Source of the DNA: an uncultured bacterium
Lineage (GTDB): Bacteria; Bacillota_I; Bacilli_A; RFN20; CAG-826
DNA: 51,662 bases
NCBI GenBank assembly: GCA_949299195.1
Contig: CASFZN010000003.1
Coordinates: forward strand, 1-51,662
Direction of reading: 5' to 3'
The notes below the pieces were generated by a model. The model saw only the letters and a program-made list of their open reading frames with translations. It ran no database searches and was not told the DNA's origin. Shown here piece by piece: positions 1 to 51,662 of the stretch; positions within the stretch are counted from its first letter, which is position 1, and each line of letters starts with the position of its first letter. The position numbers were made by a program, and so were the translations under genes.

Positions 1-834
1 TTAAATAATAATAATAATAATAAATCCTTAACTTTAGAATTAGAAAGAAACAATAAATATTATGAATTCTTATTCTCTATCATTAAAAATGATGATGATA
101 ATAACTACCTTTATTCCATCATTATTAATGATATTACTAACTTAAAAAATACAATAAAGATGAAAAAAGAATTCTTTCAAAATTCTTCTCATGAATTAAA
201 GTCTCCTCTTACTTCCATTATTGCGTACGAAGAGATGATTGATAATAATCTACTTAATAGTGAAGAAGAGATTAAAGAAGCGAATACTTCTATTTTAAAA
301 AACGCTAAAAGAATGAAAGAATTAATCGATAATATGCTTTATTTATCAAATTTAGAGAATAATGAATATAAAATTAATAAAGCATCTAATTCTTCTTTAA
401 AAGAATATATAACTTCTTTAATAAAAGATTCTTATAAATTAAAGTTAAAGAATAAGAATATTAAGATAGAGTTAATCAATATTAATAACGAGGATATCGT
501 TATTAATATTGAGGATAATGATTTAAAGATGTTATTGTCTAATCTTATAGATAATGCTATTAAATATTCTAATAATAATTCAAAAATAGAGATAATTGTC
601 GATAATTCCGCTTCTTCTTTATCTATAATAGATCATGGAATTGGTATAAAAGAAAATGAAATAGATTCCATATTTAATAGATTTAAAAGAAGCGATGAAG
701 CTATTAAAAATGTTGAAGAAGGATATGGATTAGGACTAGCTATTGTTAAACATATCATTATTAAATATAACTATAAAATAGAGGTTACTTCTAAAGAAGG
801 TGAAGGTAGTCAATTCAAAATCGTATTTAAATAG
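1..834 (+). CDS. Sensor histidine kinase, C-terminal part (cut by window start)
   Basis: The frame is open from base 1, so the true start lies outside the window; the first internal ATG is at 160. The visible part holds the dimerisation/phosphoacceptor helix with the H-box (SSHELKSPLTSI, His conserved), then a GHKL ATPase domain with an N-box (LIDNAIKYSNN), a G1 box (DHGIGI), an F-like segment (IFNRFKRSD) and a G2 box (GYGLGLAIV). These are the motifs of an autophosphorylating two-component kinase. Sensor domain and partner regulator are not visible. A poly-Asn run (from AAT repeats) sits near base 5. A strong terminator follows at 855-908, so the gene ends its transcription unit. Confidence 0.93.
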   Translation, partial: LNNNNNNKSLTLELERNNKYYEFLFSIIKNDDDNNYLYSIIINDITNLKNTIKMKKEFFQNSSHELKSPLTSIIAYEEMIDNNLLNSEEEIKEANTSILKNAKRMKELIDNMLYLSNLENNEYKINKASNSSLKEYITSLIKDSYKLKLKNKNIKIELININNEDIVINIEDNDLKMLLSNLIDNAIKYSNNNSKIEIIVDNSASSLSIIDHGIGIKENEIDSIFNRFKRSDEAIKNVEEGYGLGLAIVKHIIIKYNYKIEVTSKEGEGSQFKIVFK

Positions 835-854
835 TTTATAATGTATTTACTATG

Positions 855-908
855 AAAAAAGAGGAATAAAAAATAATTTATAAAAATTATCAAAAATTCC
901 TCTTTTTT
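855..908 (+). terminator. Rho-independent terminator after histidine kinase
   Basis: The arm 855-867 (A-run then gaggaat) pairs with 896-908 (attcctc then T-run). The loop is AU-rich and about 28 nt. It lies 21 bases past the kinase stop. Confidence 0.8.
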
Positions 909-972
909 ATTACAAATTCTTATATTAGTAGATATCTAGTAGTTTTCTAGTATATTTCTAGTATAAATAATA

Positions 973-988
973 GTTTCCACGTAGAAAC
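973..988. promoter_or_regulatory. Near-perfect 16-bp palindrome upstream of YhhN-like gene
   Basis: gtttccacgtagaaac is a palindrome with one mismatched position pair, 60 bases before the next start codon. It could be an operator, but no regulator is linked to it. Confidence 0.3.
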
Positions 989-995
989 TTTTAAA

Positions 996-1036
996 TCTTA
1001 GTAAGTTTTAAATAAAGCTTAGTAAGCAATAAAAAA
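996..1036. repeat. Dispersed TAGTAAG-type intergenic repeat, two units
   Basis: Two tandem units of the form cttagtaagNNNtaaataaa, one at about 996-1016 and one at 1017-1036. The same core recurs at 28241-28282 and, inverted, at 38261-38350. Function unknown. Confidence 0.45.
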
Positions 1037-1047
1037 GCAATAAAATT

Positions 1048-1707
1048 ATGGAATATAAAGAGATTGTTGCACTAGTTTTTGGAATTTTAATAGGAATTAC
1101 TATGACTGCCGAATTAATTTCTATTATTTTTCAAAAGAATATTTTAAGAGCAATATTTAAAGCGATACCACTATTTCTTATTGGAGTATTCTTTTTAGTA
1201 TATGACTATCAAAGTTATTATCTTTTAGCAATTACTGCATTTTTATACTCTTTAGGAGACATATTTTTATTAGGAAGTAATAAAAAATTATTTGTTATTG
1301 GCAGTTTATGCTTTTTTAATGGACATATTGCTGCTTTAATTCATTTTAACCTCTTCTTCTATAATAAATTTAATGTTTCTAGCATGATTATTGCCTTAAT
1401 AATCTCTATTTTTGCTCTTATTCTTATTTCTATAAGATTAAAAAGAAGACTCCGTGAGTTTGTTGTTGGAGCCTTCTGCTATTTAGAAATATTACTTTAT
1501 TTAGCTATTTATAATTTCTCTATAATCTTTATAAATAACTATAATTACTTATATTTATTTATAACTCTTGGATATCTAATCTATTTTATTAGTGATTTAT
1601 TAGTAATTAGAAAAAGATTTATAAAGAAGAATCAATATAGCGATTTTTTAATTATGTTTACATATTACCTTGCAAACTTAATCGTTTTTTCTTTCTTACT
1701 TCTATAA
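1048..1707 (+). CDS. YhhN/TMEM86-family membrane protein (lysoplasmalogenase-like)
   Basis: 219 residues, about seven to eight hydrophobic segments. The motif SLGDIFLL in the third segment and FFNGHIAALIHF in the next match the YhhN (TMEM86) signature, in which the GD and the His are conserved. Characterised relatives cleave the vinyl-ether bond of lysoplasmalogens; whether this protein does so is inference from the family. The ribosome site is weak. The 3' end overlaps the convergent DUF1461 gene by 50 bases. Lipid-type neighbours (acyl-CoA ligase, acyltransferase-like protein) fit a membrane-lipid role. Confidence 0.72.
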   Translation: MEYKEIVALVFGILIGITMTAELISIIFQKNILRAIFKAIPLFLIGVFFLVYDYQSYYLLAITAFLYSLGDIFLLGSNKKLFVIGSLCFFNGHIAALIHFNLFFYNKFNVSSMIIALIISIFALILISIRLKRRLREFVVGAFCYLEILLYLAIYNFSIIFINNYNYLYLFITLGYLIYFISDLLVIRKRFIKKNQYSDFLIMFTYYLANLIVFSFLLL

Positions 1708-2377
1708 TATCTTTAATTATAGGAAGAAGAATAAAGAATAAATATAAAACCCCTAAAATAATCCCATAATTCATCCATATTTCAGTAGGTAATACATTTA
1801 TTATTGGGTCAGTTACTGGATCAAACACCCAATTACTTTTTCCAGGGAATAATATCTTATGAAATAGATTAAATGCCCCATAAAAATCTGCTATAGCATA
1901 TATTGCAAAACTTCCTATTACTATTACTAAAAGAATAGAAAACCACGAATAAAAAGATAAATTAAAGAGTTTCTTTAACTTTATCTTTTTATATTTAATA
2001 ACTATTAAAAGAATAAAGAATAATAATGAAGAAACTACTAATGTCACATTAGAAAGTAAAAATAATCCCTTACAATCTAAAAAGTGATTCATCCCTTCTT
2101 CACTATAAGGAAATACTCCTAAAGAGAATTCTTCATTAAAGATTAATGAATTCATTAATTCATCAAATGCATTTTTAATCTCTAAATAAGAATAGTCACT
2201 ACTTTCTATTAAATTTTGAATCGATATTTGACAATAATAAAATGGACGATAAGTAAAAGCTAAAAATAATGGAAAGGTTATTACAATAAGAACATATAAT
2301 AACCCCATTACTATCGATAAAAAATAATCTCTAAAGTTAATTAATTTGGTATTATTTTCACTTTTAAATTCGCCCAT
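1658..2377 (-). CDS. TIGR01906/DUF1461 integral membrane protein
   Basis: 239 residues with four strong membrane segments (about residues 18-42, 104-126, 144-166 and 203-222). An extracytoplasmic loop follows the first, and a second conserved loop holds FHKILFPGKSNWVFDPVTDP, the signature of TIGR01906 (DUF1461). Function of the family is not established. The gene converges on the YhhN gene with a 50-base overlap and follows the acyl-CoA ligase on the same strand by 41 bases, so it is probably read with it. Confidence 0.8.
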   Translation of the reverse strand: MGEFKSENNTKLINFRDYFLSIVMGLLYVLIVITFPLFLAFTYRPFYYCQISIQNLIESSDYSYLEIKNAFDELMNSLIFNEEFSLGVFPYSEEGMNHFLDCKGLFLLSNVTLVVSSLLFFILLIVIKYKKIKLKKLFNLSFYSWFSILLVIVIGSFAIYAIADFYGAFNLFHKILFPGKSNWVFDPVTDPIINVLPTEIWMNYGIILGVLYLFFILLPIIKDIIEVRKKKRLSLQGNM

Positions 2378-2418
2378 ATATATAAATAGTTATTAATTTT
2401 TAAATAATTTTTACTAAA

Positions 2419-4044
2419 TTATTTTAATTCTTTATAGTCTATTTTACCAACTAAAGTTTTAGGTAAAGAATCAACATATACAATTTCTTTTGGTTTAGCA
2501 TAAATTGAAACTTTATTAACAATAAGTTCATTGATTTCTTTAGTGTAATTTCCAACTTCTTTTGGTGCATTTTTATCTAAAACGATGAAAAGTTTAATCA
2601 TGTGGCCATGTTTTTCATCTTCAACTCCAATTGCTGCAGCTTCAAATACATAAGGTAAGGAAGTAACAATTTCTTCAATTTCATAAGGGAAGATGTTAAT
2701 TCCATTAACTTTAACTAATCTTTTAATTCTTTGTTTGAAGAAGATATAACCATCTTTATCTAAATAACCATAATCACCAGTTTTTAAGTATTTTTCGCCA
2801 TTAAGCGTGATATATAACCCTTCTTCTATTTTATTAGTAGGATCAAAACGATATCCATTCATTAAGGTTTCACCGTTTAATACGATTTCACCATCTACAT
2901 TTGGTCCAACCTCTTCATTATTTTCATTAACAACCTTAATATTAACGTTATATAAAGCTTTACCACATGATTCGTCTCTATTATTGGTTGAAGTATTAAC
3001 AGCACAAACAGTAACACATTCAGTTAAGCCATATCCTCTATAAAGTCTAGCTGAGACGCCATTTTTGGCCATTCTTTCATTAAATCTTTCTACTAATGAT
3101 TCATGAACAAAATCACCACCAACATAACATCCTTTTAAGTGTTTTAATTTTTCACCATCAAAATCCTTATTTCTAAGTAAGGCTTCAAAAAGGGTTGGAA
3201 CTCCTGCAATATAATTAAGTTTTCCTTTTTTAAGTAATTTAATGGTTTCTTTAGTAGAGAATTTAGGCATTAACATGTCAGTACCACCAAAAACTAAGGC
3301 GATATGGATACATATTGCAAGGCCAAAACCATGAAACATTGGTAAAACGCTTAATATGTGGGCAAAATCTCCATCTTTATAATCTAATACATCATATGCA
3401 TTAGTAATCAAGTTATTTAAAGAATTTGATGATAATGCAATAGTTTTAGGAGTACCAGTTGTGCCACCACTATGTAAATAGATAGCATCTTTAAGATAAT
3501 CCTTATCAAATTCTTTTTCTTCTTTATTTTTATAGAATTTATCCATGTTTAAATGATTTTCGTTCTTTTCTTTTAAATAGGATAAATCCTTACTATTTAA
3601 TTTTTTATATCCAAAATTAATGATTGGAGATAATTCTTTTACTGGACTTACAGGATAAACACTTATTCCTTCATCTTTTAAATCTTTAAATTCATTATAT
3701 CTAGTATCAAGAATAAATAATATCTTACTATTAACTTTCTTTAAGATACCTTCAAGTTGATCTCTTGCCATTAATGGATGGATTAAATTAGCAATAGCCC
3801 CTATTTGATTTACTGCATAAAGTAAATATACCGCTTCAGGGATATTAGGAAGACAGATAGTAATAACATCATCTTTCTTATACCCTAATTCATTTAGGGT
3901 ATAAGAAAAGGAATTTATTCTACTTATTAAAGTAGAATAAGAAATATATTTGCTCTTAAAATATAATGCTTTTCTATTTTTATATTTATTTTTAGAGTCT
4001 AATACTGCTTGATATAATGTTTTATTTTTATAAGTATCGTACAT
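2419..4044 (-). CDS. Class I acyl-/AMP-forming CoA ligase (ANL superfamily)
   Basis: 541 residues, normal for the family. It shows the phosphate-binding motif (YLHSGGTTGTPK, about 189-200), the adenine motif (YGLTE, about 338), the hinge region (KTGDYGYLDKDGYIFFKQR) and the C-terminal catalytic lysine in LVGKIDYKEL. Such enzymes activate a carboxylic acid as acyl-AMP and transfer it to CoA; the substrate (medium- or long-chain fatty acid most likely) cannot be read from sequence. A GGAG lies about 20 bases before the ATG, farther than usual. It probably shares a transcript with the DUF1461 gene downstream. Confidence 0.88.
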   Translation of the reverse strand: MYDTYKNKTLYQAVLDSKNKYKNRKALYFKSKYISYSTLISRINSFSYTLNELGYKKDDVITICLPNIPEAVYLLYAVNQIGAIANLIHPLMARDQLEGILKKVNSKILFILDTRYNEFKDLKDEGISVYPVSPVKELSPIINFGYKKLNSKDLSYLKEKNENHLNMDKFYKNKEEKEFDKDYLKDAIYLHSGGTTGTPKTIALSSNSLNNLITNAYDVLDYKDGDFAHILSVLPMFHGFGLAICIHIALVFGGTDMLMPKFSTKETIKLLKKGKLNYIAGVPTLFEALLRNKDFDGEKLKHLKGCYVGGDFVHESLVERFNERMAKNGVSARLYRGYGLTECVTVCAVNTSTNNRDESCGKALYNVNIKVVNENNEEVGPNVDGEIVLNGETLMNGYRFDPTNKIEEGLYITLNGEKYLKTGDYGYLDKDGYIFFKQRIKRLVKVNGINIFPYEIEEIVTSLPYVFEAAAIGVEDEKHGHMIKLFIVLDKNAPKEVGNYTKEINELIVNKVSIYAKPKEIVYVDSLPKTLVGKIDYKELK

Positions 4045-4146
4045 AATATTTATTTTTTTCTCACTCCTTTAAAATTTAATTTAATTAAATAAATAATGTT
4101 TATTTTATAATAATTAACACCTTTCTTTTTTATTTAATTAATATGT

Positions 4147-4200
4147 AATTATCCCTATCCCTGATTTATATCTTTTTATTAATCAGGGATAGGGATAATT
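4147..4200. terminator. Strong hairpin with 20-bp perfect stem
   Basis: 4147-4166 is the exact reverse complement of 4181-4200, with a 14-base loop that is T-rich on the plus strand. It lies just past the stop of the DUF1624 gene on the minus strand, so it should end that transcript and shield the ligase gene. Confidence 0.8.
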
Positions 4201-4239
4201 TATTAATTCTTATTTAATAATTTTTATAATTTTTATAAT

Positions 4240-5271
4240 TTAAAATATTGATAAATTAAACCCACTACTCCAAAAAATAATACAGTTAAAAAGAATAATA
4301 CATGGAACATGGAATACATATATCCATAAGGTATGAGAACCAATATAGTTTATTGGTTTAAATACCTTAAATTCTTTTTTAAATAATGATTTTTTATCTT
4401 TATAAATAGTTTCTCCTACTATTATTCCTATTAAAAAGTATGCTAGATATGGGAAGATAGGAAAATAATCTCCACCAAAATTAGAATACCCTAATATATT
4501 CCCAATAAATCCATTAAGAACACTTAAAAAATCATATTGATTAACCGGAACATCAATCTTATAACGAGCATATAATTCTATTAAAAATAAAGATAAAAGT
4601 ATTAAAAAGAAACTAATTATATAAAAGATATTATTACTATTTTCTTTAGAAAACTTATTAGTTATCCATTTTAATAGGCAACCTATTAAAATGACTCCTC
4701 CATAACAAGAAATAACTCCAAAAGATATCGCACTAGTTTGAAAGTTTAATATTCCTATATATGAGAGAGTATAGGTAAGAATAGTGATTATTCCTCCAAA
4801 ACCAAGTAACATTAATCCTCTTTTTAAATTATTCTTAGAAAAATGGAAAGAGATCCCACTTAACATAAAAAATACTATTAAAATAATACTTCTTATGGCC
4901 CATCTTAATGGAAGATTATAATACCATTCTGCCGCATTCATATATCCTAAGATAAAATCATTCGCAACTACTCCATTATCATTAGGAAAAGAAACATAAC
5001 TTCCATTAATAAAAGAGATATTACAATCAAAATATTTATAGGTAAAATCATAAATAAACCACATAGAGTGGTCTAAAATCATAAGGATTATAACTATTCC
5101 TCTTAAAAAATCTATTTCCCAAACTCTTTTTCTTTTAGTTAAAGAAGTATTATCTTCTTTACTATTATTTTTATTAACTTCTTTACTTTCTTTAATAGAA
5201 AAAGAATCTTCTTTTTTATCCATATCGGTTATTGAATTAATTTCAATAACCGCACTCCTTTTTAAACCCAT
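4240..5271 (-). CDS. DUF1624 / HGSNAT-like membrane acyltransferase-type protein
   Basis: 343 residues. After a charged N-terminus (about 50 residues) comes RVWEIDFLRGIVIILMILDH, the DUF1624 (heparan-alpha-glucosaminide N-acetyltransferase catalytic-like) signature. About nine membrane helices follow, with conserved GSHTLWIYVFHVP near the C-terminus. Homologues move acyl groups across a membrane; the acceptor here is unknown. The start is uncertain: an ATG at 5223 (residue 17) is an alternative, since the GGAG lies between the two candidates. It is flanked by terminators on both sides and so is probably monocistronic. Confidence 0.75.
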   Translation of the reverse strand: MGLKRSAVIEINSITDMDKKEDSFSIKESKEVNKNNSKEDNTSLTKRKRVWEIDFLRGIVIILMILDHSMWFIYDFTYKYFDCNISFINGSYVSFPNDNGVVANDFILGYMNAAEWYYNLPLRWAIRSIILIVFFMLSGISFHFSKNNLKRGLMLLGFGGIITILTYTLSYIGILNFQTSAISFGVISCYGGVILIGCLLKWITNKFSKENSNNIFYIISFFLILLSLFLIELYARYKIDVPVNQYDFLSVLNGFIGNILGYSNFGGDYFPIFPYLAYFLIGIIVGETIYKDKKSLFKKEFKVFKPINYIGSHTLWIYVFHVPCIILFNCIIFWSSGFNLSIF

Positions 5272-5410
5272 AAACTATATTATAACGATAAAAAAGCCTT
5301 ATTCAACCATTCTTTTTTTAGATTTTATTATTAAAAACTAGGTGTTTTAGTATTGAGAATTAAATAATTTAAAGAATTGTTAAAATAACGATAACCATCA
5401 TTATTTTATT

Positions 5411-5488
5411 AAATAATTAATTTTTAATTGACACTTAATATTTAAGGTAAAAGTTAATTAACTTTTATCAATTAAAAATTAATTATTT
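5411..5488. repeat. Large AT-only foldback (21-bp perfect stem)
   Basis: 5411-5431 and 5468-5488 are perfect reverse complements. Within the 36-base loop lies the palindrome aagttaattaactt. It sits in the 340-base gap between the DUF1624 and 4-TM genes. Purpose unknown; it could be a cruciform, a MITE relic or part of the DUF1624 promoter region. Confidence 0.5.
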
Positions 5489-5502
5489 ATCTACTAAAAG
5501 AA

Positions 5503-5534
5503 AAAGATGGATATCTTGCGTAATATCCATCTTT
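5503..5534 (-). terminator. Terminator of the 4-TM protein gene
   Basis: Stem 5503-5514 pairs with 5523-5534 (aaagatggatat/atatccatcttt). On the minus strand it is followed by a T-rich run. Outer arms 5492-5499 and 5548-5555 (actaaaag/cttttagt) can extend the fold. Confidence 0.75.
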
Positions 5535-5611
5535 CATCTAGAGCTATCTTTTAGTTAATAACAAGTCAATTATTTATTAACTAAGAGATCGAACGCAAAA
5601 TTAAATATCTA

Positions 5612-6172
5612 TTATTTTGACTTAATAGTAATAGTTCTAATAATTGAAAGGATAAATAAAATTCCAAAACAGGTAGCAAATAAAATTCCACCAACTGGAA
5701 CAACCGAAGCAACTGCTTCTGCTAATCCGCCAATTCCAACAAGTTCTCCTAAAGGAAGTTCGTTAACAAAACAGAATGTTAAGCCTTCACATGCTCCAAA
5801 TACACAAGCTACTAAAGCACTAAAAGAAGCAATGGCCATTCCGATTTTATTATTATAAAGGAAAATTCCTAAAACTATCGCAACAACTGCAAAAATTAAT
5901 CCAATTAAAGCAAAGTAATCAAATTTTAAAGTAACCTTTAATTCTTGGCTTAGATCACCCCAAGTAATATAACTTATTGCATCGCCACCAAAGATGAATT
6001 TAAATGGTTCATATCCCGTTCCAACTGTACTTTCACCTAAAACTGTAGTAGTTGTTGTTGCATAAACTGGAGTAACGAGTAAAAACATCAAAATTCCTCC
6101 AATTCCTAAAACTAAAGCCACGATCATAAAGATTGTTCTTAAAAAACCGTTTGCAATTTTACTTTTTCCCAT
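5612..6172 (-). CDS. Small four-helix membrane protein, function unknown
   Basis: 186 residues. The first helix is at about 12-34, followed by an extracytoplasmic Thr-rich loop (ATTTTTVLGES) of about 45 residues. Three more helices follow (about 85-105, 112-135, 150-178), rich in Gly and Ala, and the protein ends with a basic tail (TITIKSK). AGGAGG lies about 15 bases before the ATG. No family recognised. A strong terminator 78 bases downstream makes it a single-gene unit. Confidence 0.7.
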   Translation of the reverse strand: MGKSKIANGFLRTIFMIVALVLGIGGILMFLLVTPVYATTTTTVLGESTVGTGYEPFKFIFGGDAISYITWGDLSQELKVTLKFDYFALIGLIFAVVAIVLGIFLYNNKIGMAIASFSALVACVFGACEGLTFCFVNELPLGELVGIGGLAEAVASVVPVGGILFATCFGILFILSIIRTITIKSK

Positions 6173-6299
6173 AAAATTATTATTATTCCTCCTATAAAAT
6201 TGCTATATATTTATGTTTTTAATTGATAGAGATATTATATCTTAAAGATGAGCGATTTAAAATCATTAATTGATTATATTTTATCTTTATATAAAAATA

Positions 6300-6325
6300 A
6301 AAAATCCCATTATCATGGGATTTTT
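6300..6325. terminator. Terminator of SDR gene
   Basis: aaaaatccca pairs with tgggattttt around a six-base loop, immediately past the SDR stop on the minus strand. Confidence 0.85.
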
Positions 6326-6328
6326 AAA

Positions 6329-7303
6329 CTATTTACTATAGTAAGAATTTATTAAATCATTTACACTATCATAAATAGATTTAATAAATTCTTTATTTTT
6401 ATATAACTTTTTACTTAACTTTTGATTGGATGGATATCCAAAAGACTTAAATGCTCCTTTAGGACCAATCCAAAACTTATAGTCATAATTATTAGAAAAT
6501 ACTCCATAAGTAATTGATAAAGAAGCTTTTTTAGGATTCATGAATATCTTTTTCATTATTGGAATAATAAGTTTATAAAAATATTTGGAATAACCTTCTC
6601 TTCGAGGCGAAAATAAACTGGTAGTAGAAATTCCTGGATGCGTAATTAATATTTTATATTTAGGATTACTAATTTTTAAATATGTTAAATAAATCATAAT
6701 TACTCTTTTAGAATTAGAGTATCTTTTAGTTAAATTATTAGATTTTAATGACATTAAGTCATTAATATCTAATTTAAAGTATTTATATGAAATAGAACCA
6801 ACTTCAATTATTTTAATCGAGTCATTAAAATCTAATAATTTATTAATAATATATATAGGAGTAAGCGCATTAATTAAAAGAGTTTGTTCTATTTTATTTT
6901 CTATTAATACTTTTTTAAGATGATAGATACCGGCTACATTAATGAAAATATTAATATTTTCATTAATTAAATAGTTAATTAATTCATTAACTTCTTCTTT
7001 AATTAAATAATTACATAAATGAATCTCTATTTTTTTGTCGATATCACTTATTTTATCTTTATATAAATTAATTATTTCTTCTTTAACTTTAGTTAATCTT
7101 TCTTTATTAATATTAATAATAATAATCTTATTAATATTTTTAAATTGAGATAAAAAAATAGCTACTTCTTTTCCTAAAGAGCCACTAGCTCCAGTAATTG
7201 CTATTTTTTTATCATCAATATTAACTAATAATTCCTTATTATCTTTAATAAAGTGATTAAAATATTTACTTTTTTGTTTATTTTCTTTATTAATCTTATT
7301 CAT
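6329..7303 (-). CDS. Short-chain dehydrogenase/reductase (SDR)
   Basis: 324 residues. Rossmann dinucleotide-binding motif GASGSLG at about residues 38-44 after a basic N-terminal tail; NVAGIY corresponds to the NAG motif; catalytic Ser lies in EVGSISYKY and the YxxxK pair in RYSNSKRV. The C-terminal part (PKGAFKSFGYPSNQKLSKK) resembles SDRs of the protochlorophyllide-reductase/retinol-dehydrogenase type. Substrate unknown; cytoplasmic or membrane-attached. A GA-rich sequence precedes the ATG. Codon use is extreme in A/T and Lys, Ile and Asn. Monocistronic between its own terminator and the IS region. Confidence 0.85.
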   Translation of the reverse strand: MNKINKENKQKSKYFNHFIKDNKELLVNIDDKKIAITGASGSLGKEVAIFLSQFKNINKIIIININKERLTKVKEEIINLYKDKISDIDKKIEIHLCNYLIKEEVNELINYLINENINIFINVAGIYHLKKVLIENKIEQTLLINALTPIYIINKLLDFNDSIKIIEVGSISYKYFKLDINDLMSLKSNNLTKRYSNSKRVIMIYLTYLKISNPKYKILITHPGISTTSLFSPRREGYSKYFYKLIIPIMKKIFMNPKKASLSITYGVFSNNYDYKFWIGPKGAFKSFGYPSNQKLSKKLYKNKEFIKSIYDSVNDLINSYYSK

Positions 7304-7404
7304 AACTTCTTCTTTTTTTCTTTACCCACTCTACTAATCATCTTTTTTATTAATTAGTTAATTAATTATATCAAGAATGATAATAATAATCTTTTATTAA
7401 TTAT

Positions 7405-7436
7405 ATTAAAAGGCCATAGGTTTATAGCCTTTTAAT
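7405..7436. terminator. Hairpin at left border of the IS region
   Basis: attaaaaggc (7405-7414) pairs with gccttttaat (7427-7436) around a 12-base loop. It lies upstream of the SDR promoter region and just outside the first IS end, so it could be a terminator of a lost gene. Confidence 0.45.
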
Positions 7437-7451
7437 AATGAAGGGATATTA

Positions 7452-7517
7452 AGCGGTTCTCTACGGATTTGTAGGGTGCCCTAAACCGCTATACGAACTT
7501 TTAAGGTCACCACCCTA
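7452..7517 (+). other. Structured leader with crossing stems
   Basis: agcggtt (7452-7458) pairs with aaccgct (7484-7490), while tagggtg (7472-7478) pairs with caccta-type sequence caccct-a (7511-7517). The two pairings cross, as in a pseudoknot, or are alternatives. It lies in the ISL3-like left end ahead of the transposase start. Confidence 0.3.
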
Positions 7518-7790
7518 ATCCACTAATTTTTATAATATCCTTTAAATAAGCTAAATAATTTGGAGGATATTATGGAAAAAATTTTAGCAGTTTTAAAAAA
7601 CCTTGGAATCGATATAACAAAAGTCAGAAGAACAAATTATGTTGTTGAGGAAGATTATTTATATGCTTTACTCGTGCTAAGGGCATCGGAAAAAAGTTGT
7701 CCGCATTGCGGTAGTATTTCAATCATTATAAAGGAGGTTAACTATTAGAAATCAAGAAAAAAGTTAATCTTCACGACGAAAAGATTCCAA
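7455..7790 (+). mobile_element. Left part of an ISL3-like insertion sequence (truncated)
   Basis: A terminal-repeat-like start at about 7455 (ggttctctacggatttgtag) leads into a short leader and then the N-terminus of an ISL3-type transposase at 7572. The rest of the element is absent: from about 7790 the sequence belongs to an IS110 remnant in the opposite direction. Identification rests on the protein fragment and the look of the end; no right end was found. Confidence 0.45.
7572..7748 (+). pseudogene. ISL3-type transposase, N-terminal fragment
   Basis: An ATG at 7572 follows GGAGG (7562-7566); an in-frame start at 7560 would add four residues. The fragment has an amphipathic start (EKILAVLKNLGID) and the first half of a zinc-binding motif, CPHCGS, as in the N-terminal zinc ribbon of ISL3 transposases. 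A TAG stops it after about 58 residues, and the matching second CxxC, HTH and DDE parts are missing. Downstream bases to about 7790 show no useful frame. Not functional. Confidence 0.6.
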
Positions 7791-7831
7791 AAACTAGGAA
7801 TTTTTAAAAGATTTATGATAATTCGCAGTAA

Positions 7832-8518
7832 TTATCTAAAAAACGATAAGTCGAAATGAGTGTGACTCGTTTCTAACTTATAAATCAATCTCACTAGTTT
7901 ACGAGTTAAGTGAGAGAGGGCAACTCGATGTGCTTTACCTTCATTCCTCTTCTTATGATAATACTCATAAAAAGCAGGAACATGAATTAACATCATCTCA
8001 GCAGCATTCATTAACGCTTTCCTAAGATAACTTGATCCATATTTAACCATCTTGCCCTTAAAATCCTGAGTGCCAGATTGGCTACGTCCACAATCTAGAC
8101 CAGCATATGCAAGCATCTTATCTGCATTAACAAATCTAGAGAAATTTCCAAATTCAGCGATTATCGTAACGGCAGAGCATATTCCAATTCCAGGAATAGA
8201 AGCTGTCGGAGAATCTAGTTGTTTCATAATTGTTTCAATCTTAGATTCAATCATTTTAATCTCTTCATCTAATTTATCATAAAGATTAAGGATAGAAGTG
8301 ATTAATAATTTTCCAGTTTCATTAGAACAACCAATTGTGGAACTTGCTAATTCCTTAAGCTTAATAAATTGAGCAAAGGAAAACTTACCTTTAGATAATT
8401 TTCTAAGGTTATTATAGCTAGCAACATTCATATTGGCAATTCTACTAGGAATCACGTACTTATGAAGTACATATTGAGCGGTTTTAGACTTCAAGTTATC
8501 CTTAAATGATAAGGGCAT
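7832..8518 (-). pseudogene. IS110-family transposase, C-terminal part
   Basis: 228 residues matching the C-terminal Transposase_20 half of IS110/IS116/IS902 enzymes: a helical linker, then IPGIGICSAVTIIAEFG, a helix-hairpin-helix-like segment, and LAYAGLDCGRSQSG with KYGSSYLRKALMNAA. The N-terminal RuvC-like DEDD catalytic domain is missing, cut where the IS21 left end begins (about 8530). The enzyme is therefore dead. Any bridge-RNA end of the element, which in the IS110 group lies on the 5' side, is also lost. Confidence 0.85.
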
Positions 8519-8589
8519 AATATTTTAAACCAATAAGGACAGCGAAAAATGTACCAGTTGAATTATAATTTCCATCGGAGGTTAACCGT

Positions 8590-9162
8590 ATGGAAATTAA
8601 CAATTTAAACATTGAATTGAAGAGAAAAATAATGTCCCATAGAGAAATTAATAAAAGTGCAATAGCTAGAAAATATGGTATAGATCGACATACTGTTTCT
8701 AGACATTTGAATAAAATAGAAGGCACTATAAAGAAGAGAAAACGAAGAGATTGCAAAATTATTGAATATGAAAACCAAATTATAGACATGCTTCTTGATG
8801 GATGCATAATTAAGTCTATTTACATGTTTTTATTAAATCGAGCTGCTATCGAAGACTTAAAAACATATTCTAATTTAAAACAATATGTTCGTCGTTGGTA
8901 TTCGGAATATTTTGTAGAAGGAAAGCATCTTACACCTAGATATAGATATGAGACTCCACCCGGAGAACAATTGCAATTCGATTGGGTTATCCCATTAAGT
9001 TTACATCTTAAAGATGGAACCTTACTTACCTTTAATCTTTGGAATGCAACTTTAGGTTTTAGTAGGAAACATTTCTATAAAATAACAGAAACTATCGCCG
9101 AAAAAGATGTTAGAAATTGTTTAATCGAAAGCATAATTTATTTTGGTGGAGTTCCTTCCACC
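8590..9162 (+). pseudogene. istA: IstA transposase, N-terminal half (split by insertion)
   Basis: The ATG at 8590 follows GGAGG at 8577-8581. The protein begins with a helix-turn-helix (NKSAIARKYGIDRHTVSRHL) and reaches the integrase core with its first catalytic Asp (EQLQFDWV). Frame and homology run to FGGVP at about 9162, then switch to unrelated sequence, with a stop at 9172-9174. The second Asp and the Glu are found 3.1 kb away from 12304 on. No lesion is evident within this half, so the large insertion itself is enough to kill it. Confidence 0.85.
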
Positions 9163-9179
9163 CCCGCCAAATAAAAGTG

Positions 9180-9204
9180 AGCACGATAACTATCGTGTTT
9201 TTTT
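9180..9204 (+). terminator. Hairpin with T-run at left edge of the insert
   Basis: cacgata and tatcgtg form a 7-bp stem (about 9182-9197) followed by seven Ts. It looks like the terminator of a gene whose 3' end may be the few codons just before it (ending in a TAA at 9172-9174). Confidence 0.65.
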
Positions 9205-9210
9205 GTTTTA

Positions 9211-9232
9211 GTTGGTAAAATGTTGGTAAATT
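9211..9232 (+). repeat. 11-bp tandem repeat, left copy (two units)
   Basis: gttggtaaaat followed by a second unit ending in aaatt. The same array, with three units, is at 12178-12210 near the other edge of the insert. Confidence 0.7.
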
Positions 9233-9394
9233 TTTTTAAAAATTGTTTTTTATGGTGAAAGGAGCGGTCCAATAGGACTCATTTTTTGATAGTGTTTACA
9301 AATTTTAACAATAATTGACTATAGAGTGCAAATTATAACTAGAAATTTAATTAAATTATTCTTTTAATATGTCACCCCTATCATTTAAATATTC

Positions 9395-9423
9395 TTGTCA
9401 TAATTATTAAGACGATAGATAAT
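9395..9423 (+). promoter_or_regulatory. Possible promoter of S8 protease gene
   Basis: TTGTCA, 17 bases, then GATAAT. It is about 130 bases before the protease start. The 365-base stretch 9175-9540 otherwise holds the hairpin, the repeat and part of an inverted pair (ggtccaatag at 9266-9275, complement at 11761-11770). Confidence 0.3.
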
Positions 9424-9551
9424 AAAAATATATAAAATATTTTCTAATATTTAAAAATTTTTAAGTAAATAATGGTTTTAAAGTTGATATAAACGGACTT
9501 GCATTATTTAAATATCGTTGTTTTATAGATATAAATCATGTGGAGGTTTAT

Positions 9552-11075
9552 ATGATTTCTCAAATAATTTTAACGGCACTTTTAGTATATGATATAGGTA
9601 ATATTGCTAACGTTTTAACTACAAAAGAAAATAATGAAAAAAATCTAGTTTCTTTCATTGTTAAATTAAAAGAAAAAACTGATAAAAATGAAATTTTAAA
9701 TAAATATTCTTCATCCATATTTGTTGATAGTATTGATTTTTTAAATTCTCCAAAAGAAAGTATTAAAACATTTTTAATCGACACTTCAAATTCATTGGGG
9801 TTAGAAACTTTTTTAGAATCGGATAGTTCAATTCAATCTTTTACTATCGATGAAAAAATTCAACTTTTTGATTATTCTAAAGAAAAAATCCTAGATAATA
9901 CGTTTGTATCATTAAAAGCAGAGACAATTGATGAATGGGCTGAAAATATTAGTCTTAGTAAAGCTCGGCAAATCAACGAATCAGCTTCAAGCATTAGAGT
10001 TGCTCTTCTTGATAGTGGTGTTGATGGTGATCATTCTGAATTAAGCGGTTCACTAAATAAAAATTTATCTAAAAGTTTTGCTAAAGGATTCGATGCATTA
10101 GAAGATAATTATGGACATGGAACTGCAGTTGCCGGAATAATAACAGCTAAACATGACGGTGATTTAGTTTATGGAATAAGTGATAAAGTTGATTTGGTCT
10201 CAATCCGTATGACAGATGATAAGGCTTATTCAAATTTTTCTGACATAGCTAGCGCAATAAATTATGCCGAAACAATTAATGCAGATTTAATTAATTTCAG
10301 TTATTTATTTTCTGAAAAAGCAGCAACTTATCTTGAAGAGGCTATAGATAATTTTTCTGGAATCTTTGTTTGCGCAGGAGGAAATGAAGGATATAATTTA
10401 GAAACTAATACTAAAATTCCGGCCTGTTTAGATAGCGATAATATTGTAGTTGTCGGAGCAACAAATTCTAGTGATAATATTCAAACCGATCAAAATACCG
10501 GCCCATCTGTAATCGATTTGTTTGCACCAGGTGGGAACATGTACTTGTTAAATAATACTGGCGGATATTACAAAAGCTCATATAGTGCTTATACTTCATA
10601 TGCAACACCAGTTGTTACTGGCGCCCTAGCACTATATATGCAAAATCATCAATCGGCTACGAACCAAACTATTATTAATAGACTTTTATCGACGGTAGAT
10701 AAAGGTTCTCAGTTTAATAATAAATGTGTTTCAAACGGCAGAATAAACGTTTTCAAATTGTTGCACGAAAATCATAATTATCAATATAGACGGCTAAATA
10801 CTAAACAACATGAAGTAACTTGTTCGGAATGTGATTATAAAATTAATGCTGGTCATGTCGTAGAGAGTGGTGCATTCGAAAGCGGAAGTAAACTTGCCAC
10901 ATGTTTATTATGTGGAGGCGGTGCTGAAATGGGTTTTGTGATTGGTCCAATGTCCGCTTATAATAATAACACGAGTCAAGTTATAGACGGTATTTTAGTA
11001 TTATCTGCTACCGATTATGCAAGATTTGCAAATGGAGAATTAAGTGATGAAGAAATTTTATCTTATTTTAATTAG
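9552..11075 (+). CDS. Subtilisin-like serine protease (S8), probably secreted
   Basis: 507 residues from the ATG at 9552, chosen because GGAGG lies five bases before it; an in-frame GTG at 9540 overlaps that site. A short hydrophobic N-terminus is followed by a pro-region of about 125 residues and then the S8 domain. Asp is in ALLDSGVD (about 154), His in YGHGTAVAG (about 189), the oxyanion Asn in AGGNEG (about 278) and Ser in AYTSYATPVVTG (about 349). The usual GTSMA is thus YTSYA, but the Ser is kept. The C-terminal 90 residues hold a His/Cys pattern (H-EVTCSECDY...H, then CLLCGG) that may bind metal. It sits inside a dead transposon and overlaps the next gene by 29 bases, so the two are co-expressed and perhaps act together. 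Confidence 0.88.
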   Translation: MISQIILTALLVYDIGNIANVLTTKENNEKNLVSFIVKLKEKTDKNEILNKYSSSIFVDSIDFLNSPKESIKTFLIDTSNSLGLETFLESDSSIQSFTIDEKIQLFDYSKEKILDNTFVSLKAETIDEWAENISLSKARQINESASSIRVALLDSGVDGDHSELSGSLNKNLSKSFAKGFDALEDNYGHGTAVAGIITAKHDGDLVYGISDKVDLVSIRMTDDKAYSNFSDIASAINYAETINADLINFSYLFSEKAATYLEEAIDNFSGIFVCAGGNEGYNLETNTKIPACLDSDNIVVVGATNSSDNIQTDQNTGPSVIDLFAPGGNMYLLNNTGGYYKSSYSAYTSYATPVVTGALALYMQNHQSATNQTIINRLLSTVDKGSQFNNKCVSNGRINVFKLLHENHNYQYRRLNTKQHEVTCSECDYKINAGHVVESGAFESGSKLATCLLCGGGAEMGFVIGPMSAYNNNTSQVIDGILVLSATDYARFANGELSDEEILSYFN

Positions 11076-11586
11076 TATATTATTTATCTTAACTAGTTGT
11101 GAGAATAAAGCTGATAATTTAAATAATGAGACAATTCATTTTATTCCTTCATATTCACCAGTAACGAAATCGTTAATTTTTGATAATAGCGAATTAATTA
11201 ACTTAAAAAAATATGATTCTGAAAGTGAATATAATAATGATTATAATACTTTATTAAATTCAGATATTTTAGTAAGAGACAAAAAATCGTTATCAAGTTT
11301 AGAATTTAATAATGATTCAATTTTAATTTTAGTTTCACTTTTAACGATGTATGAAAATTGTTATCCAGTTAATCTTATTAATATTGACACTAAAAAAGTT
11401 AATAATAAAGCTATTTTATCTTTTTCTTCTTTTAATGAACATGAAGGAGAAGGAGGATGTGGAATAAGTCTCCCATCCTTTCATTATTTCTTTATTAATA
11501 TTGATTTAAAAGTCAAAGATTTTAATGAAATTGAAGTTAATTATGATGTTTTGGGTGGAAATAATGTTAAAGAATTTAGTTTTTAA
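11047..11586 (+). CDS. Lipoprotein, function unknown
   Basis: 179 residues. A lipoprotein signal (MKKFYLILISILFILTSC) has its lipobox Cys at 18; the ATG at 11047 has GGAG nine bases upstream and is preferred to the GTG at 11044. The mature part is acidic and Asn-rich with no recognised domain; a stretch of small residues (EHEGEGGCGISLPSFHYFF) near the C-terminus stands out. It overlaps the protease gene by 29 bases in another frame. The pair may be translationally coupled, and this protein could be a surface partner, inhibitor or immunity factor of the protease; that is speculation. Confidence 0.7.
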   Translation: MKKFYLILISILFILTSCENKADNLNNETIHFIPSYSPVTKSLIFDNSELINLKKYDSESEYNNDYNTLLNSDILVRDKKSLSSLEFNNDSILILVSLLTMYENCYPVNLINIDTKKVNNKAILSFSSFNEHEGEGGCGISLPSFHYFFINIDLKVKDFNEIEVNYDVLGGNNVKEFSF

Positions 11587-11626
11587 AACTTAGTTCAAAT
11601 TAAAATTTAAAGTCCATTTATAATAG

Positions 11627-11668
11627 AATAAGCCTGTTATTATATTTATAAAAAACAACGGGCTTATT
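11627..11668 (+). terminator. Terminator of protease-lipoprotein unit
   Basis: aataagcctgtt (11627-11638) pairs with aacgggcttatt (11657-11668), including one G-U pair, followed by Ts. It lies 41 bases past the lipoprotein stop. Confidence 0.7.
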
Positions 11669-11822
11669 TTACTTGTAAATAAGTGAATGATTGTCCGTCT
11701 AAATCTAAAAGGCTTCGGTCTTCATCATCCAACTTAAATACGAAAGTTTAGCAAGAAAATCTATTGGACCATGATTAGTATTATTTTTTCTATTTTTGAT
11801 GAATTATTTATCTTGATTATCT

Positions 11823-12084
11823 CGATTATTTAAATAGTTCTGGAATATTTAGCTTAATGACTCTTGTTTTATCTTCGGCCTTTTTTACCACATGTCGGGT
11901 AAAACGAACTTTTACGAGTGTGTAAAGTAATGTGAAAAATGCCACAATTAGTACATTTATAATAAGACATAACAAGTTCAAGTTTTTTACATTTGAGCAT
12001 ATTTCCAACGTTGATTGTAAAGCCTATTTTAAACATATCTTTTAATGCTCGATTAGTCATAACGTAAATATAACCTTTTTCCAT
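11823..12084 (-). pseudogene. T5orf172/MUG113-like GIY-YIG-type gene, truncated and frameshifted
   Basis: The start EKGYIYVMTNRALKDMFKIGFT matches the opening of T5orf172-type (GIY-YIG-like) domains. It then passes quickly into a zinc-ribbon-like segment (CTNCG...YPTCGKK) and stops at about 11869. Shifting one base at the six-A run near 11881 continues the frame as AEDKTRVIKLNIPELFK to about 11826, a natural-looking end. Most of the nuclease fold is missing, so it is an internally deleted relic with an extra frameshift. Confidence 0.45.
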
Positions 12085-12177
12085 AATGTCTCCTAATATT
12101 TTGATTTTGAATTATATTATCTTTGAAAATTTTATTATAATGGAGTTAGTATTGAAATAGAATTAATAAAAGAAAAA

Positions 12178-12210
12178 GTTGGTAAAATGTTGGTAAAATG
12201 TTGGTAAATT
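12178..12210 (+). repeat. 11-bp tandem repeat, right copy (three units)
   Basis: Three head-to-tail units of gttggtaaaat (the last ends aaatt). Direct copy of the array at 9211-9232. Recombination between them would remove about 2.97 kb including protease and lipoprotein. Confidence 0.7.
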
Positions 12211-12303
12211 AATTTTGTATTTCATTGTATTTTGTTGTTTTTCAAATATATAAAATACGAGAATCATGGGTAAAATTAAATATAACTTTTATTCTTTTTC
12301 GAA

Positions 12304-12941
12304 CCTAAAAAACTACTTACAGATAATATGAGCGCTATTGTTGCTATTAGAGGAAATAGCAAATATGTTCACTTAACTTTTAGACAATTTGTAAAGGATA
12401 TTGGATCAGAATTGCAACTTTGCAAATGCAGACATTCATACACAAAAGGAAAAGTTGAATCTGTGAATAAGTACCAAAATTGGATTAAACCTTACGATTA
12501 TAAGTTTGAAAACAAAGAGGCATTATTCGCTACTATTCAAGAAATTTTAAATCAATCAAATTATCAAATTAATACAACAACTGGCTTATCACCAGATTAT
12601 TTATTTAAAGCTAAAGAAAAAGGAACACTTTTACCGCTACCATCAGTGTTTCTTCTGAATTCCTATCTTAATTTTAATGAAGAAAAACCGTTAATATTTG
12701 TTCGTTGATCTATTACAAAAGAGCTTGGTATGGTGTTCCTCACGAATATATTAATAAAAAAGTTCTTGTAAAAGAAGAAAATAATTTAGTTTTTGTTTTT
12801 TCCTTAAAATTAAAACTTATAGCCACATATGATCTGAAGGATGAAGGAATTCATTATGCTAAGAGTCTTTACAATATCGCAAAAGGATTTAATGAAACTT
12901 TAGATGAATTTAACAACAGAATAGATTCTAATTTGCGATAA
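12304..12941 (+). pseudogene. istA: IstA transposase, C-terminal half (frameshifted)
   Basis: The frame resumes as PKKLLTDN, which holds the second catalytic Asp, then YTKGKVESVNKYQNW with the catalytic Glu. It runs to a TGA at 12706-12708 (after PLIFVR), and the remaining C-terminal domain (IYYKRAWYGVPHEYINKKV) continues in another frame from about 12708 to the TAA at 12939-12941. A few codons expected between the two parts are missing, so a small deletion with frameshift occurred. Together with 8590-9162 it makes one full IstA. Confidence 0.85.
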
Positions 12942-12967
12942 TTATCGAAATATCAGGAGAAAATTTA

Positions 12968-13734
12968 ATGGAAAATCACATAAATTACGAAAGTTTAATA
13001 GAAAAATAAAGATTTCTAGGACTTGAAGGATTTGAGAATAACTTAGATGCTATGGTTCAGAAAACAAGGGATAACGAAATAGATTTTGTCGGAGCATTGG
13101 ACTTTTTAATTTCTTGCCAGATACAAATCAAAAAGGAGAATGTATATAAAGCCGCAATAAAAGTTTCTCATTTTCCTTTTATAAAACGCTTGCAGACTTT
13201 GATTTTAGTTTCCAACCTTCACTGAATAAAAGTTTAATTATGAGTTTCGCTAATCTGCAATTTCTTCATGAGAATAAGAATATTATTTTCTTTGGAACTC
13301 CAGGAACGGGAAAAACTCACTTAGCTACCGCTATTGGAATTGAAGTTGCAAGAAATAGTAAATTAACTTATTTCATTACTTGCAAAGATTTAGTTTGGCA
13401 ATTATCAAAAGCCAGAAATGAAAACAATTTAGAGAGAAGATTAAAACATTTTGCATCTTACTCTTTGCTAATTATTGATGAAGTTGGTCATGATGTATTA
13501 ACTGAATCAGAATCGAATGACCTCTTTCAGCTTTTACAAATGAGATACGAAAAACATTCAACAATTATAACCACCAATTATAACTTTTCTGAATGGTCAA
13601 AAATATTTCCTAATACAAAAATTGCTCTAAGTTCGATGATGGATCGTTTAGTACATCATTCTGAATTAATAACAATAAACGGTCCTTCTTATCGAACAAG
13701 ATTTGTAAGCGATTATTTAATAAATTGTGAATAA
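12968..13734 (+). pseudogene. istB: IstB transposition ATPase, nonsense and frameshift
   Basis: Begins MENHINYESLIEK at 12968, is stopped by TAA at 13007-13009, then reads on in frame (RFLGLEGFENNLDAMV) to about 13184, where one base is lost near ataaaacg. From there the next frame gives ADFDFSFQPSLNK and the AAA+ core: Walker A GTPGTGKTHLA and Walker B LLIIDEVGHD. An internal ATG at 13240 could in principle give a 164-residue ATPase core, but the N-terminal part is needed in known IstB proteins. Confidence 0.87.
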
Positions 13735-13766
13735 AAAGGTGGATCAAAATTAACTGTCTTTATTGG

Positions 13767-14048
13767 TAAAAAATATATTGACTTTATCAATTTTACGTTG
13801 TATTCATTTTGAATATACCAATACGCTCCTTTTATGCTCGATCCTGGTATCGACAAAACTCTTATTATTTCTTCTACATAATCATCTAATTCTGATTTCT
13901 TTTTCTTTCTTTCTTTTTTCACCTTCCCTTCATACATTTTTTTGATTGTATGTCTATCCTTTCCGAATTGACGTCCAAGCAAACTAAAATTTGGTTTTAT
14001 GTTCATACTTTTCAATATGGTTAAAGAACCAAGTAAATTTACTTCCAT
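13767..14048 (-). pseudogene. Second IS21-type istA, N-terminal fragment
   Basis: Starts at the ATG 14048 with GGAG five bases upstream. Residues include a helix-turn-helix (FSLLGRQFGKDRHTIKKMY), a basic stretch, and GSSIKGAYWYIQNEYN, the pattern of IS21-family IstA N-termini. It differs from the copy at 8590. The frame is cut at about 13767 by the right end of the other IS21 element; the few residues after that (to 13713) are read-through into that element. Catalytic domain absent. Confidence 0.65.
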
Positions 14049-14104
14049 AATCATCTCCTTTTACGGATTAGATTATAAAGTATTCCCAAAACTGGTGAAT
14101 GTTA

Positions 14105-14223
14105 TTTTCCCTTTTTTGGTTAAATTTATTTACCTATATCACTATTTTAATTTTGGACGTCCTCAGTCTTGTTTAAATTATTTAACTCCGATGGAATTCA
14201 AACAGAGCTATGAAAAATTTTAG
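14105..14223 (+). pseudogene. IS3-family OrfB transposase, C-terminal tail
   Basis: The last residues, YLYHYFNFGRPQSCLNYLTP followed by MEFKQSYEKF, match the conserved end of IS3-type OrfB integrases (Y-N-x-x-RPQSxLxxLTPxE). The catalytic DDE region upstream is missing, replaced by the second IS21 fragment. Confidence 0.7.
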
Positions 14224-14224
14224 G

Positions 14225-14242
14225 TGTCTACTTTAAGTTGAC
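14225..14242. repeat. IS3-type right terminal repeat
   Basis: tgtctactttaagttgac follows the OrfB stop directly, the position and look of an IS3-family right end. No matching left end was found. Confidence 0.5.
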
Positions 14243-14310
14243 TAATGCAATCTTAATAAATCCCCGGACATCCTCGTTTAAATTTAGAGAGCCCTTTTAG
14301 TTAAGCACAG

Positions 14311-14355
14311 TTAATTAAAAGACCGTTTGGGATCCCCTTACGGTCTTTTAATTAA
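14311..14355 (-). terminator. Terminator of the opp operon
   Basis: 14311-14326 pairs with 14340-14355 (16 bp, centre agaccgt/acggtct) around a 13-base loop. It sits 26 bases past the oppF stop on the minus strand. Confidence 0.88.
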
Positions 14356-14380
14356 TGAAGGATATTCATTATCTATTAAG

Positions 14381-15790
14381 CTACTCACTTTCGTGAGATG
14401 CCTTAATATCAAGCTCTTTAATTTCTTCCTTATACTTAGCAATCTCTTCAGTATTAGCTAAAATGAAATGACCTGGAAGAATTTCAACAAGTTTAGGTTT
14501 TTCCTTACTATAGTCATGAACTTCGTTAGGTTTATAAACAATTCTCTTACGGTTCTTTTCGGTTAAAGGATTAGGCTTAGGAATTGCACTTAATAAAGAT
14601 TTTGTATATGGGTGAAGCGGATGTTTAAACAATTCATCACTCGTAGCAAGTTCAACAATTTCACCAAAATACATAACTGCAATTTTATCGCAAAAATACT
14701 TAACAACCGATAAATCGTGGGCAATAAATAACAAAGTTAATTTATATTCATCTTTTAAATCGTTTAAAAGGTTGATAATTTGAGCACGAATTGAAACGTC
14801 GAGTGCAGAAATTGGTTCATCACAAATTAATAATTTTGGATTCATAATTAGAGCGCGAGCAATACCAATTCTTTGTCTTTGACCTCCTGAGAATTCATGT
14901 GGATAACGGTTAGCATAATCTTCGATTAAACCGACTTTTTCTAAAGCTTCAACAACTTTTTTATGGTTTTCAGCTTTATTTTTATAGCCTTGGATTTGTA
15001 AACCTTCGCTGATGATTGATTCAACTGTCATACGTGGATCTAAAGAATCAACAGGATCTTGGAAAATCATTTGAATTTCTTTCATTAAATTTGGATCGAC
15101 ATGTGAATCATCATATTTTATTTGTTTAATTTTAGCTTTTTGAACCTTTATGACATTGTCGCAATATTCTTTAGCTTTACTTAATTTTGTGTCGTGTTCT
15201 TCTTTACTAATCTCACCATTATTTAAAGCAGTAGCAAGTTTTTTCTTTTCTTCATTAAATCTTTTTTTGGTATATTTAATTTCTTTCTCATTCCATCTAC
15301 TACCTGCTCCAATTCTATGTCCTTTGTAATAAATCGAACCTGAAGTAATGTTATAAAGTCTAATAATAGATCTGCCAGTGGTGGTTTTACCACAACCTGA
15401 TTCACCGACAAGACCAAAACATTCACCTTCCTTAACTTGGAAGGAAATATCATGAACCGCTTTTAATTTATAGCGGGTTGGACCACTACCGAAGAAGAAA
15501 TATTGTTTTAAATGATTTACACTTAAAATAATATTTTGATCAACATAATCTTTTTTAAATTTACATTTAGAACGTATGTCAGAAATAACGGTTTCTTCAC
15601 TTTTTACTTCTTTTAATTCATCGGCGCTTGGTGGGAAATGCTCGTGTAAATCGTTTTCATTTTTATCTAAATCAATATTTACATTTGTTTCTTGCATTTC
15701 TTGATAAAGATTTTCATCTTTTTGAAGCATCTTAACCTTAGAGGTTTCTAAAAGTTCTTCTTTATGAATCTCATTAGTTTTCTTTTTCAT
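14381..15790 (-). CDS. oppF: Oligopeptide ABC importer, ATPase OppF, with insert
   Basis: 469 residues against about 310-330 usual. An acidic N-terminal extension of about 80 residues precedes the ATPase. Walker A is GESGCGKT (129-136). A Lys/Glu-rich helical insert of about 65 residues (165-233) separates it from the Q-loop IFQDPVDSLDPRM. Then come the signature EFSGGQRQRIGIARAL (299-314), Walker B LLICDEPISALD and the switch His in IAHDLSVV. These support an active nucleotide-binding domain that pairs with OppD to power peptide import. AAGGAGG precedes the start, which overlaps the end of oppD by 17 bases. Last gene of the operon. Confidence 0.93.
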   Translation of the reverse strand: MKKKTNEIHKEELLETSKVKMLQKDENLYQEMQETNVNIDLDKNENDLHEHFPPSADELKEVKSEETVISDIRSKCKFKKDYVDQNIILSVNHLKQYFFFGSGPTRYKLKAVHDISFQVKEGECFGLVGESGCGKTTTGRSIIRLYNITSGSIYYKGHRIGAGSRWNEKEIKYTKKRFNEEKKKLATALNNGEISKEEHDTKLSKAKEYCDNVIKVQKAKIKQIKYDDSHVDPNLMKEIQMIFQDPVDSLDPRMTVESIISEGLQIQGYKNKAENHKKVVEALEKVGLIEDYANRYPHEFSGGQRQRIGIARALIMNPKLLICDEPISALDVSIRAQIINLLNDLKDEYKLTLLFIAHDLSVVKYFCDKIAVMYFGEIVELATSDELFKHPLHPYTKSLLSAIPKPNPLTEKNRKRIVYKPNEVHDYSKEKPKLVEILPGHFILANTEEIAKYKEEIKELDIKASHESE

Positions 15791-17798
15791 CTTTAGATTC
15801 CTCCTTTTTTAATCTTTCCGCTTCTTCTTTTAAAGAGTTTTCAATACGAGTTTTAACGATTTTAGGCATTTCAACTTCTGGAGCACCAGGATATAGCAAC
15901 CAAGTTGCTGCATAATGAGTGTCGCTAACTTTGAAATATGGTGGTTGGTATTTAAAATCAATTGCCATCGCATATTTACTTCTCAAGGCGAATGCATCAC
16001 CTTCAGGCGGATAAATCATATCTGGAGGTGTACCTGGAATAGCTTCAAGTTTTTCTTTACTATCTAAGTCAGGTATAGATGATAATAAAGCCCAAGTATA
16101 TGGATGTTTTGGTTCGAAGAATATTTCATTTGCAAGTCCGTATTCAACAATTTTACCAGCATACATAACCGCAACTCTATCTGCCATATTAGCAACAACA
16201 CCTAAGTCGTGAGTAATAAAGATACAAGAAAGGTTTCTTTCTTTTTTTAAACGATTAATAAGTTCAAGTATTTGCGCTTGAATAGTAACATCTAATGCGG
16301 TTGTTGGTTCATCGCAAATTAATATTTCAGGGTTAGCAGTTAAGGCGATTGCAATAACAATTCTTTGTCTCATACCTCCAGAAAATTCAAATGGATATTG
16401 TTTAAATCTTCTTTCTGGCATTGGAATGCCAACTTCTTTCATGACTTCTAAAGCCATTCTTTTAGCTTCGGCCTTAGTAATCTTTGTTTTGTTGATGTAA
16501 TCTCTTTGTTCTTCATCAATTTGTTTATGCAAATCGAGTAATTTTTCGTAAAGTTCTTTTAATTCAAGATAAGGAAGTTCAACAAGTTTATATTTATCTT
16601 CTTTTTGTGTTTTAGAAACATTGACTTCCCTATTTTTTAATTCTTCTTTACGTTTTTTCTTAAGCTTAATTTCATTCTCTTTTATTATTTTATGAACATT
16701 TTCTTTTTCTTCATCACTCAACTTAGCTTCAAAAGTATCGATTTTTATTTTAATTTCACTGACTGAAGTATTTAATTCATTCAATTTTGCTTCGTGTTTA
16801 GTTTTTAAATCATTTGCGTATTCTTTGTTTTCTGTTTTTGCTTCTTTTTTTCTAACCTTTAAATCTTGTTTTAATAAAGGAGAGATGGTTTTATGATTAG
16901 TTTTAATTACTTTAATATAATCATTTAAGAAGTTTAATCTTAAATCTAAGAACGCAGCAATATCTTCTTCATTAAGAGAACTAACTTCGCTTTCGTGTTT
17001 TGAATACATTGAATTTAAAGAATTGATATTTTCTAATTCTTGTGTAGCGATATTCTTTTTCAACTCACTATCATTTTGCGTTCTAACAATCTTTCTTTCA
17101 TAATGGCCAACACGTTCCTTAATTCTTTCGACTTCCGAATTTACTAAAACACGTGTGTCGTTAACATATGCTTTAACTTTAGTTAAGCATTCGGTTTTTT
17201 CTTTTAAGAAGGTTTCGTTATTAGAATCACCTTTTTCTGCAAATTTACATTCTTTAGCATTAACTTTTTTGTACTCTTTTTTAAGCTCTCCTATTTTTCC
17301 AATTTCGCCTTTAATTTTATCGATATCAAATAAATAGTTAGTTTCTTCGTTAGTGTATTTAACGTGTTCTTTAGAAATGAGTTCGTTGTAATGCTTTTTA
17401 AGAATATTTTTATTAATCATCGTTGCTTCAACGATTTGTTTTCCAACTCTCATAACAGGGTTTAATGCTGATAATGGATCTTGGAAAATCATACCGATTT
17501 TATGGCCTCTAATACGATGGAATTCTTCTTCAGAAACTCTGACTAAGTCTTCACCTTCATAAATAATAGAACCTTGTTCGATGATTGCGTTTGCTGAAGA
17601 AATACCAATAATAGCTTTGTTTGTAACTGATTTGCCACTACCAGATTCTCCGACTATACATAAAGTTTCACCTTTATAAAGATCAAATGAAACGCCTCTA
17701 ACAGCGTGAACGATACCTCTATCAGTCTTAAAGGAAACGACCAAATCTTTAACAGAAAGTACTCGAGTTGATTTATCTCTAATAATATTGTCTCTCAT
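15774..17798 (-). CDS. oppD: Oligopeptide ABC importer, ATPase OppD, with long coiled-coil insert
   Basis: 674 residues, about twice the usual 330. Walker A GESGSGKS (51-58) and Q-loop IFQDPLSALNPVMRVG (104-119) are followed by a highly charged, Lys/Glu-rich, probably coiled-coil insert of about 310 residues (130-440). The fold resumes with EFSGGMRQRI (471-480), Walker B ILICDEPTTALD and the switch His in ITHDLGVV. The C-terminal OppD motif is present (GDAFALRSKYAMAIDF, then PPYFKVSDTHYAATW), but all its four usual Cys residues are replaced. Start and oppC stop overlap by one base; a strong AAAGGAGG precedes. The insert lies between Q-loop and signature, in the helical subdomain region that faces the membrane domains. 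Confidence 0.93.
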   Translation of the reverse strand: MRDNIIRDKSTRVLSVKDLVVSFKTDRGIVHAVRGVSFDLYKGETLCIVGESGSGKSVTNKAIIGISSANAIIEQGSIIYEGEDLVRVSEEEFHRIRGHKIGMIFQDPLSALNPVMRVGKQIVEATMINKNILKKHYNELISKEHVKYTNEETNYLFDIDKIKGEIGKIGELKKEYKKVNAKECKFAEKGDSNNETFLKEKTECLTKVKAYVNDTRVLVNSEVERIKERVGHYERKIVRTQNDSELKKNIATQELENINSLNSMYSKHESEVSSLNEEDIAAFLDLRLNFLNDYIKVIKTNHKTISPLLKQDLKVRKKEAKTENKEYANDLKTKHEAKLNELNTSVSEIKIKIDTFEAKLSDEEKENVHKIIKENEIKLKKKRKEELKNREVNVSKTQKEDKYKLVELPYLELKELYEKLLDLHKQIDEEQRDYINKTKITKAEAKRMALEVMKEVGIPMPERRFKQYPFEFSGGMRQRIVIAIALTANPEILICDEPTTALDVTIQAQILELINRLKKERNLSCIFITHDLGVVANMADRVAVMYAGKIVEYGLANEIFFEPKHPYTWALLSSIPDLDSKEKLEAIPGTPPDMIYPPEGDAFALRSKYAMAIDFKYQPPYFKVSDTHYAATWLLYPGAPEVEMPKIVKTRIENSLKEEAERLKKEESKDEKEN

Positions 17799-19783
17799 TA
17801 CATGTCACCTCCTTTAAGTTGTGGGTTAAACGCATCTCTTAATCCATTTCCAAATATGTTAAATGAAATAAGTAATAATGCCATTAAACAGGTCGGAATA
17901 ATTAATATGTAAGTTGTTTCACCCATATAATTAGAGTTAGCTTCGGATAAAATAACCCCAAACATATTTTGTCCACTCAAACCTAAACCCAAATAAGCAA
18001 TTGAAGCTTCGGTGTAAATAACACTTGGAATCATTAAGATAGATCCAGTAATAATTGTACCTAATGAGTTTGGTAAAATATGTCTAAAGATTAAGCGCGA
18101 ATCTTTAGCACCTAAAGTTCTAGAAGCTAAAACATATTCTCTACCTTTAAATCTATAGAATTGAGTTCTCGTTCGGCCACTAACACCCATCCAACCAGTT
18201 AAGAATAATGCCAGCATCAGCGCGATAACATCACTAGCACTACCCCATTGAAATTGGTTACCATACATAATACACAAGGTAATAACAACCGTTGATGGAA
18301 TTGATCCTACAATTTCAACTATTCTTTCCATGATAATATCGACCCATCCGCCAAAATATCCAGAAATAGAGCCCCATACTAATCCGATGAAGATATTAAC
18401 AGCACTAACTCCAATCGCTAAAACGAAAGAGAATCTTAATGAAGTAAAGATAAGTTTGAAATAATCTCTTTGATCATTGTTAGTACCAAAAATAAATATT
18501 GGCATTGAATCGTAACCTAAATATTTATAACCTCTAACAATACATTTAAGAGAATAATTTTCCCATCTATTTCTTGAAGCGTTATATTCAGCATCGCCAA
18601 TTTGTTCAATTACTTCAACTATAATTCCGTTTTCTGTATTTAGAATAGGAAATCTAGAAGCTAGTTCAGTTTTGTCAGTTGTAGCTTTTGAATGCTCACT
18701 TGAAAGATTAATTTGAATATCTTGGCTAGCTTGGTAAGCAATTAATAAAGTTGAAGAAATCGTCATTTCTTTATTACCGTAGATATCTTCATATTGATCA
18801 TATAAGAAATCACAATAGGTAAAATCAACCTTATAAGCACTTCTGCCTGAAGTTGAACTCCGAGCATTAGCTGCATCTGATGCTCTAATTAATAATTCGT
18901 TTCCTTCTGTAAAAGAAATCGAATCTAAGAGTTCTTTTTCTTCACTATCATTTGAAGTAATAATAAAATCATCAATAATAACAGAACCTAAGCCACTACT
19001 TTGAGCTAAAACTTCAACTTTAATTCTGGCATTTAAGATGCCGTTTTCATCAGTTTTAACTTCTCCTAATGCCTCGTTAACATTAACTTCACTGCTTAAA
19101 CCAGTACCAAAATCAGTTAAAGGATATACATTTTTATCAATATCTTCTAATACAATTCGATATTCACTTTGGATGTAACTTGAATATTTTTCATCCAAAG
19201 TTGTCATTGAAATATTATATTCGTTTTCATTAATATTAAAATTAATAAAAGGGGAATATAAATTGCCATTAATCTTTGTATCAGCACAGAAAACTACAAC
19301 ATAGCCGTTTTTTCCTAAAGGGGAAGATTGATTAATTTGTGTTGGATATGTAACTAATTCAGAGAAAACGCCTTCTCTATATCCATCAGGAGTATTTGTT
19401 TCTTCATTAAACATAACTCCAGTTTTTCTGATAGTACCATCCCAAAATCCTGTTCCAGCAGGAAATAATTTTGGTTGGATATTTTTTTCAATTGTTTGCC
19501 CGCCTGCCTCTTGTCTATCAACATTAAACGCTCCAACATCAGGCGTGCAGAATGGAACGATAATTGCCATTAAAGCTAAAATTCCAACAATAACACCACC
19601 AGTAATAGCAGATTTAGATTTAGCGAAACGCTTTAAAGAATCCTTAAAGAATGTTGTTGCTTTACTTTGGAATTTTGTATCGTGAATTTTTTCATTTTGT
19701 TGAACAAATTCAAAATCTGATGCTTTAATATCAATTTCTTCACCAGTATTCTCATTGAGCAAAAATTTTCCTTCTTTAATCAT
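17798..19783 (-). CDS. oppC: Oligopeptide ABC importer, permease OppC, with large extracellular insert
   Basis: 661 residues from the ATG at 19783, two bases past the oppB stop; an upstream in-frame start at 19846 would overlap oppB by 62 bases and is unlikely. Cytoplasmic N-terminus (about 56), first helix 57-78, then an insert of about 345 residues (79-425), outside the cell by topology and rich in Asp, Asn, Ser and Thr. The OppC core resumes at FGTNNDQRDYF (usually GTDxxGRD), with five helices and the EAA loop (SRTLGAKDSRLIFRHILPNS). Typical OppC is about 300 residues. The insert has no recognised domain; it may help dock the equally enlarged OppA. Confidence 0.92.
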   Translation of the reverse strand: MIKEGKFLLNENTGEEIDIKASDFEFVQQNEKIHDTKFQSKATTFFKDSLKRFAKSKSAITGGVIVGILALMAIIVPFCTPDVGAFNVDRQEAGGQTIEKNIQPKLFPAGTGFWDGTIRKTGVMFNEETNTPDGYREGVFSELVTYPTQINQSSPLGKNGYVVVFCADTKINGNLYSPFINFNINENEYNISMTTLDEKYSSYIQSEYRIVLEDIDKNVYPLTDFGTGLSSEVNVNEALGEVKTDENGILNARIKVEVLAQSSGLGSVIIDDFIITSNDSEEKELLDSISFTEGNELLIRASDAANARSSTSGRSAYKVDFTYCDFLYDQYEDIYGNKEMTISSTLLIAYQASQDIQINLSSEHSKATTDKTELASRFPILNTENGIIVEVIEQIGDAEYNASRNRWENYSLKCIVRGYKYLGYDSMPIFIFGTNNDQRDYFKLIFTSLRFSFVLAIGVSAVNIFIGLVWGSISGYFGGWVDIIMERIVEIVGSIPSTVVITLCIMYGNQFQWGSASDVIALMLALFLTGWMGVSGRTRTQFYRFKGREYVLASRTLGAKDSRLIFRHILPNSLGTIITGSILMIPSVIYTEASIAYLGLGLSGQNMFGVILSEANSNYMGETTYILIIPTCLMALLLISFNIFGNGLRDAFNPQLKGGDM

Positions 19784-19784
19784 A

Positions 19785-20825
19785 TTATTTCTTTGCCCCC
19801 ATTCTAATTCTTGGATCGATGAAGCCATAAGAGAGGTCAACAACAATAGATGCCATTAAACCAATGATAGTATAGAAAGCCATATCGGTCATTAAGAGGT
19901 TATAGTCTCTTTGTTGGAAGGCAGCAATATATAATCTACCAATTCCAGGAATTTGATAAAGGTTTTCTAAGATCATCGAACCACCTAAAATTGCGATAAA
20001 TTCAGCAATAACAGCAGGTAAAACTGGAACCATTGAATTTCTAAATGCATGTCTTAAAATTGCTTGGCCTCTCGTTAAACCTTTAGTTCTAGCTAAAAGT
20101 AAATATTCACTTGATAAAACTTCACATAATTCAGCTCTAACGAAACGAGCATATCCGGCAATCGAACCAATCGATAAAGCCGTAACAGGAATAATATATC
20201 CTGCAACACGATATCCTAATGGATCGGTAGATTTAGGCCAGAATGGCGGAATAACACCATTTGAATTATACGCAATTAATATTAAATAAGAAATAAGAAC
20301 GAAACTTGGAATAGCAATTAAAGCAATAATAACAACTTGAGAAACGTTATCAAAAATCGAATTTTTCTTTAATGCACAAATAACGCCAAAACCAATCCCT
20401 AACGGAACTGATACTAAAACTGCAATAACATTAATTGAAATAGTTACTGGTAATCTTTGCATTAAAATATCAATACAAGGTGTATTAATGGAAAAATTAC
20501 TAGAAACTCCCCAATCCCATCTAAGAAGAACGTTACTTAACCATTGAATATATCTATCCATAACTGGTTTAGCATAGTAATAATAAGTTACTCCACTTCC
20601 AGATGTGACTGATCTTAACAAATTACCGTATCCTGTTTGAGGAGAGGTAAACTCTAATACGAATCCCTTATCTGCTTGATCACGATAATAAGCAATAACT
20701 TGACCAGGGTTACTTGAAACAACCGTAGGCATTTCAAGGCAGTTAATCAAAATATAAGTTAATGATAAAACTATAAAGCAAGTTAGAAGAACAAAAAGGA
20801 TTCTTTTTATAACATATTTTGTCAT
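19785..20825 (-). CDS. oppB: Oligopeptide ABC importer, permease OppB
   Basis: 346 residues, near normal. N-terminal helix (about 8-28), an extracellular loop of about 100 residues (with a YYYYAKP stretch), then five helices. The ATPase-docking EAA loop is ARTKGLTRGQAILRHAFRNS. GGAG seven bases before the ATG. It follows oppA after 77 bases that contain a hairpin, and is joined to oppC by a two-base gap. Forms the transmembrane channel with OppC. Confidence 0.93.
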   Translation of the reverse strand: MTKYVIKRILFVLLTCFIVLSLTYILINCLEMPTVVSSNPGQVIAYYRDQADKGFVLEFTSPQTGYGNLLRSVTSGSGVTYYYYAKPVMDRYIQWLSNVLLRWDWGVSSNFSINTPCIDILMQRLPVTISINVIAVLVSVPLGIGFGVICALKKNSIFDNVSQVVIIALIAIPSFVLISYLILIAYNSNGVIPPFWPKSTDPLGYRVAGYIIPVTALSIGSIAGYARFVRAELCEVLSSEYLLLARTKGLTRGQAILRHAFRNSMVPVLPAVIAEFIAILGGSMILENLYQIPGIGRLYIAAFQQRDYNLLMTDMAFYTIIGLMASIVVDLSYGFIDPRIRMGAKK

Positions 20826-20850
20826 ATTTAACTCCTTTTACATAATTAAA

Positions 20851-20879
20851 CACAATCCTAGGGAGGTCCTAGGATTGTG
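20851..20879 (-). terminator. Intercistronic hairpin between oppA and oppB
   Basis: cacaatcctagg pairs perfectly with cctaggattgtg around a five-base loop. Only a weak T-run follows on the minus strand, so it probably stabilises the oppA mRNA 3' end or terminates only part of transcription, giving more OppA than permease. Confidence 0.75.
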
Positions 20880-20902
20880 TATTAATTTAAATATAAATTA
20901 GA

Positions 20903-23629
20903 TTATGCTTGACTACCTCTACCGGCATCATCAATTGTGACTCCGCCACCAGAACATGCCCACCATAATGATTCATAAGACCAATACTTGCCATCCCATT
21001 CGAGGTAAGCGCTTGGGATATTGGTATCGACTGCGAATGATAATTCGAATCCAGCAGCTTTATTACAAGATAAGATATCTAAATAGTCGATAGAATCGCC
21101 AGAGTTACCAGTAATTGAGAAGACTGATTGTGAATCAGAAACACCTGACCAAACAGCACTTAATAATCCGTTTTGACCAGAAGCGTCAGCAGAGAATTCA
21201 TTGTTAGTAATTGAGAAACTAACTAATGGTGATCCGCTTTCGAGTAATGGGTTATTTCCATCAGCATCAACATAGGAGTTAACGGCTTCATTAAATACTA
21301 ATCCATAGTATTCGTTAAAGTAGTTACTGATTCTATAGTAGTATTGTGATGAAAGGATAGAAGTTGAGAATCCATAGTTGGTTGGACTTGCAACAGTTCC
21401 TAAATCAACGTGACCTGCGTCTAATTCTTCAATGATAGCATCTTGCATGAATTGAACAGCATATGAATGAGTATTTCCTGGGTCATCAAATGCATTTCCG
21501 TAAACTGCTTTAACAGCATCTTTATGCTCTTGAGTATCATTGTAGAAAGTATTTGTGGTTGGGTTAACTTTTTGGTTAGGTTGGAAGTATTCGTAATAGA
21601 TTCCATCGTGTTCAGCATCAGCAAATGCTTCTCTATCAAAACCTAAATTTAAAGCTTTGAAGTAATTATCGTTTGATAAGATTGGGTTAACAACTTTATT
21701 AGCAGTTAAACTTCCATCTGGGTTCATCATTTCATACCATAATCCACCTTCACCGAAGTAATGTTCCCATAAAGCCTTGTCCATTCTATTGAATGTTGTA
21801 CCGAATGTGCCGCTTGGTAAAACAGTTCTCTTTCTTGGATCATTAGCATATTTTTCCCATTGTGTATCAGTAGTAATTGAAACACTATCTGTATAACCTG
21901 CTTCGAATTGTTTCATTGATTCCTCTTGGTCAGTTAATAATGCAGAGTCAACTCTCATATAGAAACCTTCGATTTGGTATAAATCTCTACCATAAGAATC
22001 AACATCAAATGGCCAAGTTTCATTTCTCTTGAATGCAACTTCTTGTTGTGTTGTATAAACTTCAAGATAGTAAGGACCAACACTTAAGATTGTATCAGCA
22101 GGAGTTTTTCCAGCTGGAGATGTACCATAAACTTTAGCACCTTGAATAACATTACCTTGTCCATTTGGATCAATACTTGCTACGAATTCTTCACAAACTG
22201 GGTTACACCACATTTGATCGACAAAATATCTAGCAAATGTTTCATCAAATCCTTGCTCGAATTCGAAAATAATAGAATTATCAGTTGGATCGATTTCAAC
22301 GCCTGGAACTTTTGATAAGAATGTTGCATTATCTTCAACTTCTTCTAATTCAGCGGAAGCTTCATAGTATTCAGAGAAACCAACTAATTTAGATTTACCT
22401 TGGTTACTATTAGCGGCTTCATCACCTCTATACCAACCAATAGCACCAGTTGCCATTAATTTAATAGGAGTAACATAGTCATCTAAAGTAATAGGTCTTT
22501 GATCGAATGCTGCAGCAGAGGTTGAATTTGTTCTGAAGTTTAATCCAGCTTTAACACCTTTTGCTTCATCGTCAGCATCGCCACCAACCCAAACCTTAAC
22601 TTTCCATCTAGTAGCATTACCATCTTCATCAAGATTTAATGGTTCTGGATTTTCTCTAGCTAAAATGAAAGTATCTTCGGTTGCTGTATAATCTTCATTT
22701 AATGCTTTTCCAAATAAAGAAGAAGAAATATAAGAATATAAATCACTAACAGCAGCTTGGTCACTATTCATATAGTTGATAGTACCAAGCTCACTATTTG
22801 GCGATAATAATGAATGATAATACATCTTATAAGCTTCATTAGTTTCGGCTTCAAGTGGTGCAGTGATTGTACCATATTGAGTTGTACCCCAACCATAGTC
22901 TGGTATATAGTTATCAGCATTTAATAATGGTGTTTGGAATCTTTCATTATAAATAGCTGTAGAACCATCTGAGGTAAATTTAATACCAGTTAAGCCGTGC
23001 TCCATAGCGTATGTTTCCATTGAAGCGGTAATTTGATTTCTTTCTTCTTCAGTTAAAACTAAATAAGCGGCATCTTCGCCTCTTGCAATTGATCCGGAAG
23101 GAACAACAGTTAAACTTAAATCAGCTTTTAAATGTTTGACTTCTTCGCCATTAACTAAATTACCTTCACTAACGGCAGATAAAGTAATAATATATTCAGT
23201 TTTTGTAGATACACTTGGAGCAGTAACTGTGCCATCAGCAGCAACGACACCAGTAACTGGACTGCCATCTTCTGCATTTCTAGCAGATGCATAGAGTTTA
23301 AATCCATCTGGTACCCAGTAAGCTAATAAACTAGCAGTGTCGCCACTTTCCATTAAAGCATCACCACCACTGGAAACATAAGTATAAGTTCCATCACTGT
23401 TTAAATTAACAAGATATGGGTTAAAATATTTTGTATCAAGAGCAGAAACGATTAATTCTTCTGGTAAAGAAAGTTCTACTTTTGATGTAGTATTGTCCGC
23501 ACTACCTGCCCATTTGAAACTTAAACCAGAAGTTTCTTCGTCGCCACAAGACGTGAGCCCGGAGACACCTCCAACCATTAAGCCGCAAAGAGCAACCGCG
23601 GAGAGTAAACGAATTTTTTTATTTTTCAT
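20903..23629 (-). CDS. oppA: Oligopeptide-binding lipoprotein OppA (enlarged)
   Basis: 908 residues from the ATG at 23629, which has GGAGG four to five bases upstream; an upstream in-frame start at 23686 would put 19 hydrophobic residues before the signal and is rejected. Lipoprotein signal (MKNKKIRLLSAVALCGLMVG...LTSC), lipidated Cys at 28. The mature protein is of the SBP_bac_5 type by context and composition (many W/Y, segments such as DTILSVGPYYLEVYTTQQEVAFKRNETW) but much longer than the usual 540 residues, with an N-terminal region of about 200 residues (VVAADGTVTAPSVST and similar) that looks like a beta-sandwich. It binds peptides outside the cell and hands them to OppBC. First gene of oppABCDF. 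Confidence 0.9.
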   Translation of the reverse strand: MKNKKIRLLSAVALCGLMVGGVSGLTSCGDEETSGLSFKWAGSADNTTSKVELSLPEELIVSALDTKYFNPYLVNLNSDGTYTYVSSGGDALMESGDTASLLAYWVPDGFKLYASARNAEDGSPVTGVVAADGTVTAPSVSTKTEYIITLSAVSEGNLVNGEEVKHLKADLSLTVVPSGSIARGEDAAYLVLTEEERNQITASMETYAMEHGLTGIKFTSDGSTAIYNERFQTPLLNADNYIPDYGWGTTQYGTITAPLEAETNEAYKMYYHSLLSPNSELGTINYMNSDQAAVSDLYSYISSSLFGKALNEDYTATEDTFILARENPEPLNLDEDGNATRWKVKVWVGGDADDEAKGVKAGLNFRTNSTSAAAFDQRPITLDDYVTPIKLMATGAIGWYRGDEAANSNQGKSKLVGFSEYYEASAELEEVEDNATFLSKVPGVEIDPTDNSIIFEFEQGFDETFARYFVDQMWCNPVCEEFVASIDPNGQGNVIQGAKVYGTSPAGKTPADTILSVGPYYLEVYTTQQEVAFKRNETWPFDVDSYGRDLYQIEGFYMRVDSALLTDQEESMKQFEAGYTDSVSITTDTQWEKYANDPRKRTVLPSGTFGTTFNRMDKALWEHYFGEGGLWYEMMNPDGSLTANKVVNPILSNDNYFKALNLGFDREAFADAEHDGIYYEYFQPNQKVNPTTNTFYNDTQEHKDAVKAVYGNAFDDPGNTHSYAVQFMQDAIIEELDAGHVDLGTVASPTNYGFSTSILSSQYYYRISNYFNEYYGLVFNEAVNSYVDADGNNPLLESGSPLVSFSITNNEFSADASGQNGLLSAVWSGVSDSQSVFSITGNSGDSIDYLDILSCNKAAGFELSFAVDTNIPSAYLEWDGKYWSYESLWWACSGGGVTIDDAGRGSQA

Positions 23630-23789
23630 AAATATCCTCCAAAATTTGACTAAAATTATGTCAATAACAAGAATTATAACCACCAAATAATAATTATCAT
23701 TTCACTTTTTTAAATCTTAATAAAATCTTAATATTGATTATAAATAAATAAAAAAATAGTAAAAAACTATAAAAATTAATGATGAATTA

Positions 23790-24251
23790 TTACTTAACTT
23801 GTACGCTTGCATTAAAAATCAAGTATAAAATAAAAGTTACAATTAATAAGACAATTCCGGCACCAACAATCGCAAGAAACCTGAATCTAGATTCCTGTCT
23901 TTTAGCTCTTTTGGTTTCGGCATATTCATAAATTCCATCATATTTTTTTGTTCCATTCTTTTTTGTAACTGCATAAAGATTAGAAAAACCAACCGCAACA
24001 ACGTCAAATGTACCTTGATTAAGAATTAAGTCGAATAATCCTACAAAAATAACGACACAAGACCCTAAAAAGAAACCGTCAACAACATAGATGAATTCAA
24101 AGGCTCTAATAATTCCATAGACAACCGAAATCACTAAACCAACAAAAAGAGAGATTAAAAAAATTATAAGATTTTTAAGATTAAAGATCTCATATATTGA
24201 AAATTTCTTCTTTTGTTTAACAACCTTTTCTTCGTTTCTTAACTTTTTCAT
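23790..24251 (-). CDS. DUF3899-type membrane protein
   Basis: 153 residues. Basic N-terminus, helices at about 28-50 and 55-70, a third around 76-93 followed by the motif LNQGTFDVVAVGF that resembles DUF3899, a basic cytoplasmic stretch (KRAKRQESR) and a last helix at about 125-147. Function unknown. It sits between the surface protease and the opp operon; no good ribosome site or terminator of its own was found. Confidence 0.6.
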   Translation of the reverse strand: MKKLRNEEKVVKQKKKFSIYEIFNLKNLIIFLISLFVGLVISVVYGIIRAFEFIYVVDGFFLGSCVVIFVGLFDLILNQGTFDVVAVGFSNLYAVTKKNGTKKYDGIYEYAETKRAKRQESRFRFLAIVGAGIVLLIVTFILYLIFNASVQVK

Positions 24252-24311
24252 ACAATTTTATTATTTTATCATAACTTTTATTTTTTAATAGCGTTTTTTC
24301 AATAGAATAAA

Positions 24312-24340
24312 AGAGTTGCAATATATGATATTGCAACTCT
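24312..24340 (-). terminator. Terminator of surface subtilase gene
   Basis: agagttgcaatat pairs perfectly (13 bp) with atattgcaactct around a three-base loop; on the minus strand Ts follow. It is 36 bases past the protease stop. Confidence 0.85.
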
Positions 24341-24375
24341 CATTCTTTATATTCCTATTATTAGAAATAATAGGG

Positions 24376-27300
24376 TTAGATTGTTTTATTTTTCTTCTTT
24401 TTATTGGTGATAAGAATCACTGCAACTACTATTCCAATTACAACAACAGTTCCAACAGAAGCAATAACAATTACCGTGGATAATTGAGAAGAAGTTTCAG
24501 GAGCAACATTTGTTACTAAATTATTAGATGTTAATTTAAAGATTTTATATTCACCTTCTTCAAAGACATCAACTTTATTAACTTTTCCTATTCTTACACA
24601 TCCTGCAACAACCTCTTCCAATCGAGTGTTGTTTTTGAAAGCTAGATAGAAATTACCACTTTCAGTGATATTTACTTGACCACCATTTTGATTAAAGACG
24701 CGAATAGAATATTGATTTGAATACCCACTATATTCAGAGGATTCTTTGATTACATCGTAAGTATATCCTTCTCTAACTTGTGAACCATAAAGAATATAAT
24801 CACTATTTTCATTAATTACCGCTCCAATAGAACCGCCTTGAACAAATTCGATACTAAGATAAATTGTTGGAAGGTGAGTTGCTAAGGTATATTCAAAACT
24901 GCTGCCAACGTCTTCTCCTAAGTCCTCAAGAGTTATTCCATTAAGCGTAACTTTTTGAACCTTTTCTGAGAATATAATCTTAATTAAATTATTTTGATAT
25001 TCAAATCCGTTAATAAAAACGTCTTTAGCAACGCTATTAATTTCAAGAGTATATTCTTTTTCTTGAACTGTTCCATCAACTAAAACATACTCAAATTTTA
25101 ACTGATAAATTCCGTCTTCATAAAAGGAATCGTTTTCTTTATCCTTTAAAGGAATAATAGTATATGCTCTATCAGCAATTATTCCACTCTCAAGATAAGA
25201 TGGGATAGCTGATGTTTTATATAAAGGATAAGTTCCATCTTCACTTTCTCCATCAGAGGAAATGTTAAACATATGATCTGTTAAGACAACTTCTCCATTA
25301 GAATTTGTTAAAGTAATTGTGTTATCAATTACACTTCTATTGACAAATTGTTGAATATATAGAGTGTTTGAAGTGCTTGTTCCAGCATAGAGTGTATAAT
25401 TGCCATCTGTTAAATTATATCCAATTGGTTTATAGACGTTATCAGGATCAGCGCGGTTAGAAATAACATCTTCGAAACTTGGTAAACCATTTAATCCACC
25501 TGTAGTTGTATAAATATTAGAGGTGAAATTAGTATTAGTTAAACCTAAACCGGTATCTCTTCCTAAAGAATTTAATAAAGTTGATTGGTATAACTTATCT
25601 TCTTCTTTTTCAAAATCAAAAGGTTCTACTGCAGGAGCCTCACTAAAATCTTGATAGAAACCCATATATGGAATCGAGAGATTAGTAAGGTCACTTGATT
25701 CCGATTCAAGAATTAAGAATCCTTCAATATAAGTACCATACTGAAAATTTTCATTTAGTTCATTTTTAATTTCATCACTTAATTCGTAATGAACATCAAT
25801 AACTTGAGTTTCTCCACTTAAAGATACATCAAAAGTATAAACATCTAACAAATCTGCTTCCGTAGAAAGCATTAAATTATCGCTATAATCATAACCTTCG
25901 CTATCATAGAAGGTTAAATGTGGTGCGGTTACATATAATGATGCTTTATAACTGCCACTTTTTGATTCTTCATTATGTAAAGTAACACTGAAATCGATAA
26001 TTCCATTTTGAATATCTTCATTATTCCTCAATTCAACTTTTGCACCGCTACTATCGGTATCATCCTCTAAATACATATTAGATGAAATTGTATTACCAAC
26101 ATTAACAACGCCGGCTCCTTGCACTCTTGGAGAATAAGGTGCTCCATTAGCTTCAAATAAAACCGTGGAATTAGACATCACTCTACTTTTTAAAGTTTTA
26201 AGATACTCTACTCTTTCTTCTTCAGTAGCAAATTCTTCTTCGCCTAAAATTACACTTTCGGCTCCACTTAAATTAGGAGTAGCCATAGATGTACCCGTCA
26301 TATATTGATAGGAATCATAAGTTAAAGTGTTATTTACTGAATTTACTGCACCAATAATGTTTTGGCCTGGAGCCGAGATATCAGGTTTTAAATTTAAATT
26401 TGCACTTGTACCATTGGTAGAGAAACTACTCATCATATCTCTAGAAATAGTTATTTCTTTAACATTAGCATTATTAAAAATATCGTAAGCTTGATAGGAT
26501 GAAGAGGCAGCTGGAATCATGTCATTTTGACTTAAGCCAGTAAGATCAAAATATCCTTGCGATCCGCTTCCTTCACCGTTAGTAATAATAATTCCGACGG
26601 CTCCAGCATCTTTAGCATTCTTAATCTTTTCAGAGAAATTAAGTTCTCCTCTTCTAACAATAGCAATTTTACCATCAACATCGATGCCGTTATAATCACT
26701 AACATCTCCTAAATTAGGAATTACCTCATATTCAAAAGTAACACTATCTTCTCCTTCAGGAATTAGTACATGCATTGGTAATTGCTCATCGTATTTTGTT
26801 TCCCCTTCGGTCGAAGTATAATTTACAATTTGGTCTCTGATTTCAATTAATTCATTATCAACCGCAACTAAAGAGGTGACTAGACTATCATCACTTAAAT
26901 TAGAAGAAGCAACAGCCGTTACCCAGGATTCTTTTGCGCTAGAACCAATCGCAGAATCTTCAACTATGTCAGTTGTAGAATATTGATAATAACCGCTATT
27001 TTCCCAGTTTCCTTTGCCTTCATTTCCAACAGCAAAATTTACTTGAATACCCTTTTCGATAAAGTTTTGGCTAATCTCTTCAGCAAAAGGTTCAAAATCA
27101 TCAAAAGATGAACCGATAGAAACACTAATAATATCTGCGCCTAATAAATACGCATCATTCATTGCCTTGATAATAGCAGAATTAGGAATATAATCGCCTT
27201 TACCTCCACCTACTTCAACAGTTACTTTCATGAAAAGTAATTGTGAATTTGGAGCTATTCCATTAAACAAATCTCCGTTAGCGCTAGCGATTGAACTAAC

Positions 27301-28020
27301 GTGCATTCCGTGAGTTGATCCAACGTATTCAACATCGTTATCTTCTTTATAATTCTCCATGTTAGAATAATCATCAGCTAAAGAACCGATACTTCCGCCA
27401 TAATCGTGATAATAAGGAATTTTTTGGTTATAATAACAATCTTCTAAACTTGTTGAAACTTTATTTTCTTTATTTTCATTGTTTAAAAATTCTTTAATAT
27501 CGCTTTCATCTAATCTGGTTTCAACTGAGTTATCTAAATCTTGAAAAGCGTTATGTTCCAAAGAAAAAGAAGAGTCAATAACAGCGATGACGGTGTTTTC
27601 TCCGCTGTTCGTTCCAGAAGGAACGTTCATTTCTTTTAATGATTTATTTTCTGGAGGATTTTTAAAGGTTTCATATTCATACTCGTAAACAGGCCCTTCA
27701 AGAACCACTTCATTTAAGCTATTTTCAAAAACGCCACGAATTCCATCGAAGCTTTTTATAATATTATCGAAGTCGCTATCATAATTAATTAAAACGCCAT
27801 TATTAATTCCGTTAAAAACATCAATAATTTCGTAATTTTTAGCAACTTTTGAAAAATCTCTTTTGAAATCTTCGATATTATAACTATCTTCAAAAAGAAC
27901 GATAGATTGTTTATCTTTAATTTCCAAAGAATTGTAAGAATTTCCTTTATTAAAACTCATACCTATAGAAAGAGCTAAAATAGGTGCTGAGAATAACAAA
28001 ACTAATTTATTCTTTTTCAT
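24376..28020 (-). CDS. Cell-envelope subtilisin-like protease (S8, lactocepin-like)
   Basis: 1214 residues. Signal peptide (MKKNKLVLLFSAPILALSIG), an inhibitor-like propeptide (about 38-110), then the S8 domain: Asp149 in IAVIDSSF, His237 in STHGMHVSS, oxyanion Asn333 in AVGNEGKG, Ser578 in GTSMATPNLSG. A PA domain (about 410-525; GKIAIVRRGELNFSEKIKNA) is inserted between the Asn and Ser, as in lactocepin/C5a-peptidase-type enzymes. About 600 residues of beta-rich domains follow, ending in a membrane helix (VVVIGIVVAVILI) and a KKKK tail, so it is membrane-anchored with the catalytic part outside. GGAGG precedes the ATG. Together with the adjacent opp operon it could feed peptides to the cell. 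Confidence 0.94.
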   Translation of the reverse strand: MKKNKLVLLFSAPILALSIGMSFNKGNSYNSLEIKDKQSIVLFEDSYNIEDFKRDFSKVAKNYEIIDVFNGINNGVLINYDSDFDNIIKSFDGIRGVFENSLNEVVLEGPVYEYEYETFKNPPENKSLKEMNVPSGTNSGENTVIAVIDSSFSLEHNAFQDLDNSVETRLDESDIKEFLNNENKENKVSTSLEDCYYNQKIPYYHDYGGSIGSLADDYSNMENYKEDNDVEYVGSTHGMHVSSIASANGDLFNGIAPNSQLLFMKVTVEVGGGKGDYIPNSAIIKAMNDAYLLGADIISVSIGSSFDDFEPFAEEISQNFIEKGIQVNFAVGNEGKGNWENSGYYQYSTTDIVEDSAIGSSAKESWVTAVASSNLSDDSLVTSLVAVDNELIEIRDQIVNYTSTEGETKYDEQLPMHVLIPEGEDSVTFEYEVIPNLGDVSDYNGIDVDGKIAIVRRGELNFSEKIKNAKDAGAVGIIITNGEGSGSQGYFDLTGLSQNDMIPAASSSYQAYDIFNNANVKEITISRDMMSSFSTNGTSANLNLKPDISAPGQNIIGAVNSVNNTLTYDSYQYMTGTSMATPNLSGAESVILGEEEFATEEERVEYLKTLKSRVMSNSTVLFEANGAPYSPRVQGAGVVNVGNTISSNMYLEDDTDSSGAKVELRNNEDIQNGIIDFSVTLHNEESKSGSYKASLYVTAPHLTFYDSEGYDYSDNLMLSTEADLLDVYTFDVSLSGETQVIDVHYELSDEIKNELNENFQYGTYIEGFLILESESSDLTNLSIPYMGFYQDFSEAPAVEPFDFEKEEDKLYQSTLLNSLGRDTGLGLTNTNFTSNIYTTTGGLNGLPSFEDVISNRADPDNVYKPIGYNLTDGNYTLYAGTSTSNTLYIQQFVNRSVIDNTITLTNSNGEVVLTDHMFNISSDGESEDGTYPLYKTSAIPSYLESGIIADRAYTIIPLKDKENDSFYEDGIYQLKFEYVLVDGTVQEKEYTLEINSVAKDVFINGFEYQNNLIKIIFSEKVQKVTLNGITLEDLGEDVGSSFEYTLATHLPTIYLSIEFVQGGSIGAVINENSDYILYGSQVREGYTYDVIKESSEYSGYSNQYSIRVFNQNGGQVNITESGNFYLAFKNNTRLEEVVAGCVRIGKVNKVDVFEEGEYKIFKLTSNNLVTNVAPETSSQLSTVIVIASVGTVVVIGIVVAVILITNKKKKNKTI

Positions 28021-28240
28021 ATAACCTCCTAAAACAAAACTATTTTTAATCTTATCACAAGTTAAATTTTTGAAAAGAGATTTAAATTAAAAATACCGAT
28101 AAACTCAAAAAATAGTAAACTATAGCATAAAGGACATAAAAATATAAATAAATTATGCAAAATAACAGGCTTTAAATAAAAACTATGATTATTTTAATAA
28201 AATATTATTCTATAAAATTTAAAAATACTGATATTTGATA

Positions 28241-28282
28241 AAAATAGTAAGCATTAAATAAAACTTAGTAAGATTTAAAATA
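28241..28282. repeat. Dispersed TAGTAAG-type repeat, two units (plus weaker ones at about 28105-28180)
   Basis: The units aaaatagtaagcattaaat and acttagtaagatttaaaat lie in the 380-base gap between the surface protease and prs. Less perfect units (aaaatagtaaactatagcat, aataacaggctttaaata) lie upstream at about 28105 and 28160. Matches the sites at 996-1036 and 38261-38350. Otherwise this gap holds only the prs terminator. Confidence 0.5.
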
Positions 28283-28343
28283 TTGACTCATTAAAAAATA
28301 AATTCACTTATATATAATAAGGATAGGAATTATATAAAAAATA

Positions 28344-28370
28344 AGGTTAGAGCTGTTGATGCTCTAACCT
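28344..28370 (-). terminator. Terminator of prs
   Basis: aggttagagc (28344-28353) pairs with gctctaacct (28361-28370); on the minus strand a T-rich run follows. Arms ataagg/ccttat extend it. Confidence 0.8.
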
Positions 28371-28402
28371 CACCTTATATAGAGTAAAATATAAATAATT
28401 TA

Positions 28403-29404
28403 TTACCTAAATTTAGCGTATTCAATTCTAATATCTTCATGAGATTCATGAGAACGGATAATATCCGCTAACATCTTAGCAATAGAAATAACCCTAATGT
28501 TTGGAGAATTTTCAAATTCTGGATGTTCGATTGTATCGGTTACGATACATTCAGTAACAATATCTTTCGCTTCTTCCATTCTTTTTTTAGCTTCGCCATT
28601 AAATAATGCGTGGGAACAGCAGATAAAGACTTCTCTTGCTCCTTTTTCTTTTAAAACCTTAGCACCTGCTAAAATTGTGCCGCCAGTATCAATAATATCA
28701 TCAACCATGATACAAACCTTTCCATTAATATCACCAACTACGTTAGTAATTTCAGCAACATTTGGTTTTGGTCTTCTTTTATCGATAACAACAATATTAG
28801 TATTAGGAATAAAAGTAGCTAAGTCTCTTGCTCTATGCATTGCCCCATGATCTGGAGCAACAATTGCAATATTTTTACCAGTAAATGCTGGATCATCTTT
28901 AAGTCTTGCTTTTAAATAATCTGCAAAAAGTATTGATGGAGTGGTGTTATCACTAGGAACTCCGAAGAATCCTTGGATTTGAGGAGTATGTAAATCAACT
29001 GTAATAACTCTTTTAATACCACTATTAGTAAATAAATCAGCTACCATTCTTGCTGTAATTGGTTCATTTTTACTAGCGATTCTATCTTGTCTAGCATAAC
29101 CATAATAAGGCATTATCAAAGTTACTTCTCTAGCATTTGCCCTTCTAATAGCATCAATAAAAATAAGTGTTTCCATTATCCTATCATTAACTGGTTTAGA
29201 GGTTGATTGGATAATATAAACTTTCTTTCCTCTAACATCGCTTTTACTAAAAGCGATGCATTCTCCATCCGCAAAATGTTTAACTTCACTAACTCCAGGT
29301 TTAATGTTTAATAATTCACAGACCTTATTAGTTAATGCGATATTCGAAGATAATGAGAAAATAATAATATCTTTTATCATAGATTCTTTAGTCCTCTTCT
29401 TCAA
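28403..29404 (-). CDS. prs: Ribose-phosphate pyrophosphokinase
   Basis: 333 residues. Makes PRPP from ribose 5-phosphate and ATP for purine, pyrimidine, NAD, His and Trp synthesis. Visible signatures: ADGECIAF, the catalytic flexible-loop region YGYARQDRIASKNEPITAR, DLHTPQIQGFF, and the PRPP-binding loop MVDDIIDTGGTI. Full-length. The start is either TTG at 29404 (AAGGAAG five bases upstream; length fits Bacillus homologues) or ATG at 29380. Flanked by long spacers; monocistronic. Confidence 0.96.
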   Translation of the reverse strand: MKKRTKESMIKDIIIFSLSSNIALTNKVCELLNIKPGVSEVKHFADGECIAFSKSDVRGKKVYIIQSTSKPVNDRIMETLIFIDAIRRANAREVTLIMPYYGYARQDRIASKNEPITARMVADLFTNSGIKRVITVDLHTPQIQGFFGVPSDNTTPSILFADYLKARLKDDPAFTGKNIAIVAPDHGAMHRARDLATFIPNTNIVVIDKRRPKPNVAEITNVVGDINGKVCIMVDDIIDTGGTILAGAKVLKEKGAREVFICCSHALFNGEAKKRMEEAKDIVTECIVTDTIEHPEFENSPNIRVISIAKMLADIIRSHESHEDIRIEYAKFR

Positions 29405-29520
29405 AAGCTCTTCCTTATTTATATTTAAATTTTAATGAATAAATAGAGCAAAATAAATATAACACAATTTAAAGCACAAAAGATATAAGGAAATTTCAAA
29501 TAGAAATAAGAAGAATAATA

Positions 29521-29550
29521 AAAATACGCTTGCAATTTAGCGTATTTTTA
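29521..29550 (-). terminator. Terminator of lipoprotein gene
   Basis: aaaaatacgc pairs with gcgtattttt around a ten-base loop, 29 bases past the stop of the 178-residue lipoprotein gene. Confidence 0.8.
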
Positions 29551-29578
29551 TAAAAGGTAATTATGATATTAAACAATC

Positions 29579-30115
29579 TTAGCTAAATTGCTTAGCGTAT
29601 TTTTCTTTTTCTTCTTCACTTATCCTTTCAATATCTTCTAAAGTAATAGATTCATCATATACTTTAGAAATTACTTCAATTTTATAATCAAAACTTAGGG
29701 TGTCTTCACTATAATTCTTAATTCCTATTAATAAATATCCAACATATTTTTCATCAATAGTTACAACGCCGTCAATAAAACCATATTTAGTATAATTTCC
29801 TCCACTATTAGTCGCGTATCCAATAGTAGGAACCCAATAAACGTTTTCATATTCTTCAACTACATTTTTTGTCCTATCTTCTGCCTCGGTTGAATTAATA
29901 GTTCCGATATCAGAACTTAAAAGAAATAAAATTTTTCCTTCTTTTTCTTCTTCTAGAGATAAAGCGAACTGTGTTCCAATACTAGACATACCAGAAATAT
30001 GATAATTTCTAATAATTTCAACATTAATTTCCTCTGAATTTAAATTTAAATTATTGCATGAAGTTATTAAAAAAGATGTTGTGAATAAGCTAAAAACTAT
30101 CCTTTTTAATCTCAT
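29579..30115 (-). CDS. Lipoprotein, function unknown
   Basis: 178 residues. Signal MRLKRIVFSLFTTSFLITSC with the lipobox Cys at 20. The mature part is acidic, beta-rich by its alternating pattern, and ends in a charged helix (EEEKEKYAKQF). No family recognised. A short C-terminal ERISEEEKEKYAKQ-like tail resembles that of the lipoprotein at 33123 (EERYAKMTATY). A 16-bp palindrome lies about 145 bases upstream. Confidence 0.7.
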   Translation of the reverse strand: MRLKRIVFSLFTTSFLITSCNNLNLNSEEINVEIIRNYHISGMSSIGTQFALSLEEEKEGKILFLLSSDIGTINSTEAEDRTKNVVEEYENVYWVPTIGYATNSGGNYTKYGFIDGVVTIDEKYVGYLLIGIKNYSEDTLSFDYKIEVISKVYDESITLEDIERISEEEKEKYAKQFS

Positions 30116-30258
30116 AGTTTTTCTCCTTTTTATGTTTAAATTTTTGATTTGTTATCTTTATTATTTCATGAATTTTTCAGAAATCAAAGCCATTTTTTTG
30201 ATTGACATTTTTAAATTTTTTTCAAATAGTGACAGTTTTTGATACCGTTCACCCCCTT

Positions 30259-30274
30259 ACATTAAATTTAATGT
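30259..30274. promoter_or_regulatory. 16-bp perfect palindrome, operator-like
   Basis: acattaaatttaatgt, flanked by ttcac/gtgaa-like bases. It lies upstream of the lipoprotein at 29579-30115. A second symmetric site (ttgtatgtatatacaa) is at about 30300-30316. Regulator unknown. Confidence 0.35.
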
Positions 30275-30357
30275 GAATAATTTTTTAAATAAAAGCGTTC
30301 TTGTATGTATATACAAATAACTACCGCTATTCTGTACTGTAGGGAAGGGTTATTTAA

Positions 30358-30383
30358 AACCCTAGAAACGAGGTTCTAGGGTT
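30358..30383 (-). terminator. Terminator of diaminopentanoate dehydrogenase-like gene
   Basis: aaccctagaa (30358-30367) pairs with ttctagggtt (30374-30383), 30 bases past the stop on the minus strand. Confidence 0.82.
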
Positions 30384-30412
30384 GACTCCATATAATATTT
30401 AAAAATTATTAA

Positions 30413-31438
30413 TTAAATATAGAATTCCATTGGATAAGTTAAATATTCAACTGGTTCAAGTTGATCAACTGAAACATATCCAGCTCTAGCATGAAGAAGA
30501 GAAGGAATTCTATTAACAATAGTTGCACAGGTATGTTCAACAGTTGCTGGTTTAATAACTCCAAACTTCATATTTGGTTCACCTTCAACTTCCCAGTCAC
30601 AACTATCACCTTCATCAACGTCATATACCTTTCCAATTGTTCTTTCTTCAATAGTAATTCCTTGATGAGTTTCAATAGTTACTACTGCTGACATTCCTAA
30701 ACATCTACCTGGTTCAATAGTTTTTCCTAAAGTAGCACTATAAATAGGTTTAGTAGCAATATAAGGAACTGGAGTTTGAGTAATTGATTTAACGGTTAAA
30801 CCAAGCTTATTTGCTAAAGCTTCAGTAGCATTCCATGCATAAGAAGGGATTATTTCAGTAGGATGACCTAATTCTTTCATGAATTCTTCTTCAGTTAAAT
30901 CAACTCCATGTGCTTTAGCTAAAGCTAAACCATATTCATCAACATTATAAGAATATGATCCTTTAATCTTATTAATTTTATGGCATCCTCCAAAAGCTAA
31001 AGCAACCATATTAATCCAATAAAGATCTTGCATGCCGCTTCCAGCGATTGTACAGCCATTTTCTACTGCTAAAGCATCAAGTTTATTGGTTAATTCACTG
31101 GCAGTTACATAAGGATAAATTGCTTCTTCACAGGTAGTTAAAACATTTATTCCCCTTGAAACGCATTTTTCAGCAGCTTCATAGATGTCGCTCATAAATG
31201 AGAATAGAGTAATGATCGCAACATCAGCATTAGAATTATCTAAGACTTCATCGGCATTATTTGAAATCTTTACTCCTAAATTCATTCCTAATCCTGCATA
31301 TTCTCCTACATCCATTCCGATTATCTCTGGATTAACATCGATTGCGCCAACAATCTCACACCCCTTTTCATGGAGGTAGCGTAAAATGTATTTAGACATT
31401 TTTCCACATCCATATTGGACTACTTTAATTTTTCTCAT
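30413..31438 (-). CDS. 2,4-diaminopentanoate dehydrogenase-like oxidoreductase
   Basis: 341 residues. Nucleotide-binding start [18 protein letters not shown] and a DapB-like N-terminal fold, then the long C-terminal region of the 2,4-diaminopentanoate dehydrogenase (Ord) family with [26 protein letters not shown] and [15 protein letters not shown]. In Clostridia the enzyme oxidatively deaminates 2,4-diaminopentanoate to 2-amino-4-oxopentanoate in ornithine breakdown. None of the partner genes (D-ornithine aminomutase, thiolase) is in the window, so the substrate here is open. GGAG upstream; own terminator; monocistronic. Confidence 0.78.
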
Positions 31439-31518
31439 AATTATTTTTCTCTCCTTTTTATATAAGTATGAAAAGTTTTGTTACTTTAATTATACTTCAA
31501 CAAATTTTAGGATGAAAG

Positions 31519-31569
31519 GTTATTAAAAAAGAATTCGGTAAAAAACTACACGAATTCTTTTTTAATAAC
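31519..31569. terminator. 19-bp perfect hairpin between two genes
   Basis: 31519-31537 pairs exactly with 31551-31569 (core agaattcg/cgaattct). It abuts the 3' end of the decayed ATPase gene on the minus strand and is T-rich on that side. Confidence 0.8.
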
Positions 31570-32905
31570 TTAATCATTCTTATTTTTTAAATAAATAGAA
31601 TCATATAGTGAGGAATGGTAATTTTTTTCATTCATTTCATTTTTACCACTTATTAATTTATAAGTAATAGACGAATTAAATTTTTTAATATAAGAATTTA
31701 AAGAAAGAGTTTGAGAATTAATTGCTTTAACTTCTATAGGAATTACTTCACCTTTTTTTCTATAAGGAACTCAATTTCCATAGAATCATTTATCTTATAA
31801 TAATAGAGATCATAACCTTTTTTAACTAAGCATTCCCCGATTACATTTTCATAAATTCCGCCCTTTACACTTCCTTTTAAGGAATCGTTTAAATTTCTAA
31901 TTTAGTTTCCTTCCCGTATACCGCGGTTAATAAACCAGTATCATTAAAATAGAGTTAAAATTATTCATCGTTTGCGTTTCCTAAAAGAGGGATCATTGGT
32001 TCTTTAACGTTATAACAAACATTAACTAATTGAGAATCTTCAAGCAATTTAACACTTCCGCCATATTTTCTTCTAGTTTTTTTTACTTTCTATTGTAGAA
32101 TATTGGAATTTTTTGAGTTCTTTTGCAAGTTGTTTAGGTACTGCGCTATAAGTTTTTCTTACATATTCTTTTTCTTTTCCTTTTGCATGTTTTGAAATGT
32201 CATCTTGATATTCTGCTAAAATTTGTTTTTTTAAATCAAAAACCCTAGCGTAATCCTTATTTATTGCGAAATCTTGCACAACTTCAGGCATTCCACCAAC
32301 AATAATATAATCTTTAAATAAATCTTCATATTTTTTATGGAGTACTGAAGGGATTTTGTTATTAGAATAAAAATATTCTTTTATAACCGAAACGCTTTCT
32401 TCGTTATATCCGTTTGACCATAAAAATTCTTCAAAATCAAGAGAATGCATAATAATTTGGGTTTCATATCCTACCGGAATTGAAAGAGGAGATTCAAATT
32501 CATCTAAATCGCTATAAGATAATCCCAATAAAGATCCAGAAGATATAACGTCATAATCAAAGTTTTCGCTCAAAAACTTAATTGCGGTCCTAGCATTTCC
32601 ACAACATTAAATTTCATCTAAAAAAATCAAAGTATCACCTTTAATAAATTTTGCATTATCTATATAGGCTGTCATCCTACTAAATATATCTTTTGCCTTT
32701 AAAGCTTTATCAAATATTTCTTTTAAAATAGGATTTTCATAAAAATTAACATAAATAAATGACCCATATTCTTTCATGCCAAATTCTTTAATGATATAAG
32801 TTTTTCCTACTTGTCTAGCTCCTTTTACAATTAAGCATTTTTTAAACCGTTTCTTCTATCTTCCTTCCATTTTAATAATTGATTATAAATTTTTCTTTTT
32901 AACAT
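31570..32905 (-). pseudogene. AAA ATPase with DUF4143 domain, decayed
   Basis: Start MLKRKIYNQLLKWKEDRRN at 32905. A frameshift near 32850 precedes Walker A (GARQVGKTY). Walker B (LIFLDEI) is followed by TAA where Gln is expected (about 32607). An intact stretch of 166 codons runs 32573-32073 (SGSLLGL, VGGMPEVVQDF). Another shift near 32085 leads into YGGSVKLLEDSQLVNVCYNV, a stop near 31962, then NDTGLLTAVYGKE, further shifts, and GEVIPIEVKAINSQTLSLNSY with a PD-(D/E)xK-like motif of the DUF4143 C-terminus. At least five lesions. Such ATPases are common, often variable genes of unknown role in gut bacteria. Confidence 0.85.
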
Positions 32906-32954
32906 TTTATTATCTCTACTTATAAATAATATATCTATTAAAAAAATATATTTT

Positions 32955-32997
32955 GCATAAAATCCGGGTGTCGTTTTAAAAAAACGCATAAAATCCG
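32955..32997. repeat. Direct repeat of 12 bp upstream of the decayed ATPase
   Basis: gcataaaatccg occurs at 32955-32966 and 32986-32997, 31 bases apart (about three helical turns), 50-90 bases before the ATPase start. Looks like a paired protein-binding site in its promoter. Confidence 0.45.
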
Positions 32998-33056
32998 ACC
33001 TTCTATATTAAGAATAATTTTAATATTAACGATTATTATCATATTTTTAATAAAAA

Positions 33057-33090
33057 TTTGTCCCCTAATGTTTTCTACTTAGGGGACAAA
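33057..33090 (-). terminator. Terminator of lipoprotein gene at 33123
   Basis: tttgtcccctaa pairs perfectly with ttaggggacaaa around a ten-base loop, 33 bases past the stop. Confidence 0.87.
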
Positions 33091-33122
33091 TTATAAAATT
33101 TTAATTAATTTTTTAAGATATT

Positions 33123-33749
33123 TTAGTTATAAGTTGCTGTCATTTTTGCGTATCTTTCTTCTTGGTTTTCATCAAGACCACTAAATTCATAATAGGTTAA
33201 GAAAGAGTATTTGTTGATATGGAATTCGCCTTTTTCACTATTTTCACTATTTCCAAATCTAGCTCCGAATTCATCACCTTTTTTATAAAAAGTTACACTT
33301 TCATAAGCTTCAAGACTTCCAACCGCAATAACAACTGAGGCATCAACGGCGTCATAAGCAATTCCTATTGCATCATCAATTGCACTTAATACCTCTTCTT
33401 CACTCATTTCGATTTCTCCTAAAATAGAGGTAGAAATATAGACTCCATCAACCTTTTTAATTTCACTAGTAATACTCATTACACTATTTTCAACACTATA
33501 TAAATAGTAATAATTATTAGTATCAGTAGCATCAACTACATATTTTTGAGTTGAAGCTAAATCTCCACTTACTTCCATAGTTAAAGTGAACTTATTAAGT
33601 TCAAAATCATCTACTATTCTTTGAGCTTTTCCTTTTTCGATAAGCTCAAAGAATTCTTCTTCAGTTATACTTACTTCATTTTGACAAGATGAAAGTAAAA
33701 ATAATGAAGAAATAGTAAGTAATCCTATTGTTTTAATTGTTTTTCTCAT
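33123..33749 (-). CDS. Lipoprotein, function unknown
   Basis: 208 residues. Signal MRKTIKTIGLLTISSLFLLSSC with the lipobox Cys at 22. The mature part has alternating beta-like segments (FELNKFTLTMEVSGDLASTQKYVV; NYYYLYSVENSVMSITSEIK), which may form an LppX/LolA-like half-barrel; that is a guess from pattern only. GGAG about 12 bases upstream. The gene follows the hydrolase gene on the same strand after 46 bases and may share its transcript. Confidence 0.7.
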   Translation of the reverse strand: MRKTIKTIGLLTISSLFLLSSCQNEVSITEEEFFELIEKGKAQRIVDDFELNKFTLTMEVSGDLASTQKYVVDATDTNNYYYLYSVENSVMSITSEIKKVDGVYISTSILGEIEMSEEEVLSAIDDAIGIAYDAVDASVVIAVGSLEAYESVTFYKKGDEFGARFGNSENSEKGEFHINKYSFLTYYEFSGLDENQEERYAKMTATYN

Positions 33750-33795
33750 AATTAATATTAATCTCCTTTATATTTATATATTTTTAATTAATTTA

Positions 33796-34692
33796 TTACT
33801 TATTAATAAATTCTAAAATGTGGTTATAAGTTAAATCTTTATCAACTTCATTTAAAACTTCGTGTCTCATATTTTCCATAATTATTAAAGAAGAATTGAG
33901 TCCATGCTTTTTATAGAGTTTATCTAACTTTATTAATCCTTTAGAGAAATTACCAACTGCATCTTCTTTTCCTCCAATAATTAAAATTTTCAATTTTTTA
34001 GAAATATTTTCGATGTTTTTACTTTTTTGAATCGATGCTAAACCATTTAAGAATTCTTTATAGAATCCATTAGTAGGAAGATTCCCACTTAATGGATCAT
34101 CATCATAATTCCTAACATTCTCAATATTATAAGAAATCCATTCATTAGGAGATTCTTTATAGTCAACTGATTTAATATAACTTCCTATTGTAAGATTGTG
34201 AAAGAATTTAGCTTTTTTATTATAGTTTCCTTTATGGATAAACATTTTCGCTAATAAATTGCCAATCCCTATTAAAGGGTTAGGACCATTAGTTCCAATT
34301 AAGACACATTTATCAATAGTAGTCGAATATTTTTCAATATATCCTTGAAGGATAAAACTCCCCATAGAGTGTGCAATATTTATAATTGGAAGCGAGGAAT
34401 AATTTGCTCTTAATAATTTATTAAAATCTTTTAATGTTTCAATATATTTAAAGAAAAAATCTTTACCAGGATTCATATTTTCACCATTTTTTCCTTGTCC
34501 ATAATGATCAAGACAATATACGTGATAGCCATTATTATTTAAGAAGGTAGAAAAATCATCATAGCGACCACTATGTTCAGCCATTCCAGTGATTAAAACG
34601 ACTACTCCTTTAGCCTTAGTTTTATCTATTTCCCATTTTAGACCGTATAAGATTTCCTTATCTTTATTTAAAAAACTATATTCTTCCTTCAT
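33796..34692 (-). CDS. Alpha/beta hydrolase, lysophospholipase/monoacylglycerol lipase-like
   Basis: 298 residues. Hydrolase_4/S33-type: VLITGMAEHSGRYDDF is the typical G-x-x-EH oxyanion region, LDHYGQGKN follows, the nucleophile is in IAHSMGSFI (GxSxG-like, with Ala for the first Gly), acid in IGGKEDAVGN and His in MRHEVLNE. No signal peptide, so cytoplasmic. Likely cleaves acyl glycerols or lysophospholipids. GGAG upstream. Probably first gene of a two-gene unit with the lipoprotein at 33123. Confidence 0.88.
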   Translation of the reverse strand: MKEEYSFLNKDKEILYGLKWEIDKTKAKGVVVLITGMAEHSGRYDDFSTFLNNNGYHVYCLDHYGQGKNGENMNPGKDFFFKYIETLKDFNKLLRANYSSLPIINIAHSMGSFILQGYIEKYSTTIDKCVLIGTNGPNPLIGIGNLLAKMFIHKGNYNKKAKFFHNLTIGSYIKSVDYKESPNEWISYNIENVRNYDDDPLSGNLPTNGFYKEFLNGLASIQKSKNIENISKKLKILIIGGKEDAVGNFSKGLIKLDKLYKKHGLNSSLIIMENMRHEVLNEVDKDLTYNHILEFINK

Positions 34693-34815
34693 TTAGTCTT
34701 TTCTCCTTAAATCGATTATTATTTTTACCTTAAAAAACAGCACTTCTTTGATAGATTTATTATAATCGAAAAACAACAAATTTAATAGATATTATAGATA
34801 TTTTTTGATAAAGAA

Positions 34816-34861
34816 AAAAGGATTTTTATACCCACTGTTTTATAAATATAAAAATCCTTTT
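34816..34861 (-). terminator. Terminator of TM2 gene
   Basis: aaaaggatttttata (34816-34830) pairs perfectly with 34847-34861, 43 bases past the TM2 stop on the minus strand. Confidence 0.82.
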
Positions 34862-34903
34862 AAATATATTTAGTTTTAATTATTAATAGTTTTTAAACAA
34901 AAA

Positions 34904-35122
34904 CTAATTATCTGACCATTTAGTAATCTTATTGCCTTCTTTATCTTTGAAGCTTCCAACACAGATAAGAATGAAGTCAACAATAGTACCAATACCAAAG
35001 CATCCTGCAGTAAGCAACCAAATTACGCCAGTACCGATTTTTCCAACATAGAAACGATGTACACCGAGACTACCTAAAAAAACACATAATAAAAGAGCTA
35101 CTAATCTTGATTTAGTCGACAT
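34904..35122 (-). CDS. TM2-domain membrane protein
   Basis: 72 residues. Two short helices joined by a turn: ALLLCVFLGSLGVHRFYVGK and GVIWLLTAGCFGIGTIVDFILI, the TM2 pattern (GxxGxHxFYxG...DxI). A Lys/Asp-rich tail ends the protein. AAGGAGGG lies nine bases before the ATG. Function of bacterial TM2 proteins is unknown. Single-gene unit. Confidence 0.88.
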   Translation of the reverse strand: MSTKSRLVALLLCVFLGSLGVHRFYVGKIGTGVIWLLTAGCFGIGTIVDFILICVGSFKDKEGNKITKWSDN

Positions 35123-35302
35123 ATATACAACCCTCCTTTTTTATAGATTAAATTAAAGATAATTATTAGTCAACATTGAGTGTCAATCTTAATTTAAAAC
35201 TAATAAAACGGTATAAAAAAAGCAACTATTAATCATAACTTTTTAAATCCACTATAAATTTAAAAGAGTCAATTAATAGATATATTAATTATTAATCAGC
35301 AT

Positions 35303-37486
35303 TTAATCTAATATCATCGAAAGACCTATTCTTTTTTTATTAATATCTAGAGATATTACTTTAACTTTAACTAACTGATTAATTGAATAATATTTAGAAA
35401 TATCATCAACATATTTATCTTTAGAAATTTCAGAAATATGAACCAAACCATCAGTATGAACATTAATATCAACAAACATTCCAAAATCCATGATATTTCT
35501 AATGGTACCATTTAATACCATTCCCACCTTTAAATCATTAATTGATTTAACATTATTATCAAGGGATACAATCTCTAATTCTTCTCTTATATCTTTAAAT
35601 GGATTGATAATTTCTTTAATAATATCTTCTAAAGACTCTTTTCCAATGCTTTTGTTATTTAAATTATTTTCTTTAATAAAATTATCACTATTGAATGATG
35701 ATAATTTTCGTTCTTTTTCTTCTTTAGCATCTTTAATTAAATCGATTTTATATTCATTTAAAATGATTCTAGCGATTTCATAATCATCAGGATGAATTGA
35801 AGTATTATCTAATATTTCTTTACCATCAATAATTTTTAAAAAACCAGCACATTGAGTAAAAGTTTTTTCCTTTAAACCCTTAATTTTTAATAAATCATTT
35901 CGGGATGAGAAATTACCATTATTAAGGCGATATTCATAGATATTTTTAGCAAGTGTTTTATTAATTCCGGATACATATGAAAGAAGTGAAATTGAAGCCG
36001 TATTTAAATTAACTCCAACACGGTTAACACAGTCAATAACAACATTAGATAATACTTCATTCAATCGAACTTGATTCATATCATGCTGATATTGTCCTAC
36101 CCCAATTGCTTTAGGCTCAATTTTTACTAATTCTGCTAATGGATCGATAACTCTTCTTGCTAAAGAAATTGCACTTCTTTTTTCAACAGTTAAATTAGGA
36201 AATTCTTCTTCCCCTAATTTAGAAGCGCTATAAACACTAGCTCCACTTTCATTAACAATAAAGATTTTTATCTTTAAGTTATAGTGTTCAATCATATTTC
36301 TTAAAACTTCTTCAGCTTCTCTTGAAGCTGTGCCATTACCTAAAGCAATATAATCGATATGATATTTATTAATTAAATTTATAAGTTCTTTAATATCTTT
36401 ATCGGTATCATAATTTATATTACTTCGAGTAGTTATATAAATAGTCCCTATTTCATGAGGAAGCGATAATTCATCAACATAAGCGTATTTACATCCACTT
36501 TTAAATCCTGGATCTATTCCTAAGATCTTTTTATTTTTTAATGGCGGATACATCAATAAACTTTCTAAATTTCTTTTAAATACTTCAAGAGATTTCTCTT
36601 CGCTTTTCTCCCTTATTTCTCCGATTATTTCATTTTCAACGGATGGTAAAATAAGTCTTTTTAATGACTCTTTAATCGCATCAGTATAGATATCTTTATA
36701 GTAGCTATTTTTATAATTAAAATATATATAATCGATAATTTTTTCTTTATCAAATTCAAGTTTATATGATAAATACTTCTCTTTATCACCTCTTTGAATT
36801 GCTAAAAATTGATATGGTTTAATCTTTTTGATTAAGCATTCAAAATCTTTATAGATTCCATAGGTGTCTTTTTCATCTTTACTTTTTTCTTTGACCACTA
36901 TTTTTCCATTTAAAAAGATTTCTTTTTTAATGTATTTGCGATATTTAGGATTATCACCGATATCCTCTGAGATAATATCAATTACTCCATTATATACATC
37001 ATCTTTATTATTAAGTTTTTTAGTTTCATCGATAAAGGATTTTAAAAAATCTTCGAAATTATCTATTTTTTTATTTTTATAGATAATTTCTACGATTTTA
37101 TCTAATCCTTTTTCTTTAGCAATAACGCCTTTAGTTTTTCTTTTTTCTTTATAAGGACGATAAAGATCTTCAACTTCACTTAAAGTTTTAGCTTCTTCAA
37201 TCTCTTTTTTTAATTCTTCGGTTAATTTACCTTTTTCTTCAATTAAAGAGATTACAGAGAGTTTTCTTTCATTAAGATTTCTTAAATATTTTAATCTCTC
37301 TTCTAAGTCTCTTAATTCTTTATCGGTTAAAGAATCAGTTAAATCTTTTTTATATCTAGCAATATAAGGAATAGTATTTCCTTCATCAATTAACTTAATA
37401 GCGTTAGTGACGCTATTAAGTTTAAGATTTAATTCTTCACTTATTACTTCTTCAATATTTCTAATCATATATTTATTTTTATTCAC
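35303..37486 (-). CDS. tex: Tex-family RNA-binding protein with S1 domain
   Basis: 727 residues, normal for Tex. N-terminal helical region with TIPYIARYKKDLT (Tex_N), YqgF/RNase H-like domain (KILGIDPGFKSGCKYA, about 320-450), helix-hairpin-helix (VSGINKTLAKNIYEYRLNNG; LLKIKGL), and a C-terminal S1 domain (GTIRNIMDFGMFVDINVHTD and LVHISEIS, about 655-727). Tex binds nucleic acid and affects transcription and translation factors; the exact role is unclear. Start is a GTG at 37486 or ATG at 37468; the AAAGGTG motif overlaps the GTG. Divergent from mntP. Confidence 0.94.
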   Translation of the reverse strand: MNKNKYMIRNIEEVISEELNLKLNSVTNAIKLIDEGNTIPYIARYKKDLTDSLTDKELRDLEERLKYLRNLNERKLSVISLIEEKGKLTEELKKEIEEAKTLSEVEDLYRPYKEKRKTKGVIAKEKGLDKIVEIIYKNKKIDNFEDFLKSFIDETKKLNNKDDVYNGVIDIISEDIGDNPKYRKYIKKEIFLNGKIVVKEKSKDEKDTYGIYKDFECLIKKIKPYQFLAIQRGDKEKYLSYKLEFDKEKIIDYIYFNYKNSYYKDIYTDAIKESLKRLILPSVENEIIGEIREKSEEKSLEVFKRNLESLLMYPPLKNKKILGIDPGFKSGCKYAYVDELSLPHEIGTIYITTRSNINYDTDKDIKELINLINKYHIDYIALGNGTASREAEEVLRNMIEHYNLKIKIFIVNESGASVYSASKLGEEEFPNLTVEKRSAISLARRVIDPLAELVKIEPKAIGVGQYQHDMNQVRLNEVLSNVVIDCVNRVGVNLNTASISLLSYVSGINKTLAKNIYEYRLNNGNFSSRNDLLKIKGLKEKTFTQCAGFLKIIDGKEILDNTSIHPDDYEIARIILNEYKIDLIKDAKEEKERKLSSFNSDNFIKENNLNNKSIGKESLEDIIKEIINPFKDIREELEIVSLDNNVKSINDLKVGMVLNGTIRNIMDFGMFVDINVHTDGLVHISEISKDKYVDDISKYYSINQLVKVKVISLDINKKRIGLSMILD

Positions 37487-37525
37487 CTTTATTCTTTATT
37501 AATTTAAATACTAGTTAATAATTAT

Positions 37526-37557
37526 AAAGATTATTTTAAATTAAAAATAGTCTTTAA
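37526..37557. promoter_or_regulatory. Imperfect inverted repeat between tex and mntP
   Basis: taaagattatttt and aaaaatagtcttta form a 13-bp stem with one G-U in the 138-base divergent promoter region. May be an operator. No yybP-ykoY-type manganese riboswitch was recognised. Confidence 0.3.
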
Positions 37558-37624
37558 ATGTTAGGAATTACTAACCGTTTTTATATTGATTAAATAGTTA
37601 ATAGTGAGATAAAATTAAGTCCTT

Positions 37625-38263
37625 ATGTGGAGTGCGATTATTACCCTTATATTAATGTCTTTATCCCTATCAATGGATGCTTTTAGTGTTGCTTTAATAG
37701 ATGGGTTAACTATTAAGGATTATAGTAAGAAAAAGATGTTATTTACATCTTTTATTTTTGGCTTATTTCAGGCACTTTTACCACTTTTAGGACATTTAAT
37801 TGGTTTAACTTTTATTGATTATATTAAAGATTATGACCACTGGATTTCTTTAGCGCTTCTTTCAATAATTGGAATCAAGATGATAGTGGAAGCAAGTAAA
37901 GAATTATATGAAAAAAATAAGGCTAAAAAAGAAATAAATAGTGAGAATGAAATAAGCGAAGAAGAAAAGGGTAAAAAATTTACCTATAAACTTATAATCA
38001 CACAAGGAATAGCAACTGCAATTGATGCATTTGCAGTAGGAATAACCTTAGAAACTTCAATTACTCCTATTAATGTTTATATTGGTTTAGCAACAATTGG
38101 AGTTATTACATTTTTATGTTGTTTAGCTGCCTCATATTTAGGAAAAGGAATTTCTAAACTAATTAAAGGTAAGGCAGAAATATTAGAGATAATTGGTGGC
38201 GTAATTTTAATTTTAATTGGTATAAAAATTGTATTAAATCACCTTGGAATCATCTCTTTTTAA
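37625..38263 (+). CDS. mntP: MntP-type putative manganese efflux pump
   Basis: 212 residues, six helices in two related halves. Signature motifs: LSLSMDAFSVALIDGL in helix 1 and GIATAIDAFAVGITL in helix 4, each with the conserved Asp, as in MntP (DUF204). A charged loop (KKEINSENEISEEEKGKKF) divides the halves. Likely exports Mn2+. Ribosome site weak. Divergent from tex. Confidence 0.87.
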   Translation: MWSAIITLILMSLSLSMDAFSVALIDGLTIKDYSKKKMLFTSFIFGLFQALLPLLGHLIGLTFIDYIKDYDHWISLALLSIIGIKMIVEASKELYEKNKAKKEINSENEISEEEKGKKFTYKLIITQGIATAIDAFAVGITLETSITPINVYIGLATIGVITFLCCLAASYLGKGISKLIKGKAEILEIIGGVILILIGIKIVLNHLGIISF

Positions 38264-38350
38264 AGCTTACTATTTTAACGAATTTATCGCATTTTAAATT
38301 CTACTATTTTCTAGATTTTATCGACAAAATTTAATGCCTACTATTTTAAA
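38261..38350. repeat. Dispersed TAGTAAG-type repeat, three units (inverted)
   Basis: On the minus strand, three units: aaaatagtaagctttaaa (38261-38278), aaaatagtagaatttaaaa (38292-38310) and aaaatagtaggcattaaat (38329-38347), about 30-38 bases apart. They fill the 90-base gap between the convergent mntP and GNAT-like genes where a terminator would be expected. Confidence 0.5.
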
Positions 38351-38353
38351 TAA

Positions 38354-39478
38354 TTAATCGTCAATTTTTTTAATATAACATCTTCTTATTTTATGTTCGA
38401 AATGATCAAATCTTTTCCAGCAGTTTCTAATATTATGATTATTTTCTAAAGTTAAATTGGTTTCACAATAATCATAATCGCCATCCATAAAATCGAATAA
38501 TTCTTTAAAAATTACGGCGGCTATGCCACTTGATTGATATTTTTCACTTAATCCAATAAGGGCAAAATCTAAAACTTTAGGTTTATAAACACTTTTTAAT
38601 ACTTTTATTAAGGTTATTGGATTAGATAATTTTCCACTCCCACCTTTAAGAGCGTCACTTATTGAAGGAAGACAAAATCCTACAGCTGCAATTTTATCTT
38701 CTTCATCGACAATAATTCGCATTAATTCAGGTCTTAACATAATTGAAAAATTATCGATAATTGCCTTCATTTGAGATTTTGTTAAAGGGACAGTTTGATA
38801 TAATTCACTATAGGCTTGATCAAAAAGAGAGAATATTTCCATTCCATACTTATTTAATAATTCTTTTTTAGTAAGGTTTTTTAATACTCTTAATTTATAT
38901 TTTTTCTTAACAAGTTCAATAAGTTTATCTATTTTTTTATCTTGAGGGACTGGTTTAAAGATTCTATTTTCATACCAATCTACTTCTTTTTTAAACCCAT
39001 AACTTTCGATTAATTCTTGATAATATGGATAGTTATATTGCTCTTCATAGGTATTAAGATAATTAAATCCTCTAATTAAGAGTCCTTCTCTTTCTAAATC
39101 ACTATATCCTAAAGGACCATTTATTTCATTCATATCGTTATCTTTTGCCCATTTAGTTAAGTAATCAAATAAGTTAAATGCTACTTCTTTATCATTAATA
39201 GAATCAAAACGAGTAAATCTTACTCTTTTTTGATTCCATTTATCATTACTAGCATAAGAGATAATTCCTTGAATTCTACCTACTACTTTTTTATCTTTAT
39301 ATGCTAAAAGAAAGATAGATTTACTCGTTTCATTATAAAAATAATTCTTTTTAAAGATCTTTTTTTCTTCACTATATAAAGCAGGCACATAATATCTATT
39401 TCCCTTATAAAGTTTATAAGGGAAAGATAAAAAGAGTCTTTCATCTTTTTTTGTTTTAACCTCTTTAATTAATATCAT
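38354..39478 (-). CDS. GNAT-fold protein of a conserved unknown family
   Basis: 374 residues from the ATG at 39478 (AGGAAG nine bases upstream; an in-frame start at 39544 is less likely). The pattern LYKGNRYYVPALYSEEKKIF, KVVGRIQGIISYA, NEINGPLGYSDLEREGLLIRGF and YNYPYYQELIESYGFKKEVDWYE is that of a widely conserved GNAT-like family without known substrate. A second acyl-CoA-type half (KIAAVGFCLPSISDAL; LIGLSEKYQSSGIAAVIFKELF) follows. Cytoplasmic. Convergent with mntP. Confidence 0.75.
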   Translation of the reverse strand: MILIKEVKTKKDERLFLSFPYKLYKGNRYYVPALYSEEKKIFKKNYFYNETSKSIFLLAYKDKKVVGRIQGIISYASNDKWNQKRVRFTRFDSINDKEVAFNLFDYLTKWAKDNDMNEINGPLGYSDLEREGLLIRGFNYLNTYEEQYNYPYYQELIESYGFKKEVDWYENRIFKPVPQDKKIDKLIELVKKKYKLRVLKNLTKKELLNKYGMEIFSLFDQAYSELYQTVPLTKSQMKAIIDNFSIMLRPELMRIIVDEEDKIAAVGFCLPSISDALKGGSGKLSNPITLIKVLKSVYKPKVLDFALIGLSEKYQSSGIAAVIFKELFDFMDGDYDYCETNLTLENNHNIRNCWKRFDHFEHKIRRCYIKKIDD

Positions 39479-39618
39479 ATTTAACGTCTTCCTAACTTTT
39501 TTAATTAAATATCTTGATTTAGTATTTAATATTGACAAAACCAAGGCTTATTTTAACTCATTTTCTTTGACATTAATAGAATAATTTTTTTACTTAATAT
39601 TTAGATTAATTAAAAATA

Positions 39619-39645
39619 AAATATTCAGGCGTAGAGCCTAAATAT
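39619..39645. other. Hairpin in the gap between GNAT-like gene and toxin relic
   Basis: atattcaggc and gcctaaatat pair with one mismatch around gtaga, at 39621-39645. Could end the toxin-antitoxin transcript on the minus strand, although it is about 110 bases past the toxin stop. Nothing else was seen in 39545-39753. Confidence 0.35.
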
Positions 39646-39753
39646 TATATTAATTGATTAATCTTTTATTGATAAATACTAGTATTTTTATATTAATGTC
39701 AATTATTTATGGTATATCCATATAGATTTTATAATAATCTATTCATAATGGGT

Positions 39754-39997
39754 CTACATTCTAATTATCTTGACTTTATCTTCTTTTAAAAATACTTCGT
39801 AAACTAGATGATGTTGTATGTTTGTCCTTCTAGAATAAACATTATTAAATCCCATAAGTTTTTCATATGAGAGAGGAGTTTCAAAAGGATTTTTCTTTAA
39901 TAAATCCAATAATGCAGAAACTTTACTATATAACGAAGGATTCTTTTTAATTTTTTTAAAAATCCTTAATGGCTTGTTCTATAAAAATTACTTCCAT
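39754..39997 (-). pseudogene. YoeB/Txe-like toxin, frameshifted
   Basis: Starts at ATG 39997, overlapping the antitoxin stop by ten bases. It reads MEVIFIEQAIKDF, then a TAA; removing one T in the T/A run at about 39952-39957 continues as KKIKKNPSLYSKVSALLDLL, then FNNVYSRRTNIQHHLVYEVF and KIIRM with a TAG at 39754. The RR..QHHLVYE motif is that of YoeB/Txe mRNA interferases. As read the toxin is inactive, unless the extra base is an assembly error or the run allows slippage. Confidence 0.75.
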
Positions 39998-40230
39998 GAA
40001 ATTTTTCCGCATTCCTCTAATGGGGTATTAACACCTTCTTGAATACTTTCGTATAAACCTCTAATATTGGCTAAAGCCAAAGATTCTAGTAAACTTCTAT
40101 AATCGTCTTCGCTCATTAAAACTACATTTCCGTCTTTAGTAGAAATATTGACTACGTCGTTATATTTAATACAAGAATTCGCCAATTTAAAAAGCTCTTG
40201 TCTTGCTTTTGTTATATTAGTATTGGTCAT
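39988..40230 (-). CDS. YefM/Phd-type antitoxin
   Basis: 80 residues: TNTNITKARQELFKLANSC and NVVLMSEDDYRSLLESLAL are the N-terminal DNA-binding and central parts of YefM/Phd antitoxins. The C-terminal tail (SIQEGVNTPLEECGKISWK) would wrap the toxin. GGAG (gagct) upstream is modest. Type II antitoxins repress their own operon. The partner toxin gene overlaps its 3' end but is frameshifted, so this may be a surviving antitoxin. Confidence 0.87.
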   Translation of the reverse strand: MTNTNITKARQELFKLANSCIKYNDVVNISTKDGNVVLMSEDDYRSLLESLALANIRGLYESIQEGVNTPLEECGKISWK

Positions 40231-40387
40231 AAAAATTTAGCTCCTATTTATATGTAGATAATAGTGTACATATTATATATAACCAACATTTGAATATATC
40301 TTTAAAACCGTAAATTCTGATTAGGTAAAAATTTATAAAAGATACATCCCTATCAATTTATTCCATTTTTGTTTCACTAATTAAATG

Positions 40388-40504
40388 TCTTTTAATCTAG
40401 TTTTAGCAGTAAAATCAATAGCATAGACAAGATTCGTGTTAAGGCCATATTCATCTAATTCACCAACTCTTTCAACTCGATCAGCTAAATCTTGAAGAGT
40501 TTTT
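40388..40504 (-). pseudogene. Unidentified coding remnant
   Basis: In the 560-base gap 40231-40791, the minus strand reads LQDLADRVERVGELDEYGLN and then TNLVYAIDFTAKTRLKDI to a TAA at about 40388. Codon use looks like a real C-terminus, but there is no start and frame is lost upstream near 40505. Family not recognised. The rest of the gap shows nothing but AT-rich sequence and the terminator at 40724-40761. Confidence 0.35.
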
Positions 40505-40723
40505 CATAACTTAAAATCTATTTTTATATTATCATTGATATAATTTTATATTTATTATTTCTAAAAATATCTTCTTCGATAAGCTTAGGTTAGTGTTTTA
40601 ATATGACTGGTAATGTCTATTTTAAAAAATTTATCTAGGTTTAATATTACGATGATTTTATCGCTTATCTACTTGATAATTAAATACATTAACATTAAAT
40701 ATTATTAAACTTATTTAATTAAT

Positions 40724-40761
40724 GAAAATGCTCTAAATTTAAATAAATCTAGAGCATTTTC
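40724..40761 (-). terminator. Terminator of SDR reductase gene
   Basis: gaaaatgctcta (40724-40735) pairs with tagagcattttc (40750-40761), 31 bases past the stop on the minus strand. Confidence 0.82.
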
Positions 40762-40791
40762 TATCGGGTTATATCTACATGAAGGGAAAGG

Positions 40792-41826
40792 CTAATTAAA
40801 TAATTTTTTATTCTTTTTTAAGTATTCAATCGTATCTTTTAAGGTGTTATAGATATCTCTAGGAGCATACTTTAATTCAATTGTAGCTTTATCATGAGAA
40901 AAGTTATCATTACTTCCTAAGGTATATAAAGAATATTTGGTATAAAGAGCTTTTTTCTTATTAACTTTTGATATTAAATTAATAAGTGGAATAAAAATAA
41001 GAGCGAATTTTCTTGATATAAATGGGATTTTACGGTGTTTAATGATGTTATTAATCATATTAAATATGTCTTTAATTTCATAATGACGATTAGAAATGAT
41101 ATAGGTTTCTCCATTTCTTCCATATTTAATCGCACTTAATATAGCTTTAACTACATCTCTTACATCAACAAAATCATATCCTCCACTTACGCCACAAGGG
41201 AGTTTATTATTTAAATAATCATTAATTAATTTAATAAGATGGTTATTTTGATCTAAAAAGTAAGGTCCGATTATTCCTGAAGGATGTAAAATTAGTCCCT
41301 TTAAACCTTTATTATGGACATAATCTAATACTAAATTAGATGCCATAGCCTTAGTTTTTGCATATCCACCTTTAACGCTATTAGGATCAAAATAAGAATT
41401 TTCATAAATTACTTTGTTATGATCTTCTTCTTTTAAAGCATGAACGCTTGATAAATAGATAAATTTATCAACTTTAAATTCGATTGCTAAATCTAAAATA
41501 TTCTTGGTTCCTTTAACATTAACGTCATATAAAGCTTCAGTAACTTTATCTTGAATTGATACGATTGCGGCGGTATGAATTAAATAAAGATTATATTCAT
41601 CTCTATTTATATCTTTAAATAATGGATATAGGCTTTTTGTGTCTTTGATATCTCCGTAAAAATATTGGATATTGGCTTTGGATATTACTTTATCTTTAAA
41701 GGAAGGAAGTACTAAACCTCTAACATAAACATCTTTACGGTTCATTAAAGACGAAATAAGAGCGTTACCAACATGTCCATTAGCGCCAGTTATAACGTAG
41801 ATACTTTTTTTGGTACTATTTTTCAT
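40792..41826 (-). CDS. Extended SDR, dihydroflavonol-reductase-like epimerase/reductase
   Basis: 344 residues. NAD(P) motif ITGANGHVGNAL (GxxGxxG), IHTAAIVS, catalytic YLSSVHAL and YAKTK (YxxxK), then GGYDFVDVRDVV typical of the DFR/3-beta-HSD-like branch. Substrate unknown. AAGGAGG lies ten bases before the ATG. It is divergent from a TetR regulator with operator-like repeats over its promoter, so it is probably the regulated target and may act on a compound the regulator senses. Confidence 0.88.
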   Translation of the reverse strand: MKNSTKKSIYVITGANGHVGNALISSLMNRKDVYVRGLVLPSFKDKVISKANIQYFYGDIKDTKSLYPLFKDINRDEYNLYLIHTAAIVSIQDKVTEALYDVNVKGTKNILDLAIEFKVDKFIYLSSVHALKEEDHNKVIYENSYFDPNSVKGGYAKTKAMASNLVLDYVHNKGLKGLILHPSGIIGPYFLDQNNHLIKLINDYLNNKLPCGVSGGYDFVDVRDVVKAILSAIKYGRNGETYIISNRHYEIKDIFNMINNIIKHRKIPFISRKFALIFIPLINLISKVNKKKALYTKYSLYTLGSNDNFSHDKATIELKYAPRDIYNTLKDTIEYLKKNKKLFN

Positions 41827-41859
41827 CTTTAAAGTCCTCCTTTATGCTTATAGTTTATC

Positions 41860-41934
41860 AACACTGTGTTAATAATCAATAAACAGTGTTATAATTATAT
41901 ATATAGATATTGAACACTCGCTTCTTCTTGTGTT
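41860..41934. promoter_or_regulatory. TetR operator-like repeats in divergent promoter region
   Basis: Three AACAC/GTGTT-type sites lie between the SDR and tetR genes: aacactgtgtt (41860-41870), aaacagtgtt (41881-41890) and aacac...gtgtt (41913-41934). On the minus strand a possible promoter (TTGATT, 16 bases, TAAACT) has the first site in its spacer. This is the arrangement expected for repression of the SDR gene by the neighbouring TetR protein. Confidence 0.5.
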
Positions 41935-41995
41935 TAGATAATAAATATTTAGATTAATTTATGTATAAAATCTTATAAAAAGGAGTAATCGATAT

Positions 41996-42589
41996 ATGGA
42001 AAAAGAAATAAAAACTAAAAAAGAAGACCAACGTTCTTTAATAACTAAAAGAATGATTAAAGAAGCTTTTTATGGACTTCTTCAAAAAGAAGATATCTCT
42101 AAAATAAATGTTAAAAAATTATGTGAAGAAGCTTCAATTAATCGAGGAACATTTTATCTATATTATAAAGATATATATGATTTAAAAGATTCTTTAATCG
42201 ATGAATATATCGAAAAACTTCAAACTTCTTTACTTCCTATTATATATATGAAGAAGGAAGAATTAACCGATAGAGAAATGATTAAAACCATTTTAAAAGT
42301 TTTGAAAGATAATGATGTTATGACTAAAGCTATTTTAAATAAAAATCTTGGCCCTTCGATTATTGATAGACTCGTTGAGGTAGGAAAAATCGTTACTTTA
42401 AATATTTATCCAAAAGTATTTAACGCAAAAGATATGACAGAATTTGAAACGTATTATAATTTTGTATCTAATGGAGCGATGGCAATAATAATTGACTGGA
42501 TTAAAAAAGATTTTAATGAAGATGTTGATTCAATGAGTAAAAAGCTAGAAAAATTATTAAAGGCTAGTTTAAATTACTTTGAATTATAA
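41996..42589 (+). CDS. TetR/AcrR-family transcriptional regulator
   Basis: 197 residues. Typical TetR N-terminus: TKRMIKEAFYGLLQKEDISK, then INVKKLCEEASINRGTFYLYYKDIYDL, with the helix-turn-helix ending in the FYxYYKD recognition helix. The C-terminal helices form a ligand/dimer domain of the TetR_C_7-like type; ligand unknown. AAGGAG lies ten bases before the start. Divergent from the SDR gene it probably represses; also likely autoregulated. Followed by a terminator. Confidence 0.93.
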   Translation: MEKEIKTKKEDQRSLITKRMIKEAFYGLLQKEDISKINVKKLCEEASINRGTFYLYYKDIYDLKDSLIDEYIEKLQTSLLPIIYMKKEELTDREMIKTILKVLKDNDVMTKAILNKNLGPSIIDRLVEVGKIVTLNIYPKVFNAKDMTEFETYYNFVSNGAMAIIIDWIKKDFNEDVDSMSKKLEKLLKASLNYFEL

Positions 42590-42604
42590 TTGATATTTCT
42601 ATAT

Positions 42605-42633
42605 AAAAAACTGCGATAATCTCGCAGTTTTTT
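42605..42633. terminator. Terminator between convergent tetR and galE
   Basis: aaaaaactgcga pairs with tcgcagtttttt around a five-base loop; T-runs on both strands allow it to serve both genes. Confidence 0.9.
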
Positions 42634-42654
42634 TATAAACAATGTTAAATAAAA

Positions 42655-43677
42655 CTATTTAGCCTTCTTTTTTCTTTCACTCTCTTCTACTTGGAAATGA
42701 TACCCATCTCTACATGCATCTAATACAGTGAAGTCGCAAGTAAAACCAAGTTCATCTCTTGCTTTATCGCAATTTGCGAAGCTTGAAGCAATGTCTCCAG
42801 GTCTTCTTTCTTTAATGACATAAGGGATTTTAACTCCACTTGCTTCTTCATAAGCTTTAATCATTTCTAAAACTGAAGTTCCTTTACCAGTTCCTAAGTT
42901 ATAAATAACTAATCCTGGATTTGTTTTTAATTTATTTAATGCTAAAACGTGACCTTTTGCTAAATCAACAACATGGATATAATCTCTAACTCCGGTTCCA
43001 TCAACAGTGTCGTAATCATTTCCAAAGACATTAACTTCTTTTAATTCTCCAGTAGCAACTTTTGCGATATATGGAAGTAAGTTATTTGGAATTCCATTAG
43101 GATCTTCACCTAATAAACCTGATTTATGAGCACCGATTGGGTTGAAATATCTAAGTAATGCGCAGTTAAATTCTTTATCAACCTTTGCATAATCTTTTAA
43201 AATTCTTTCGATCATTACCTTAGTTTCGCCATATGGAGAGGTAGCTTCAACAACTGGATCACTTTCATACATTGGAACTCTTTGAGGTTCACCATAAACT
43301 GTTGCACTTGAAGAGAAAACAAAATTATGAACTTTATAATCTCTCATGACTTCTAACAAAACTAAAGTAGAATTGAGGTTATTATCATAATATTCTAATG
43401 GTTTAACACAAGATTCACCTACAGCTTTATATCCAGCAAAGTGAATGACTGCATCGACCCTATGTTCTTTAAAAACTTTAGTTAATTCTTCTTTATTTTG
43501 AACATCAATTACATAAGTAGGACATTCAACACCAGTAATTTCTTTAATACGGTCTTTAACTTCGAGTTTGGAGTTATAAAGATTATCAACGATAACTACT
43601 TCATCTCCATTTTCAATTAATTTGACTACTGTGTGAGAACCAATGAATCCTAAACCACCTGTAACTAATACCTTCAT
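42655..43677 (-). CDS. galE: UDP-glucose 4-epimerase
   Basis: 340 residues, full length. NAD motif VTGGLGFIGSHTV, catalytic FSSSATVYGEP (Ser) and SPYGETK (YxxxK), substrate region LRYFNPIGAH, and GTGVRDYIHVVDLA. Interconverts UDP-glucose and UDP-galactose for galactose use and glycan synthesis. GGAGG (gggagg) 12 bases upstream. No other Leloir gene nearby. It follows the DUF1836 gene by 44 bases on the same strand and may be co-transcribed with it. Confidence 0.97.
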   Translation of the reverse strand: MKVLVTGGLGFIGSHTVVKLIENGDEVVIVDNLYNSKLEVKDRIKEITGVECPTYVIDVQNKEELTKVFKEHRVDAVIHFAGYKAVGESCVKPLEYYDNNLNSTLVLLEVMRDYKVHNFVFSSSATVYGEPQRVPMYESDPVVEATSPYGETKVMIERILKDYAKVDKEFNCALLRYFNPIGAHKSGLLGEDPNGIPNNLLPYIAKVATGELKEVNVFGNDYDTVDGTGVRDYIHVVDLAKGHVLALNKLKTNPGLVIYNLGTGKGTSVLEMIKAYEEASGVKIPYVIKERRPGDIASSFANCDKARDELGFTCDFTVLDACRDGYHFQVEESERKKKAK

Positions 43678-43721
43678 AAATATTCCTTTCCTCCCTATAA
43701 ATTAATAAATATTTGAATATT

Positions 43722-44453
43722 TTATTTTCTAGAAGCGAGTCTTTTTGCTTCTTTACTTTCCTTTTTGTTGGTTATTTTTGCCTCTTTTTTACTTACTTCT
43801 AAAACATCATGATTTTCAAAAACCATTGGAGAGATTCTTCCCATGATTTCATCAGCGATCATCTTTGAAGTTTCGCTTTCAATATAAAGTCTTAATGCGA
43901 TTAAAGCTAATAATTGGTCGCTTGTTTCTAAAGTATTAGTAGCTTCTGTTTTATTATTTTTTTTGTTATTTTGAGCTACTTTTTTCTTTTGATCTCTAGA
44001 AATAGTTTCGACTCTAACCTTTAATCTATGAGTTTGATTTTTTAAAACTTCATCATAGATTTCTTTAAATGAGGTATATAATTTTTGTTTATCTTCAGTT
44101 AAATATTTATCAATTTCAATTAAAGATGCGATATCTTTCATTGAAGCGGTCTGTTTAAGTAAAGAAATTGCTAAAAGATATGCAATATGATCTTTATTAT
44201 ATTTTTTATTTATAGGTGCATCTAAAATCTTGGCTTTAACATAATTATTAACCATAAATGGAGTAATAAAATTACTATCTTTAATTAATGGTTCTAAAGC
44301 TCCTTGAATATAAGAGATTACTTGTTCCATATATAAAGGAATGTCGCTTAATGCCTTATATTCTGGAAGTTCGTAGCCTTCAAGTTTTGAAATATATTCT
44401 TTTAAATAATCTAAATTATTAATATTTTCGTTAAGTTCGTCTTTCTTTTCCAT
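43722..44453 (-). CDS. DUF1836 protein, probable regulator
   Basis: 243 residues. The N-terminal two thirds match DUF1836: IPLYMEQVISYI, FMVNNYVKAKIL, KKYNKDHIAYLLAI, LLKQTASMKDIASLI. The family resembles MerR-type helix-turn-helix regulators. A Lys/Asn-rich linker and a basic tail (KKESKEAKRLASRK) follow. Target unknown; galE lies 44 bases downstream on the same strand. Confidence 0.82.
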   Translation of the reverse strand: MEKKDELNENINNLDYLKEYISKLEGYELPEYKALSDIPLYMEQVISYIQGALEPLIKDSNFITPFMVNNYVKAKILDAPINKKYNKDHIAYLLAISLLKQTASMKDIASLIEIDKYLTEDKQKLYTSFKEIYDEVLKNQTHRLKVRVETISRDQKKKVAQNNKKNNKTEATNTLETSDQLLALIALRLYIESETSKMIADEIMGRISPMVFENHDVLEVSKKEAKITNKKESKEAKRLASRK

Positions 44454-44545
44454 ACCCCTACAATTATATGATAATTCTCTTAGTTTAAAAAGATTTTAAA
44501 AGCATTTTCTTATATAATATTTCTAGTTTTGAGAGTTTTAAGAGT

Positions 44546-45487
44546 ATGAAAAAATATGAATATTTAGATGAGTTAAAAAAATTTAATCATTTCACGCCAC
44601 CTTGTAATCCTTTTATATATAAAGTAGGCAATATGTTTTTATCTATTTTTTATTATCTTACTAGATCTAATAAAGAGTTTAACGTATATAAAAAATCCCT
44701 TAAAATAAATGATAATAGTGGTAATAAAAAGAGTAAAAGAATTAAATATTTTTTGATTGAAAATAAAAAAGATAAGAACAAGAAATTACCTTTAATAATC
44801 TTTTTTCATGGTGGTGGATTCGTTTATAAAGGAAGCCTTCATCACTATAAACTACTTAAAAATTTAGTTAAAAAGACTGGATATAGAGGAGTTTATTTAG
44901 ATTATAGACTTGCAAAAAAATATCGATATCCATCGCAATATGAAGATATTTATAACCTTTATTTAGAATTAATTAATAAAAGTGAAGAATATAAAATTGA
45001 TTTAGATAATATTTCGGTTGTTGGAGATAGTGCCGGAGGAACTTTAGCAACTGCATTAATTTATAAAGCCCGTGAAAATAACTTAGTTATCCCTAAAAAA
45101 CTACTTCTTTTATATCCATATTTAAGTGATGATTTTAAATCTGATTCGATGAAAAAATATGATGATACTGCAATGTGTAACACCAAAATGGCAATAAAAT
45201 TTATCGAAGCCTGGGTTGATAAAGATTCAATTAAAAAAGAGGATAACCTTCATTCTTTAATAAATTTAAAAGATTTAAGTTATTTTCCTGCTACTTTTAT
45301 AGAAATTGCAGAATATGATTCTTTAAAAGATGGAGCTACTTTATTTTATGAACGACTTAAAAAAGAATCTAATAATAAGGTATTTTTAAAAGAAATTAAA
45401 AAAGCAATGCACGGATATGACATTGCTTATGATGCTAAATTTATGGAAGAAATTAATGAGGAAAGAGTTAATTTCCTAACTCATTAA
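44546..45487 (+). CDS. Alpha/beta hydrolase, HSL-type esterase
   Basis: 313 residues. Abhydrolase_3 motifs: oxyanion FFHGGGFVY, nucleophile VVGDSAGGTLA, acid in IAEYDSLKDGA, His in KAMHGYDI. An N-terminal cap with a hydrophobic stretch (MFLSIFYYLTR) may touch the membrane. Likely hydrolyses short acyl esters. Weak ribosome site. Divergent from the DUF1836 gene; convergent with the DUF2130 gene ten bases away with no separate terminator. Confidence 0.88.
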   Translation: MKKYEYLDELKKFNHFTPPCNPFIYKVGNMFLSIFYYLTRSNKEFNVYKKSLKINDNSGNKKSKRIKYFLIENKKDKNKKLPLIIFFHGGGFVYKGSLHHYKLLKNLVKKTGYRGVYLDYRLAKKYRYPSQYEDIYNLYLELINKSEEYKIDLDNISVVGDSAGGTLATALIYKARENNLVIPKKLLLLYPYLSDDFKSDSMKKYDDTAMCNTKMAIKFIEAWVDKDSIKKEDNLHSLINLKDLSYFPATFIEIAEYDSLKDGATLFYERLKKESNNKVFLKEIKKAMHGYDIAYDAKFMEEINEERVNFLTH

Positions 45488-45497
45488 TCCACTATTT

Positions 45498-46910
45498 TTA
45501 TTCATCAATCGAAGTTTTTTTATCTAACTTATCAAGTTTTTTGCCAACTCTAAGAATATTAAATCTTTCAATTTTTTGTTTCATTGTTTCAATTGTTTCA
45601 AAAATTATTTCATTAGCAGTTTTAATAATTGCTTGGCTTGAAGATTCACACTTTTTAGCCTCATTTAAAATTGAGGTAACTTTTTTATTTAAAGTTTCGA
45701 GTGGTTTGTCTAAATAAGTTTCTTTAAACTTTTCAAATTCATCGATAATTTCTTGTTTATCTTTAAAATCTTCTTCCTCTTTTATTTTTTCGTTGATTAA
45801 ATCTTTATATTTTAGGGTTAATGAATTAAGTAATGATAAGAATGTGATGAAATATTGAGGTCTAACCATATACATATTTTTATAGTCGCTAACCCTTTTA
45901 ATTAAGACGCTATTTTCTTGATCAAGTTCAAGATTAGATACTAAAAGAGAGTATTCGCAGTTCTTTTTAATTCTATCTTTTTCAAGTTTTGCGTAAAAAT
46001 CAGAGTTTTTATGATGATTTTTAGTGTTAACTCCTTCGTTTTTCATTTCTAAACATACACTTGTTAAAAGATGAGCATCTTCTTTTTCTTCTGAACTATA
46101 GATTTCAAAAATATAATCGGCTTTGGTGCCTTTTTCTTCATCTTCTTCTTTTATAGCTTCATTATCTTTATAAAATTTACAGTTATGGAAAGCCCCTAAA
46201 GAATAAGCATCATATTCACTTTGACACCATTTTTCTAAGTCTTCACCTAAACCTTTAGTTGAAAGAATTGATTTAGTTAATCTAACTTCACTTAATTCTT
46301 TTTCTAAAGTAGAAATTTTTTCATTAAATTCTTGTTGAATCTTATATTCTTGTAGTTTTAATTGGTCTTCTTTTTCTTTAGATAAAGATGCTATTTTTTC
46401 ATTTAAACTATTAATACTGCTTTCATAATTATAGATTTTTTCTTGATAGTCTCTACTTGTTTTAACGCTTTCGAGTTCAAGTTTATCGATTAATTCTTGA
46501 TCTTTATTTTTTAAATTTTCTTTTAAAATTTGGATTTCTTTTTTATATTCTGAAACTTCTAGAACTTTTTCGTGTAATAATTTTTCTTTTTCAAGTTCAA
46601 CTTGTTGGTTTTTATTACTAATTGCTAACTCTAATTCGTTAATTCTATTTTGATATTCATCTTTTATTTTATTTAAATCTTCAAGATTTGAAGTTCTATA
46701 TTTAAGTTCGATTTCAGAAATTAATCTTTGCTTTTCTTCATTTAATCTTTCATTAAAGATATGATTTTCTTTTAAATTTATTCTTTCTAAAATTGGAGTT
46801 GAATCAACTTCAATAGCATTATTGAGATCAATAAAGTCACCTGCTTGAGCATCTTCTTGAAGTTCTAAAATATTTTTAGATTTAATTATAATTTTTACTT
46901 CTTTTCCCAT
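45498..46910 (-). CDS. DUF2130 protein with long coiled coil
   Basis: 470 residues. A short beta N-terminus is followed by a coiled coil (about 45-225) and the DUF2130 domain (STKGLGEDLEKWCQSEYDAY onward) with a restriction-nuclease-like core: GTKADYIFEI and VCLEMKNE (D...ExK-type), then YSLLVSNLELDQEN and MYMVRPQYFITFLSLL. Role unknown; the family is sometimes compared to RmuC-like nucleases. GAGGAG seven to eight bases before the ATG. A palindrome (atttgattat, 46973-46996) lies in its promoter region. Confidence 0.85.
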   Translation of the reverse strand: MGKEVKIIIKSKNILELQEDAQAGDFIDLNNAIEVDSTPILERINLKENHIFNERLNEEKQRLISEIELKYRTSNLEDLNKIKDEYQNRINELELAISNKNQQVELEKEKLLHEKVLEVSEYKKEIQILKENLKNKDQELIDKLELESVKTSRDYQEKIYNYESSINSLNEKIASLSKEKEDQLKLQEYKIQQEFNEKISTLEKELSEVRLTKSILSTKGLGEDLEKWCQSEYDAYSLGAFHNCKFYKDNEAIKEEDEEKGTKADYIFEIYSSEEKEDAHLLTSVCLEMKNEGVNTKNHHKNSDFYAKLEKDRIKKNCEYSLLVSNLELDQENSVLIKRVSDYKNMYMVRPQYFITFLSLLNSLTLKYKDLINEKIKEEEDFKDKQEIIDEFEKFKETYLDKPLETLNKKVTSILNEAKKCESSSQAIIKTANEIIFETIETMKQKIERFNILRVGKKLDKLDKKTSIDE

Positions 46911-46972
46911 TATTTTGTCTCCTCGTTTGATTAATTAATATGATACATTATTCACTATAAATAATCTTAAAA

Positions 46973-46996
46973 ATTTGATTATAAATATAATCAAAT
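46973..46996. promoter_or_regulatory. Palindrome upstream of DUF2130 gene
   Basis: atttgattat and ataatcaaat, four-base spacer, about 65 bases before the start. Nothing else was recognised in the 46911-47172 gap, which is AT-rich and carries one more weak hairpin near 47118. Confidence 0.3.
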
Positions 46997-47172
46997 GGTG
47001 ACATATTTTAAGTTGTTTTAAAAGTTAAGAAATTAACGATTAAAATCAATATTTTTATTAATTTTTTTATATCTAAATAGTGCTTATATATTTGTTTTAT
47101 ATGAAATAAACGTTTCCAATATTATCGATAAATAATATCTTAAAAATTAAATATAATTTCCTTTCTTATATA

Positions 47173-47205
47173 AAAAGATCTCAAGAATCATTCAAGAGAT
47201 CTTTT
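47173..47205 (-). terminator. Terminator of DUF362 gene
   Basis: aaaagatctc (47173-47182) pairs with gagatctttt (47196-47205), eight bases past the stop on the minus strand. Confidence 0.82.
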
Positions 47206-47213
47206 ATTGATTA

Positions 47214-48335
47214 CTATTTTACGAAGATTAACTCGTAATCTTGAGTTCCTAAACCAAGTTTTTCGGCATGTTCTAAACAAGCTTTCCAATTAGTGGTAGG
47301 GAAAATTGTTGTAAAGTAATCGTGATTACATTTTGGTAAATCTTCTTTTACATCTCCTAAAATAGAATTGTTGATAATAGGAGCAGCGTTAGCTTTATCT
47401 GCGCAAGCCTTATCTAAAGCGACTGGATCAAATGAAGCAAAGAATCCAATTGAAGGAATGATTGCAGCATCATTTTCACTATGACAATCACAGAAAGGAG
47501 AAACATCCATTAATAAAGAAATATGAAATGAAGGTTTATTTAATAAAACGGCTTTAGAATATTCTGCAATTTTATAATTTAAGATAATATTCGCATTATC
47601 ATTTATAAATTCGATTGCATGAGTTGGACATACTTCAGGACATCTACCACATCCAACACATTTTTTAAGATCGATGTGACATTTATTATCAATAAATTCT
47701 TGAGCATTGTGGGCACAAACAGTAACACATTTCTTGCACCCAATGCATTTAGATTCATCAACGCTTGCTTGAGATCCACTATGCATATCTTTTTTACCAT
47801 CTCTACTTCCTGAGCCCATTCCAATATTTTTTAAAGCTCCACCAAATCCAGCACCTTCATGGCCTTTAAAGTGATTTAAACTAATAAAAATATCAGCTTC
47901 TACGATTTCTTTTCCAATTAAAGGAGCTTTACAGTAGGCATTAGAAGGAACTTCGATTGCTACTTCATTTCTTCCTTTTAATCCATCTCCAATAATGATT
48001 TCCATTCCAGTCGATGTTTCATTAAATCCATTAATTTTTGCGCTATGAATATGATCAATTGCATTAGTTCTTCCACCAGTATAAAGGGTGTTACAATCTA
48101 CTAAAAATGGCTTACCACCTAAACTTTTTACTAGGTCACCTAAAACTTTTGCATAATTTGGACGAATATAAGACATATTGCCAGGTTCTCCAAAATGCAT
48201 CTTTATAGCAACAAATTTATCTTTAAAATCTATATTTTCAATTCCAGCAGCTTTACAAACTCTTTCTAATTTTTTAAGTAAATTATCTCCTGGATGACAT
48301 CTTAAATCAGTCCAATAAACCTTTGATTTCTCCAT
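47214..48335 (-). CDS. DUF362 protein with two [4Fe-4S] clusters
   Basis: 373 residues. DUF362 domain (FKDKFVAIKMHFGEPGNMSY; NTLYTGGRTNAIDH) followed by a double ferredoxin region, CIGCKKCVTVCAHNA and CVGCGRCPEVCPTHA (about 197-240), and a C-terminal part with MDVSPFCDCHSEND and SFDPVALDKACAD. Probably a cytoplasmic redox or metallo-protein; partner unknown. In anaerobes this protein type is common. GGAG six bases before the ATG. Single-gene unit. Confidence 0.9.
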   Translation of the reverse strand: MEKSKVYWTDLRCHPGDNLLKKLERVCKAAGIENIDFKDKFVAIKMHFGEPGNMSYIRPNYAKVLGDLVKSLGGKPFLVDCNTLYTGGRTNAIDHIHSAKINGFNETSTGMEIIIGDGLKGRNEVAIEVPSNAYCKAPLIGKEIVEADIFISLNHFKGHEGAGFGGALKNIGMGSGSRDGKKDMHSGSQASVDESKCIGCKKCVTVCAHNAQEFIDNKCHIDLKKCVGCGRCPEVCPTHAIEFINDNANIILNYKIAEYSKAVLLNKPSFHISLLMDVSPFCDCHSENDAAIIPSIGFFASFDPVALDKACADKANAAPIINNSILGDVKEDLPKCNHDYFTTIFPTTNWKACLEHAEKLGLGTQDYELIFVK

Positions 48336-48494
48336 ATTTTTCTCCTAAACATTATTAATAGTATATCATTTTTACATATTTATAAGATGAATAAAATTAT
48401 TATTTTAAAAACATGAATTTACATTGAGAATTTACATTAAATTTATCAATTATCCTTTTTATAAAAGGGTTTCTGGATGAAAAATTTCTAACTT

Positions 48495-48624
48495 AATATA
48501 TTTTTATGGTTTAATAATAAATTTATAGTTTTTCTTTCTTGAGTATACATTCTTGTATTAACAACGATTGACCTATATGGCTTAAATCCGCATTTTTCCT
48601 GAACTCTTTGAGATTGTTTATTAT
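48495..48624 (-). pseudogene. GNAT acetyltransferase, C-terminal remnant
   Basis: The minus strand reads HNKQSQRVQEKCGFKPYRSI, then VVNTRMYTQERKTINLLL to a TAG at about 48495. NxxSQRVxEKxGF is the conserved C-terminal motif of RimJ/RimL-type acetyltransferases. The rest of the gene is gone; its upstream edge touches the foldback at 48627. Confidence 0.6.
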
Positions 48625-48698
48625 GTCAATCACGGATTAATTTTGTTCAAAAATCACGGGGATTTTGTACATTTAATTAATCCGTGATTGCCACATAA
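48623..48698. repeat. Foldback element with 15-bp perfect stem
   Basis: caatcacggattaat (48627-48641) is the reverse complement of 48676-48690; flanking atgt/acat extend the stem past a two-base bulge. A third copy of the aatcacgg word plus caaaaatc/gattttg arms form an inner hairpin. It abuts the GNAT remnant. Just beyond it on the minus strand is a lone start-like site (AAGGAG then ATG at about 48721) opening only a 13-codon frame. Confidence 0.55.
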
Positions 48699-48755
48699 GC
48701 AAGATAATATTTTGACATAAAAATCTCCTTTAAATGTTAAAATATACTGCAATTC

Positions 48756-49709
48756 TTAATTATTTTCATCATTTGAATTATGAATAACAATTTGTGGATA
48801 TGGAATACTAATATTATTTTCATCAAAAATAATTTTTAATTCTCTATTTATATCTCTTTGAACTTGATATCTAACAAGTTCATTACAATCTGCAGTAATT
48901 CTTATAACAACTCCACTATCAGCAAGAGATTGTACTCCTAAATATGTTGGACCATTAACAATTGATTTATATTTTTCTTTTATTTTAGGTAAATTTATAT
49001 TTAATACTTCTTCAACCTTTTTAATATCTTCATTATAACCAATTGATACATCACAAATTGCAGTTGATAATTTTGAAGTCATATTAATTAAAGTTCTAAT
49101 ATCAGAATTATTAATAACTTTAACATCTCCTCCAGCATCTTCTATCTTTGTTGTTCTTACACCCATTTCTTTAACAGTACCTCTAAATCCATCTACAACA
49201 ATAATATCTCCAATATCAAAGGTATGTTCAAATACTATAAATACTCCCGCAAATATATCTTCAATTAATGGTTGTGCACCAAGACCAACAACAAGAGATA
49301 ATATTCCAGCACTAGCAAGTAATACTGTAGTATCTACACCCAAAGTACTTAATATTGCAAATATAAGAATAATAGCACCAATATATTTTGTAAAACTTGA
49401 TAATAAACTAGCTAGTGATCTTCCTTTTTTAAATCTAGGACCAACAAGATTAAGAATAAATCTAACTAAGTCTGTAATAGAGATAATTACAAAACATAAT
49501 CCTATAATTCTTAAAAATAGATCAAATCCATCTTTTTTTCCATCTTCAGTTAATGGAAAATCAATAAAAGGACTTATTGCTTTAAAGTAGTGATTATCAC
49601 TCCAACAAAAAGACCCAACAATTAGTAATATGTATGCTGCAATTACAATTGTTAATGTTATACCTCTTAAGGTAATTCTTAGTTTTCTTTTCTTTTCTAC
49701 CTTCCCCAT
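48756..49709 (-). CDS. MscS-family mechanosensitive ion channel
   Basis: 317 residues. Three to four membrane helices (about 13-33, 62-85, 101-123), then the pore helix (TTVLLASAGILSLVVGLGAQ) and the beta domain (DIFAGVFIVFEHTFDIGDII; VKEMGVRTTKIEDAGGDVKV). Opens on membrane tension to release solutes under osmotic down-shock. The charged N-terminus is cytoplasmic. AAGGAG eight to nine bases before the ATG. It follows the surface-protein gene by 47 bases and may share its transcript. Confidence 0.93.
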   Translation of the reverse strand: MGKVEKKRKLRITLRGITLTIVIAAYILLIVGSFCWSDNHYFKAISPFIDFPLTEDGKKDGFDLFLRIIGLCFVIISITDLVRFILNLVGPRFKKGRSLASLLSSFTKYIGAIILIFAILSTLGVDTTVLLASAGILSLVVGLGAQPLIEDIFAGVFIVFEHTFDIGDIIVVDGFRGTVKEMGVRTTKIEDAGGDVKVINNSDIRTLINMTSKLSTAICDVSIGYNEDIKKVEEVLNINLPKIKEKYKSIVNGPTYLGVQSLADSGVVIRITADCNELVRYQVQRDINRELKIIFDENNISIPYPQIVIHNSNDENN

Positions 49710-49756
49710 ATTAATTCTCCTTTTTTTATTTAATATATTACTTAATAGAAAAATTC

Positions 49757-51400
49757 CTAAATAACACCCGTCTTAAATTCATATGTATAATAGATGAAAG
49801 TTTGTCTATCATAATCAACAATTTTTACTACATAATCAGAATCACTTTGTAAGTCTAATGCTTCAAATAATAATAAATTATTATTAATTGTTAATATTGC
49901 TTCATTAATATTATTTTCATCTTCTTTTAAATATACATAACCATATAAATTAGTATCACTTGGTATACTTCCAAGATTTATATTAGCAGTAAATGAATAT
50001 GATGTTATGAGTATTGAATTAGTATCAATACTCATCGGTGTAAATAAGCTAAATTCAATACTACCAACATCAAAACCTTCTTGAATTAAATCTAATCTAT
50101 AAGTTGAATATGGATTTACTAATCTAATAGTTAATTCATTACCAATAAAGATATCTGCTATATTTAGTGTTTCATCACTATAACATGTTAAATATGCATC
50201 TATAATAACATTATTTATATTATTTATTTTAAAAGTTAATAGATATGATTGGTTTTCTAAATCAAATAATGAATCATCTATTTCTATTTCATAATGTGGA
50301 ATTTCTAAAGTTTTAAATTTAAATGAATAATATATAAAAGTAGGTCTATTAACATCTACAATATATAAAGTATAAGAAGTATTAGGAGATAATATATAAT
50401 CTGATATTGCATAATAAATATTTCCATCTAATGCAATATCTATATTTATTTCTTCATCTTTATTATCTTCTTTTACATAACATCTTAAATCTTGATTAAG
50501 TATATCTCCAGAATTAAATCCAGCATAAATATTTGTAATACCAATTTCTAAAAATTCTTCTATTAAAGAAATATTAGAATAATCAGAAAAGCTAGCTTGT
50601 CCTACAAGATAGTTTTCTTGATATAACTCTAATCTATATGAAGATAAGATATTAGGTAGAGTAAAAGTAAATGATCCAGTATTTGATACACTACTTTGAT
50701 TTAAAGTAGAATCATTTTCACATAGTAATAATGCTTCAATATTTTGATTTGATTCATAATTATCTATATTAAATGTTAATTCATATAATTGTTCTATTTT
50801 ATTATAATTACTTTTATCAATACTTACTTGATAATTAGGAATTTCTAATGTTGTAAAATATGATGAATTTCCTAAAGAAAGTATTTTTCCATCACTATAA
50901 ACTCCCTCTAAAAAGTATGTTGTATTAGGAGTTAAATCAATAAAAGATGCAACATAATATCCATCACTACTTTCTTGTTGTAATTTACAAGTTGAAAGAG
51001 TATTGCCTTTAAAATCTAATAAGTGGATATCTAAATTACTAGCATCTATATTACTACCTTCAAAATAACACGTTGCACTACTTATTCCAATATGACTTTG
51101 ATTACTTAAATAAGTTAAATTTGTTGATATTCCAATTATTGTTCCAATAACTAGTGTTCCAATTCCAACAAACATACTTATTGAAGTTGTTAAAGACATG
51201 GTGACAATTTTAGAAGCAGTATCTGAAGAAGAACTTTCTTCTTTACTTGATGATTCTTCGCTAGCTTTACTTAATCCTTTATATATATTTATTTCATTAT
51301 ATTCACCAGGATCATGAGAATAATCCTTACTTAAAATTATTTCATTATCGAAAGCATTGTTATATTCATATCCTAAATTTTCATTTTCTTTATAAGCCAT
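49757..51400 (-). CDS. Single-pass surface protein with repeated beta domains
   Basis: 547 residues. Cytoplasmic Ser/Glu-rich N-terminus (about 67; KASEESSSKEESSSSDTASK), one helix (about 68-91), then about 455 residues outside with repeated fibronectin-III/Ig-like modules. Clear internal repetition: TLEIPNYQVSIDKSNY versus TLEIPHYEIEIDDSLF; SSYRLELYQENYLVGQ versus STYRLDLIQEGFDVGS; RPTFIYYSFKFKT versus RQTFIYYTYEFKT, a period of about 180 residues. No anchor motif at the C-terminus. Function unknown; perhaps adhesion or envelope organisation. Weak ribosome site. MscS gene lies 47 bases downstream. Confidence 0.75.
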   Translation of the reverse strand: MAYKENENLGYEYNNAFDNEIILSKDYSHDPGEYNEINIYKGLSKASEESSSKEESSSSDTASKIVTMSLTTSISMFVGIGTLVIGTIIGISTNLTYLSNQSHIGISSATCYFEGSNIDASNLDIHLLDFKGNTLSTCKLQQESSDGYYVASFIDLTPNTTYFLEGVYSDGKILSLGNSSYFTTLEIPNYQVSIDKSNYNKIEQLYELTFNIDNYESNQNIEALLLCENDSTLNQSSVSNTGSFTFTLPNILSSYRLELYQENYLVGQASFSDYSNISLIEEFLEIGITNIYAGFNSGDILNQDLRCYVKEDNKDEEINIDIALDGNIYYAISDYILSPNTSYTLYIVDVNRPTFIYYSFKFKTLEIPHYEIEIDDSLFDLENQSYLLTFKINNINNVIIDAYLTCYSDETLNIADIFIGNELTIRLVNPYSTYRLDLIQEGFDVGSIEFSLFTPMSIDTNSILITSYSFTANINLGSIPSDTNLYGYVYLKEDENNINEAILTINNNLLLFEALDLQSDSDYVVKIVDYDRQTFIYYTYEFKTGVI

Positions 51401-51496
51401 AGCGTTTTCTAAAATTATTATAATAGAAAATATATATCTAATTTAAGAAATTTTTAATAAATGTTAGTGTTTCAATTTTGTAAGTAAATAAAAAAA

Positions 51497-51544
51497 TAAG
51501 AACCTTGTATAATTAATTTCGCAAAAAAACAAACGAGGTTCTTA
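51497..51544 (+). promoter_or_regulatory. Leader hairpin that hides the ribosome site of the last gene
   Basis: taagaacct (51497-51505) pairs with aggttctta (51536-51544). The right arm covers the GAGG motif and the A of the ATG at 51544. Such hairpins at IS ends block translation from outside transcripts. Confidence 0.5.
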
Positions 51545-51662
51545 TGGGTTTAAGTATAACAAATTTCGACACTATTTTGACTACAATATTTAATAAATCA
51601 CATTTATTAACTCTTGAAACGATTTGAGAGAGTTTAGAAGATCTTGATTTAAAACTTTTGAA
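51544..51662 (+). pseudogene. Start of a probable transposase gene with an in-frame TGA (cut by window end)
   Basis: ATG at 51544 after GAGG. It reads MGLSITNFDTILTTIFNKSH, then LLTLETI, a TGA at 51625-51627, and ESLEDLDLKLL open to the window end. The amino-acid pattern stays sensible past the TGA, as if a Trp codon had mutated or TGA were read through. The leader hairpin suggests an insertion sequence, but the family is not recognised. Low certainty. Confidence 0.35.

What the first reader, a model, noticed from the sequence alone, without database searches (positions are those of the whole stretch)
9163..12303. Intact protease-lipoprotein gene pair carried as cargo inside a dead istA
The two halves of one istA gene (ending FGGVP, resuming PKKLLTDN) are separated by about 3.1 kb. 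The insert carries an S8 protease with all catalytic residues and an overlapping lipoprotein gene, both intact, while every transposon gene around them is broken. No recombinase is inside. Selection has kept the pair but not its surroundings, so it may be a small mobile cassette with a useful function such as a surface protease with partner or immunity protein.
Basis: partly seen in the sequence, partly recalled or inferred. Interest (0 to 1): 0.62.

Follow-up and report, generated by a model that had tools for sequence, protein, structure and literature searches.

The report
Integrase-less mobile element carrying protease pair
The insert in the broken transposase gene is a stripped-down mobile element: its two ends match the attachment ends of a conjugative element that normally inserts at the tRNA-Trp gene, and between them it carries a horizontally acquired secreted protease and an overlapping lipoprotein that may protect the cell from it.

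Summary
One IS21 istA gene is split cleanly (FGGVP|KKLLTDN). The 3.15-kb insert starts with the 3' end of a tRNA-Trp gene (CCTTCCACCCCCGCCA), its terminator and two GTTGGTAAA iterons. It ends with three such iterons and a core that shares CCT with istA. The same 2+3 arrangement bounds a ~55.7-kb conjugative element (ICE) at tRNA-Trp in a congener (right iteron-to-core distance 104 vs 103 nt). The doublet occurs in only 4 of 144 related genomes, and in this genome only at the two insert borders. So the insert is an integrase-less, CIME-like ICE derivative at a secondary site; the host's own tRNA-Trp has a diverged 3' end. The cargo is horizontally acquired: a sister species carries it at 90% DNA identity (dS ~0.2 vs ~0.8-1.2 for core genes) at another site that is empty in its close relatives. 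The protease is under purifying selection (dN/dS 0.20). Protease plus lipoprotein is a recurrent module here, and intact orphan lipoproteins persist without the protease, hinting at an inhibitor or immunity role. Excision, mobility and lipoprotein function are inferred, not shown.

The parts
8590..9156 (+). 5' part of IS21 istA (target gene), ends ...FGGVP
   Evidence: homologous to istA of relatives; complementary to 12304-12708
9154..9169 (+). attL core: CCTTCCACCCCCGCCA, 3' end of a tRNA-Trp(CCA) gene
   Evidence: identical to tRNA-Trp 3' ends in G021, G022, G002
9182..9205 (+). tRNA-type intrinsic terminator (CACGATAACTATCGTG + T run)
   Evidence: similar terminators follow tRNA genes across the genus
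9211..9230 (+). left arm: two GTTGGTAAA iterons, 11-bp period
   Evidence: same doublet at the tRNA-Trp end of the G021 ICE and in G022
9552..11075 (+). S8 subtilase with Cys/His-rich C-terminal domain (cargo gene 1)
   Evidence: dN/dS 0.20 against G003
11047..11586 (+). lipoprotein, overlaps the protease gene by 29 bp (cargo gene 2)
   Evidence: dN/dS 0.44 against G003
11594..11674 (+). remnant of an IS end (IS30-like by my reading; family not confirmed by Pfam)
   Evidence: 79-82% identical to IS ends in G003 and G013; its first ~15 nt also follow the pair in G003
11869..12084 (-). pseudogene fragment: T5orf172 start joined to an IS91-type transposase zinc domain
   Evidence: Zn_Tnp_IS91 5e-6; 470-aa relative in G005
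12178..12208 (+). right arm: three GTTGGTAAA iterons, 11-bp period
   Evidence: same triplet at the far end of the G021 ICE
12304..12306 (+). attR core CCT, overlap shared with 9154-9156
   Evidence: third iteron to core 104 nt here, 103 nt in G021
12304..12708 (+). 3' part of istA, resumes (P)KKLLTDN
13240..13734 (+). truncated istB of the same IS21 (5' part broken)
   Evidence: IstB_IS21 1.8e-48, starts at profile position 83

Best explanation
The insert 9154-12306 is an integrase-less, CIME-like derivative of a tRNA-Trp-specific ICE family, integrated by site-specific recombination at a secondary site in istA. SHOWN: both ends match the attL and attR of a complete ICE in a congener (tRNA-Trp 3' end, terminator, 2 iterons; 3 iterons, 103-104 nt, core). 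The istA halves are complementary and share a CCT core. No integrase or transfer gene is inside. The host's own tRNA-Trp locus is empty and its 3' end differs. The cargo pair is far closer to a sister species' copy than the core genes are. INFERRED: the element came from a donor with a CACCCCC-type tRNA-Trp; with the preferred site changed, an integrase (no close match in the held genome) used istA; decay left the ends and the protease-lipoprotein pair, kept by selection on the cargo. The pair most likely works as a secreted subtilase with a membrane-anchored cognate lipoprotein that restrains it or protects against it (about 0.5 for this last step alone).
For: tRNA-Trp 3' end, terminator and iterons at the left border and iterons plus core at the right; same ends on a ~55.7-kb ICE in G021 with integrase; doublet in 4 of 144 genomes, here only at the borders, none in 200 shuffles; complementary istA halves; no ICE protein detected convincingly in the insert; no close relative of the ICE integrase in the genome, best 37%; own tRNA-Trp diverged and unoccupied; pair at 90% DNA identity in G003 at a site empty in relatives; dS 0.18-0.22 for the pair versus 0.84-1.18 for core genes; recurrent enzyme+lipoprotein order and orphan lipoproteins.
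Against: No excised circle, no copy of this same IS21 without the insert, and no other small copy with these ends was found. The shared core in istA is only 3 bp. The left spacing differs (57 vs 69-70 nt). The G003 copy of the pair lacks these ends, so the pair also moved by some other route. The genome is 95% complete, so an integrase could be missing from it.
Confidence: 0.82

Rival explanations
1. Same ends, other history: the element did not decay in place but arrived as a ready-made ~3-kb non-autonomous element, mobilised in trans by an ICE integrase.
For: No ICE gene remnant survives in it although the ICE integrase gene would start close to the left iterons; both arms are intact; the cargo was already next to an IS end in the related G003 copy.
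Against: No second small copy with these ends in 144 related genomes; IS remnants inside suggest decay; decayed ICEs that keep attL and attR are common (PMC5704250).
Confidence: 0.25
2. The pair was carried into istA by an IS or by illegitimate recombination, and the tRNA end and iterons are coincidental.
For: An IS end lies directly after the lipoprotein gene and an IS91-type transposase fragment lies nearby; the G003 copy moved without tRNA end or iterons.
Against: Iterons occur nowhere else in the genome and sit in matching number, orientation and right-arm spacing at both borders; the IS remnants lie inside the borders.
Confidence: 0.05
3. Assembly chimera joining istA to unrelated sequence.
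For: Draft genome of 22 contigs; repeats are where assemblies err.
Against: Both junctions fall on the recombination core and the istA halves are exactly complementary; base composition is uniform.
Confidence: 0.04
4. Functional rival: the lipoprotein is not an inhibitor or immunity protein but anchors, folds or activates the protease.
For: Conserved order enzyme then lipoprotein with overlapping genes; subtilase-lipoprotein complexes such as T. denticola dentilisin are known (papers).
Against: Intact lipoproteins persist where the protease is lost: G002:C4, G023:C4, G023:C7, with dN/dS below 1; no PrcB match.
Confidence: 0.35

Closest known systems
CIME (cis-mobilizable element; review PMC5704250)
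   Same: Keeps attL and attR of an ICE family but has lost integration and transfer genes; carries cargo.
   Different: Only 3.15 kb and inserted at a secondary site in a transposase gene instead of the tRNA gene; not in tandem with an ICE.
ICE at tRNA-Trp in congener G021 (C3:83.4-139.25 kb)
   Same: tRNA-Trp 3' end, terminator, 2 left and 3 right iterons, right spacing 103 vs 104 nt.
   Different: Has a tyrosine integrase and conjugation genes, ~55.7 kb, at the tRNA gene; no S8-lipoprotein pair in it.
ICEBs1 in secondary sites (Menard and Grossman, PMC3715440)
   Same: tRNA-specific element that uses other sites when the primary attB is absent; excision from them is reduced or lost.
   Different: Laboratory situation with a full ICE; here a natural, reduced element and an inferred cause.
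Dentilisin locus prcB-prcA-prtP of Treponema denticola
   Same: Subtilase gene linked to a lipoprotein gene.
   Different: Different order, no prcA here, no detectable PrcB similarity.
Effector-immunity pairs with orphan immunity genes (papers)
   Same: Two-gene cargo, second gene retained when the first is lost.
   Different: No T6SS here; inhibition not tested; gene order shared with an enzyme-partner arrangement.

Membership tests
CIME (decayed ICE) | attL and attR of an ICE family retained at the two ends | tested here: met
   tRNA-Trp end, 2+3 iterons and right spacing match the G021 ICE
CIME (decayed ICE) | integration genes absent | tested here: met
   no integrase in the insert; best relative in the genome is 37% identical
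CIME (decayed ICE) | conjugative transfer genes absent | tested here: met
CIME (decayed ICE) | can be excised or mobilised by a related ICE | not testable with these tools
   needs an integrase assay or reads from excised circles
ICE | own integrase and conjugation genes | tested here: not met
Transposon cargo or compound transposon | terminal inverted repeats of an IS at both borders | tested here: not met
   an IS end is inside, at one side of the pair only
Peptidase S8 (subtilase) | Pfam match and catalytic Asp/His/Ser | tested here: met
Bacterial lipoprotein | signal peptide with lipobox | tested here: inconclusive
   ILTSC at residues 14-18 in the sequence; Pfam LPAM_1 0.058, below its cut-off
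PrcB-like subtilase partner | sequence match to a PrcB family | tested here: not met
   no PrcB hit at E <= 10 for ten lipoproteins of this kind; fold not usable
Effector-immunity pair | second gene retained when the first is lost | tested here: met
   intact lipoproteins without protease in G002:C4, G023:C4, G023:C7
Effector-immunity pair | second protein neutralises the first | not testable with these tools
   biochemistry needed

The most novel reading that the evidence does not exclude
A class of integrase-less mini-elements in uncultured Bacilli, mobilised in trans by tRNA-Trp ICE integrases, spreads secreted enzyme plus lipoprotein-immunity pairs that share a new Cys/His-rich C-terminal domain between species, as antagonism cargo.
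Probability: 0.15. Interest if true: 0.72.

Novelty: new member of a known kind. Interest (0 to 1): 0.5.

Why it matters
It looks like a natural counterpart of what was seen in the laboratory with ICEBs1: when the preferred tRNA site is unavailable, an ICE-type element lands elsewhere, and here selection on its cargo seems to have preserved a stripped remnant. It also exposes a module without a family in Pfam or NCBIfam beyond the S8 domain itself: secreted enzymes with a common Cys/His-rich C-terminal domain, most of them directly followed by a lipoprotein gene, with intact orphan lipoproteins left where the enzyme is gone. That makes a specific inhibition or immunity hypothesis testable.

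Tried and rejected
I first took the left border for a tRNA-Ser end; ARAGORN showed tRNA-Trp(CCA). I considered that the terminator repeat at 9182-9205 was itself mobile, but similar terminators follow several tRNA genes genus-wide, so only the tRNA-Trp core and the iterons are diagnostic. The IS end at 11594 was considered as the right end of the insert, but it lies inside, with the iterons beyond it. A PrcB relationship of the lipoprotein found no support. AlphaFold models of the lipoprotein (mean pLDDT 33) and of the protease (37) were too poor to use, so no fold search was made. No S8 relative was found in viral contigs, and the iteron doublets in viral contigs lack the tRNA-Trp core and look like chance. 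No repeats or att-like ends were found around the 2.46-kb insertion that holds the pair in G003.

Full report
CHECK OF THE OBSERVATION. The window is the whole of contig C3 (51,662 bases) of a 1.17-Mb, 22-contig genome, 95% complete. The two istA halves lie at 8590-9156 and 12304-12708. Aligned with homologues, the left half ends at FGGVP and the right resumes at KKLLTDN exactly where relatives read FGGIPKEILFDN. They are one gene interrupted without loss, with CCT at both junctions (9154-9156 and 12304-12306). The S8 gene matches Pfam Peptidase_S8 (2e-34) and D154, H189 and S349 are invariant in six relatives. The lipoprotein gene overlaps its 3' end by 29 bp. The only transposase sequence inside is a fragment (11869-12084, minus strand) joining a T5orf172 start to the zinc domain of an IS91-type transposase, without the catalytic part.

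WHAT THE BORDERS ARE. CCTTCCACCCCCGCCA (9154-9169) is identical to the 3' end of tRNA-Trp(CCA) genes of congeners. It is followed by a tRNA-type terminator and two GTTGGTAAA iterons at 9211 and 9222. The right border has three such iterons (12178, 12189, 12200), then TTCGAACCT and istA. In congener G021 an intact tRNA-Trp is followed by a terminator, two iterons and at once a tyrosine integrase gene (Phage_integrase 8e-13). About 55.7 kb further on, three iterons precede a second CCTTCCACCCCCGCCA. Genes between them read as VirD4-, VirB4- and relaxase-like proteins, SSB, topoisomerase and ParA, that is, an ICE (these names are my reading of the sequences, not a profile search). The distance from third iteron to core is 104 nt here and 103 nt in G021; on the left, core to first iteron is 57 nt here and 69-70 nt in G021 and G022. 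The iteron doublet occurs in 4 of 144 related genomes: here only at the two borders, in G021 only at the ICE ends, in G022 beside tRNA-Trp with ordinary chromosomal genes following, and in G003 as a relic next to genes that neighbour tRNA-Trp in G000 and G022. In the window all five GTTGGTAAA copies are at the borders (0.15 expected; no doublet in 200 shuffles).

WHY istA. The host's own tRNA-Trp (G000:C19) ends TTCCTTTGACTCCCGCCA instead of TTCCTTCCACCCCCGCCA, and its locus carries no element. Joining the element's ends predicts an attP ...TCGAACCT|TCCACCCCCGCCA..., and the istA site is ...GGAGTTCCT|AAAAAAC.... Laboratory work shows that without its tRNA site ICEBs1 uses diverse secondary sites, some with 10-12 mismatches in 17 bp, and that excision from them is reduced or eliminated (PMC3715440). 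That the changed tRNA caused the use of istA, and that the donor had the CACCCCC type, are inferences.

CARGO HISTORY. G003 (CALVYH010000005.1, uncultured Bacilli) has the pair at 90% DNA identity over window 9395-11607, between a 316-aa thioredoxin-like gene and a YitT-like gene (gene names by my reading). In G013, G021, G005 and G022 the two flanking genes abut without the pair, and in this genome the same site (C9) is also empty. Coding dS of the pair is 0.18-0.22. For four core genes between the same two genomes it is 0.84-1.18, and for one core gene between G003 and its near relative G013 it is 0.21. So the pair moved between lineages long after the species split. The G003 copy has no iterons or tRNA end; both copies keep the start of the same IS end just after the lipoprotein stop codon (the neighbouring ORF reads like an IS30-type transposase to me, which Pfam did not confirm). 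The pair has therefore used at least two routes.

SELECTION AND FUNCTION. dN/dS between the two copies is 0.20 (0.13-0.30) for the protease and 0.44 (0.25-0.94) for the lipoprotein. The protease's C-terminal domain (invariant Cys and His residues) recurs on other secreted enzymes, including a type with a YNC[YH][AS][FY]A motif and no Pfam or NCBIfam match. Most non-redundant loci with this domain are followed directly by a lipoprotein-like gene, including one outside the genus, the Anaeroplasmataceae MAG L188. Exceptions are G003:C10:13739, followed by a membrane-protein gene, and G014:C62, with no downstream ORF seen. The domain was found in 20 of 245 genomes sampled from the order, in 11 genera. 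Homologues of this particular lipoprotein persist intact without the protease in G002:C4 (30 residues of protease tail remain), G023:C4 and G023:C7, and beside a frame-shifted protease in G015, where the contig ends within the lipoprotein gene. Their dN/dS is also below 1 (95% intervals 0.20-0.55 and 0.16-0.61). Retention of the second gene when the first is lost is what orphan immunity genes show in T6SS systems (papers listed). I therefore favour restraint or immunity (about 0.5) over anchoring or maturation (about 0.35). No experiment bears on this.

COMPARISON WITH WHAT IS KNOWN. [quoted passage not shown] The end, integrase and transfer-gene criteria are met here; mobilisation by a related ICE could not be tested. 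What is unusual is the small size, the secondary site, and a cargo of one enzyme-lipoprotein pair.

LIMITS. No excision product, no copy of this same IS21 without the insert and no read data were available. Whether the element decayed in place or arrived small is not settled: no ICE gene is recognisable in it (weak matches only), but no other small copy was found. Structure predictions failed.

Noticed in passing
G021:C3:83,422-139,250 (L152-L154): A ~55.7-kb ICE at tRNA-Trp with 2 left and 3 right iterons; a 764-aa lipoprotein-like gene (136,752-139,046) lies just inside its right end.
   Followed up: partly
G022:C10:37,289-37,397 and G003:C20:8,170-8,253: Solo left ICE arms without an ICE, beside tRNA-Trp in G022 and at the corresponding gene neighbourhood in G003; apparently relics of earlier integrations.
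   Followed up: partly
L098:4054-5951, L100:388-1924, L095:4930-6350, L102:6320-7757, L099:982-2411: A second enzyme type (YNC[YH][AS][FY]A motif, no Pfam or NCBIfam match) shares the protease's C-terminal domain and is followed by one or two lipoprotein-like genes.
   Followed up: partly
L273:1177-1731 (G002:C4), L271:1443-2003 (G023:C4), L272:2001-2573 (G023:C7): Intact orphan relatives of the window lipoprotein without a protease gene; in G002 30 residues of the protease tail remain upstream.
   Followed up: partly
window 9182-9205 and many loci: Near-identical terminator hairpins (CACGATAAYTATCGTG) follow several different tRNA genes across the genus.
   Followed up: no
window 7560-7748, 7832-8518, 13713-14054: Other transposase fragments next to the IS21: an ISL3-like start (my reading), an IS110-type fragment (Transposase_20) and a second IS21 istA start on the minus strand; the region is a graveyard of IS elements.
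   Followed up: no
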